A stretch of DNA of 33,726 nucleotides from NCBI GenBank assembly GCA_947455255.1, contig CANGOA010000014.1, positions 1 through 33,726 of the forward strand, given 5' to 3'. The notes beneath the pieces were generated by a model. That model saw nothing but the letters and a program-made list of their open reading frames with translations, was not told where the DNA came from and did no database searches. This DNA is from Flavobacteriia bacterium. GTDB taxonomy: Bacteria > Bacteroidota > Bacteroidia > Flavobacteriales_D > Crocinitomicaceae. Made by a program: the position numbers and the translations under genes. Shown piece after piece: positions 1 through 33,726 of this stretch. Each line of letters starts with the position of its first letter. The first letter of the stretch is position 1.

Positions 1-68
1 AGAGAAGTTAAGCCTGATTGCGCTGATGGTACTGCGGTTTTGACCGTGGGAGAGTAAGTCGACGCCAC
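1..68 (+). rRNA. rrf: 5S ribosomal RNA, 3' part
   Basis: The window opens inside a 5S rRNA gene. The conserved 3' half is visible: GAAGTTAAGC near the start, then GATGGTACTGC, then the GTGGGAGAGTA block, ending in the CGCCA terminal-stem strand near position 67. The 5' part lies outside the window, so this is the distal end of an rRNA operon read on the plus strand. The exact 3' end (67-70) is estimated. A rho-independent terminator follows at once. Confidence 0.93.
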
Positions 69-74
69 TTTTAT

Positions 75-107
75 AAAACCCGATTCTGTATAGAGTCGGG
101 TTTTTTT
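75..107 (+). terminator. Terminator of the rRNA operon
   Basis: A 12-bp stem (76-87 with 92-103, AAACCCGATTCT against AGAGTCGGGTTT, one G-T pair) with loop GTAT is followed by a run of seven T. It lies 8 nt after the 5S end and is a classic intrinsic terminator for the rRNA transcript. Confidence 0.9.
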
Positions 108-251
108 ATGCGATAATTATTGAAAATTTTCAGGGCTTAAGTCAATAAGCTTTCGAACGAACTTCCACTTTTATAACTAACACAATAGGTTGTTATTTTA
201 AACGTAATATTTTTAATATAAAATTTAAGGAGAATATTTCGAATGATTAAA

Positions 252-286
252 CAAAAAAAAAAGCCTAATTTGAATTAGACTTTTTC
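252..286 (-). terminator. Hairpin terminator, probably once that of the YdcH gene
   Basis: An inverted repeat (AAAAAG-C-CTAATT, 258-270, with AATTAG-A-CTTTTT, 273-285, one internal mismatch and a very short loop) has A-rich sequence on its left and T-rich on its right, so it can work in both directions. On the minus strand a run of about ten T follows the stem. With the insertion sequence at 298-1687 removed, this hairpin would sit about 10-15 nt after the stop codon of the minus-strand gene at 1695-1928. I therefore infer it was that gene's terminator. No gene is visible at 108-250. Confidence 0.6.
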
Positions 287-297
287 TATAATAATCT

Positions 298-322
298 TGT
301 CTAGTCCTGAAATAGCGATACA
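298..322 (+). repeat. IS left terminal inverted repeat
   Basis: Twenty-five bases matching the right end in inverted orientation, with mismatches at positions 3, 12, 15 and 16 of the repeat. It is preceded by the TCT target duplication at 295-297. An alternative reading with a GTC duplication and ends starting TAGTCC is possible but breaks the TG...CA rule. Confidence 0.85.
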
Positions 323-336
323 CAAATTTTATCGTT

Positions 337-726
337 ATGAAAAAATCAGAATTTAGCGTTTACACAAAACGTAGCCAAAAGGATTATTCAATGTCCTTCA
401 AATTAGAAATTGTATCAGAGATTGAATCTGGTCAACAATCACCAACAGGAGTTTGTCGGAAATATGGTATACAATCCCGATCTACAGTTGTGAATTGGTT
501 ACGAAAATATGGTAATTTTGATTGGGAAAATCAAACACCATCAAATATGGCAAAATCACAAGAACAGCGATTAATGGAGTTGGAAGCAAAAATCAAATTG
601 CTTGAGAAACAAAAAACTATGCTTGAGCATCAAGTTGAACGCGCAGATAAAAAAGCTATAATTTTTGATATGATGATAGACTTAGCTGAGAAAGAATATA
701 ACATCTCCATCCGAAAAAACTCCTAA
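337..726 (+). CDS. IS3-family transposase OrfA (possibly truncated)
   Basis: This 129-residue protein has an N-terminal helix-turn-helix (about residues 20-58, with RKYGIQSRSTVVNWLRKYG as the recognition region) followed by a leucine-zipper-like coiled coil (about 72-108). That is the DNA-end-binding OrfA of IS3 transposases. It ends at TAA 724-726. The same frame is otherwise open to a TAA at 769-771, and only that longer version would overlap the orfB frame, which opens after a TGA at 729-731. IS3 elements normally make the OrfAB transposase by -1 frameshifting in such an overlap, and an A-AAG run lies at 750-753. The TAA at 724 would stop ribosomes before it. The stop may be a disabling mutation. 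Confidence 0.85.
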   Translation: MKKSEFSVYTKRSQKDYSMSFKLEIVSEIESGQQSPTGVCRKYGIQSRSTVVNWLRKYGNFDWENQTPSNMAKSQEQRLMELEAKIKLLEKQKTMLEHQVERADKKAIIFDMMIDLAEKEYNISIRKNS

Positions 727-785
727 CCTGAACAATCGACATCTATAGAAAAGAACAACAAGCAAGCTTAATTGCTACCTGTGAA

Positions 786-1637
786 TTGTTCGGGGTTAAT
801 AGACAGGTTTATTATCGAAGATTAAAAGCTGTTAAACGCAGAAAATCAAGGGCTGTAAAAGTTCTAGAATTAGTTGAATCTATAAGAATACGTATGCCTA
901 AGATAGGAACACGTAAATTATATTTCATGCTTGAAGAAGACTTGAAACCTTTACGGGTTGGTCGTGATATGCTTTTTCGGATTTTAAATGCGAATCATAT
1001 GTTTATAAAACCAACTCGCAGATATCATATTACTACCAACTCACATCATAGATTTAGGAAACATAAAAATCTAATTGAAAACGTAGTTCCTGATAAGCCC
1101 GAGCAAATATGGGTGTCTGATATTACCTATGTTGGAAACAGAGAAAATCCAATGTATTTAGCATTAATTACAGATGCGTATTCTAAACAAATTATGGGAC
1201 ATGATTTATCAAACTCATTAGATCTATCAGGGTCACTTAGAGCTTTGAAAATGGCAATTAAAAAGAGAAAATATAGAAAAAATGTGTTCACTCATCACTC
1301 AGATAGAGGACTTCAATATTGCAGTAATCAATATCAAGATATACTAAATCGAAATAAAATTAAATGCAGTATGACAGAATCTTATGACCCGTATGCAAAT
1401 GCTATAGCAGAACGAGTAAATGGTATATTGAAAGCTGAATTTATTGGATACAAAAACAATGAATCAATAGAAACAATGGGGAAATTAGTGAGAAATAGCA
1501 TTCAAATATATAACCAACAGCGACCTCATTTTTCATGTTTTTATAAAACACCAAATCAAATGCACATGCAAAATAGTATCAAAATAAAAACTTATAAAAA
1601 TAAATATCCCAGTAAACACGTGTTTACTGGGATATAA
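786..1637 (+). CDS. IS3-family transposase OrfB (DDE catalytic subunit)
   Basis: This 283-residue frame starts at TTG 786, but the coding frame is open from 732 and reads like OrfB from about 740 on (DIYRKEQQAS...), so the true N-terminus probably comes from frameshifting out of orfA. It carries an HTH_21-like region and an rve integrase core. The catalytic triad is visible: Asp112 (WVSDITYV), Asp173 (HHSDRGLQY) and Glu209 (ANAIAERVN), giving the DD(35)E spacing of IS3 transposases. The last codons lie inside a 32-bp perfect palindrome that probably also ends transcription. Confidence 0.9.
   Translation: MFGVNRQVYYRRLKAVKRRKSRAVKVLELVESIRIRMPKIGTRKLYFMLEEDLKPLRVGRDMLFRILNANHMFIKPTRRYHITTNSHHRFRKHKNLIENVVPDKPEQIWVSDITYVGNRENPMYLALITDAYSKQIMGHDLSNSLDLSGSLRALKMAIKKRKYRKNVFTHHSDRGLQYCSNQYQDILNRNKIKCSMTESYDPYANAIAERVNGILKAEFIGYKNNESIETMGKLVRNSIQIYNQQRPHFSCFYKTPNQMHMQNSIKIKTYKNKYPSKHVFTGI
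1604..1635. terminator. Perfect 32-bp palindrome inside the end of orfB
   Basis: A perfect palindrome without a loop centre base, centred between 1619 and 1620 on ACACGTGT. The half site is ATATCCCAGTAAACAC. It encodes the last nine or so residues of OrfB and reaches its stop codon. It has no strong T run after it, so it may act as a bidirectional transcription block protecting the element from outside transcription. That role is inferred. Confidence 0.6.
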
Positions 1638-1662
1638 ATATGTATTTTAGTCTTTAATAATC

Positions 1663-1687
1663 TGTATCGCTTATTTAGGACTAGTCA
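1663..1687 (-). repeat. IS right terminal inverted repeat
   Basis: This is the partner of 298-322, ending in CA at 1686-1687 and followed by the TCT copy at 1688-1690. It lies only 7 nt beyond the stop codon of the minus-strand YdcH-family gene, so the IS sits directly downstream of that gene. Confidence 0.85.
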
Positions 1688-1694
1688 TCTTAAA

Positions 1695-1928
1695 TTAATT
1701 CTTTGTTAGCAATGCAAACAATTCGTCCTTTAGTGATACTCGCTCTATACGTAAACGATTTAAGACCTCGTCACTTGTATGCTCTGCACCCGTTTCTATA
1801 CGGTGTATCTCATTGTTTACTTCATGATAGGTTTCAAATAGTTTTCTAAAGTGATTATTTGAAATTTTTAAATCATGTATCTTTTGTTCCATCTCTGGGA
1901 ATTCGCTGTGTAAATCGTGTTTTTCCAT
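1695..1928 (-). CDS. DUF465 / YdcH-family small protein
   Basis: This 77-residue, charged, all-helical protein matches the DUF465 (YdcH) family in length and pattern: EKHDLHSEFPE near the N-terminus, then DLKISNNHFRKLFETYHE, the EIHRIETG block, and a C-terminal LKDELFALL helix. It probably forms a helical hairpin or coiled coil in the cytosol. The family has no settled biochemical role. Its promoter carries a CRP/FNR-like palindrome (1982-1997), which points to control by a Crp/Fnr-type activator, often linked in Bacteroidota to low oxygen or nitrosative stress (inference). The IS3 element lies immediately downstream and separates it from its likely terminator at 252-286. Confidence 0.88.
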   Translation of the reverse strand: MEKHDLHSEFPEMEQKIHDLKISNNHFRKLFETYHEVNNEIHRIETGAEHTSDEVLNRLRIERVSLKDELFALLTKN

Positions 1929-1952
1929 TTTTATTTCTTTTAAGTTATACTA

Positions 1953-1997
1953 CAAATATAGATGGGTTCTCTTAGTTTTACCATGACTTACGTCATG
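1953..1997 (-). promoter_or_regulatory. ydcH promoter with CRP/FNR-like operator
   Basis: On the minus strand TATATTTG (1953-1960) matches the Bacteroidota -7 element TAnnTTTG exactly. No TTG is found at the usual -33 position. Instead a perfect inverted repeat, CATGAC-TTAC-GTCATG (1982-1997), lies upstream. Its centre (1989.5) falls about 42 bases above the start site expected near 1947. That is the class II activator position of CRP/FNR proteins. The half site TGAC with a 4-nt spacer resembles CRP/FNR-family sites in general; the specific regulator cannot be named. Confidence 0.65.
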
Positions 1998-2176
1998 AAA
2001 ATAAACGATATATCTTTTGGTAAGAGAGTATATGTTGAGTATATGGATTGAGTAACTCTCAGGCCTATTTAATATGTTTACTTCTTTCAAATTTTGAACA
2101 ACTCTAATCATCGATAGAGAATTTCAAATCGAACGGAGCGGGAAGTTTAAAGTAATTGATTTAAACATTAATTGTA

Positions 2177-4240
2177 TCACTCCTCATAACTCACCTCGAC
2201 ATTTTTTACATATCCGATGATTTTGAATTCTGTACGACGGTTTTTTTGACGACCTTCAGGGGTAGTGTTAGGTGCGATAGGCTTTCCTTCTCCGTAACCT
2301 TTGGCAATTAATCTGCTTTTATCGATTCCATGTCCAATCAAATAGTTAACAACACTTTCTGCACGTGCTTGAGAAAGTTTCTGATTGTATTCGTTGGTAC
2401 CTACGTCATCAGTATGTGAACTAATTTCAATAATTAGTTTCGGATTGTCTTTAAGTAAATCAACTAATTCTTTATCCAAACTTGCGCGAGAATCAGGTCT
2501 AAGCTCTGCTTTTGCAGTTTCATAGTAGATATTTGATATAACAATGGAGCCTTTTGGTGTTTGTTTGATTCCTATATTTGTTTTTAAAGTGTCTGATTTT
2601 GTTACTGTTTCTGTAGAAACTTCGACTTTTTTATTTAAATATCCTTGCGCTTCGGCTAACACTTTGTAGTTTTTACCTTGTTCGACTTGAAATGAATACT
2701 CACCTTTCTCATTGGTTAAAGTTGTTTTTAATAAGGATTCTGTTGAATCTTTGTTTACTTTAAATAATGAAACTGGTGCTTTAACTACTGGTGCACCTGG
2801 TTTCTCTATACTTTCACTACTAACCTCGATAATTTTACCTGCTATGAAAATATTTAAGTATTGTGGATCACTATATTCGTAGATATCATCACAACAGGTT
2901 TCGTTCATCAAACTTACTCCACCTTTTCGATTCGATACAAAAAATCCAGACCTCTCTTTCGCATTTTTACCTTTAATATAATAGATGTCGTCTGCGCTTG
3001 AATTAAAAGGAGCTCCAATGTTTTCAGGGACACTCCATGCTTTAATTTCACCAACGCTTTGGTAGATATCTAATTCTCCTAAACCTGGTAAACCGTCAGA
3101 ACTATAATACAAAGTTTTATTTTCAGCATCGTAGGTTGGTGTCATTTCGTCACCAACCGTATTAATTGTTCCTCCTAAATTTTTCGGTTCTTTGTATAGT
3201 TTCTTTTTAGTATCATAGGAAGTGTACCAAAGATCTAAACCACCTTTACTTGATTGTGCTCGATCAGAAACAAAATATACAACTTCTTGGTTTTTTTTAC
3301 TATCAAAACCAACAGTTGGCATAGTAGAAGTAAATTCTTCACTATTTACAATGTCGCCTAAATCTTTTGGTGTTGACCAAATTTCTTTTTCTTTTGTAGA
3401 TACAAATAATCGACATATCATTTTTCCTTCAAAATTTGGTTTACATTTAGAAAAATAGAAACGTTTACCATCAGGAGAAAGAGAACCATTACTTACATTT
3501 GCATTTTTTTCATTAAATGGTCCTTTTAAAGGTGTTCCTCCATTCCATTGTTTATCTTCTCGTTTTGCAACATAAAATTTACGAACAGGTATAGAATCCT
3601 GATTTTCTATTTCATACAATTTTAAATATTCTTCATTTAAAGAACTGTAAATTAATGTGTTTGAGTCTAATAAGAGTGGTGAAGATTCTACGTGAGCTTT
3701 ATTTATAGATTCATTTAAATGATTTACAATAGCACTATACTTTCCTTTTGATAGTTCAATAGCAGTGTCACAACCAGCAATTTCTGCTTTTGCAAGCTTT
3801 TTTAGTTGTTTGATGTTATCTAAGTCTGAATTATTTTTACTGGTAGTAAATTTTGTATATTCCGCTTTTGCAGCTTCATAATTTCCGTTAGCCTTAAGCA
3901 TACGTGCATAATAAAATTGAGCATCAGGAAATTTAGTGATTACATTATCTATAATAATTTTATATGCCTTTTCTGATTTTTGATAATCTCGTGCTTTACG
4001 ATATAGATTAGCAATTTCATACCACTCTGAATAGGACGAAGAATTATTTTTTAAATATGCTTCATAATAAGTAATTGCAGAATATATATCACCTTTTCGT
4101 TGTGCATTTTGAGCAAAACGTTTCAATTGAAAATCTTTTAAACCTTCTGTATTAATAGGAGCTTGGGCATTTATTGAATGAAACGTTAATATGCAAATAT
4201 TTAGAAGAAGAATCTTAGTGAATTTTAAGAAAATAGTCAT
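2177..4240 (-). CDS. OmpA-family protein with TPR and PD40 repeats (PorE-like)
   Basis: This 687-residue protein starts with a Sec signal peptide (to about residue 25, ending INAQA). It then has TPR-type helical repeats (about 30-140), a WD40-like/PD40 beta-propeller region (about 180-440; for example LSPDGKRFYFSK and PTYDAENKTLYYSSDG), a carboxypeptidase-regulatory-like beta domain (about 468-560), and a C-terminal OmpA peptidoglycan-binding domain (about 575-680, with SHTDDVGTNEYNQKLSQARA and NRRTEF). This order is that of PorE, a T9SS-associated periplasmic protein of Porphyromonas; many Bacteroidota have several such paralogues, some paired with PorP/SprF genes. Here the PorP/SprF gene is 7.7 kb away, so a T9SS role is plausible but unproven. 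It is divergent from the Nif3-like gene with 58 bp between them. Confidence 0.88.
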   Translation of the reverse strand: MTIFLKFTKILLLNICILTFHSINAQAPINTEGLKDFQLKRFAQNAQRKGDIYSAITYYEAYLKNNSSSYSEWYEIANLYRKARDYQKSEKAYKIIIDNVITKFPDAQFYYARMLKANGNYEAAKAEYTKFTTSKNNSDLDNIKQLKKLAKAEIAGCDTAIELSKGKYSAIVNHLNESINKAHVESSPLLLDSNTLIYSSLNEEYLKLYEIENQDSIPVRKFYVAKREDKQWNGGTPLKGPFNEKNANVSNGSLSPDGKRFYFSKCKPNFEGKMICRLFVSTKEKEIWSTPKDLGDIVNSEEFTSTMPTVGFDSKKNQEVVYFVSDRAQSSKGGLDLWYTSYDTKKKLYKEPKNLGGTINTVGDEMTPTYDAENKTLYYSSDGLPGLGELDIYQSVGEIKAWSVPENIGAPFNSSADDIYYIKGKNAKERSGFFVSNRKGGVSLMNETCCDDIYEYSDPQYLNIFIAGKIIEVSSESIEKPGAPVVKAPVSLFKVNKDSTESLLKTTLTNEKGEYSFQVEQGKNYKVLAEAQGYLNKKVEVSTETVTKSDTLKTNIGIKQTPKGSIVISNIYYETAKAELRPDSRASLDKELVDLLKDNPKLIIEISSHTDDVGTNEYNQKLSQARAESVVNYLIGHGIDKSRLIAKGYGEGKPIAPNTTPEGRQKNRRTEFKIIGYVKNVEVSYEE

Positions 4241-4245
4241 AGTTA

Positions 4246-4273
4246 TTGGTGTTGATTCAAATAGTTACTTTTG
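4246..4273 (+). promoter_or_regulatory. Promoter of the Nif3-like / zinc-ribbon operon
   Basis: TTG (4246-4248) and TACTTTTG (4266-4273) are separated by 17 nt and fit the Bacteroidota -33/-7 pattern (TTG ... TAnnTTTG). A start near 4279 would give a 20-nt leader before ATG 4299. It also shows that the long N-terminal extension that can be read from 4191 is not translated. Confidence 0.6.
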
Positions 4274-4298
4274 TATTTTGGTTGTAAAATATTTTACT

Positions 4299-5393
4299 AT
4301 GCGAATATATGATATTCTTTCCTATTTAGAAAGTAAGTTCCCAATAAGTAGTCAAGCAAGTTTTGATAATTGTGGATTATTAGTGGGTGATAATCAGGCT
4401 AAAGTAAGTGGAGTGATGATTTGTTTGGATTGCACGGAAGATGTGGTAGAAGAAGCAATTCAAAAGGGGTGTAATTTAATTATAGCACATCATCCGCTTA
4501 TATTTAAGGGACTCAAAAAACTGACAGGCTCGAATTATGTTGAACGTACTATTTTGAAGGCTATAAAGTCTGAAATTGCTATTTATGCGATTCATACAAA
4601 TTTGGATCATGCATCAGAAGGTGTCAATGCAGAAATCGGTCGAAGATTAGGTTTGAAAAAATTGCGCATCCTTGATCCTCAATCGAATGTGTTATTTAAG
4701 CTAGCGGTTTTTGTTCCTAGTACACATGTAGATCAAGTTCACGCAGCAGTTTTTTCTGCAGGTGGAGGACATATTGGAAACTACGATTCTTGTAGTTTTA
4801 ATAGTGTTGGGGAAGGTACGTTTCGTCCACTTGAAAACGCTCAACCTTTTTCTGGAGAAATAGGAATTCTTTCTAGAGCAACAGAACAAAAAATTGAATT
4901 TATAGTTTCTTCGCATAAGTTACGTGAAGTAATAAAACAAATGCTTGATGCACATCCCTATGAAGAAGTCGCTTATGATGTCATTCAACTTCAAAATAGG
5001 AATACTCAAGAGGGTAGTGGTATGATTGCTGAATTACCAGTTGCTATGGATGGTGTTTCATTTTTAAAACAGGTTAAAGAAGTTTTTCATTGTGGTGTAA
5101 TTCGTCATACCGAATTTCTCAATAAAGAAATTAAACGTGTTGCATTTTGCGGTGGTTCAGGAAGTTTTTTATTACCGAAAGCCATACAACAAAAAGCGGA
5201 TATATATATTACAGGTGATTTTAAATATCATGAGTTTTTTGATTCTGATAAACAGATAGTTATCGCTGATATAGGTCATTATGAAAGCGAACAATATACT
5301 TCTGATTTAATTTATCGTATTTTGACGGAAAAATTTGTTAACTTTGCGTTTAATGTAACAAAGGTTAATACAAATCCTATTAATTATTTCTAG
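4299..5393 (+). CDS. Nif3-like dinuclear metal-centre protein (YqfO type)
   Basis: This 364-residue protein is a Nif3/DUF34 family member of the long YqfO type, with a PII/CutA-like domain inserted between the two Nif3 halves. The metal-binding motifs are visible: His64 and His65 in IIAHHPLIFK, Asp103 in HTNLDH, and a C-terminal GHYESE histidine/glutamate pair. The insert (about residues 130-240) contains AHPYEEVAYDV, typical of these inserts. The family is often labelled GTP cyclohydrolase 1 type 2 but its true substrate is uncertain. ATG 4299 (MRIYDIL) is chosen because family members begin there and the promoter lies just upstream. The zinc-ribbon gene follows after 3 nt, and this pairing is common in Bacteroidota. 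Confidence 0.92.
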   Translation: MRIYDILSYLESKFPISSQASFDNCGLLVGDNQAKVSGVMICLDCTEDVVEEAIQKGCNLIIAHHPLIFKGLKKLTGSNYVERTILKAIKSEIAIYAIHTNLDHASEGVNAEIGRRLGLKKLRILDPQSNVLFKLAVFVPSTHVDQVHAAVFSAGGGHIGNYDSCSFNSVGEGTFRPLENAQPFSGEIGILSRATEQKIEFIVSSHKLREVIKQMLDAHPYEEVAYDVIQLQNRNTQEGSGMIAELPVAMDGVSFLKQVKEVFHCGVIRHTEFLNKEIKRVAFCGGSGSFLLPKAIQQKADIYITGDFKYHEFFDSDKQIVIADIGHYESEQYTSDLIYRILTEKFVNFAFNVTKVNTNPINYF

Positions 5394-5396
5394 AAA

Positions 5397-6140
5397 ATGG
5401 CTGCAGCAGCAAGTAAAAAAGAAGTATCAGTGGCAGATAAATTAAATGCCCTTTACCAATTACAAAAAATTGATTCTGAAATCGATAGAATCAGAACTAT
5501 TCGTGGTGAACTTCCTTTAGAAGTACAAGATTTAGAGGACGAATTACAAGGTCTTGAAACTCGTTTGATTAAATTGCAAGATGAAATTAAAGAGTTGGAG
5601 CAAGACGCTACAGATCGTAAAAATGCAATCAAAGATTCTGAATTAGCAATCGCTAAATATAAAGAACAACAAAATAATGTACGTAACAATCGTGAATACG
5701 AATCGTTAGAAAAAGAAATTGAGTTCCAAGATTTGGAAATTAAATTAAACGATAAACGTATCAAAGAATCTAAATTCACAATTACTAATAAAAAGGAATT
5801 ATTAGAAGAAGCGACTACTAAGTTCGACTTACGAAAAGGTGACTTAGCTAGTAAAAAAGCTGAATTAGATGAAATTATTGCTGAAACTCAAAAAGAAGAA
5901 GAAGCGTTAATCACTAAGTCTGATAAAGCTAAAGGAGCTGTAGAAGAGCGTTTAATTATTGCTTATACACGTTTACGTGGAAATGCTAAAAACGGATTAG
6001 CTGTTGTGCCTGTTGATCGTGATTCTTGTGGAGGATGTTTTAATAAAATTCCACCACAACGCCAATTAGACATTCAAACAAAACGTAAAATTATCGTATG
6101 TGAACACTGCGGTAGAATTTTAGTACCTACGGAAGAATAA
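5397..6140 (+). CDS. Zinc-ribbon coiled-coil protein (C4-type, DUF164/CT398-like)
   Basis: This 247-residue protein has a long, highly charged antiparallel coiled coil (about residues 10-185, from KLNALYQLQKIDSEIDRIR on) and a C-terminal C4 zinc ribbon (about 203-240) with CGGC and CEHC as the two cysteine pairs. The fold matches the DUF164 family (CT398, HP0958-like), thought to act as a chaperone or adaptor; in Bacteroidota no function is firmly assigned. It sits 3 nt after the Nif3-like gene, so the two are surely co-transcribed, and a strong terminator follows 17 nt after its stop. Confidence 0.9.
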   Translation: MAAAASKKEVSVADKLNALYQLQKIDSEIDRIRTIRGELPLEVQDLEDELQGLETRLIKLQDEIKELEQDATDRKNAIKDSELAIAKYKEQQNNVRNNREYESLEKEIEFQDLEIKLNDKRIKESKFTITNKKELLEEATTKFDLRKGDLASKKAELDEIIAETQKEEEALITKSDKAKGAVEERLIIAYTRLRGNAKNGLAVVPVDRDSCGGCFNKIPPQRQLDIQTKRKIIVCEHCGRILVPTEE

Positions 6141-6157
6141 GGTATTTAAACCATATT

Positions 6158-6190
6158 AAAAAGGCTGATTCATTTGAATCAGCCTTTTTT
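6158..6190. terminator. Strong bidirectional terminator
   Basis: AAAAAGGCTGATTCA (6158-6172) pairs with TGAATCAGCCTTTTTT (6175-6190) around a tiny TT loop. It ends the Nif3/zinc-ribbon operon and, with A runs on the left, can also stop transcription of the minus-strand gene ending at 6381. The sequence from 6191 to 6380 is AT-rich and shows nothing else I can name. Confidence 0.9.
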
Positions 6191-6380
6191 GTGTGCTTTT
6201 ATTTTTGGAATTCTTCTTGTACTATATTTTGTTGTTTTCAAATTCTTCCTGTAAATAATAGTTCATCACGACTAATTCTTAGCTTAAACCTTTATCACCA
6301 TTATCACTCTTCATATTCACTAATTGCACATATCACTCTCTACATCATGCGTCAAACGTCGCTAATAACTCGTTACTCAA

Positions 6381-9300
6381 CTATCGCATCAAATGAATAT
6401 ATCCTTCTTTAATTAGTTTTACATCTTGACTAGTTGCAGGATCAACTTTCCAACCAGTACCGATTACTTTATATGCATAAACATCATTGTTTTGTAGTTC
6501 ACCTTTATAGAAACCATCCCAACCGTCTTCAATATTTGACGTTTTGTAGATTAATTCACCCCAACGATTGAATATTTCAAAAGTTTCTAAAGTTTTAACT
6601 CCCCAACCTTTTACATAAACAATATCGTTAATTCCATCTCCATTTGGTGTAAATGTGGTTGGTAATTTTATATGTGTTTCAGGTTTTACAATAATATTAA
6701 AAATTCCATTATTTGAGAAACCACAATTGAAATTATCTTTCATTATCACAGAGTAAATTATGTCTTTTAATGGCTGTACTACTGGTTTAGGACATTGTAA
6801 ACAACTTAGTCCAGTTGATGGAGTCCAAGTGAAATTAATAGTGCCATATTGATTGTCGATTGGTAAATTAATTTTATCTCCTATAATAATTGTTGTATCG
6901 AAATCTTTTGGATTAATATCTTCTATTACTACTGCTAATACATCATCTTTTGAAGAGCAATGGTTTATTGTATCTGTAATAGTAACTGTATAGGTAGTTG
7001 TTTTAATAGGTGTATTGTTTATTGGAGACCAGGAATAAATGTGGTTTTTTAATGTGTCAGAGGTTGCTAATTTTATTGCACCTTTTCCAATACATACTGG
7101 ATCAATAATTCCTTTAACTGTTGGGTTTTTGGATACAATCACTTGCTTTATTGTGTCATCTTTACACCCAAAAGCATTGTTAGTGACGAATAAATGAACA
7201 TTAAATGTATCTACAGTTGGGAAAATATGAGAATCGATGTCTTTTGAAACGGATGTTTGATTGTCAAATTCCCACTTGTATACATCACTATTTTCGGAAG
7301 TGTTAGTAAAACTAAATCCTTCCCCTAAACATGTGACAGTGTCATTTTGTAATTTAGAACCTAAGTCTGTTATTGCAAAATCAGCATGAACGTAATGCAT
7401 TGTTATATCTTGTGAATATGGATTAGAACATCCACTATTTTGAACGAATAATGTTGCTACTGTTTTACCCGTTGGAGGAACGTATGTGTATGAATGTTTG
7501 ACAGGGTTGTTTAATGAATCATTAACACCATCACCAAAATCCCATCGGAATGTTTTTACATCTGGGGAGGCGTTAACCATTGTGAAAATTAATTCTTCGC
7601 CTTGACAAATATCATTTTTATTGATGGTGAAATTTGCTGTAGGTGAAACTACTTCGAAGGACAATGAGGTATCTTTCTTACAACCATTAGTCTTAGTTGT
7701 TAATGAAAGTAATACTTTATAATTACCTTTAGCATAGGTGTATGAGGTGGTTGGATTTGTTGAAGTTGTATTATTTACACCTAAATTCCAATTGTAATTG
7801 CATGGAGGGTTTATAGATGTGTTATCACTAAAATTTCCATTGAATGACGGATTTCCACATCCAATTCCATTTACAACATTTGAAATTATTATAGGTGTAG
7901 GATAAACTTGAACATTAATTTTTCGATAGGTTTGTCCAATACATCCTGTTGCAGTTTCAATAAAATCAACGATTACTTTTTCTGTATTTGTAAATTGACC
8001 ATTTGGAACTGTGAAATTAGGCGATGTTGAATTACTAGTAAAAGTTTTAGACCCATTTTCATACGTCCATTTGTAAGTTAAAGTTTGTTGTGATGTAGCA
8101 TTAAAGGTTACTTTGTCTTTATCACAGATATATACAGTTGAATCGTTCACATGAATCGCTGGAATTGCTGTAATTGTTGCTTTAGGTTTATATATTGGTA
8201 TAAATGTTTGAGTGGTTTTAGTAAAACCATTTACGTCTGTTAATGTTAATGTAATATAAATGGAGTCATTTTTTTGAGTAGAAGGATCAAAAGTGTGAGG
8301 TAAAACTTTACCTGTACCTGTAAAACCATCACTGAATTTCCACGTGTATTTTTGTATGGTTGTATCTGCTGTACTAGTGCCGCCATCGAAAGTAAGAGTC
8401 ACTGGTAAACAAACACTTGTAACAACAGTATCTTTGTTTGTTATTTTACTCTTAATTGTTGCAATATATTTTGGATTAAGGTCAAAAATTCGTATGTTAA
8501 TTTTTGACGTATCAACACAATTGTTTTGATTACGGGCAATTATTTTTACTATTTGATTATCTGCGCCATTTGGATTGTTTTTCGATGATAGTATAGTATC
8601 CTTTGCTAATGTCCATACACGAGGTCTATATCCTTCTTGTAAGAAAGTGTAACCACGGTAACAATCTTGAGAATAGATGTCAATTGAATTTTGAGCATCG
8701 TATAAATATTTTTCTCCAGTACTTGCATCACCTAATAAAACATTTCCGTTCACTGGGTTTAATACTTTCCCACTTGTATCAAGAATATTGAAATTGGATT
8801 TTACAATTCCATAATGAATAGTTGAGCTAGTTGAATCACCACCACAAGTTCCCCCGCTAATAATTTGTTTAATAAGTACATCTCCATAATTAATAGCAGG
8901 AACTAAAGTAGATAGATCTACAATAGTAGTATCTGGATTTGCAGGGATAATATGCCCTGCAATGTTCCAGTTGACTGTTCCAGTACCTTCAGCTTTATTA
9001 ATTAGTTTAATAATTTTTGGTGTTTTACAATCTTGAATATAGTCGAAATGAGCAATTGGTCCATTTACAGTTAATGTATGTGTTTTTTTAATTAAACATC
9101 CATTATATTCTGCAGTTAGAGTGATATTATGAAGACCTATTGTATCATTAAATAAAAAGTTACCATCTTTATTTTGAAAACAAGCTGATAAATGTTCTTT
9201 ATCTGAACTATAATTCCAAGCATTTATTTTGGAAGCTGTTGTTGGATCAGTAGTATTTGTGAATTGTACACTTTCACCTCTACAAATAGTATTTTTAGAA

Positions 9301-10976
9301 ATATTAAAATCAATTGGTAATACTGAATCACCAACATGAATTTCTGTTTTCCAGGATGTATCCGAACAATTGTAATCGTTATCCTTTACAATTAAAGTTG
9401 CATAATAAATACCTGGGGTTTTATAAGTATGAGAAGGAGTAGATTTAGTGTTAAATGTTTGTTTGTTACCATCTCCAAAATCCCATAGCCAGGCATCAAT
9501 TTTGGATTTCATGTGAGAAGTTGAAGAATCAGCAAAAGAAACTGTAAGGTCTTTACATCCTTCGTGAACACTTGGAATAATGCGAGACCACATTTCACTA
9601 ATGGTGTCAATTGTAGTAGCAATATTGGAGGAACATCCTGCGGTTGTTACAAATTGACAATAAACAGTATCTATGTTATTTAGTCTTACATGATAGGTGG
9701 AATCAAAAGTGTTATAGAAACATTTTGGATTTGCTGTGTTTGTATTACTTGGAAAAGGTTTTGCTTTTTTAGTTTTATTGTAGTTTGGGAAAGTCCAATT
9801 GTAAGAAGCGATAGGACCAGAATTTAATACAGATTTTAAATTGTAAAAACTTGTTAAAGTATCTCTACAGGAATAAGAATGTTTGATACCAATACTAATT
9901 GTAGGGTCCTGAACCATAATGTTTATGGTTGTGTCGTGAAAACAATTGTTTGAATTTACACTTAGTTTTACACTGTGTAAACCAGGCGTTGAAAATGATA
10001 CTGGACCTGGAGAGGATTGATTAGAAGATGATGGAGTTGTACCAGCATCAAATGTCCAAGTGTAATTCCCTGGCGTAGATTTATTGACAAAAAAAGTATT
10101 GTTGGTGTTAATTGAATTTTTCACACAAGCAGTATCTTTTTTGTTGGATTCATAGAAGTCAGCCTTAGGTTTACCAATTGTTATTTGTTTTGTGATAGAA
10201 TCTTTACATCCGTTGTTATCAGATACAATTAATTTTACAAAATAATTACCAATAACTGAATATGTTTGTGGATCTCCATTTTGTTTTATAGATGTACTTC
10301 CGTTTCCAAAGTCCCATTTATACGTTAACGGTAATGTAGAAGATGAGTTGTTGACAAAATTAACGTTTAAAGGAGGGGTACATGCAGAAGTTGAAGAAGG
10401 TGTGAAATTGATTGAAGGCTTGTTAGAAACACTAATTATTTTATTAATAGTTGTATCTATTTTTGCGCATGAGGTATTACCATTTTGTTTAAATGTTAAG
10501 AAGAATCCTAAGTCATAAATTCCAGATTTTGTATAGGTATAATTCGGAGATAATGTGTTTTTGGAATTATTTCCGTCTTGATAATTCCAAACAATACTTG
10601 AATTATCAATAGAAACACCATTTGGTAAAGTGTTTTTTAAAGTAGCATTAAAAGCAACATTTAATGGATTACATCCTTTTGTTGGTGTAGCAGTAATAAT
10701 TATTTCTGGTTTTGGAGAAACTTTAATTGTTAAGGAAGTTGTATTACCATTGTATTTTATTTGGTATGTTCCAGGTTTGGTGTATGTGTTTTGTGGGTTT
10801 TGTAAACCAGAACTTTTACCATCTCCAAAATCCCAATTTCCTGCACTTGGAGAACTAAATTGCACTTTCATTCCAACACACCCTTCGGTGATGTCAGCTG
10901 ATTGAGAAAATCCTTGAAAGCAAAAATAGATAGAGAAAAAAAGTACGCTAATAATAACTTTAATATTCATACACAT
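6381..10976 (-). CDS. Giant PKD-repeat surface protein with T9SS type B sorting domain
   Basis: This 1531-residue protein has an N-terminal signal peptide (about MNIKVIISVLFFSIYF to GFSQ) and many PKD/Ig-like repeats recognisable by WDFGDG-type cores (for example NWDFGDG near residue 48, KWDFGNG, WLWDFGDG, FRWDFGDG). Paired cysteines recur in many repeats. The C-terminus (about 1440-1531) is the gliding-motility-associated type B domain: TFTPNGDGINDIVYVKG, then FNRWGELIYK and GWDGFYKGE. Such proteins are exported across the outer membrane by the T9SS and are usually adhesins or surface filaments. Either ATG 10976 or ATG 10970 could start it; the second gives a more usual MNIK start. The divergent gene pair beginning at 11159 includes a PorP/SprF protein, a likely partner in secretion or anchoring. 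Confidence 0.93.
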   Translation of the reverse strand: MCMNIKVIISVLFFSIYFCFQGFSQSADITEGCVGMKVQFSSPSAGNWDFGDGKSSGLQNPQNTYTKPGTYQIKYNGNTTSLTIKVSPKPEIIITATPTKGCNPLNVAFNATLKNTLPNGVSIDNSSIVWNYQDGNNSKNTLSPNYTYTKSGIYDLGFFLTFKQNGNTSCAKIDTTINKIISVSNKPSINFTPSSTSACTPPLNVNFVNNSSSTLPLTYKWDFGNGSTSIKQNGDPQTYSVIGNYFVKLIVSDNNGCKDSITKQITIGKPKADFYESNKKDTACVKNSINTNNTFFVNKSTPGNYTWTFDAGTTPSSSNQSSPGPVSFSTPGLHSVKLSVNSNNCFHDTTINIMVQDPTISIGIKHSYSCRDTLTSFYNLKSVLNSGPIASYNWTFPNYNKTKKAKPFPSNTNTANPKCFYNTFDSTYHVRLNNIDTVYCQFVTTAGCSSNIATTIDTISEMWSRIIPSVHEGCKDLTVSFADSSTSHMKSKIDAWLWDFGDGNKQTFNTKSTPSHTYKTPGIYYATLIVKDNDYNCSDTSWKTEIHVGDSVLPIDFNISKNTICRGESVQFTNTTDPTTASKINAWNYSSDKEHLSACFQNKDGNFLFNDTIGLHNITLTAEYNGCLIKKTHTLTVNGPIAHFDYIQDCKTPKIIKLINKAEGTGTVNWNIAGHIIPANPDTTIVDLSTLVPAINYGDVLIKQIISGGTCGGDSTSSTIHYGIVKSNFNILDTSGKVLNPVNGNVLLGDASTGEKYLYDAQNSIDIYSQDCYRGYTFLQEGYRPRVWTLAKDTILSSKNNPNGADNQIVKIIARNQNNCVDTSKINIRIFDLNPKYIATIKSKITNKDTVVTSVCLPVTLTFDGGTSTADTTIQKYTWKFSDGFTGTGKVLPHTFDPSTQKNDSIYITLTLTDVNGFTKTTQTFIPIYKPKATITAIPAIHVNDSTVYICDKDKVTFNATSQQTLTYKWTYENGSKTFTSNSTSPNFTVPNGQFTNTEKVIVDFIETATGCIGQTYRKINVQVYPTPIIISNVVNGIGCGNPSFNGNFSDNTSINPPCNYNWNLGVNNTTSTNPTTSYTYAKGNYKVLLSLTTKTNGCKKDTSLSFEVVSPTANFTINKNDICQGEELIFTMVNASPDVKTFRWDFGDGVNDSLNNPVKHSYTYVPPTGKTVATLFVQNSGCSNPYSQDITMHYVHADFAITDLGSKLQNDTVTCLGEGFSFTNTSENSDVYKWEFDNQTSVSKDIDSHIFPTVDTFNVHLFVTNNAFGCKDDTIKQVIVSKNPTVKGIIDPVCIGKGAIKLATSDTLKNHIYSWSPINNTPIKTTTYTVTITDTINHCSSKDDVLAVVIEDINPKDFDTTIIIGDKINLPIDNQYGTINFTWTPSTGLSCLQCPKPVVQPLKDIIYSVIMKDNFNCGFSNNGIFNIIVKPETHIKLPTTFTPNGDGINDIVYVKGWGVKTLETFEIFNRWGELIYKTSNIEDGWDGFYKGELQNNDVYAYKVIGTGWKVDPATSQDVKLIKEGYIHLMR

Positions 10977-11132
10977 ATTGGAAATTGAATTTGATACTAG
11001 TTTATTTTGTAAAGTCGCGATAAAATTACATTTTATAACATATAAATCAAAACATTAGCTAATGTAAGTAGATAAAAAATATAACATTTATTTTTCCTTG
11101 TTAGGAATACGATAAAACTAAAATATTTAATT

Positions 11133-11140
11133 TATATTTG
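11133..11140 (+). promoter_or_regulatory. -7 element of the eight-gene operon
   Basis: TATATTTG matches TAnnTTTG exactly. No good TTG lies at the right distance upstream, so the -33 part is weak. A start near 11146 would leave a leader of about 13 nt before ATG 11159 and rules out the TTG start that can be read at 11138, which overlaps the element. Confidence 0.5.
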
Positions 11141-11158
11141 GGGTTCATTTTCAATGAT

Positions 11159-11971
11159 ATGGTAAAAAATATTATAGTTGTATTTTTAGTTTTTGGTTGG
11201 AGTGTTTTATCTCATGCTCAGATTAAGAAACAATTACCTTGCTTAGATAAAAAGTTTTCTGTTGTCGTTCATGTTTTCAAAGATAGCTTAGGTGATCCAG
11301 GTGTTAAAGAAGCAGATATAATTAATAATATTAATGTTGTTAATTCTTATTTTTCTAAAATTTGTGTTTCGTTTGAAGTTTGTGAATTTAGATATATTGA
11401 TAATTTCTTATATGATCCTTCAACAATCGGAAAAAATGATTATTGGCAACAAGTTCAACAATTATATAATGTTCAAAATAGGATAAATATTTATTATGTT
11501 ACTAGTGTTTCTCAAGATGCTGCTGGTATGGCTGACTTAGGATTTATATGTAACATGTCCTCAGGAGGAATTCGAGTAAGTAAACAATCAGTAACAAGTA
11601 GTCGTGTTTTAACTCATGAAATGGGGCATTACTTCGGATTACAGCATACATTTGTGGAAAATAGAACAACAGAATTAGTAGATGGTTCTAATGCATTAAC
11701 TACTGCTGATGGAATTGAAGATACGCCAGCGGATCCTTATGTCCCAAGTGATCAGTTGTTAATGTCTAGTTATATAAATATGGATCCAAAACGTAAGTGT
11801 GAATTTATTTATAAAACAATGCCATTTGCATTAGATGCAAAAGGAATGTACTATGCTCCATTAGTAGGTAATGTCATGTCTTATTATCCTGAATCTTGTG
11901 ATTGTGGATTTACAGACGGACAATATTTAAAAATGGCGGAAACGTATATGTCTAATCCTAAAATGTGGTAA
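11159..11971 (+). CDS. M43-type (pappalysin-like) zinc metalloprotease
   Basis: This 270-residue protein has a signal peptide (about 1-20, ending SHAQ) and a metzincin zinc site, HEMGHYFGLQH (His153, Glu154, His157, His163), followed by a Met-turn candidate at NVMSYYP (Met240). Both match the peptidase M43 family. It has no T9SS C-terminal domain and ends just after the catalytic domain, so it probably stays in the periplasm or outer membrane unless carried by another route. It opens a plus-strand operon; its TAA overlaps the next ATG by one base (TAATG), so it is translationally coupled to the PorP/SprF gene. It may process surface or secreted proteins, which is inference. Confidence 0.88.
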   Translation: MVKNIIVVFLVFGWSVLSHAQIKKQLPCLDKKFSVVVHVFKDSLGDPGVKEADIINNINVVNSYFSKICVSFEVCEFRYIDNFLYDPSTIGKNDYWQQVQQLYNVQNRINIYYVTSVSQDAAGMADLGFICNMSSGGIRVSKQSVTSSRVLTHEMGHYFGLQHTFVENRTTELVDGSNALTTADGIEDTPADPYVPSDQLLMSSYINMDPKRKCEFIYKTMPFALDAKGMYYAPLVGNVMSYYPESCDCGFTDGQYLKMAETYMSNPKMW

Positions 11972-13014
11972 TGAAACAGTTTGTTATTTTACTTTTTTGT
12001 TTAGGAAAATTCACTCTGTTTTCACAGGATATTCACTTGTCACAATTTTACAATCAAGACCATTTGTTAAATCCTGCTAAAATTGGAGATTATGATGGAG
12101 ATTATCGTTTGTCAGCAAATTATCGGAATCAATGGAGGCAATTAAATAAACAGCCTATTTCCACTTATTTAATTTCGTTTGATCATGTTTTCTTTTTGAA
12201 AAACCATCAGTTTAGTGCAGGTTTTATGTTAACTAGCGATCGTTTTCAGGGGGAAGAAGTGAGTTACATCACGGGAAATCCGTTTACTTATACGGTGAAT
12301 TCAAATAAGCTTTTATTAGCATTAGCTTATAGTTTTGTTTGGAGAAAAAATATTTTTAGATGGGGGGTACAAACTGGTATGGTGATGAGTTCTACAGATC
12401 CTTCGTCACAAACTTTTCCTAATCAGTGGGATTATCAATCTGGTGATTTTAATAATAAAACTCCTAATCTTGAAACACAAGTTAAACCGTCTCAAAATTA
12501 TTGGGATTTGAATCTTGGAGGCAGTTGGACAAAAAAAATGAATCGGTTTACGCCTAAGATTGGGTTTTCAATAAATCATATTAATCGACCAAAAGATTCT
12601 TATTTTAGTAATGATAAAGAACGTCTACGTGCTCGCAAGGTTTTTTTTACAGAAGTTAATTTTCCATTAAATTCTAAATTTATATTACAACCAAAAGTAT
12701 TGATGATGTGGACCGCTAAAGCAAATGATTTATTAATAGGTTCAAATTTGTCGATACAGACAGTAAATAAAATTATTCCTTCATATTATGTAGGGCTTCA
12801 TTATAGACATGGAGTATCAAGAATATTTGATGCATTAATTCCTACACTAGGTTTTCAATTTAAGAAGTATGCGATTGGATTAAGTTATGATGTAAATCTT
12901 TCAACTTTAAGCTCTGGTACTAATACTAGAAAAGGTACATTTGAATTTTCTTTAATTTATACTGGTGCAAGTACTATACCTAAAAAAGTATTGCTTCCTT
13001 GTGATCGTTATTAA
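11971..13014 (+). CDS. PorP/SprF family type IX secretion system membrane protein
   Basis: This 347-residue protein has a signal peptide (to about FSQ, residue 16) and the hallmark N-terminal block of PorP/SprF proteins: QDIHLSQFYNQDHLLNPAKIG, then ANYRNQWRQLNKQPISTY. The rest is beta-rich with alternating aromatic residues, as expected of an outer membrane barrel. PorP is part of the T9SS, and SprF-type members serve particular type B substrates. With the giant type B substrate encoded divergently next door, this one is most likely its dedicated SprF-like partner. ATG 11971 is chosen because it overlaps the previous stop codon. Confidence 0.92.
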   Translation: MKQFVILLFCLGKFTLFSQDIHLSQFYNQDHLLNPAKIGDYDGDYRLSANYRNQWRQLNKQPISTYLISFDHVFFLKNHQFSAGFMLTSDRFQGEEVSYITGNPFTYTVNSNKLLLALAYSFVWRKNIFRWGVQTGMVMSSTDPSSQTFPNQWDYQSGDFNNKTPNLETQVKPSQNYWDLNLGGSWTKKMNRFTPKIGFSINHINRPKDSYFSNDKERLRARKVFFTEVNFPLNSKFILQPKVLMMWTAKANDLLIGSNLSIQTVNKIIPSYYVGLHYRHGVSRIFDALIPTLGFQFKKYAIGLSYDVNLSTLSSGTNTRKGTFEFSLIYTGASTIPKKVLLPCDRY

Positions 13015-13019
13015 TTACG

Positions 13020-14057
13020 ATGATATCTATGCGTAGTATACGTATGCTTTTATTTCCAATAGGAATCCTTTATGGGATTATTACATTTATTCGAAATAAG
13101 ATGTTCGATTGGGGGATATTTAAAGAATATAAAATTCCAATAAAGTCAATTTCGATTGGTAATCTATCGGTTGGAGGAACGGGTAAAACTCCTCACATAG
13201 CATTTTTAGCTTCGTTGTTATCAAATAATTATAAAACAACCATTTTAAGTCGAGGCTATGGAAGAAATACTAAAGGTTATGTTCAAGCTAATTTTCAATC
13301 TACAGCATCACAGATAGGGGACGAACCTTTATTCTATTTTTCTCGTTTTTCTCCACAAGTTTCTATAGTTGTTTGTGAGTCACGAAAAGTAGGGGTACAG
13401 AAAATAATACAAGATATTCAACCAGATGTTATCTTGTTAGATGATGCGTTTCAACATCGAAAAGTAAAAACAGGTTTTTCTATTTTATTAATGGATTATA
13501 CAAAACCATTTTATTCAGATTTTATGTTGCCTTCTGGTGATTTAAGAGAGTTTTCATTTGGTAAAAAAAGAGCACAACGTTTAATTATTACTAAGTGTCC
13601 AACTGAATTATCACCAGCTCAAAAAAAAATGATTATTTCAAGAACTGGATTTTCTGAAGAGAAAGTTTATTTCTCTAGAATAATTTATGGCGAAGTTCTT
13701 AATTTTGACAATCAAGTTGTTAGTGTTTTAAAAAAAGTATTGTTGGTTACAGGCATTGCAAATCCATTACCACTTTTTCATCATCTTCAAGGAAGTTATG
13801 ATGTAGAAATGTTATCTTTTACCGATCATCATGCTTTTAGTGTGTCGGATATTCAAAAAATTCACACTAAATTTGATGTGTTAAAAGATTCATCTGCTGT
13901 TATTTTAACTACAGAAAAAGATTTTATGCGATTAAAGTCTATTTTGTCGGAAGGTGAGTTAGTAAAATACCCTTGGTGTTATCTTCCAATTAAAGTAACG
14001 TTGGATCGAGAGAATGAATTTGAACAAGAAATTAAAAATTATGTTGACACAATTTAA
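13020..14057 (+). CDS. lpxK: Tetraacyldisaccharide 4'-kinase LpxK
   Basis: This 345-residue enzyme phosphorylates the 4'-position of the lipid A disaccharide at the inner membrane. The Walker A region SIGNLSVGGTGKTP (about residues 45-58) and the family motif DDAFQHR (about 141-147) are present, with an N-terminal hydrophobic helix (about 8-24) that anchors it to the membrane. Start ATG 13020 follows the previous gene by 5 nt; ATG 13029 (MRSIRML) is also possible. Its end overlaps the next gene by 17 nt. It belongs to the same operon as an LpxH-type gene further down. Confidence 0.94.
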   Translation: MISMRSIRMLLFPIGILYGIITFIRNKMFDWGIFKEYKIPIKSISIGNLSVGGTGKTPHIAFLASLLSNNYKTTILSRGYGRNTKGYVQANFQSTASQIGDEPLFYFSRFSPQVSIVVCESRKVGVQKIIQDIQPDVILLDDAFQHRKVKTGFSILLMDYTKPFYSDFMLPSGDLREFSFGKKRAQRLIITKCPTELSPAQKKMIISRTGFSEEKVYFSRIIYGEVLNFDNQVVSVLKKVLLVTGIANPLPLFHHLQGSYDVEMLSFTDHHAFSVSDIQKIHTKFDVLKDSSAVILTTEKDFMRLKSILSEGELVKYPWCYLPIKVTLDRENEFEQEIKNYVDTI

Positions 14058-14853
14058 AGAATCTGTTGATTTTATTTTAAGTAAAACATCCGTTAAGCCT
14101 AATGTAGGTATCGTACTAGGAACTGGTTTAGGAGGGTTGGTAAAATAGATTGAAGTAATTGATGAAATTGCTTATTCTGACATTCCTAATTTTCCAATAT
14201 CAACAGTTGAAAGTCATTCTGGTAAATTGATTTTTGGTAAACTAGGAGGTAAAAATGTAGTTGCAATGCAAGGACGTTTTCATTACTATGAAGGTTACGA
14301 TTTTAAACAAGTAACATATCCTATTCGTGTAATGAAATTATTAGGGATTGAGAAGTTGTTTGTAAGTAACGCTTCTGGGGGAGTTAATCCTGACTTTATC
14401 GTTGGAGAGATTATGATATTAAATGATCATATCAATTTCTTCCCAGGAAATCCGCTCATTGGCAAAAACTTTGATGAGTTAGGTCCACGTTTCCCTGATA
14501 TGAGTGAGCCTTATTGTCCAGAAATGATTCAACTTGCAAAAGATATTGCTCAAGAAAATAATATTAGAATTGCAGAAGGTACTTATTTAGGTTTGACAGG
14601 TCCTACTTTAGAAACACCTGCGGAATATAAATTTGTACGTACAATAGGTGCTGATGCTGTTGGTATGTCTACAGTTCCTGAAATCATAGTTGCTCGACAT
14701 ATGGAAATTCCATGTTTTGCAATTTCAATTATTACAGATTTAGGAGTTCCTGGAAAAATCAAAAAAGTAAGTTTAGAAGAAGTGATTGAAGTTGCTTCAC
14801 GACAAGAACCAAAAATGACATTGATATTAAGAGAGTTAATTGCTCGTTCATAG
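14041..14853 (+). pseudogene. punA: Purine nucleoside phosphorylase interrupted by in-frame TAG
   Basis: From ATG 14041 the frame reads as a full trimeric purine nucleoside phosphorylase of about 270 residues, except for TAG at 14146-14148 (codon 36). Before the stop comes GIVLGTGLGGLVK, the phosphate-binding region; after it come [26 protein letters not shown], the [10 protein letters not shown] glutamate motif and VGMSTVPE. Relatives usually have Glu or Asp after LVK, so GAG to TAG is the likely change. TAG is a normal stop elsewhere here (5391-5393, 14851-14853), so reassignment is unlikely. A protein started downstream would lack the phosphate loop and probably be inactive. The enzyme would cleave inosine and guanosine. 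The gene overlaps lpxK by 17 nt and precedes gatB by 3 nt. Sequencing error cannot be excluded. Confidence 0.88.
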
Positions 14854-14856
14854 TTT

Positions 14857-16317
14857 ATGGAAAATACAAGAGAAAAATACGAAGTAGTTATTGGTTTGGA
14901 GGTGCATGCCCAAATGTTAACAAAAACAAAAGCATATTCGAATGATGTGAATGAATTTGGTTCACATCCAAATACAAATGTAAGTGTAGTTTCATTAGGT
15001 CATCCAGGGACTTTGCCTGTTATGAATAAGCAAACTATTGAAAATGCGATTAAGTTAGGGTTAGCATGTCATTCTAATATTGCATCCAATCAGTATTTTG
15101 CTCGAAAAAATTATTTTTATCCAGATTTACCAAAAGGTTATCAAATCACACAAGATAAAACACCAATTTGTACAGGTGGTTATCTAGTTGTAAAAGACGA
15201 TCAAGGAAAATATAAAAACGTAGGCATTACTCGAATTCACATGGAGGAAGATGCAGGAAAAAGCATACATGACGTTGATGTGTTCGATACTCTAGTTGAT
15301 TTAAATCGTGCTGGAGTTCCCTTGTTAGAAATTGTTTCAGAACCAGATATTCGTTCATCGCAAGAAGCTTATAATTATGTTACTGAAGTACGTAAATTAG
15401 TACGTTATTTGGATATTTGTGATGGTAATATGGAGGAAGGTTCTTTGCGTTGTGATGCAAATATTTCTGTTCGTCTTATTGGTGCAAAAGAATTTGGTAC
15501 TAAGGTTGAGGTGAAAAATATGAATTCCATACGTAATGTTCAACGTGCAATCGAATTTGAAATATCTCGTCAAATTGAAGTACTTGAAAATGGTGGTGAG
15601 GTTTCTCAAGAAACTCGAGGTTTTGATGCTTTAAAAGGTGTTACAGTTTCTATGCGTTCGAAGGAGGCTGCGAATGATTATCGTTATTTTCCTGAACCAG
15701 ATTTACAACCTTTGTTTGTAGATCAACCACAAATTGAAGCTGTTAAAAAAGAAATGCCAGCATTACCAAGAGAGTTGTATTTAAAATATACAGAAGAATT
15801 TGGATTGTCAGAATATGATGCAACTAATTTAGTGGATAACAAATATATCGCGTTGTATTTTGAAGAAATTTTAAAAGAAACACCTCATATAAAAACTGCT
15901 GCAAATTTGTTGATGGGCGAAGTTAAAGGATATTTAAATAAAAATGCGATTGAAATATCTGAGTTCCCAGTTAATGCTAGTAATATTGCTAAATTGGTTA
16001 ATTTGACAGCTGATGGATTAGTATCCTATTCAGGTGCGACACAATCTGTTTTTCCAGAATTAATTAAAAATCCAGAATCAAATCCTATTTCAATTGCCAA
16101 AGCACTGAATGTGATACAAGAATCTGATGAAGGTAGCATTTCAAATTATGTTAAACAAGTAATAGAATCTAATCCTACAGAGGTTCAACGATATATTGCT
16201 GGAGAAAAGCAATTGGTTGGTTTTTTAATGGGACAATTGATGAAAGTTTCTCAAGGAAAAGCAGACCCTAAACAAGCGAATCCAATGTTGAGAAAAATGT
16301 TAGATGAATTATCTTAA
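14857..16317 (+). CDS. gatB: Asp/Glu-tRNA amidotransferase subunit B
   Basis: This 486-residue protein is GatB, the kinase/amidotransferase subunit of the GatCAB complex that converts Glu-tRNA(Gln) to Gln-tRNA(Gln) and Asp-tRNA(Asn) to Asn-tRNA(Asn). Its start (YEVVIGLEVHAQM) and the blocks FARKNYFYPDLPKGYQI, MEEDAGKS and VDLNRAGVPLLEIVSEPD are diagnostic. The C-terminal part (about 340-486) is the helical and YqeY-like tRNA-binding region. Length is normal for the family. It lies 3 nt after the interrupted purine nucleoside phosphorylase gene, so the early stop there could reduce gatB expression by polarity. No gatA or gatC lies nearby. Confidence 0.97.
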   Translation: MENTREKYEVVIGLEVHAQMLTKTKAYSNDVNEFGSHPNTNVSVVSLGHPGTLPVMNKQTIENAIKLGLACHSNIASNQYFARKNYFYPDLPKGYQITQDKTPICTGGYLVVKDDQGKYKNVGITRIHMEEDAGKSIHDVDVFDTLVDLNRAGVPLLEIVSEPDIRSSQEAYNYVTEVRKLVRYLDICDGNMEEGSLRCDANISVRLIGAKEFGTKVEVKNMNSIRNVQRAIEFEISRQIEVLENGGEVSQETRGFDALKGVTVSMRSKEAANDYRYFPEPDLQPLFVDQPQIEAVKKEMPALPRELYLKYTEEFGLSEYDATNLVDNKYIALYFEEILKETPHIKTAANLLMGEVKGYLNKNAIEISEFPVNASNIAKLVNLTADGLVSYSGATQSVFPELIKNPESNPISIAKALNVIQESDEGSISNYVKQVIESNPTEVQRYIAGEKQLVGFLMGQLMKVSQGKADPKQANPMLRKMLDELS

Positions 16318-16327
16318 ACTTATAATA

Positions 16328-17491
16328 ATGCGTAGTTTACTTTCTTTATTTTCTTTATTCTTAATTGTTTCTTGCTCAGAATCGAATGATAAAGACACAA
16401 TTAAACCTATACTTCCAAATAATTTTTCAATACATGGAGAAATTTTAGGTGCCGCAAATCAAAAAATTTTTGTTGAAGCTCAGAGTTCAAGGGGGGTAAT
16501 AAAAATTGCAGAATCTCAAACGGAAGTAGATGGAACTTTTAAAATTGAGGGAAATATTAAAGGATTTGGTTTGTACCAATTAAGAGTTGGAAAAGTACAA
16601 GTTAAAAGTGTTCCTTTAACGTTATGTCCAAAAGATAAAATCAGTCTAAAAGCAAATTATGCAACTTTTGAGCAATTGCCTAAATTATCAGGTTCACATT
16701 GGACTCAGGCTATAACTAAATATATGGAAATTTTCAATGAGTTTGCATACAAACAAATGGCTTTGATTAATGATAAATCTATTACTGAGGAGGAAAAAAT
16801 CAAACAATTTTTTATTATTAAGAAACCTTTAGATATTTACGCAAAGTCAGAAATGCTTAGAGATCCTTCTAATCCAGCAAATATTGTACTTACTACATCA
16901 ATGACACCTGCAATGGGATTTGAAAATTGGGATGTAACTAATTTAGAAGTGTTAAAAGCAGTATTAAAAGCGTATAAGATAAAATATCCTCGTTCACCTA
17001 TTACTAAATCCTTAGAAATACAAATTGATCAAATAAAAAGTGCATACGATCAATTTAAAGGGACCAATAGTTCATCTCAACAGGTTCCAGAAATCAATTT
17101 ACCAGATCCGAATGGAAATAAAATAAGTTTAAGCTCCTTGAAAGGAAAGGTTGTATTAATTGATTTTTGGGCGTCGTGGTGTGCTCCTTGTAGACAAGCT
17201 AATCCAAATGTAGTTTCATTATATAAAAAGTATAAGAGCAAAAATTTTACGATATATAGTGTTTCTTTGGATAAAGATAAAGAAGCTTGGAAACGCGCAA
17301 TTCAATCAGATGGATTAATTTGGACTACACATGTGAGCGATTTATTACAATGGGAAACACCACTTGTACAACAATATGGTTTTAATTCGATACCATTTAC
17401 AGTATTGGTTGATAAGAACGGAGTGATAGTAGGTAAGAATTTACAAGGTGACGAATTAGAACAAAAAATCATCTCCTTATTAAAAAAATAA
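16328..17491 (+). CDS. TlpA-like thioredoxin lipoprotein with DUF4369 domain (copy 1)
   Basis: This 387-residue protein begins with a lipoprotein signal peptide (LIVSC, Cys16 lipidated). An N-terminal DUF4369-like beta domain (about 30-110) is followed by a helical linker and a TlpA/ResA thioredoxin domain (about 250-387) with WASWCAPC (Cys285, Cys288) and a cis-proline at IPFTVL. It probably reduces disulfides in periplasmic proteins while tethered to a membrane. ATG 16328 is preferred over the upstream ATG 16304, which would put eight extra residues before the signal peptide and overlap gatB. A paralogue follows after 3 nt, sharing WASWC-PCR--NPNVV and the VSLDKDK block, so this is a tandem duplication. 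Confidence 0.9.
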   Translation: MRSLLSLFSLFLIVSCSESNDKDTIKPILPNNFSIHGEILGAANQKIFVEAQSSRGVIKIAESQTEVDGTFKIEGNIKGFGLYQLRVGKVQVKSVPLTLCPKDKISLKANYATFEQLPKLSGSHWTQAITKYMEIFNEFAYKQMALINDKSITEEEKIKQFFIIKKPLDIYAKSEMLRDPSNPANIVLTTSMTPAMGFENWDVTNLEVLKAVLKAYKIKYPRSPITKSLEIQIDQIKSAYDQFKGTNSSSQQVPEINLPDPNGNKISLSSLKGKVVLIDFWASWCAPCRQANPNVVSLYKKYKSKNFTIYSVSLDKDKEAWKRAIQSDGLIWTTHVSDLLQWETPLVQQYGFNSIPFTVLVDKNGVIVGKNLQGDELEQKIISLLKK

Positions 17492-17494
17492 ATT

Positions 17495-18607
17495 ATGAAG
17501 TATTTAATAGTAGTTTTCACCGTATTCTTGAGTTTATTTAGTTTTTCTCAAACTCCTATCGATGTTACGATTAATGGATCCGTATTTAATCTTACTCAGG
17601 ATTCAGTTTATATTTCTCAGTATAATGGTCAAGGTTATCGTGATTTATTGCGTGCAAAAGTTGATAGAAAAGGAAATTTTAAATTGATTGGTAAGTTGCC
17701 ATCTAAAGATATTTATGTTCTTCGATTTTCCAAAAATCAACATATTAATTTAATTTTAAGGGAGAACTCAATTATTACTATTTCTGGAGATGGAAAAAAT
17801 TTAATTAATTATATGATTTTAGTAGGTTCAGAAGAGAGTGCTCAATTAAATAAGTTTATCATTCGATTAGAAGATTATAATCGTAGAAAGGATTCTGCAA
17901 ATATTTATTTACAGCAACATCCAGATCAAGAGAAGGTTGTAAACGAGTCATTTATGACAGTTTATCAAGGATTTGAAGCATATAAACAAGAGTTTTTTAA
18001 CGCCAATCAAAATTCACCAGCTTTGTTACCGTTATTATCATTATTTGATCCTAATCAAAATTTTGAAGTTTATGAAATGTTAGTGGATCATATAGTAAAA
18101 GGTTTTGATGGAGCACCAACTGTCAATTTAGTAAAGGCTAATTATTTAAATTTCAAAGCAAAACACGATGAAATGGCATTTTTGTTACCAGGAAAAGAGG
18201 CTTTAGATTTTATGCAACCTAAAATTGATGGTAAACCTTTACGTTTATCTGATCTAAAAGGCAAAGTTGTTCTTCTTGATTTTTGGGCTTCTTGGTGTGG
18301 TCCTTGTAGAAGAGAGAATCCAAATGTCGTAAAGATATATGAGAAATATAAAGACGCAGGATTTACTGTAATGAGTGTTTCCTTAGATAAAGACAAAAAC
18401 GCATGGCAAGCAGCAATAAAAACAGATAATTTATCTTGGCCAAATCATGTAAGTGATTTAAAAGCTTGGTCTAATGAAGCAGCACAATTGTATAAAGTTA
18501 CTGGAATTCCATTTACAGTGTTGATTGATAAAGAAGGTAAAATCATAAAAACAAATGTTCGAGGAGAGGAATTAGAATTGCTGTTAAAAAACGTATTTGG
18601 ATTTTAA
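17495..18607 (+). CDS. TlpA-like thioredoxin with DUF4369 domain (copy 2)
   Basis: This 370-residue protein is a paralogue of the gene before it, with the same plan: N-terminal DUF4369-like domain (about 22-105), helical middle, and a thioredoxin domain (about 235-370) with WASWCGPC (Cys268, Cys271), VMSVSLDKDK and a cis-proline in GIPFTVL. It has an ordinary Sec signal peptide (to about FSFSQ, residue 19) instead of a lipobox, so it should be soluble in the periplasm while copy 1 is membrane-tethered. The active site dipeptide is Gly-Pro, the standard thioredoxin form, against Ala-Pro in copy 1. It ends one base before the LpxH-type gene. Confidence 0.9.
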   Translation: MKYLIVVFTVFLSLFSFSQTPIDVTINGSVFNLTQDSVYISQYNGQGYRDLLRAKVDRKGNFKLIGKLPSKDIYVLRFSKNQHINLILRENSIITISGDGKNLINYMILVGSEESAQLNKFIIRLEDYNRRKDSANIYLQQHPDQEKVVNESFMTVYQGFEAYKQEFFNANQNSPALLPLLSLFDPNQNFEVYEMLVDHIVKGFDGAPTVNLVKANYLNFKAKHDEMAFLLPGKEALDFMQPKIDGKPLRLSDLKGKVVLLDFWASWCGPCRRENPNVVKIYEKYKDAGFTVMSVSLDKDKNAWQAAIKTDNLSWPNHVSDLKAWSNEAAQLYKVTGIPFTVLIDKEGKIIKTNVRGEELELLLKNVFGF

Positions 18608-18608
18608 G

Positions 18609-19364
18609 ATGCATTTGACTCCTGGAAAAAAGATATTTTTCGCTTCGGATTTTCACTTGGGAGCTCCTACTTATGATAAAAGTCGTGAGAGAGAGAAACT
18701 TATTTGTACATGGTTAGATTCTATCAAATCTGAATGTGAAGCGTTATATTTGGTTGGTGATATTTTTGATTTTTGGTTTGAATATAAATTCGCAATTCCT
18801 AAAGGTTTTATTCGTTTGCAAGGTAAAATTGCAGAATTTACAGATGCTGGTATAGAAGTTCATTTTTTTACAGGAAATCATGATATGTGGGCTTTTGATT
18901 ATTTACCTAAAGAATTAGGTGTAAATATTCATTATAAACCTATTATTACAGTTATTAACGAAAAAAGAATTTACATAGGACATGGTGATGGATTAGGTCC
19001 AGGTGATTATGGTTATAAAAGGTTAAAGAAAGTCTTCAAAAATCGTATTATTCAATCATTATTTGGTTTTATTCATCCAAATATAGGTATAGGTCTTGCA
19101 GATTTTTTATCGAAACGTAGTCGCGCTAAATCGGGGCATTTGGACGAGGTGTTTTTAGGTGTGGAAAAAGAATGGCTAGTACATTATTGCAAAGAAATTT
19201 TGCATAAAGAATCCATTGATTTTTTCGTTTTTGGCCATAGACATTTACCAATTTTACAACAAGTAAATCAATCTGTGTATGTTAATTTGGGAGATTGGAT
19301 TAATTATTTTACTTATGGTGAGTTTGATGGTGAACAGTTGAAATTATTAAAATATACAGAATAG
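18609..19364 (+). CDS. lpxH: UDP-2,3-diacylglucosamine diphosphatase, LpxH type
   Basis: This 251-residue calcineurin-like phosphoesterase carries the full set of metal-binding motifs: ASDFHLGAP (Asp and His), VGDIFDFWF, TGNHDMW, GHGDGLG and FGHRHLP. The DFWFEYK extension and the GDxxGxGD loop are typical of LpxH, which cuts UDP-2,3-diacylglucosamine to lipid X in lipid A synthesis at the inner membrane. LpxK, later in the same pathway, is in the same operon. ATG 18609 follows the previous stop by one base and fits the family better than the TTG at 18597. It ends 11 nt before a convergent gene with no hairpin between them. Confidence 0.9.
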   Translation: MHLTPGKKIFFASDFHLGAPTYDKSREREKLICTWLDSIKSECEALYLVGDIFDFWFEYKFAIPKGFIRLQGKIAEFTDAGIEVHFFTGNHDMWAFDYLPKELGVNIHYKPIITVINEKRIYIGHGDGLGPGDYGYKRLKKVFKNRIIQSLFGFIHPNIGIGLADFLSKRSRAKSGHLDEVFLGVEKEWLVHYCKEILHKESIDFFVFGHRHLPILQQVNQSVYVNLGDWINYFTYGEFDGEQLKLLKYTE

Positions 19365-19375
19365 AATAGTCGTTT

Positions 19376-20137
19376 TTATAATTTAGGGAAATTATTAGAT
19401 TCCTTTTTCTGATTAAGATCTATATCTTCATATATTCTATTTTCATCAATAAATACATCATCGATTTCTAGAAAGTTTCTCTCTCTTCTTCTTTTTGTAG
19501 AAGTTTGAGGTTTAATTCGAGGATATATTATGTTTTCTGAAAAATATATTGCTCCCATTTGAATTAGAAAAAGCAGAATAAAAATAATAATTGTATTAGT
19601 TTGTTGTTTTGAATAGTGTAATTGAGATTTATTTGATTTACCAGTAAGAAAATATTCAACTTCTTGTGCTATTTTACATGGATAGGCAAGGTTTGGATTA
19701 AATAAAAAAAAAGTTTTAATATTTAGTTTTTCAAATAAATTTTTTGAATCATTAATGTTAGTTAATCCTTTATTTTGTTCACTTATTAATTCAATGTTAG
19801 CTTCGTAAATTTCATCTTCATTACCATCTAATTTATCACTTACATAGATGAAAAATGTTGCGAAAAAGTACCATGAAACTCCGAAAAAAGCATAGGTAAT
19901 TGGTATGTAGATATAAGATTTTATTTTAGATTTAAATCTCTTTCTTGTTTTTTTTATACTTAAATAAAATATGCAATACAAAAAGGGTGTTAAAATTCCA
20001 TAAATAACATTTAACGTATTATCATCGTAAAAAAATAACATCCATAGAGTATTAATAACAATCAAAAAAATAAATAAAGCAAATGTTTTATGCAGTAACG
20101 CTTTTTTTTTGTCTTTGGATTTTCTAATATTTTGCAC
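19376..20137 (-). CDS. Unrecognised four-helix membrane protein
   Basis: I do not recognise this 253-residue protein. It has four likely membrane helices: about residues 16-38, 42-61, 77-100 and 184-204. Between helices 3 and 4 is a hydrophilic loop of about 80 residues (NEDEIYEANIELISEQ..., NPNLAYPCKIAQEVEYF), and the tail after helix 4 (about 205-253) is charged, with KRRRERN followed by an acidic stretch. It starts with GTG at 20135-20137, 5 nt after the proline dehydrogenase stop, so the two are co-transcribed. The conserved-looking loop may be periplasmic or cytosolic; topology cannot be fixed by eye. No function is proposed. Confidence 0.75.
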   Translation of the reverse strand: MQNIRKSKDKKKALLHKTFALFIFLIVINTLWMLFFYDDNTLNVIYGILTPFLYCIFYLSIKKTRKRFKSKIKSYIYIPITYAFFGVSWYFFATFFIYVSDKLDGNEDEIYEANIELISEQNKGLTNINDSKNLFEKLNIKTFFLFNPNLAYPCKIAQEVEYFLTGKSNKSQLHYSKQQTNTIIIFILLFLIQMGAIYFSENIIYPRIKPQTSTKRRRERNFLEIDDVFIDENRIYEDIDLNQKKESNNFPKL

Positions 20138-20142
20138 GAAAA

Positions 20143-21309
20143 TTATTTTTTTCTTCTATTTTTTTCAATTGATAATAAAGAAAGCTCTCGACCTGTTTGA
20201 CCTGCTACAGATGTATTCTCATCAGCTCTACGTAATAAATAGGGCAGGACTTCTTTAATTGGTCCATAAGGGACATATTTTGCTACGTTGTAATCTAATG
20301 CAGCAAGATTGTAAGATATATGATCACTCATGCCAAGAAGTTGTGCAAAATACATCGATTTAGAATTTTTGTCAATTTTATATTTTTCTATTAATTGACT
20401 AAGAATTAATGAACTATCTTCGTTATGTGTACCTGCACAAAGTGCTAAATAATCTATGTTCTGACAAATTATTTCTAAAGCTAGATTATAATCTTTATCA
20501 GAGTTTTCTTTTGTAGCTTGAATTGGTGATGGATATCCCATTAATTGAGCACGTTCACGTTCTTTTTCCATGTAAGCACCTCTAACGAGTTTAATTCCAT
20601 AGTGATATTGTCCATTTCGTGACTCATTAATTATTTTTTTTAGAAAATTAATTCTGTCATGACGATACATTTGTAAAGTATTAAATACAATTGCTCTTTC
20701 TTTATTAAATTTCATTATCATAGATAAAGTTATTCTATCGATACTATCTTGTATCCAACTTTCTTCAGCATCTATAAAAACAGGAACATTATTTTCATGT
20801 CCTTTTGCACAAATTTGTTCAACACGTTGAATTATACCGAAATAAGATTTTTTATCTTCCTCGGAAAGTTCATTATTAATATCGTTTGCTTTTTCTAATA
20901 TTTCAAATGTTGCAATTCCAGTCATTTTAAAAACAGCAAAAGGGATTGCAGGATTATTTTTAGCTTTTATAATTGTATCAATAATTTCTTGTGTTGTTTT
21001 TTCAAAATCAACTTCCTCCGTTTTTCCTTCAACAGAATAATCAAGTATTGTACCTATATTGTAATCGTTTAATTCTTTTATTTTTTCTTCACAATCTGTA
21101 ATGTTAACTCCACCACAAAATTGTTTAAAAATGGTTTTTTTGATGATGCCATCAATAGGTAAATTTAATTTAAGAGCAATTTCTGTAAACCACTTACCAA
21201 ATTTTACAACACGTGGATAACCGATAATTTTAAATAACCAATATGCACGTATTAAATCTTTATCTGTTTTGCTTTTAAAAGCAATTTCTGTATTTTCAAA
21301 AGTAATCAT
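20143..21309 (-). CDS. Proline dehydrogenase
   Basis: This 388-residue single-domain enzyme oxidises proline to pyrroline-5-carboxylate using FAD. Family motifs of the beta/alpha barrel are visible: VRGAYMEKERERA (about 252-264), the LCAGTHNE strand, QLLGMSDHISYNLA, the YVPYG loop, and the C-terminal LRRADENTSV (about 358-367) that contacts the substrate. This is the monofunctional type common in Bacteroidota, without the P5C dehydrogenase domain. A TATTTTTG element lies only 4 nt above its ATG, so its mRNA should have almost no leader. An unknown membrane protein follows 5 nt downstream. Confidence 0.94.
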   Translation of the reverse strand: MITFENTEIAFKSKTDKDLIRAYWLFKIIGYPRVVKFGKWFTEIALKLNLPIDGIIKKTIFKQFCGGVNITDCEEKIKELNDYNIGTILDYSVEGKTEEVDFEKTTQEIIDTIIKAKNNPAIPFAVFKMTGIATFEILEKANDINNELSEEDKKSYFGIIQRVEQICAKGHENNVPVFIDAEESWIQDSIDRITLSMIMKFNKERAIVFNTLQMYRHDRINFLKKIINESRNGQYHYGIKLVRGAYMEKERERAQLMGYPSPIQATKENSDKDYNLALEIICQNIDYLALCAGTHNEDSSLILSQLIEKYKIDKNSKSMYFAQLLGMSDHISYNLAALDYNVAKYVPYGPIKEVLPYLLRRADENTSVAGQTGRELSLLSIEKNRRKK

Positions 21310-21313
21310 GGTA

Positions 21314-21321
21314 CAAAAATA
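21314..21321 (-). promoter_or_regulatory. -7 element of the proline dehydrogenase gene
   Basis: TATTTTTG on the minus strand matches TAnnTTTG and ends 4 nt before ATG 21309. A transcript starting the usual 4-7 nt downstream would be leaderless or nearly so. No clear TTG -33 element is seen, so an activator may be involved. Confidence 0.45.
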
Positions 21322-21416
21322 CTTTCATTTTATTTAAAAATTTAATTATTTGAAATGAAAAATTAGCTGTTTTAAAAATATATTGTATTTTGTATTAACA
21401 AATGAAAGAATAAGTC

Positions 21417-22514
21417 ATGTCGTATACACTTAAATCAAATACATATCAGATAGAAATTAGTGATCTTGAAGATTCTTCTTTTCAAGACTTTATGTTAGTA
21501 AATTATGCTAACTCTCGTAAAATAATTATAGTGGATGAAAATACAAATGAATATTGTTTAGAATATTTGATAACAACCTATGATTTTTTGAAAGATGCTG
21601 AAATTATTTTAATACCAGAAGGGGAGGATAGTAAAGTTATTGATTTATGTGCACAGATTTGGGATACTTGGACTGATTATCAAATTGAAAGAAATGATGT
21701 GGTAATAAATTTAGGAGGTGGGATTGTTTCTGATGTTGGAGGGTTTGCTGCTTCAGTTTATAAGAGAGGTCTAGATTTTATAAATATTCCAACAACTTTA
21801 TTAGCTATGGTAGACGCTTCTGTAGGAGGTAAAACAGGTGTTGATTTAGGCAAATATAAAAATCAGTTAGGATTATTTGTTGATCCAAAAGCCGTCTATG
21901 TAGACATAGCATTTTTACAAACACTTCCAATTGGTGAAATTTATAATGGTTTTGCTGAAATGTTAAAACATGGACTTATAGTTAATGCAAAACATTGGGA
22001 AGATTTGTCTATTTTAGTTGAAGTTGAACAAGAAATCACCATTGAACATATCTATACATCGTTAAGCATAAAAAATGGAATTGTACTAGAAGATCCTTTT
22101 GAAGGTGGTCTTCGTAAAAAATTAAATTTTGGACATACAATTGGACATGCTTTAGAAGGACATTTTTCTATCAAAGATCCAATTTCTCACGGTTATGCAG
22201 TTGCTTTAGGGATTTTGGCGGAATCATTTATTTCATTTAAGAAAAATTTTATAACATTATCTGAATTAAATGAAATTGAACGTGTTATGCTTTCTAATTA
22301 TGAAAGTATTGACTTATCCGATGAAAACCTTAACGATATATTTCAGTTAATGAAAAACGATAAGAAAAATGAAAAACAAAAAATCTTATGTGTTTTATTA
22401 ATTGGGATTGGCCAGAGTATAATTAATCAAGAGATTTCAGAACAAGAAGTTCTTGAATCATTAGAATATTTAAATAGATTACACCAAGAAGAAAAGAAAT
22501 TAGAAATCAAATAA
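21417..22514 (+). CDS. aroB: 3-dehydroquinate synthase
   Basis: This 365-residue enzyme makes 3-dehydroquinate from DAHP, the second step of the shikimate pathway, using NAD and zinc. The NAD-binding glycine run NLGGGIVSDVGGF (about 98-110), VDASVGGKTGVD (132-143), and the likely zinc ligands Glu181 (FAEMLKHG), His240 (NFGHTIGHALEGH) and His258 (ISHGYAVA) are all present. Length fits the family. It is divergent from proline dehydrogenase (107 bp) and stops 4 nt before the convergent MerR gene. Confidence 0.96.
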   Translation: MSYTLKSNTYQIEISDLEDSSFQDFMLVNYANSRKIIIVDENTNEYCLEYLITTYDFLKDAEIILIPEGEDSKVIDLCAQIWDTWTDYQIERNDVVINLGGGIVSDVGGFAASVYKRGLDFINIPTTLLAMVDASVGGKTGVDLGKYKNQLGLFVDPKAVYVDIAFLQTLPIGEIYNGFAEMLKHGLIVNAKHWEDLSILVEVEQEITIEHIYTSLSIKNGIVLEDPFEGGLRKKLNFGHTIGHALEGHFSIKDPISHGYAVALGILAESFISFKKNFITLSELNEIERVMLSNYESIDLSDENLNDIFQLMKNDKKNEKQKILCVLLIGIGQSIINQEISEQEVLESLEYLNRLHQEEKKLEIK

Positions 22515-22518
22515 AGGC

Positions 22519-22872
22519 TTAGTAACTAGATTTCATTGTAAGTAACATTTCCTTGATTGCTTTTAAACGAGTTATAATTGCTTCGTTATCTGTTGTATTT
22601 TCTTCGTGAGAATAATCATTTTTTGCTTTAATAGAATTTTTAGCGCCTTCAAGGGTGAAACCTTTCACTTTTACCAAATGGTAAATTTTGTTAATATTTT
22701 CTATGTCTTTAATGGTAAATAATCGATTACCTTTTCTGTTTTTTTTAGGAGATATTACCTGAAACTCTTTTTCCCAAAACCTTATTAGTGAGGTGTTTAC
22801 ATTGAACATGGTGGATACTTCACCAATAGTGTAGTATAATTTTGTTAGATTTTCTGTAGATACTTTATTCAA
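22519..22872 (-). CDS. MerR-family transcriptional regulator
   Basis: This 117-residue protein has the MerR winged helix-turn-helix near the N-terminus: YYTIGEVSTMFNVNTSLIRFWEKEF (about 13-37), the GNRLFTIKDIENI wing (about 47-59), then a helix pair with VKVKGFTLEGAKNSI and a short C-terminal helix, probably for dimer formation. There is no effector domain, as in many short Bacteroidota MerR proteins; targets are unknown. The start appears to be TTG 22870-22872, since a stop lies two codons upstream and no ATG precedes the HTH. It is divergent from the NlpC/P60 gene, 45 bp away, which it might regulate (inference). Confidence 0.9.
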   Translation of the reverse strand: MNKVSTENLTKLYYTIGEVSTMFNVNTSLIRFWEKEFQVISPKKNRKGNRLFTIKDIENINKIYHLVKVKGFTLEGAKNSIKAKNDYSHEENTTDNEAIITRLKAIKEMLLTMKSSY

Positions 22873-22902
22873 GACTTAGGTTTTATGCTGTGAAAATAGT
22901 GA

Positions 22903-22910
22903 TATTTTTG
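22903..22910 (+). promoter_or_regulatory. -7 element of the NlpC/P60 gene
   Basis: TATTTTTG matches TAnnTTTG and ends 7 nt before ATG 22918, so the leader is at most a few bases. It lies between the divergent MerR gene and the NlpC/P60 gene. No good -33 TTG is visible. Confidence 0.45.
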
Positions 22911-22917
22911 TAAAAGA

Positions 22918-23532
22918 ATGAAAACATCAATCATCTATATTTTATTTTTTTTATTTTCATGTTTGTTATTGCCTTTTATTGGTAACACTCAAACTAATTT
23001 AAAAAAAGATTCTCTTTCAATAGTTAAATCTCAATCTAAATTAGATTTTAAAGCATCGAATGATACAGTTCCTCAAAATAACAGTGCTTATGTAGATAAT
23101 ATGTTAGGATTTGCAAAAACATTTTTAGGTACTCCATATTTAAGTTCGGGAGCTTCTCCAACTGGATTTGATTGTTCAGGTTTTGTGTCCTATGTATTGG
23201 GGAATTTCGGGATGGATGTGATTCATTCTAGTTATGGATTAGCGGAATATGGACGTACCGTAAAGCTTTCAGATGCACGCCCAGGTGATTTAATGTTTTT
23301 CAAAGGGAGTAATTCAGGTTCTAGTCGAATTGGACATGTAGGAATCATTTATGAAGTTCATCCAACAGAAGGGATTAAATTTATACATGCATCCTCATCA
23401 AAGGGTGTAACTATTGATCGGTTTAATGGGAGTGCCTATTATGTTCCAAGATATGTCACGACGAAACGCTTAGATTATGGAGTTGAGAGTTCAGGGTCAA
23501 AAGGAGGGGAAGAAGGATTGACCTTTGATTAA
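22918..23532 (+). CDS. NlpC/P60 family cell-wall hydrolase
   Basis: This 204-residue protein has a signal peptide (about 1-25, ending GNTQ), a low-complexity linker (about 26-58) and one NlpC/P60 domain (about 60-182). The catalytic cysteine is Cys86 in GFDCSGFVSYV, with His140 in RIGHVGIIYE and His157 in FIHASSSKGV; the ARPGDLMFF motif is also present. It probably cuts peptide stems of peptidoglycan in the periplasm. Its stop codon (TAA 23530-23532) directly abuts the convergent stop of the GtrA-like gene, with no terminator between them. Confidence 0.94.
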   Translation: MKTSIIYILFFLFSCLLLPFIGNTQTNLKKDSLSIVKSQSKLDFKASNDTVPQNNSAYVDNMLGFAKTFLGTPYLSSGASPTGFDCSGFVSYVLGNFGMDVIHSSYGLAEYGRTVKLSDARPGDLMFFKGSNSGSSRIGHVGIIYEVHPTEGIKFIHASSSKGVTIDRFNGSAYYVPRYVTTKRLDYGVESSGSKGGEEGLTFD

Positions 23533-24006
23533 CTATTTGAAAGTAAAGTATTTTTGAACAATATAGCTTATGACTACAATGATAGATGTAGTCATAATTT
23601 GACTTGGCATTGGCCACCAATTAAGATATTCAACAAATAATTTTAGTAATCCATAATTTAAAAACACACTAAATATTACAAAAAATAAGTGTCTAGTAAA
23701 TTGTTTTTTTCCAGGAAGGTTACTCTCGTTCCAGACTACATATTTACTTAAAAAAAATCCAATTGGGAAAGTAACGCCAAAAGATACAAAGAAAGATGCA
23801 ATATGAGGTTTGATAGAGAAAAGTCCTAAATCTACATTTACTTGGTGAAAAATATAATGTTCACAAACAAAAAAAAGAATCAAGCCAAATAAAGTGTTTC
23901 CACCTCCGCAGGCTAAGTAATGATAGGTTTGTTTATCCATGAATCGTTTGAAAATAGGATAAAATACATCCAAAAAATTAAAAATAAGGATTTGTGCTTT
24001 ATTCAT
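23533..24006 (-). CDS. GtrA-like family membrane protein
   Basis: With ATG 24004-24006 as start the protein has 157 residues and four likely membrane helices, with the GtrA pattern: HYLACGGGNTLFGLILFF, then FFVSFGVTFPIGFFLSKYVVW, FARHLFF-type (FTRHLFFVIFSVFLNYGLL), and a last helix ending ISYIVQKYFTFK. GtrA proteins are thought to help move lipid-linked sugars across the membrane. A longer reading from TTG 24048 exists, but the TATTTTTG promoter element at 24025-24032 lies inside that extension, which supports the shorter start. Confidence 0.88.
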   Translation of the reverse strand: MNKAQILIFNFLDVFYPIFKRFMDKQTYHYLACGGGNTLFGLILFFVCEHYIFHQVNVDLGLFSIKPHIASFFVSFGVTFPIGFFLSKYVVWNESNLPGKKQFTRHLFFVIFSVFLNYGLLKLFVEYLNWWPMPSQIMTTSIIVVISYIVQKYFTFK

Positions 24007-24024
24007 TAACCAAACATTTAGATA

Positions 24025-24032
24025 CAAAAATA
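24025..24032 (-). promoter_or_regulatory. -7 element of the GtrA-like gene
   Basis: TATTTTTG on the minus strand fits TAnnTTTG. A start near 24019 gives a leader of about 13 nt before ATG 24006 and decides the start codon of the gene. Confidence 0.45.
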
Positions 24033-24169
24033 CAAAATCAGAATACAAAATGGAATTTATTTCGTTATTTGAGTGTATTGAGTTGATTGTAGGTTGAGTA
24101 ACCTTTTTTAATTTATCTCGTATATTGTTAAGTAAGATTTAATTTGTACTAAAAACTCAACATATTTAT

Positions 24170-25525
24170 ATGGTTAAATGGTTGTATAATTGTTTATTGC
24201 TGTTGCTTTGTGTCTCTTTAGTTGCTTGTAAACGAAACACTGAGCATTATTCCTTTTATATAAATTCTTCTGAAAATTCGGACTTGCCTGCAATAGTAGC
24301 TAACAAGAAGCTTATAATGTTGACGGAAAATAGTATTACTTCTTATACCGAATTAGAAGGTGTAAAAATGGGGTTTGAATATGAGTTGTTGAAAGAATAT
24401 ACAAAAAGTATTGGAGTAAAGTTGGAAGTGAAACCAATCGATAATTTGGATAATGTAGAATTACAATTGAATCGTTTAGAAGCAGATGTGATTGCTTGTA
24501 GTTTTACAATTACAAAAGACCGTAAAAACACTGTAGATTTTACACTTCCATATATTAGAACTTCACAAGTACTTATTCAACGATTACCATCGGATTCAAC
24601 ACCTCAATATATTAAAGATCCAATGCAATTAGCACATAAAAAGATTGCTGTTTGGAAAAACTCAAGTTATTACCATCGTATTAAATATTTAGAGCAAGAG
24701 ATTGGAGAGCCAATATTAATTCAAGAATTAGACGGTAAATATTCACCTGAAATATTACTAGAAAAAGTAGCAAATAAAGAAATTGATTATACAATTGTTG
24801 ATAACCATATTGCGGTTGCTAATGCTTATAAATTTAGTAATTTGGATCATCATTTACGATTGAGCATTAAACAGCAAATTGCTTTTGGAATAAGAAAAAA
24901 TAATCCTAAATTAAAAGAAAGTATGGATTCTTGGTTAAAAGAATTTCGTAAGACACCTCACTTTACTTTCTTAAAACATAAGTATTTTGATGGTAAAGAA
25001 TTGTCACATTTGACATATATGGATTATTTAAATTCAGGAGGTGGTAAATTATCTTCGTATGATAAATTATTCAAACGTGAAGCCAAGAAATTTAATATGG
25101 AATGGCATATTATTGGAGCAATTGTTCAACAAGAATCTAATTTCACGCCTTATATCAAAGGTAAGGGAGGAGCTTTTGGTTTAATGCAGTTTATGCCTGG
25201 AACAGGTAAACGTTATGGTGTTCATGCTTCTTCTTCTCCTGCATCTCAAATTAAAGCAGGTATGAAAAAGATTAATGCTGATTTTAAATTATGGAAAGAT
25301 ATACCAGATTACCATCAAAGAATAAAATTTGTTTTTGCTACATATAATGCCGGACATTCACCAATTGAAAAGGCACAAAAACGAGCTGCGCAGAAAGGCT
25401 ATAATCCATTGATATGGGATGACAATGTTGAATTAGTTCTTCGTAAACGGAAGGGAAAACGAATTGCCACTTATGTAAAAGAAGTATACCACCGCTATCA
25501 AACGTTGAAATCTTTGTATGAGTAA
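24170..25525 (+). CDS. mltF: MltF-like membrane-bound lytic transglycosylase
   Basis: This 451-residue lipoprotein (LVAC lipobox, Cys20) joins two domains: a periplasmic solute-binding type 3 domain (about 45-270, with LEADVIACSFTITKDR and VDFTLPY) and a C-terminal SLT lytic transglycosylase domain (about 295-440). The catalytic glutamate is Glu322 in VQQESNF, followed by GAFGLMQFMPGTGKRYG and ATYNAGHSPIEKA. This matches MltF, which cuts the glycan strand of peptidoglycan at the membrane; the binding domain is thought to sense cell-wall fragments. The end overlaps the miaA start by 8 nt (ATGAGTAA), so the two are coupled. Confidence 0.94.
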   Translation: MVKWLYNCLLLLLCVSLVACKRNTEHYSFYINSSENSDLPAIVANKKLIMLTENSITSYTELEGVKMGFEYELLKEYTKSIGVKLEVKPIDNLDNVELQLNRLEADVIACSFTITKDRKNTVDFTLPYIRTSQVLIQRLPSDSTPQYIKDPMQLAHKKIAVWKNSSYYHRIKYLEQEIGEPILIQELDGKYSPEILLEKVANKEIDYTIVDNHIAVANAYKFSNLDHHLRLSIKQQIAFGIRKNNPKLKESMDSWLKEFRKTPHFTFLKHKYFDGKELSHLTYMDYLNSGGGKLSSYDKLFKREAKKFNMEWHIIGAIVQQESNFTPYIKGKGGAFGLMQFMPGTGKRYGVHASSSPASQIKAGMKKINADFKLWKDIPDYHQRIKFVFATYNAGHSPIEKAQKRAAQKGYNPLIWDDNVELVLRKRKGKRIATYVKEVYHRYQTLKSLYE

Positions 25526-26423
25526 AAAACGTCTATTGGTTGTTACAGGACCTACTGCAAGTGGAAAAACAGCATTAGCAATTAAATTAGCAAAACATTA
25601 CAACACTTGTGTCTTGTCAGCTGATTCTCGTCAATTTTACAAGGAGGTTGAAATCGGGACGGCAAAACCTAGTTTGAAAGAACAAGATGGTGTCAAACAT
25701 TATTTTATTGATAGTCATTCGTTAGAAAATCCATTAACTGCGTCTACGTATGCCGATGAAGCTTTGATGATTTTAGCTGATGAATTCAAAACAAAAGACA
25801 TCGTAATATTAGTTGGAGGATCAGGTTTGTTTATAGATGCTTTATGTGTTGGGTTGGATAAAATACCTTTTAGCCAAGAAGTTAGAGATCAGTTGAATTT
25901 AGAATATTCACAGGTTGGTTTAGAGCATTTGTTAATTGAATTAGCGCACAAAGATCCTGAATATTTTACTCAAGTCGATCAGTCAAATTCAACACGTGTT
26001 ATTCGTGCACTTGAAGTAATCCGAAATACAGGAAACACTTTTAGTTATTATTTGACAAATGAAACAAAAGAAGCTCGCAATTTTGATACTATCTATTTTA
26101 TTATCAATTATCCACGAGAAGTTTTATACCAGCGTATTGAAAAACGAGTTGACTTAATGTTGGAAGCTGGTTTGTTAGATGAAGTAAAATCGGTTCAGCA
26201 TTTATCGCATCTTCAAACATTAAATACTGTAGGTTACTCAGAATTCTTTCGTTTTTTTAAAGGTGAAATAAATTATGATACTGCAGTTCAGTTAATAAAA
26301 CAAAATACGAGGAGGTATGCTAAGCGTCAATTAACTTGGTTTAGAAGGTATAGTAACGCAATCTGGCTACATGAAACGGAGTTGAGTTTACAAGTAAAAG
26401 AGGTAATATCTAACTTGAAATAA
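25518..26423 (+). CDS. miaA: tRNA dimethylallyltransferase
   Basis: This 301-residue enzyme adds the isopentenyl group to A37 of tRNAs reading UNN codons. Its P-loop GPTASGKT (residues 11-18), SADSRQFYKEVEIGTAKPS (36-54), VGGSGLF and the C-terminal NTRRYAKRQLTWFRR (about 265-280) are hallmark motifs. The start overlaps the mltF stop. An ABC transporter gene pair follows 34 nt downstream. Confidence 0.96.
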   Translation: MSKKRLLVVTGPTASGKTALAIKLAKHYNTCVLSADSRQFYKEVEIGTAKPSLKEQDGVKHYFIDSHSLENPLTASTYADEALMILADEFKTKDIVILVGGSGLFIDALCVGLDKIPFSQEVRDQLNLEYSQVGLEHLLIELAHKDPEYFTQVDQSNSTRVIRALEVIRNTGNTFSYYLTNETKEARNFDTIYFIINYPREVLYQRIEKRVDLMLEAGLLDEVKSVQHLSHLQTLNTVGYSEFFRFFKGEINYDTAVQLIKQNTRRYAKRQLTWFRRYSNAIWLHETELSLQVKEVISNLK

Positions 26424-26457
26424 TTTCTTACATTTGATTCGTTACTCGAGTTGTAAG

Positions 26458-27099
26458 ATGAATATTCAATTTAATCAGGTATTACCAGTTCCATTATCAT
26501 CAATGTCGCATGTTAGAGATTCTTTGTGGAATACTAGCTCTGTGTTTAATCAGGGGCAAAAAATCATGATTGAAGCTCAAAGTGGTCGAGGTAAATCAAC
26601 TTTAATACATTTACTTTTTGGAGTTCGAAAAGATTATCATGGTGAAATAACATTTGGGAGAAAAAAACTATCTGAATTTAATGAATCGGATTGGGTAGAT
26701 TATCGTCAACACCATGTATCTATCGTTTTTCAAGATTTACAATTATTTCCATTCATCACGGTTTTAGAGAATTTAAAAGTTAAAAATAATCTTACCAAAC
26801 ATTTTACGGATGATCAATTGATTGAAATGTTGGGTCGTTTAGGTTTATTGGATAAGTTACATGTTCTATGTGGACAATTATCTATGGGACAACAGCAAAG
26901 AGTTGCAATAATTAGGGCACTTTGTCAACCTTTTACTTGGATGTTGTTAGATGAACCATTTTCCCACCTTGATGAAATAAATGCAAGTAAATGTATGGAG
27001 TTAATTAACGAGGAATGTGAAAAGCATTCTGCAGGTTGGATAATCACATCATTGGGATTGCAAACGACCTTTTCGTATGACAAACTAATTCATATTTGA
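26458..27099 (+). CDS. Atypical ABC transporter ATP-binding protein (LolD/FtsE-like)
   Basis: This 213-residue protein is an ABC ATPase of the LolD/MacB/FtsE size class. Walker A is AQSGRGKST (Lys46; first glycine replaced by Ala), the Q-loop is at Gln92 (VFQDLQLF), the signature is LSMGQQQR (141-148), and Walker B is MLLDEP (Asp165, Glu166) with D-loop SHLDE. The switch histidine is missing: where LolD has VTHD this protein has ITSLG (Ser198). It also ends early, at residue 213. ATG 26458 is chosen over TTG 26434, which lies in a TACATTTG promoter-like element. Its stop overlaps the permease start (TGATG), so the pair forms one transporter. Confidence 0.88.
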   Translation: MNIQFNQVLPVPLSSMSHVRDSLWNTSSVFNQGQKIMIEAQSGRGKSTLIHLLFGVRKDYHGEITFGRKKLSEFNESDWVDYRQHHVSIVFQDLQLFPFITVLENLKVKNNLTKHFTDDQLIEMLGRLGLLDKLHVLCGQLSMGQQQRVAIIRALCQPFTWMLLDEPFSHLDEINASKCMELINEECEKHSAGWIITSLGLQTTFSYDKLIHI

Positions 27100-28274
27100 T
27101 GTTACAAAAAATAGTATTAAGAAATCAATCGAAAACACAATTAGTAATAGCTTTATTAGGTGCCTTTTTAGGTGTTCTTTTTTTGTTGGTGTCAGTCCAA
27201 TATTTTTTTAAAGTCAATCAGTTTGGGAAAGGTTCAGAAATGTTGGGTCCAAATACATTGATTATTCAAAAAAAGGTTTCATCCTCCACTACTTTACAAT
27301 TAGCATCGACTTCATTTACACAACATGAAATATCAGTAATTGAAAATAAAACGTTTATTCAAGAAATTCAACCGATATTGAGTAATAATTTTGGGGTAGA
27401 ATTTGCGACTTCAGACCCAATGTTACCTTACTTTCGTTCAGATGTTTTTATACAATCAGTTGATTCTCGTTTTTTAGATATTAAATCTAGTCAATGGAGA
27501 TGGAAGGAAGGTGATGAAATTGTTCCAATAATTCTTCCTCGTGATTTTTTGGTAATGTTAAACACATTTATGAGTTCATCTGGCATTCCTCAAATATCGG
27601 ATGAGTTAGCGAAAGATGTAAAATTTAGTTTATTATTATCTAACGAGAAAACGAAAAAGCAATTTCGTGCAAAAATTATTGGGTTTACAAATGAAGTTTC
27701 TTCAATATTGGTTCCTGAATCATTTATGTGTTTTGGGAAAGTATCTTTTGGTTCAAAAGTAACAGAGAAAATAACTCAGTTGATGCTTTCAAGTAAGGAG
27801 AAAGAGTTTGGGTTAGTCGAAAAATTTTTAGACGAACAACATTATGAGTCAAAAAACGCGCAGTTGGTTACTGGAAGATTAAAAAGTGTAGTTAGTATGT
27901 TATTGTTAGTTATTGTTTTTATTTCATTACTTACATTAATATTCTCATCTTTTGTTCTTATTCAATACATACAATTATTGATTTCGCGTAATGTTTATGA
28001 GATTAGAACGCTCCTACGTTTGGGGTATGCTCCGCGAAAATTGTATTTTGTCTTCTTGCTTTATTTTGTGTTATTGTATGGAGGGATATGCTTTTTAGCT
28101 TCACTTGTATTTATAATTTTAAAATCTCGAATAGATGAAAAATTACATAATAGTGGAATTTATATTGCCTTGGATTATTCTAAAATGACATGGGCAACTT
28201 TAGGTATTTCTTTCGTCCTATTTTATGTTACAGCATTAGTAAGTACTAAAAGGAGTGTAATGAATGAATTTTAG
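27099..28274 (+). CDS. FtsX-like ABC permease
   Basis: This 391-residue protein has one N-terminal membrane helix (about 17-38), a periplasmic domain of about 220 residues (MacB-PCD-like), and three C-terminal helices (about 268-296, 312-340 and 362-382), the FtsX/LolCE topology. The coupling region NVYEIRTLLRLGYAPRKLY between helices 2 and 3 is typical. With the ATPase before it, it probably forms a mechanotransmission-type transporter acting on lipoproteins or cell-wall factors; which one is not clear. ATG 27099 overlaps the ATPase stop. No terminator is seen between its stop and the next gene. Confidence 0.88.
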   Translation: MLQKIVLRNQSKTQLVIALLGAFLGVLFLLVSVQYFFKVNQFGKGSEMLGPNTLIIQKKVSSSTTLQLASTSFTQHEISVIENKTFIQEIQPILSNNFGVEFATSDPMLPYFRSDVFIQSVDSRFLDIKSSQWRWKEGDEIVPIILPRDFLVMLNTFMSSSGIPQISDELAKDVKFSLLLSNEKTKKQFRAKIIGFTNEVSSILVPESFMCFGKVSFGSKVTEKITQLMLSSKEKEFGLVEKFLDEQHYESKNAQLVTGRLKSVVSMLLLVIVFISLLTLIFSSFVLIQYIQLLISRNVYEIRTLLRLGYAPRKLYFVFLLYFVLLYGGICFLASLVFIILKSRIDEKLHNSGIYIALDYSKMTWATLGISFVLFYVTALVSTKRSVMNEF

Positions 28275-28308
28275 GAAGATTTAACAACTCAATTTGGCTT
28301 AAAATTTC

Positions 28309-28316
28309 TAATTTTG
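28309..28316 (+). promoter_or_regulatory. -7 element of the third TlpA-like gene
   Basis: TAATTTTG matches TAnnTTTG and lies 22 nt before ATG 28339. A TTG occurs at 28294-28296, but its 12-nt spacing is too short for a standard -33 element. Confidence 0.4.
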
Positions 28317-28338
28317 AACAACATTAATCGATTAATTT

Positions 28339-29883
28339 ATGAAAAAAATAGTATTTATTTTATTTGCATTAGTTTCACTTGCAGGATTTTCACAAAAAAT
28401 TAAAATTAAAGTTTCAGGTGAAAAAGACACAACCGTTTTTTTGGTAAAATATTACGGGAAAGGAATGTTTTATGCAGATACTGCTGAAATGAAAAAAGGG
28501 GTGGTTGAATTTAATGGTTTAAAACAAAAGTCAGGGGTTTTTGCTCTGCTTTTACCAGGTCAAAAATATTTTGATTTTATTTATTCAGGTGAGGATGTTA
28601 GTCTAGAAACAACAGGTCCTGAGCATGTTAAAAATTTAATTGTTAAAACCTCGAAAGAAAACTTATTGTTTTTTGACTATATCAAATTTATGAATAGTTG
28701 TAGTTCAAAAGCTAAAGAAATAAATGATAAAAAGGAAAAATCAACAAAAGATAGTCCTGAGTATAAGTCGTTCCAAAAGAATTTAGAGTCGATAAGTAAA
28801 GAGGTAATTGCCTATCAAAAGAAATTAATTAATGAAAATAAAGGATCATTTGTTGGGAAAATAGTTAAGATGTCTATGGATATTGAAATACCTGAGATTC
28901 CTAGAAAAGCTGATGGTTCTATGATTGATTCTAATTTCGCATATCATTATTTCAGAGATCATTATTTCGATAATATTGATTTGAATGATGATAGATTGTT
29001 GAATACTCCTGTTTTTCATAACAAATTAGATTTCTTTTTCAGTAATAGTATGTTACCTCCAATGCCAGATTCTATTGTGAAGTTTGCTTTTCGTTTTTGT
29101 GATAATTTAAATATTAAATCAGAGATGTTTAAGTATTGTGTAACTCATATAACATCTAATTATGAAAAGTCCAATATTATGGGTATGGATAAAGTGTTTG
29201 TAAAAATGGGGCAGCGCTATTATTGTGTTAAAAACTACAAAGGTAAATTACAAGGCTCTTCTAACATTACTTGGATGGATTCAACAAAATTAGAGGAGCT
29301 ATGTAAAAAAGTTGAGATCAACAAGAATTTGGTTCAGGGTGAAATTCCACCAAACATTTCATTAGTTGATTCTACAGACACTCGTTGGAGGGATTTTTAT
29401 AGTTTAAAGTCTGAATATACTATTTTGTATTTCTGGGATCCAGAGTGTGGTCATTGTAAAAAAACGACACCCAAGTTAGGAGAATTATATTCGAAAAAAT
29501 TAAAAGATAGAAATGTTGAAGTTTTTGCAGTTGGTAAAGCAGTCGGAGAGGATTATGCAAAATGGAAAAAATTTATCAGAGAAAATAATTTATCGTTTAT
29601 CAATGTTGCATTAACCGATAAGTTGTATAAGGCAGCTTTAGAAGATGCAAGACAATTTGTCCCTAAATACACAACAGTTGAAGCATTAAATTACCAAGAA
29701 ACTTATGATATTTATTCTACTCCAAAGATTTTTGTATTGGATAAGGATAAAAAAATTATTGCTAAAGGATTATCTATTTCTCAATTGGAAGATATGTTAG
29801 ATCATTACCAAGGTAAAAAAGATGCTCCAAAATTATTTCCTCCTGATCCTGAGGAAGAAGAGCATGCAAAAGAAACACATTAA
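28339..29883 (+). CDS. TlpA-like protein with DUF4369/DUF5106 region and CGHC active site
   Basis: This 514-residue exported protein has a signal peptide (to about GFSQ, residue 19), a DUF4369-like beta domain (about 20-95), a long helical region typical of DUF5106 (about 100-330), and a thioredoxin domain (about 335-495). Its active site is FWDPECGHCKK (Cys370, Cys373), with a cis-proline at STPKIFVLD. The CGHC centre is that of oxidising protein disulfide isomerases, unlike the CAPC and CGPC of the two TlpA-like proteins at 16328-18607. An insert of about 25 residues precedes the cis-proline. The C-terminal tail is proline- and acid-rich. A terminator follows at once. Confidence 0.9.
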   Translation: MKKIVFILFALVSLAGFSQKIKIKVSGEKDTTVFLVKYYGKGMFYADTAEMKKGVVEFNGLKQKSGVFALLLPGQKYFDFIYSGEDVSLETTGPEHVKNLIVKTSKENLLFFDYIKFMNSCSSKAKEINDKKEKSTKDSPEYKSFQKNLESISKEVIAYQKKLINENKGSFVGKIVKMSMDIEIPEIPRKADGSMIDSNFAYHYFRDHYFDNIDLNDDRLLNTPVFHNKLDFFFSNSMLPPMPDSIVKFAFRFCDNLNIKSEMFKYCVTHITSNYEKSNIMGMDKVFVKMGQRYYCVKNYKGKLQGSSNITWMDSTKLEELCKKVEINKNLVQGEIPPNISLVDSTDTRWRDFYSLKSEYTILYFWDPECGHCKKTTPKLGELYSKKLKDRNVEVFAVGKAVGEDYAKWKKFIRENNLSFINVALTDKLYKAALEDARQFVPKYTTVEALNYQETYDIYSTPKIFVLDKDKKIIAKGLSISQLEDMLDHYQGKKDAPKLFPPDPEEEEHAKETH

Positions 29884-29915
29884 AAAAAATGGCTGTCTAT
29901 AAAGGCAGCCTTTTT
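29882..29915 (+). terminator. Terminator between the TlpA-like and MFS genes
   Basis: GGCTGTC (29891-29897) pairs with GGCAGCC (29904-29910) around loop TATAAA, with A-run before and TTTTT after. It lies directly after the TlpA-like stop codon. It also contains an ATG (29889) in frame with the MFS gene, so that ATG is unlikely to be the real start. Confidence 0.8.
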
Positions 29916-29924
29916 AGTTACTAT

Positions 29925-31097
29925 ATGAAGCAATACAGTAAGAATTTTTGGGTAGTTTGTATTTCTATGCTTCTGTTTATGATCAGTTTCAACTTGATTA
30001 TGCCAGAATTAAATGGAATACTTTCAGATTTAGGTGGCGGTAAATGGAAAGGGTTGATAATAACAATTTTTACGATTTCCGCTGCAATTTCCCGCCCATT
30101 TTCAGGGAAATTATCCGATACAATTGGGAGAAAAAAAGTGATGTACATTGGTTTAGTATTATGCATACTTGTTAATCTAATGTACCCTTTTAGTCATTCT
30201 GTTTTCTTGTTTTTAGTGGTGCGTTTTATTCATGGTTTTACGGTTGGTTTCACACCAACGGGAGCAACTGCAATGATTACAGATATTTTACCGATAGACA
30301 AGAGAGGAGTAGGTATGGGTATTTGGGGGACGTTTATTTCATTAGGAATTGGCGTAGGTCAGTTTTTAGGAACGCCAATAGCTGCTGAATTTGGGGTCGA
30401 TAGTTTGTTTTATGTATCCTTAGTATTAAATATTATTTCTATTGTTCTACTTCCATTTTCTGTAGAAACGTTAAAGGAAACTAAAGGAATGCACATTTCT
30501 CATCTTTCTATTTCTAGAAAGGAAGTGTTTGAACCGTCTGTTTTACCGTCGGCTTTTGTTATGTTTTTGACTTCCAGTTGCTCAGGTTGTGTTTTTGTCT
30601 TAGCTCCAGATATTTCTACTTATTTAAAGATAGATAACAAGGGGTGGTTTTTTCTTTTTTATGTTTTTACAACGATATTAGTAAGGCTTTTTACCGGTAA
30701 GCTATCGGATAAAATAGGTAGACAGAAAACCTTGTTTATTGGGGTTTTATTACTTTTTATAAGTATGTGTTTATTAGTAAACGTAAATTCAACAACAAGT
30801 TTTACGATTGCCGCGATTGTTTTTGGATTAGCTACAGGCGTAAATAGTCCTGCTTTATTTGCTTGGACAGCAGATTTATCTCATCCACAAAGAAAAGGAA
30901 TTGGTGCAGGTACTATGTTTATTGCATTGGAAATAGGTATTATGTTTGGTTCGTTTGTTACCTTATTCATTTATAGCAATACCTTAAAAACAGCTTCCAA
31001 TTCCTTTTATTTAGGAGTGTTGACTTCTTTGTGTGCTTTAATTTATTTGATTGTTCGAATTCAAAAAGAAAATAAATCAAACAAAAGATTTAGTTAA
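29925..31097 (+). CDS. Major facilitator superfamily transporter
   Basis: This 390-residue protein has about twelve membrane helices and the MFS loop signature twice: GKLSDTIGRKKVMYIG between helices 2 and 3 and GKLSDKIGRQKTLFIG between helices 8 and 9. HGFTVGFTPTGATAMITDILP marks the fourth and fifth helix region. It resembles drug-efflux-type MFS exporters in length and motifs, but the substrate cannot be read from sequence. ATG 29925 (MKQYSKN) is chosen over ATG 29889, which lies in a terminator. Its 3' end overlaps the convergent aminotransferase gene by 21 nt. Confidence 0.9.
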   Translation: MKQYSKNFWVVCISMLLFMISFNLIMPELNGILSDLGGGKWKGLIITIFTISAAISRPFSGKLSDTIGRKKVMYIGLVLCILVNLMYPFSHSVFLFLVVRFIHGFTVGFTPTGATAMITDILPIDKRGVGMGIWGTFISLGIGVGQFLGTPIAAEFGVDSLFYVSLVLNIISIVLLPFSVETLKETKGMHISHLSISRKEVFEPSVLPSAFVMFLTSSCSGCVFVLAPDISTYLKIDNKGWFFLFYVFTTILVRLFTGKLSDKIGRQKTLFIGVLLLFISMCLLVNVNSTTSFTIAAIVFGLATGVNSPALFAWTADLSHPQRKGIGAGTMFIALEIGIMFGSFVTLFIYSNTLKTASNSFYLGVLTSLCALIYLIVRIQKENKSNKRFS

Positions 31098-32549
31098 CGT
31101 TTCGTCCATCGCTTGTTTAATTTTTTCATCTGCACTTCTGTCGGTAAGTGTAAGTGAATTTTGACAAGGAATAAAATCATAACCCGCTCCCCATTCTTTA
31201 AAGTTTTTTGCTAGTTCTTGAATGGAATTCCCAATGAATTCAACTTCTTCGTTTGTCATTGTAGGGTGAAGTGATACACGTATCCATCCAGGTTTGTTTG
31301 AAAAGTCTCCTAGATTAATTAAATCTGTAATTTGTTGCGATTGACTTTGGTCAACATTTAATAAATAATGCCCATAAGTTCCTGCGCATGAACATCCGCC
31401 TCGTGCTTGGATTCCAAATTTGTCACTTAAAATTCGTACGCCTAAATTGTAATGCATGTCTTCAATGTAAAATGACATTATTGCTAAACGATTTTTATGT
31501 TTTGGCGCAAGGATGTGAAGGTTAGGTATGTGTTCAATTTTATTCCAAAGAATAGTTAATACCTCATGTTCTCTTTCTAGTATGTTTTTTACTCCCATCT
31601 GTTCTTTGAGAGAAACACACATTGCGGTTTTAATGGTTTGTAAAAAAGGAGGAGTTCCTCCATCTTCACGCGCTTCAATATCGTCTATGTATTTATGTTG
31701 TCCCCATGGATTTGTCCAATCCACTGTACCGCCTCCAGAATCATCAGGGACATCGTTTTTATACAATTTTTTGTCAAATATAAGTACACCGGTTGTTCCT
31801 GGACCACCTAAGAATTTATGTGGAGAAAAAAAGATTGCGTCCAACTTTTCTTCTTGATTTTCTGGATGCATATTGATGTTTACATAGGGGGCAGAACAAG
31901 CAAAATCTACAAAAATTAATCCGTTTGCTTCATGCATTATTTTAGCTATCTCATGGTAAGGAGTTTGAATTCCAGTAACATTGGAACATGCTGTAATAGA
32001 AGCAATTTTTATTTTTCGATGTGCATGTTTTTGGATAAGTTCGGATAAATGTGTTAAACAAATTAAACCTTCTTCATTTGGTTCAATGATTTCTACCGTT
32101 GCAATAGTTTCTAACCAACTCGTTTGATTGGAGTGATGTTCCATGTGTGAGATAAAAACAACAGGTCTGTCTTCTTCTTTGATGGAGTCATTAAGTAAGG
32201 TGGACTGCCTGAATCCTAAAATTCGTTGAAATTTATTTACAACACCTGTCATTCCCGAACCAGACGTGATAATTATGTCATTATTCGTTGCGTTAACGTG
32301 CTTTTTTATAATCGATCTTGCTTGATGATATGCATAAGTCATCGCCATACCTGTAGTACTCGTTTCCGTATGGGTATTTGCTACCAATGGCATTATTTCA
32401 TGTTGTAAACGTTCTTCAATCGGAGAGAAACAACGACCACTAGCAGTCCAATCTGAGTAAACAATTGTATGTTCTCCTCCGTCTGGTTTAGGGATTTTGG
32501 TGTTAATTCCTATAATTCCATTTCGGTATTTTGTGAAATAATTTTGCAT
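31077..32549 (-). CDS. Class V aminotransferase-fold PLP enzyme (cysteine-desulfurase-like)
   Basis: This 490-residue enzyme has the fold type I PLP pattern of the class V family: TTSGSG-like IITSGSGMTGV (about 93-103), HMEHHSNQTSW (about 135-145), VDFACSAPY with Asp215, and SPHKFLGGPG with the PLP lysine at Lys245. Near the C-terminus RGGCSCAGTYGHYLL resembles the cysteine loop of SufS-like desulfurases. At 490 residues it is longer than SufS (about 405), so its role in iron-sulfur cluster building or another C-S lyase reaction is open. No suf genes are next to it. It is divergent from lon (239 bp) and convergent with the MFS gene. Confidence 0.88.
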   Translation of the reverse strand: MQNYFTKYRNGIIGINTKIPKPDGGEHTIVYSDWTASGRCFSPIEERLQHEIMPLVANTHTETSTTGMAMTYAYHQARSIIKKHVNATNNDIIITSGSGMTGVVNKFQRILGFRQSTLLNDSIKEEDRPVVFISHMEHHSNQTSWLETIATVEIIEPNEEGLICLTHLSELIQKHAHRKIKIASITACSNVTGIQTPYHEIAKIMHEANGLIFVDFACSAPYVNINMHPENQEEKLDAIFFSPHKFLGGPGTTGVLIFDKKLYKNDVPDDSGGGTVDWTNPWGQHKYIDDIEAREDGGTPPFLQTIKTAMCVSLKEQMGVKNILEREHEVLTILWNKIEHIPNLHILAPKHKNRLAIMSFYIEDMHYNLGVRILSDKFGIQARGGCSCAGTYGHYLLNVDQSQSQQITDLINLGDFSNKPGWIRVSLHPTMTNEEVEFIGNSIQELAKNFKEWGAGYDFIPCQNSLTLTDRSADEKIKQAMDETLTKSFV

Positions 32550-32663
32550 TTAGGGTAGGGTTAGAGTTTAATTTTGAAATATCTATAGATGAAGTATGAG
32601 TTTTTTTAATAAAAACAGAGTCAAAATTATGAAATTCTACTCGAATTGTTAGGTGTTTTCAAG

Positions 32664-32783
32664 AAAATGTCAGTTAAAATAAAATGGCATATAGTTTGTC
32701 AAATTAGTACCATTCAAATTAGTTTCAACTTTAATAGGGTTGAAACTTGTTTTTAGAATAATCTTATGACAAATTGACATTTT
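32664..32783 (+). promoter_or_regulatory. Nested inverted repeats in the lon leader
   Basis: Three inverted repeats nest inside one another just above lon: AAAATGTCA (32664-32672) with TGACATTTT (32775-32783); TTTGTCA (32695-32701) with TGACAAA (32767-32773); and AGTTTCAAC (32721-32729) with GTTGAAACT (32739-32747). The inner 9-bp stem with a 9-nt loop is followed by TGTTTTT and looks like an intrinsic terminator, yet no plus-strand gene precedes it. It may be a leader attenuator or the end of a small RNA. The outer pairs are short and could be chance. Confidence 0.45.
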
Positions 32784-32788
32784 ACGAT

Positions 32789-33726
32789 ATGAATTACGAC
32801 AATTTTGAATTACCATTAGTGCAATTTTCTTCTGACTCAGAAAATGAAGCAGAATTTATTCCTTTAATTACCCAAGAGGAAGAAGAGTCTATGAATAAAC
32901 AAGATTTCCCTAGTGAATTGCCAATTTTACCTTTAAGAAATAATGTCTTGTTTCCAGGAGTAGTGATTCCAATCACAGTTGGACGAGATAAATCTATTCG
33001 ATTGATTCAAGATGCTAATAAAGGCGATAAAATCATTGGTGTAGTTTCTCAAAAAGACCAAGATGTGGAAAGTCCTGAATTAAAAGACTTACACAAAATT
33101 GGTACCGTTGCGCAAATCATTCGAATGCTTAAAATGCCGGATGGAAGTACAACGGTTATCATTCAAGGTAGAAGAAGGTTTAAATTAGGTAAAGAGACAC
33201 AAAGCGAGCCTTATCTGAAATCGACTATTAAGTTGCTTAACGAAAAACCTTACGATAAAAAGTCACAAGAAATGGAAGCGGTTTTTGCTTCTATCAAAGA
33301 GAATGCTTTAGAGATTATTCGTCAAAGTCCAAACATACCTTCTGAAGCATCGTTTGCCATTGGTAACATTGATAGTCCAACTTTTTTGGTGAATTTCATT
33401 TGTTCCAATATGAACGCGGATGTTTCTAAAAAACAACAATTATTAGAAGAGTTGGATTTGAAAAAGCGTTCTTATTTAGTATTACAACATTTGTCACTTG
33501 AAACAGAAGTTCTTAAAATAAGAAATGAAGTTCAGTCGAAAGTGCGACATGACATTGACAAACAGCAACGTGAATATTTCTTAAATCAACAAATAAGAAC
33601 AATTCAAGAAGAATTAGGGGACAATCCACAAGAACAAGATGTTCAAGATCTACAAGAACGTGCGAAGTTGAAAAAGTGGGATGAGAAAGTAGCTAAAATA
33701 TTTGCGAAAGAATTGAATAAATTCCA
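32789..33726 (+). CDS. lon: ATP-dependent protease Lon, N-terminal part
   Basis: The reading frame runs from ATG 32789 off the end of the window; about 312 residues are visible of the roughly 800 usual for Lon. After an acidic N-terminal extension (about 1-40, with EEEES) comes the Lon substrate-recognition domain starting LPILPLRNNVLFPGVV (about 47-62), then the QGRRRFKL strand, a helical region, and the long helix KVRHDIDKQQREYFLNQQI leading to IQEELG (about 251-275). The AAA+ and protease domains lie outside. Lon degrades damaged and short-lived regulatory proteins in the cytosol. Its leader contains nested inverted repeats. Confidence 0.95.
   Translation, partial: MNYDNFELPLVQFSSDSENEAEFIPLITQEEEESMNKQDFPSELPILPLRNNVLFPGVVIPITVGRDKSIRLIQDANKGDKIIGVVSQKDQDVESPELKDLHKIGTVAQIIRMLKMPDGSTTVIIQGRRRFKLGKETQSEPYLKSTIKLLNEKPYDKKSQEMEAVFASIKENALEIIRQSPNIPSEASFAIGNIDSPTFLVNFICSNMNADVSKKQQLLEELDLKKRSYLVLQHLSLETEVLKIRNEVQSKVRHDIDKQQREYFLNQQIRTIQEELGDNPQEQDVQDLQERAKLKKWDEKVAKIFAKELNKF

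Follow-up and report, generated by a model that had tools for sequence, protein, structure and literature searches.

Our comparison of DUF465 genes across a class of Bacteroidota places ydcH, a gene of unknown function, under a known kind of switch that is newly assigned to it. The palindrome upstream of the gene recurs at its relatives far beyond chance, keeps a preferred spacing to the -7 box and is shared with the promoters of the cbb3 oxidase operon (cco) and of a universal stress protein gene (usp). It is very probably the landing site of a Crp/Fnr-type activator. We consider it likely that such an activator, most probably an FNR-like one, turns on ydcH from a class II position at low oxygen, together with cco and usp; the binding to the ydcH site, the activation, the identity of the regulator and the oxygen signal are what we infer from these sequence patterns. 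Since no role is known for the Pfam family DUF465, membership in such a regulon is the clue to its function. A literature search that had most subscription journals outside its reach turned up no paper that connects DUF465 or YdcH with a Crp/Fnr operator in Bacteroidota.

Architecture of the ydcH promoter

The window, meaning the whole stretch of 33,726 nucleotides that was analysed, contains the following features of the ydcH locus.

1695 to 1928, minus strand: ydcH, encoding a DUF465 protein of 77 amino acids (PF04325 match of 52.2 bits, cut-off 25)
1929 to 1948, minus strand: predicted 5' leader of 20 nt, placed from the -7 box and its published -12 to -5 position
1953 to 1960, minus strand: -7 element TATATTTG (TAnnTTTG), read from the sequence
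1982 to 1997, minus strand: putative Crp/Fnr-type operator, palindrome CATGACTTACGTCATG, with core TGA-N6-TCA at 1984 to 1995 and centre at 1989.5
2006 to 2017, minus strand: weak, degenerate candidate distal operator (AAAGATATATCG), 22 bp further up, at a predicted -63.5

Read along the minus strand, CATGAC-GTAA-GTCATG (1997 to 1982) is followed by 21 bases, TATATTTG (1960 to 1953), the leader and the ATG of ydcH at 1928. Further upstream, across a gap of 248 bases, an OmpA-type gene (2177 to 4240, minus strand) faces ydcH with its 3' end. The original prediction had described a perfect CATGAC-N4-GTCATG palindrome, a good -7 element and a missing -33 TTG in this minus-strand promoter, and all three are borne out: the palindrome lies at 1982 to 1997, with the two-fold symmetric TGA-N6-TCA at 1984 to 1995, the -7 element lies at 1953 to 1960, and the stretch between the two, read directly, contains no TTG and thus no -33 element. 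A passage of PMC9723704 prints the Flavobacterium sigma-A box TAnnTTTG at -12 to -5 for F. psychrophilum, and by this position the +1 of ydcH would fall at about 1948 and the palindrome would be centred at -41.5, the class II position. This predicted geometry agrees with the class II arrangement that had been proposed, and the predicted start differs by one base from the expected 1947.

A genome-wide search for the palindrome, proposed along with the prediction, returned the window copy as the single exact copy in the 3.04 Mb of its own genome (G000), and the reversed-pattern control returned none. With that single copy, the exact palindrome was rejected as the definition of a regulon. Another candidate marker, TGACNNNNGTCAT, was rejected as well, being no commoner than its reversed control when counted genome-wide in three genomes. 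In 24 loci around hits to TGACNNNNGTCAT or the palindrome most sites lay inside coding sequence; those taken further were at ydcH and, in two cases, at usp. A signal emerged only with the outer bases relaxed and the position fixed relative to the ATG and the -7 box.

Conservation and spacing of the site

Orthologues of ydcH, collected by two routes among 13 genomes of the genus including its own, were found in nine and not found in G001, G006, G011 and G012. All nine loci (L011 to L019, the window included) carry TGA[CT]-N4-[AG]TCA, hereafter the strict site, at -66 or -67 from the ATG. Seven of the genus promoters form a gap-free alignment, in which all six TGA/TCA columns are invariant, with an average of 4.25 of 7 for the spacer columns. 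Columns -87 (A) and -81 to -79 (ATC) are also invariant there; they match the place where other promoters have a full second site, 22 bp away, although the distal site is degenerate overall.

Across the class DUF465 is sporadic, scoring over the cut-off in 28 of 396 genomes. The strict site was present at most 160 bp upstream in 32 of 38 DUF465 loci (shuffle mean 0.39), and the looser TGA-N6-TCA occurred between -75 and -50 in 31 of 38 (shuffle mean 0.35); over 300 rounds of shuffling the maximum never exceeded 4 for either measure. Other promoters in 20 wide loci had the strict site in 8 of 171 cases (Fisher p 3e-24 against the DUF465 promoters), and two of these eight lie before genes of a cco cluster, namely its regulator gene and ccoI. 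As the 38 loci are partly close relatives (nine of one genus, four of family f16) and not fully independent, the count by family is safer: the strict site stands at DUF465 genes in 15 of the 17 families of the class draw. The palindrome was thus largely kept, and not lost, in orthologous promoters, the outcome on which the original prediction had staked its claim. Left out of the 38 are L008 and L010, which the start-codon expression missed (L010 shows TGTGATATATATCACA, L008 no clear site); L093 and L104, the same loci as L011 and L020; L002 to L006, apparently the same contigs as G004, G010, G007, G009 and G008; L021, a partial match; and L111 and L112, which fell under the cut-off.

Six loci lack the strict site, namely L020 (G026), L086 (G240), L089 (G179), L106 (G208), L107 (G211) and L109 (G234). 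TGA-N6-TCA is present with one flank off in L106 and L109, L089 is one mismatch away (TGACCTAAGTCT), and L020, from the same family as the window, has only the right half-site, at the right distance. In L107 the site is missing, and its genome is the only one of 32 without any Crp/Fnr match. A small hold-out set, consisting of four further DUF465 loci over the cut-off from a second, phylum-wide draw, had the strict site in one locus and the relaxed form in three, the remaining locus being that of G651.

Among the 34 DUF465 promoters with TGA-N6-TCA, counting from the site nearest the gene, 20 have an offset of 33 bases between the operator centre and the first base of TTTG in the -7 box; the offset is 34 in one and 55 in two, and no other value was seen more than once. 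The full TAnnTTTG, with its TTTG at 33, is present in 14 of these 34, and a TTTG at 33 or 55 is found in 22 of all 38, against a background of 0.009 per base for TTTG in these promoters. Sites are doubled at a distance of 22 bp in L095, L097, L098 and L102, and in relaxed form in L105, and the offset of 55 equals 33 plus this tandem spacing. From these patterns an activator site that seems to be widespread in Bacteroidota can be described in practical terms: TGA[CT]-N4-[AG]TCA, centred 33 bases above the TTTG of the -7 box and often doubled at 22 bp.

Promoters that share the site

The gene for the cbb3 oxidase subunit CcoN scored over the cut-off in 21 of 27 chosen genomes, and the strict site lies about 220 to 345 bases above ccoN in 19 of these 21 loci (the misses being L123 and L132). 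At these loci the site precedes a small open reading frame, which in L175 matches FixS (ccoS), and the 19 promoters with a site have TTTG at 33 in six cases and at 55 in eight. A gene for a 279-residue Usp-family protein (PF00582) has the site with TTTG at 33 and/or 55 in 11 of 12 genomes of the genus, the twelfth locus (L215) offering only 46 bases of upstream DNA; the usp promoter of the genome of the window (L210) has both sites of the tandem pair. Cytochrome cbb3 oxidase of F. psychrophilum goes up under oxygen limitation, according to a passage of PMC9723704.

In two genomes of one genus, G240 and G651, ydcH itself closes the cco cluster, and it is without an operator of its own. The G240 cluster consists of a divergent gene for an FNR-like regulator, ccoI, ccoS, ccoNO, a small ccoQ-like open reading frame, ccoP, ccoG, ccoH, a DsbD_2 gene and ydcH; the genes of the G651 cluster were named by likeness of sequence and order, and its DsbD_2 gene shares 68% identity with the one in G240. 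The gap before ydcH measures 22 bases in G651 and about 220 bases in G240, and because of this larger gap a transcript shared with cco is less sure in G240. In G651 the DsbD_2 gene is preceded by a strict site (L237:2135). Co-occurrence of DUF465 with ccoN is weak (21 of 28 genomes versus 212 of 368, p 0.076), and ydcH operators also occur in genomes without ccoN over the cut-off.

Within cco clusters, more strict sites were seen in the interval that separates the FNR-like gene from ccoI (L237:10236 and L175:4080), where autoregulation of the FNR-like gene is possible. The gene directly downstream of ydcH in G097 (L183:7852-9030) has tandem strict sites of its own, at -85 and -63.

Candidate regulators

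A search for Crp/Fnr regulators, likewise proposed with the original prediction, detected them both in the genome of the window and in its relatives. The genus has three kinds: an FNR-like protein (CxxC, helix GTATETLIR), a GSARVVVSR kind and a NETTIR kind. The FNR-like protein, with cNMP_binding and HTH_Crp_2 domains, matches solved FNR (5cvr, E 4e-15) with three cysteines aligned. It is present in G004, G007, G008 and G010, four genomes of the genus that are at least 90% complete and have ydcH.

In the assembly of the window's own genome, which is 76.9% complete, the FNR-like gene was not found, and no ccoN scored over the cut-off. This genome encodes two PF13545 proteins, of the ARVVVSR and NETTIR kinds, and the latter (L172; G000 C138:5105-5710) is a Crp-type regulator of 212 residues with the helix NETTIR and no receiver domain, which among six genomes occurs only in G000 and G004. 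The nearest G000 homologue of the FNR region of G010 begins exactly at a contig end (C120), and the missing FNR-like gene fits an assembly gap, although here a gap looks the same as a loss.

Elsewhere the helix GTATET-x-IR, or close variants of it, is found in a fusion of receiver, cNMP-binding and HTH domains, which we call REC-Crp. In G026, G106, G086, G105, G061 and G142 genes for such fusions share the contig of the cco cluster and are no more than about 8 kb away from ccoN (in G061, G142 and G086 the fusion is judged by the length of the open frame only), and in the two loci examined a HisKA/HATPase kinase gene is directly upstream (L161:1483-3554 and L170:1477-3539). Four genomes with a ydcH operator gave a single Crp/Fnr match in a search that used the FNR-like protein as query and may pass over very distant family members; the match is FNR-like in G074, G259 and G242 and REC-Crp in G106, so either class can be the only one.

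Proposed mechanism and alternatives

Considering these data, we propose a model in which a Crp/Fnr-family activator uses the palindrome as its operator. The site would occupy the class II position of a Bacteroidota sigma-A promoter in which the -7 box is good and a -33 element is lacking. A dimer would read TGA-N6-TCA, and by touching RNA polymerase it would make up for the missing upstream promoter element. The activator would most likely be an FNR-like regulator with a GTATET-x-IR recognition helix, the same protein would turn on the cbb3 oxidase and the universal stress protein, and ydcH would be made at low oxygen. This suggests that YdcH belongs to the low-oxygen response. The promoter common to ydcH and the cbb3 operon, and the two genomes in which ydcH closes that operon, point to a testable condition, oxygen limitation, and to a candidate partner, high-affinity respiration. 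Tentatively, and with slightly less than even confidence, we extend the model to Bacteroidota DUF465/YdcH proteins in general, which may be accessories of the microaerobic cbb3 regulon under a conserved type of class II promoter (-41.5, in many cases together with another site at -63.5) read by two exchangeable sensors, either an FNR-like protein or a kinase with a receiver-Crp protein encoded beside cco.

A possible but distinctly less favoured reading keeps the class II Crp/Fnr operator and assigns it to another regulator, either the REC-Crp protein paired with a histidine kinase or the short NETTIR protein of G000 (C138), in which case the signal may be redox, heme or some other cue. The NETTIR and ARVVVSR proteins are what G000 holds while the FNR-like one was not found there, the REC-Crp genes of the six genomes sit on the cco contig with a kinase gene upstream in L161 and L170, and G106, where REC-Crp is the sole match, has a tandem operator at ydcH. 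Against this, G004, G007, G008 and G010, each at least 90% complete and with ydcH, all have the FNR-like protein, and G074, G259 and G242 have the site with FNR-like matches only.

That the palindrome is instead the operator of a repressor, or works both ways, appears unlikely to us: the sign of control is not given by sequence alone and Crp/Fnr proteins can repress, yet the centre at the predicted -41.5 is off the box and the start, there is no -33 element at that place to block, and the F. psychrophilum cbb3 oxidase is induced by oxygen limitation (PMC9723704). We give hardly any weight to an RNA hairpin, whether terminator or leader structure, or to a chance palindrome. CATGAC-TTAC-GTCATG could pair as RNA, but its place is upstream of the -7 box, and the symmetric flank pairs C/G, T/A, T/G and C/A occur at almost the same frequency, the pattern that independent protein half-sites would give, with C/A, which is unable to pair, in 9 of 36 sites; chance is opposed by the strict site in 32 of 38 loci. 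Activation by a Crp/Fnr protein, most likely the FNR-like one, is thus the reading we prefer.

Comparison with known systems

Class II promoters of FNR and CRP in Escherichia coli have a TGA-N6-TCA-type site at -41.5 and no good upstream element. The ydcH promoter resembles them in its symmetric TGA-N6-TCA at a predicted -41.5 and its lack of a good upstream element, and differs in having the Bacteroidota -7 box TAnnTTTG as its core. Nor does the site follow the FNR box TTGAT-N4-ATCAA, as the consensus here is TGA[CT]-N4-[AG]TCA with a variable outer T and with C nearly as common as T after TGA. Relative to the structures 5cvr and 5e44, which we take to be A. fischeri FNR, the FNR-like protein shares the N-terminal CxxC, a cysteine aligned to the internal ligand position and the E-T-x-x-R helix, whereas the third cysteine of its N-terminus is out of place (HKAC, which departs from the FNR spacing) and in the genus protein I stands where the FNR helix has a serine; we assume that the aligned cysteines are ligands and that the serine is a contact residue in FNR.

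In rhizobia, FixL, FixJ and FixK control the cbb3 genes fixNOQP. The Bacteroidota loci likewise have a kinase, a receiver and a Crp-type regulator in front of a cbb3 cluster, but receiver and Crp are fused in one protein and DUF465 is added to the putative regulon. The receiver-Crp fusion that follows the kinase may correspond, as a single protein, to FixJ-FixK.

Above ydcH of E. coli MG1655 a search that allowed two mismatches found no FNR or CRP box, and for this reason we make no claim beyond Bacteroidota. In published E. coli lists the gene appears next to cydAB in a table on pH and oxygen (PMC1626474) and as peroxide induced or OxyR linked (PMC4207228), and our reading rests on neither; the retrieved passages of PMC6904343, PMC10757798, PMC8343143, PMC6168606 and PMC7064467 merely list the gene, the family or unrelated references.

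The YdcH protein and its surroundings

The 37 aligned DUF465 proteins keep H4, F10, P11, K21, F27, Y34, D53, K67 and D68. An AlphaFold2 model of YdcH is all helical (H6-9, H11-23, H25-45 and H53-75; mean pLDDT 83.8, pTM 0.65), and the nearest solved relative by sequence, with E 1.7e-5 over residues 10 to 74, is HP1242 (PDB 1zhc), presumably from H. pylori. Neither the conserved residues nor the helical model yields a mechanism.

Positions 1 to 70 of the window presumably are the 3' end of a 5S rRNA gene, and this cut-off piece has no Rfam match at the gathering threshold; if it is such an end, ydcH would converge on an rRNA operon. The contigs of G007 and G010 end within 300 bases of ydcH. An IS3-type element with HTH_Tnp_1 and rve open reading frames occupies 298 to 1687 of the window, bounded by imperfect terminal inverted repeats of 25 nt (298 to 322 and 1663 to 1687), and its end lies about 8 bases past the stop codon of ydcH.
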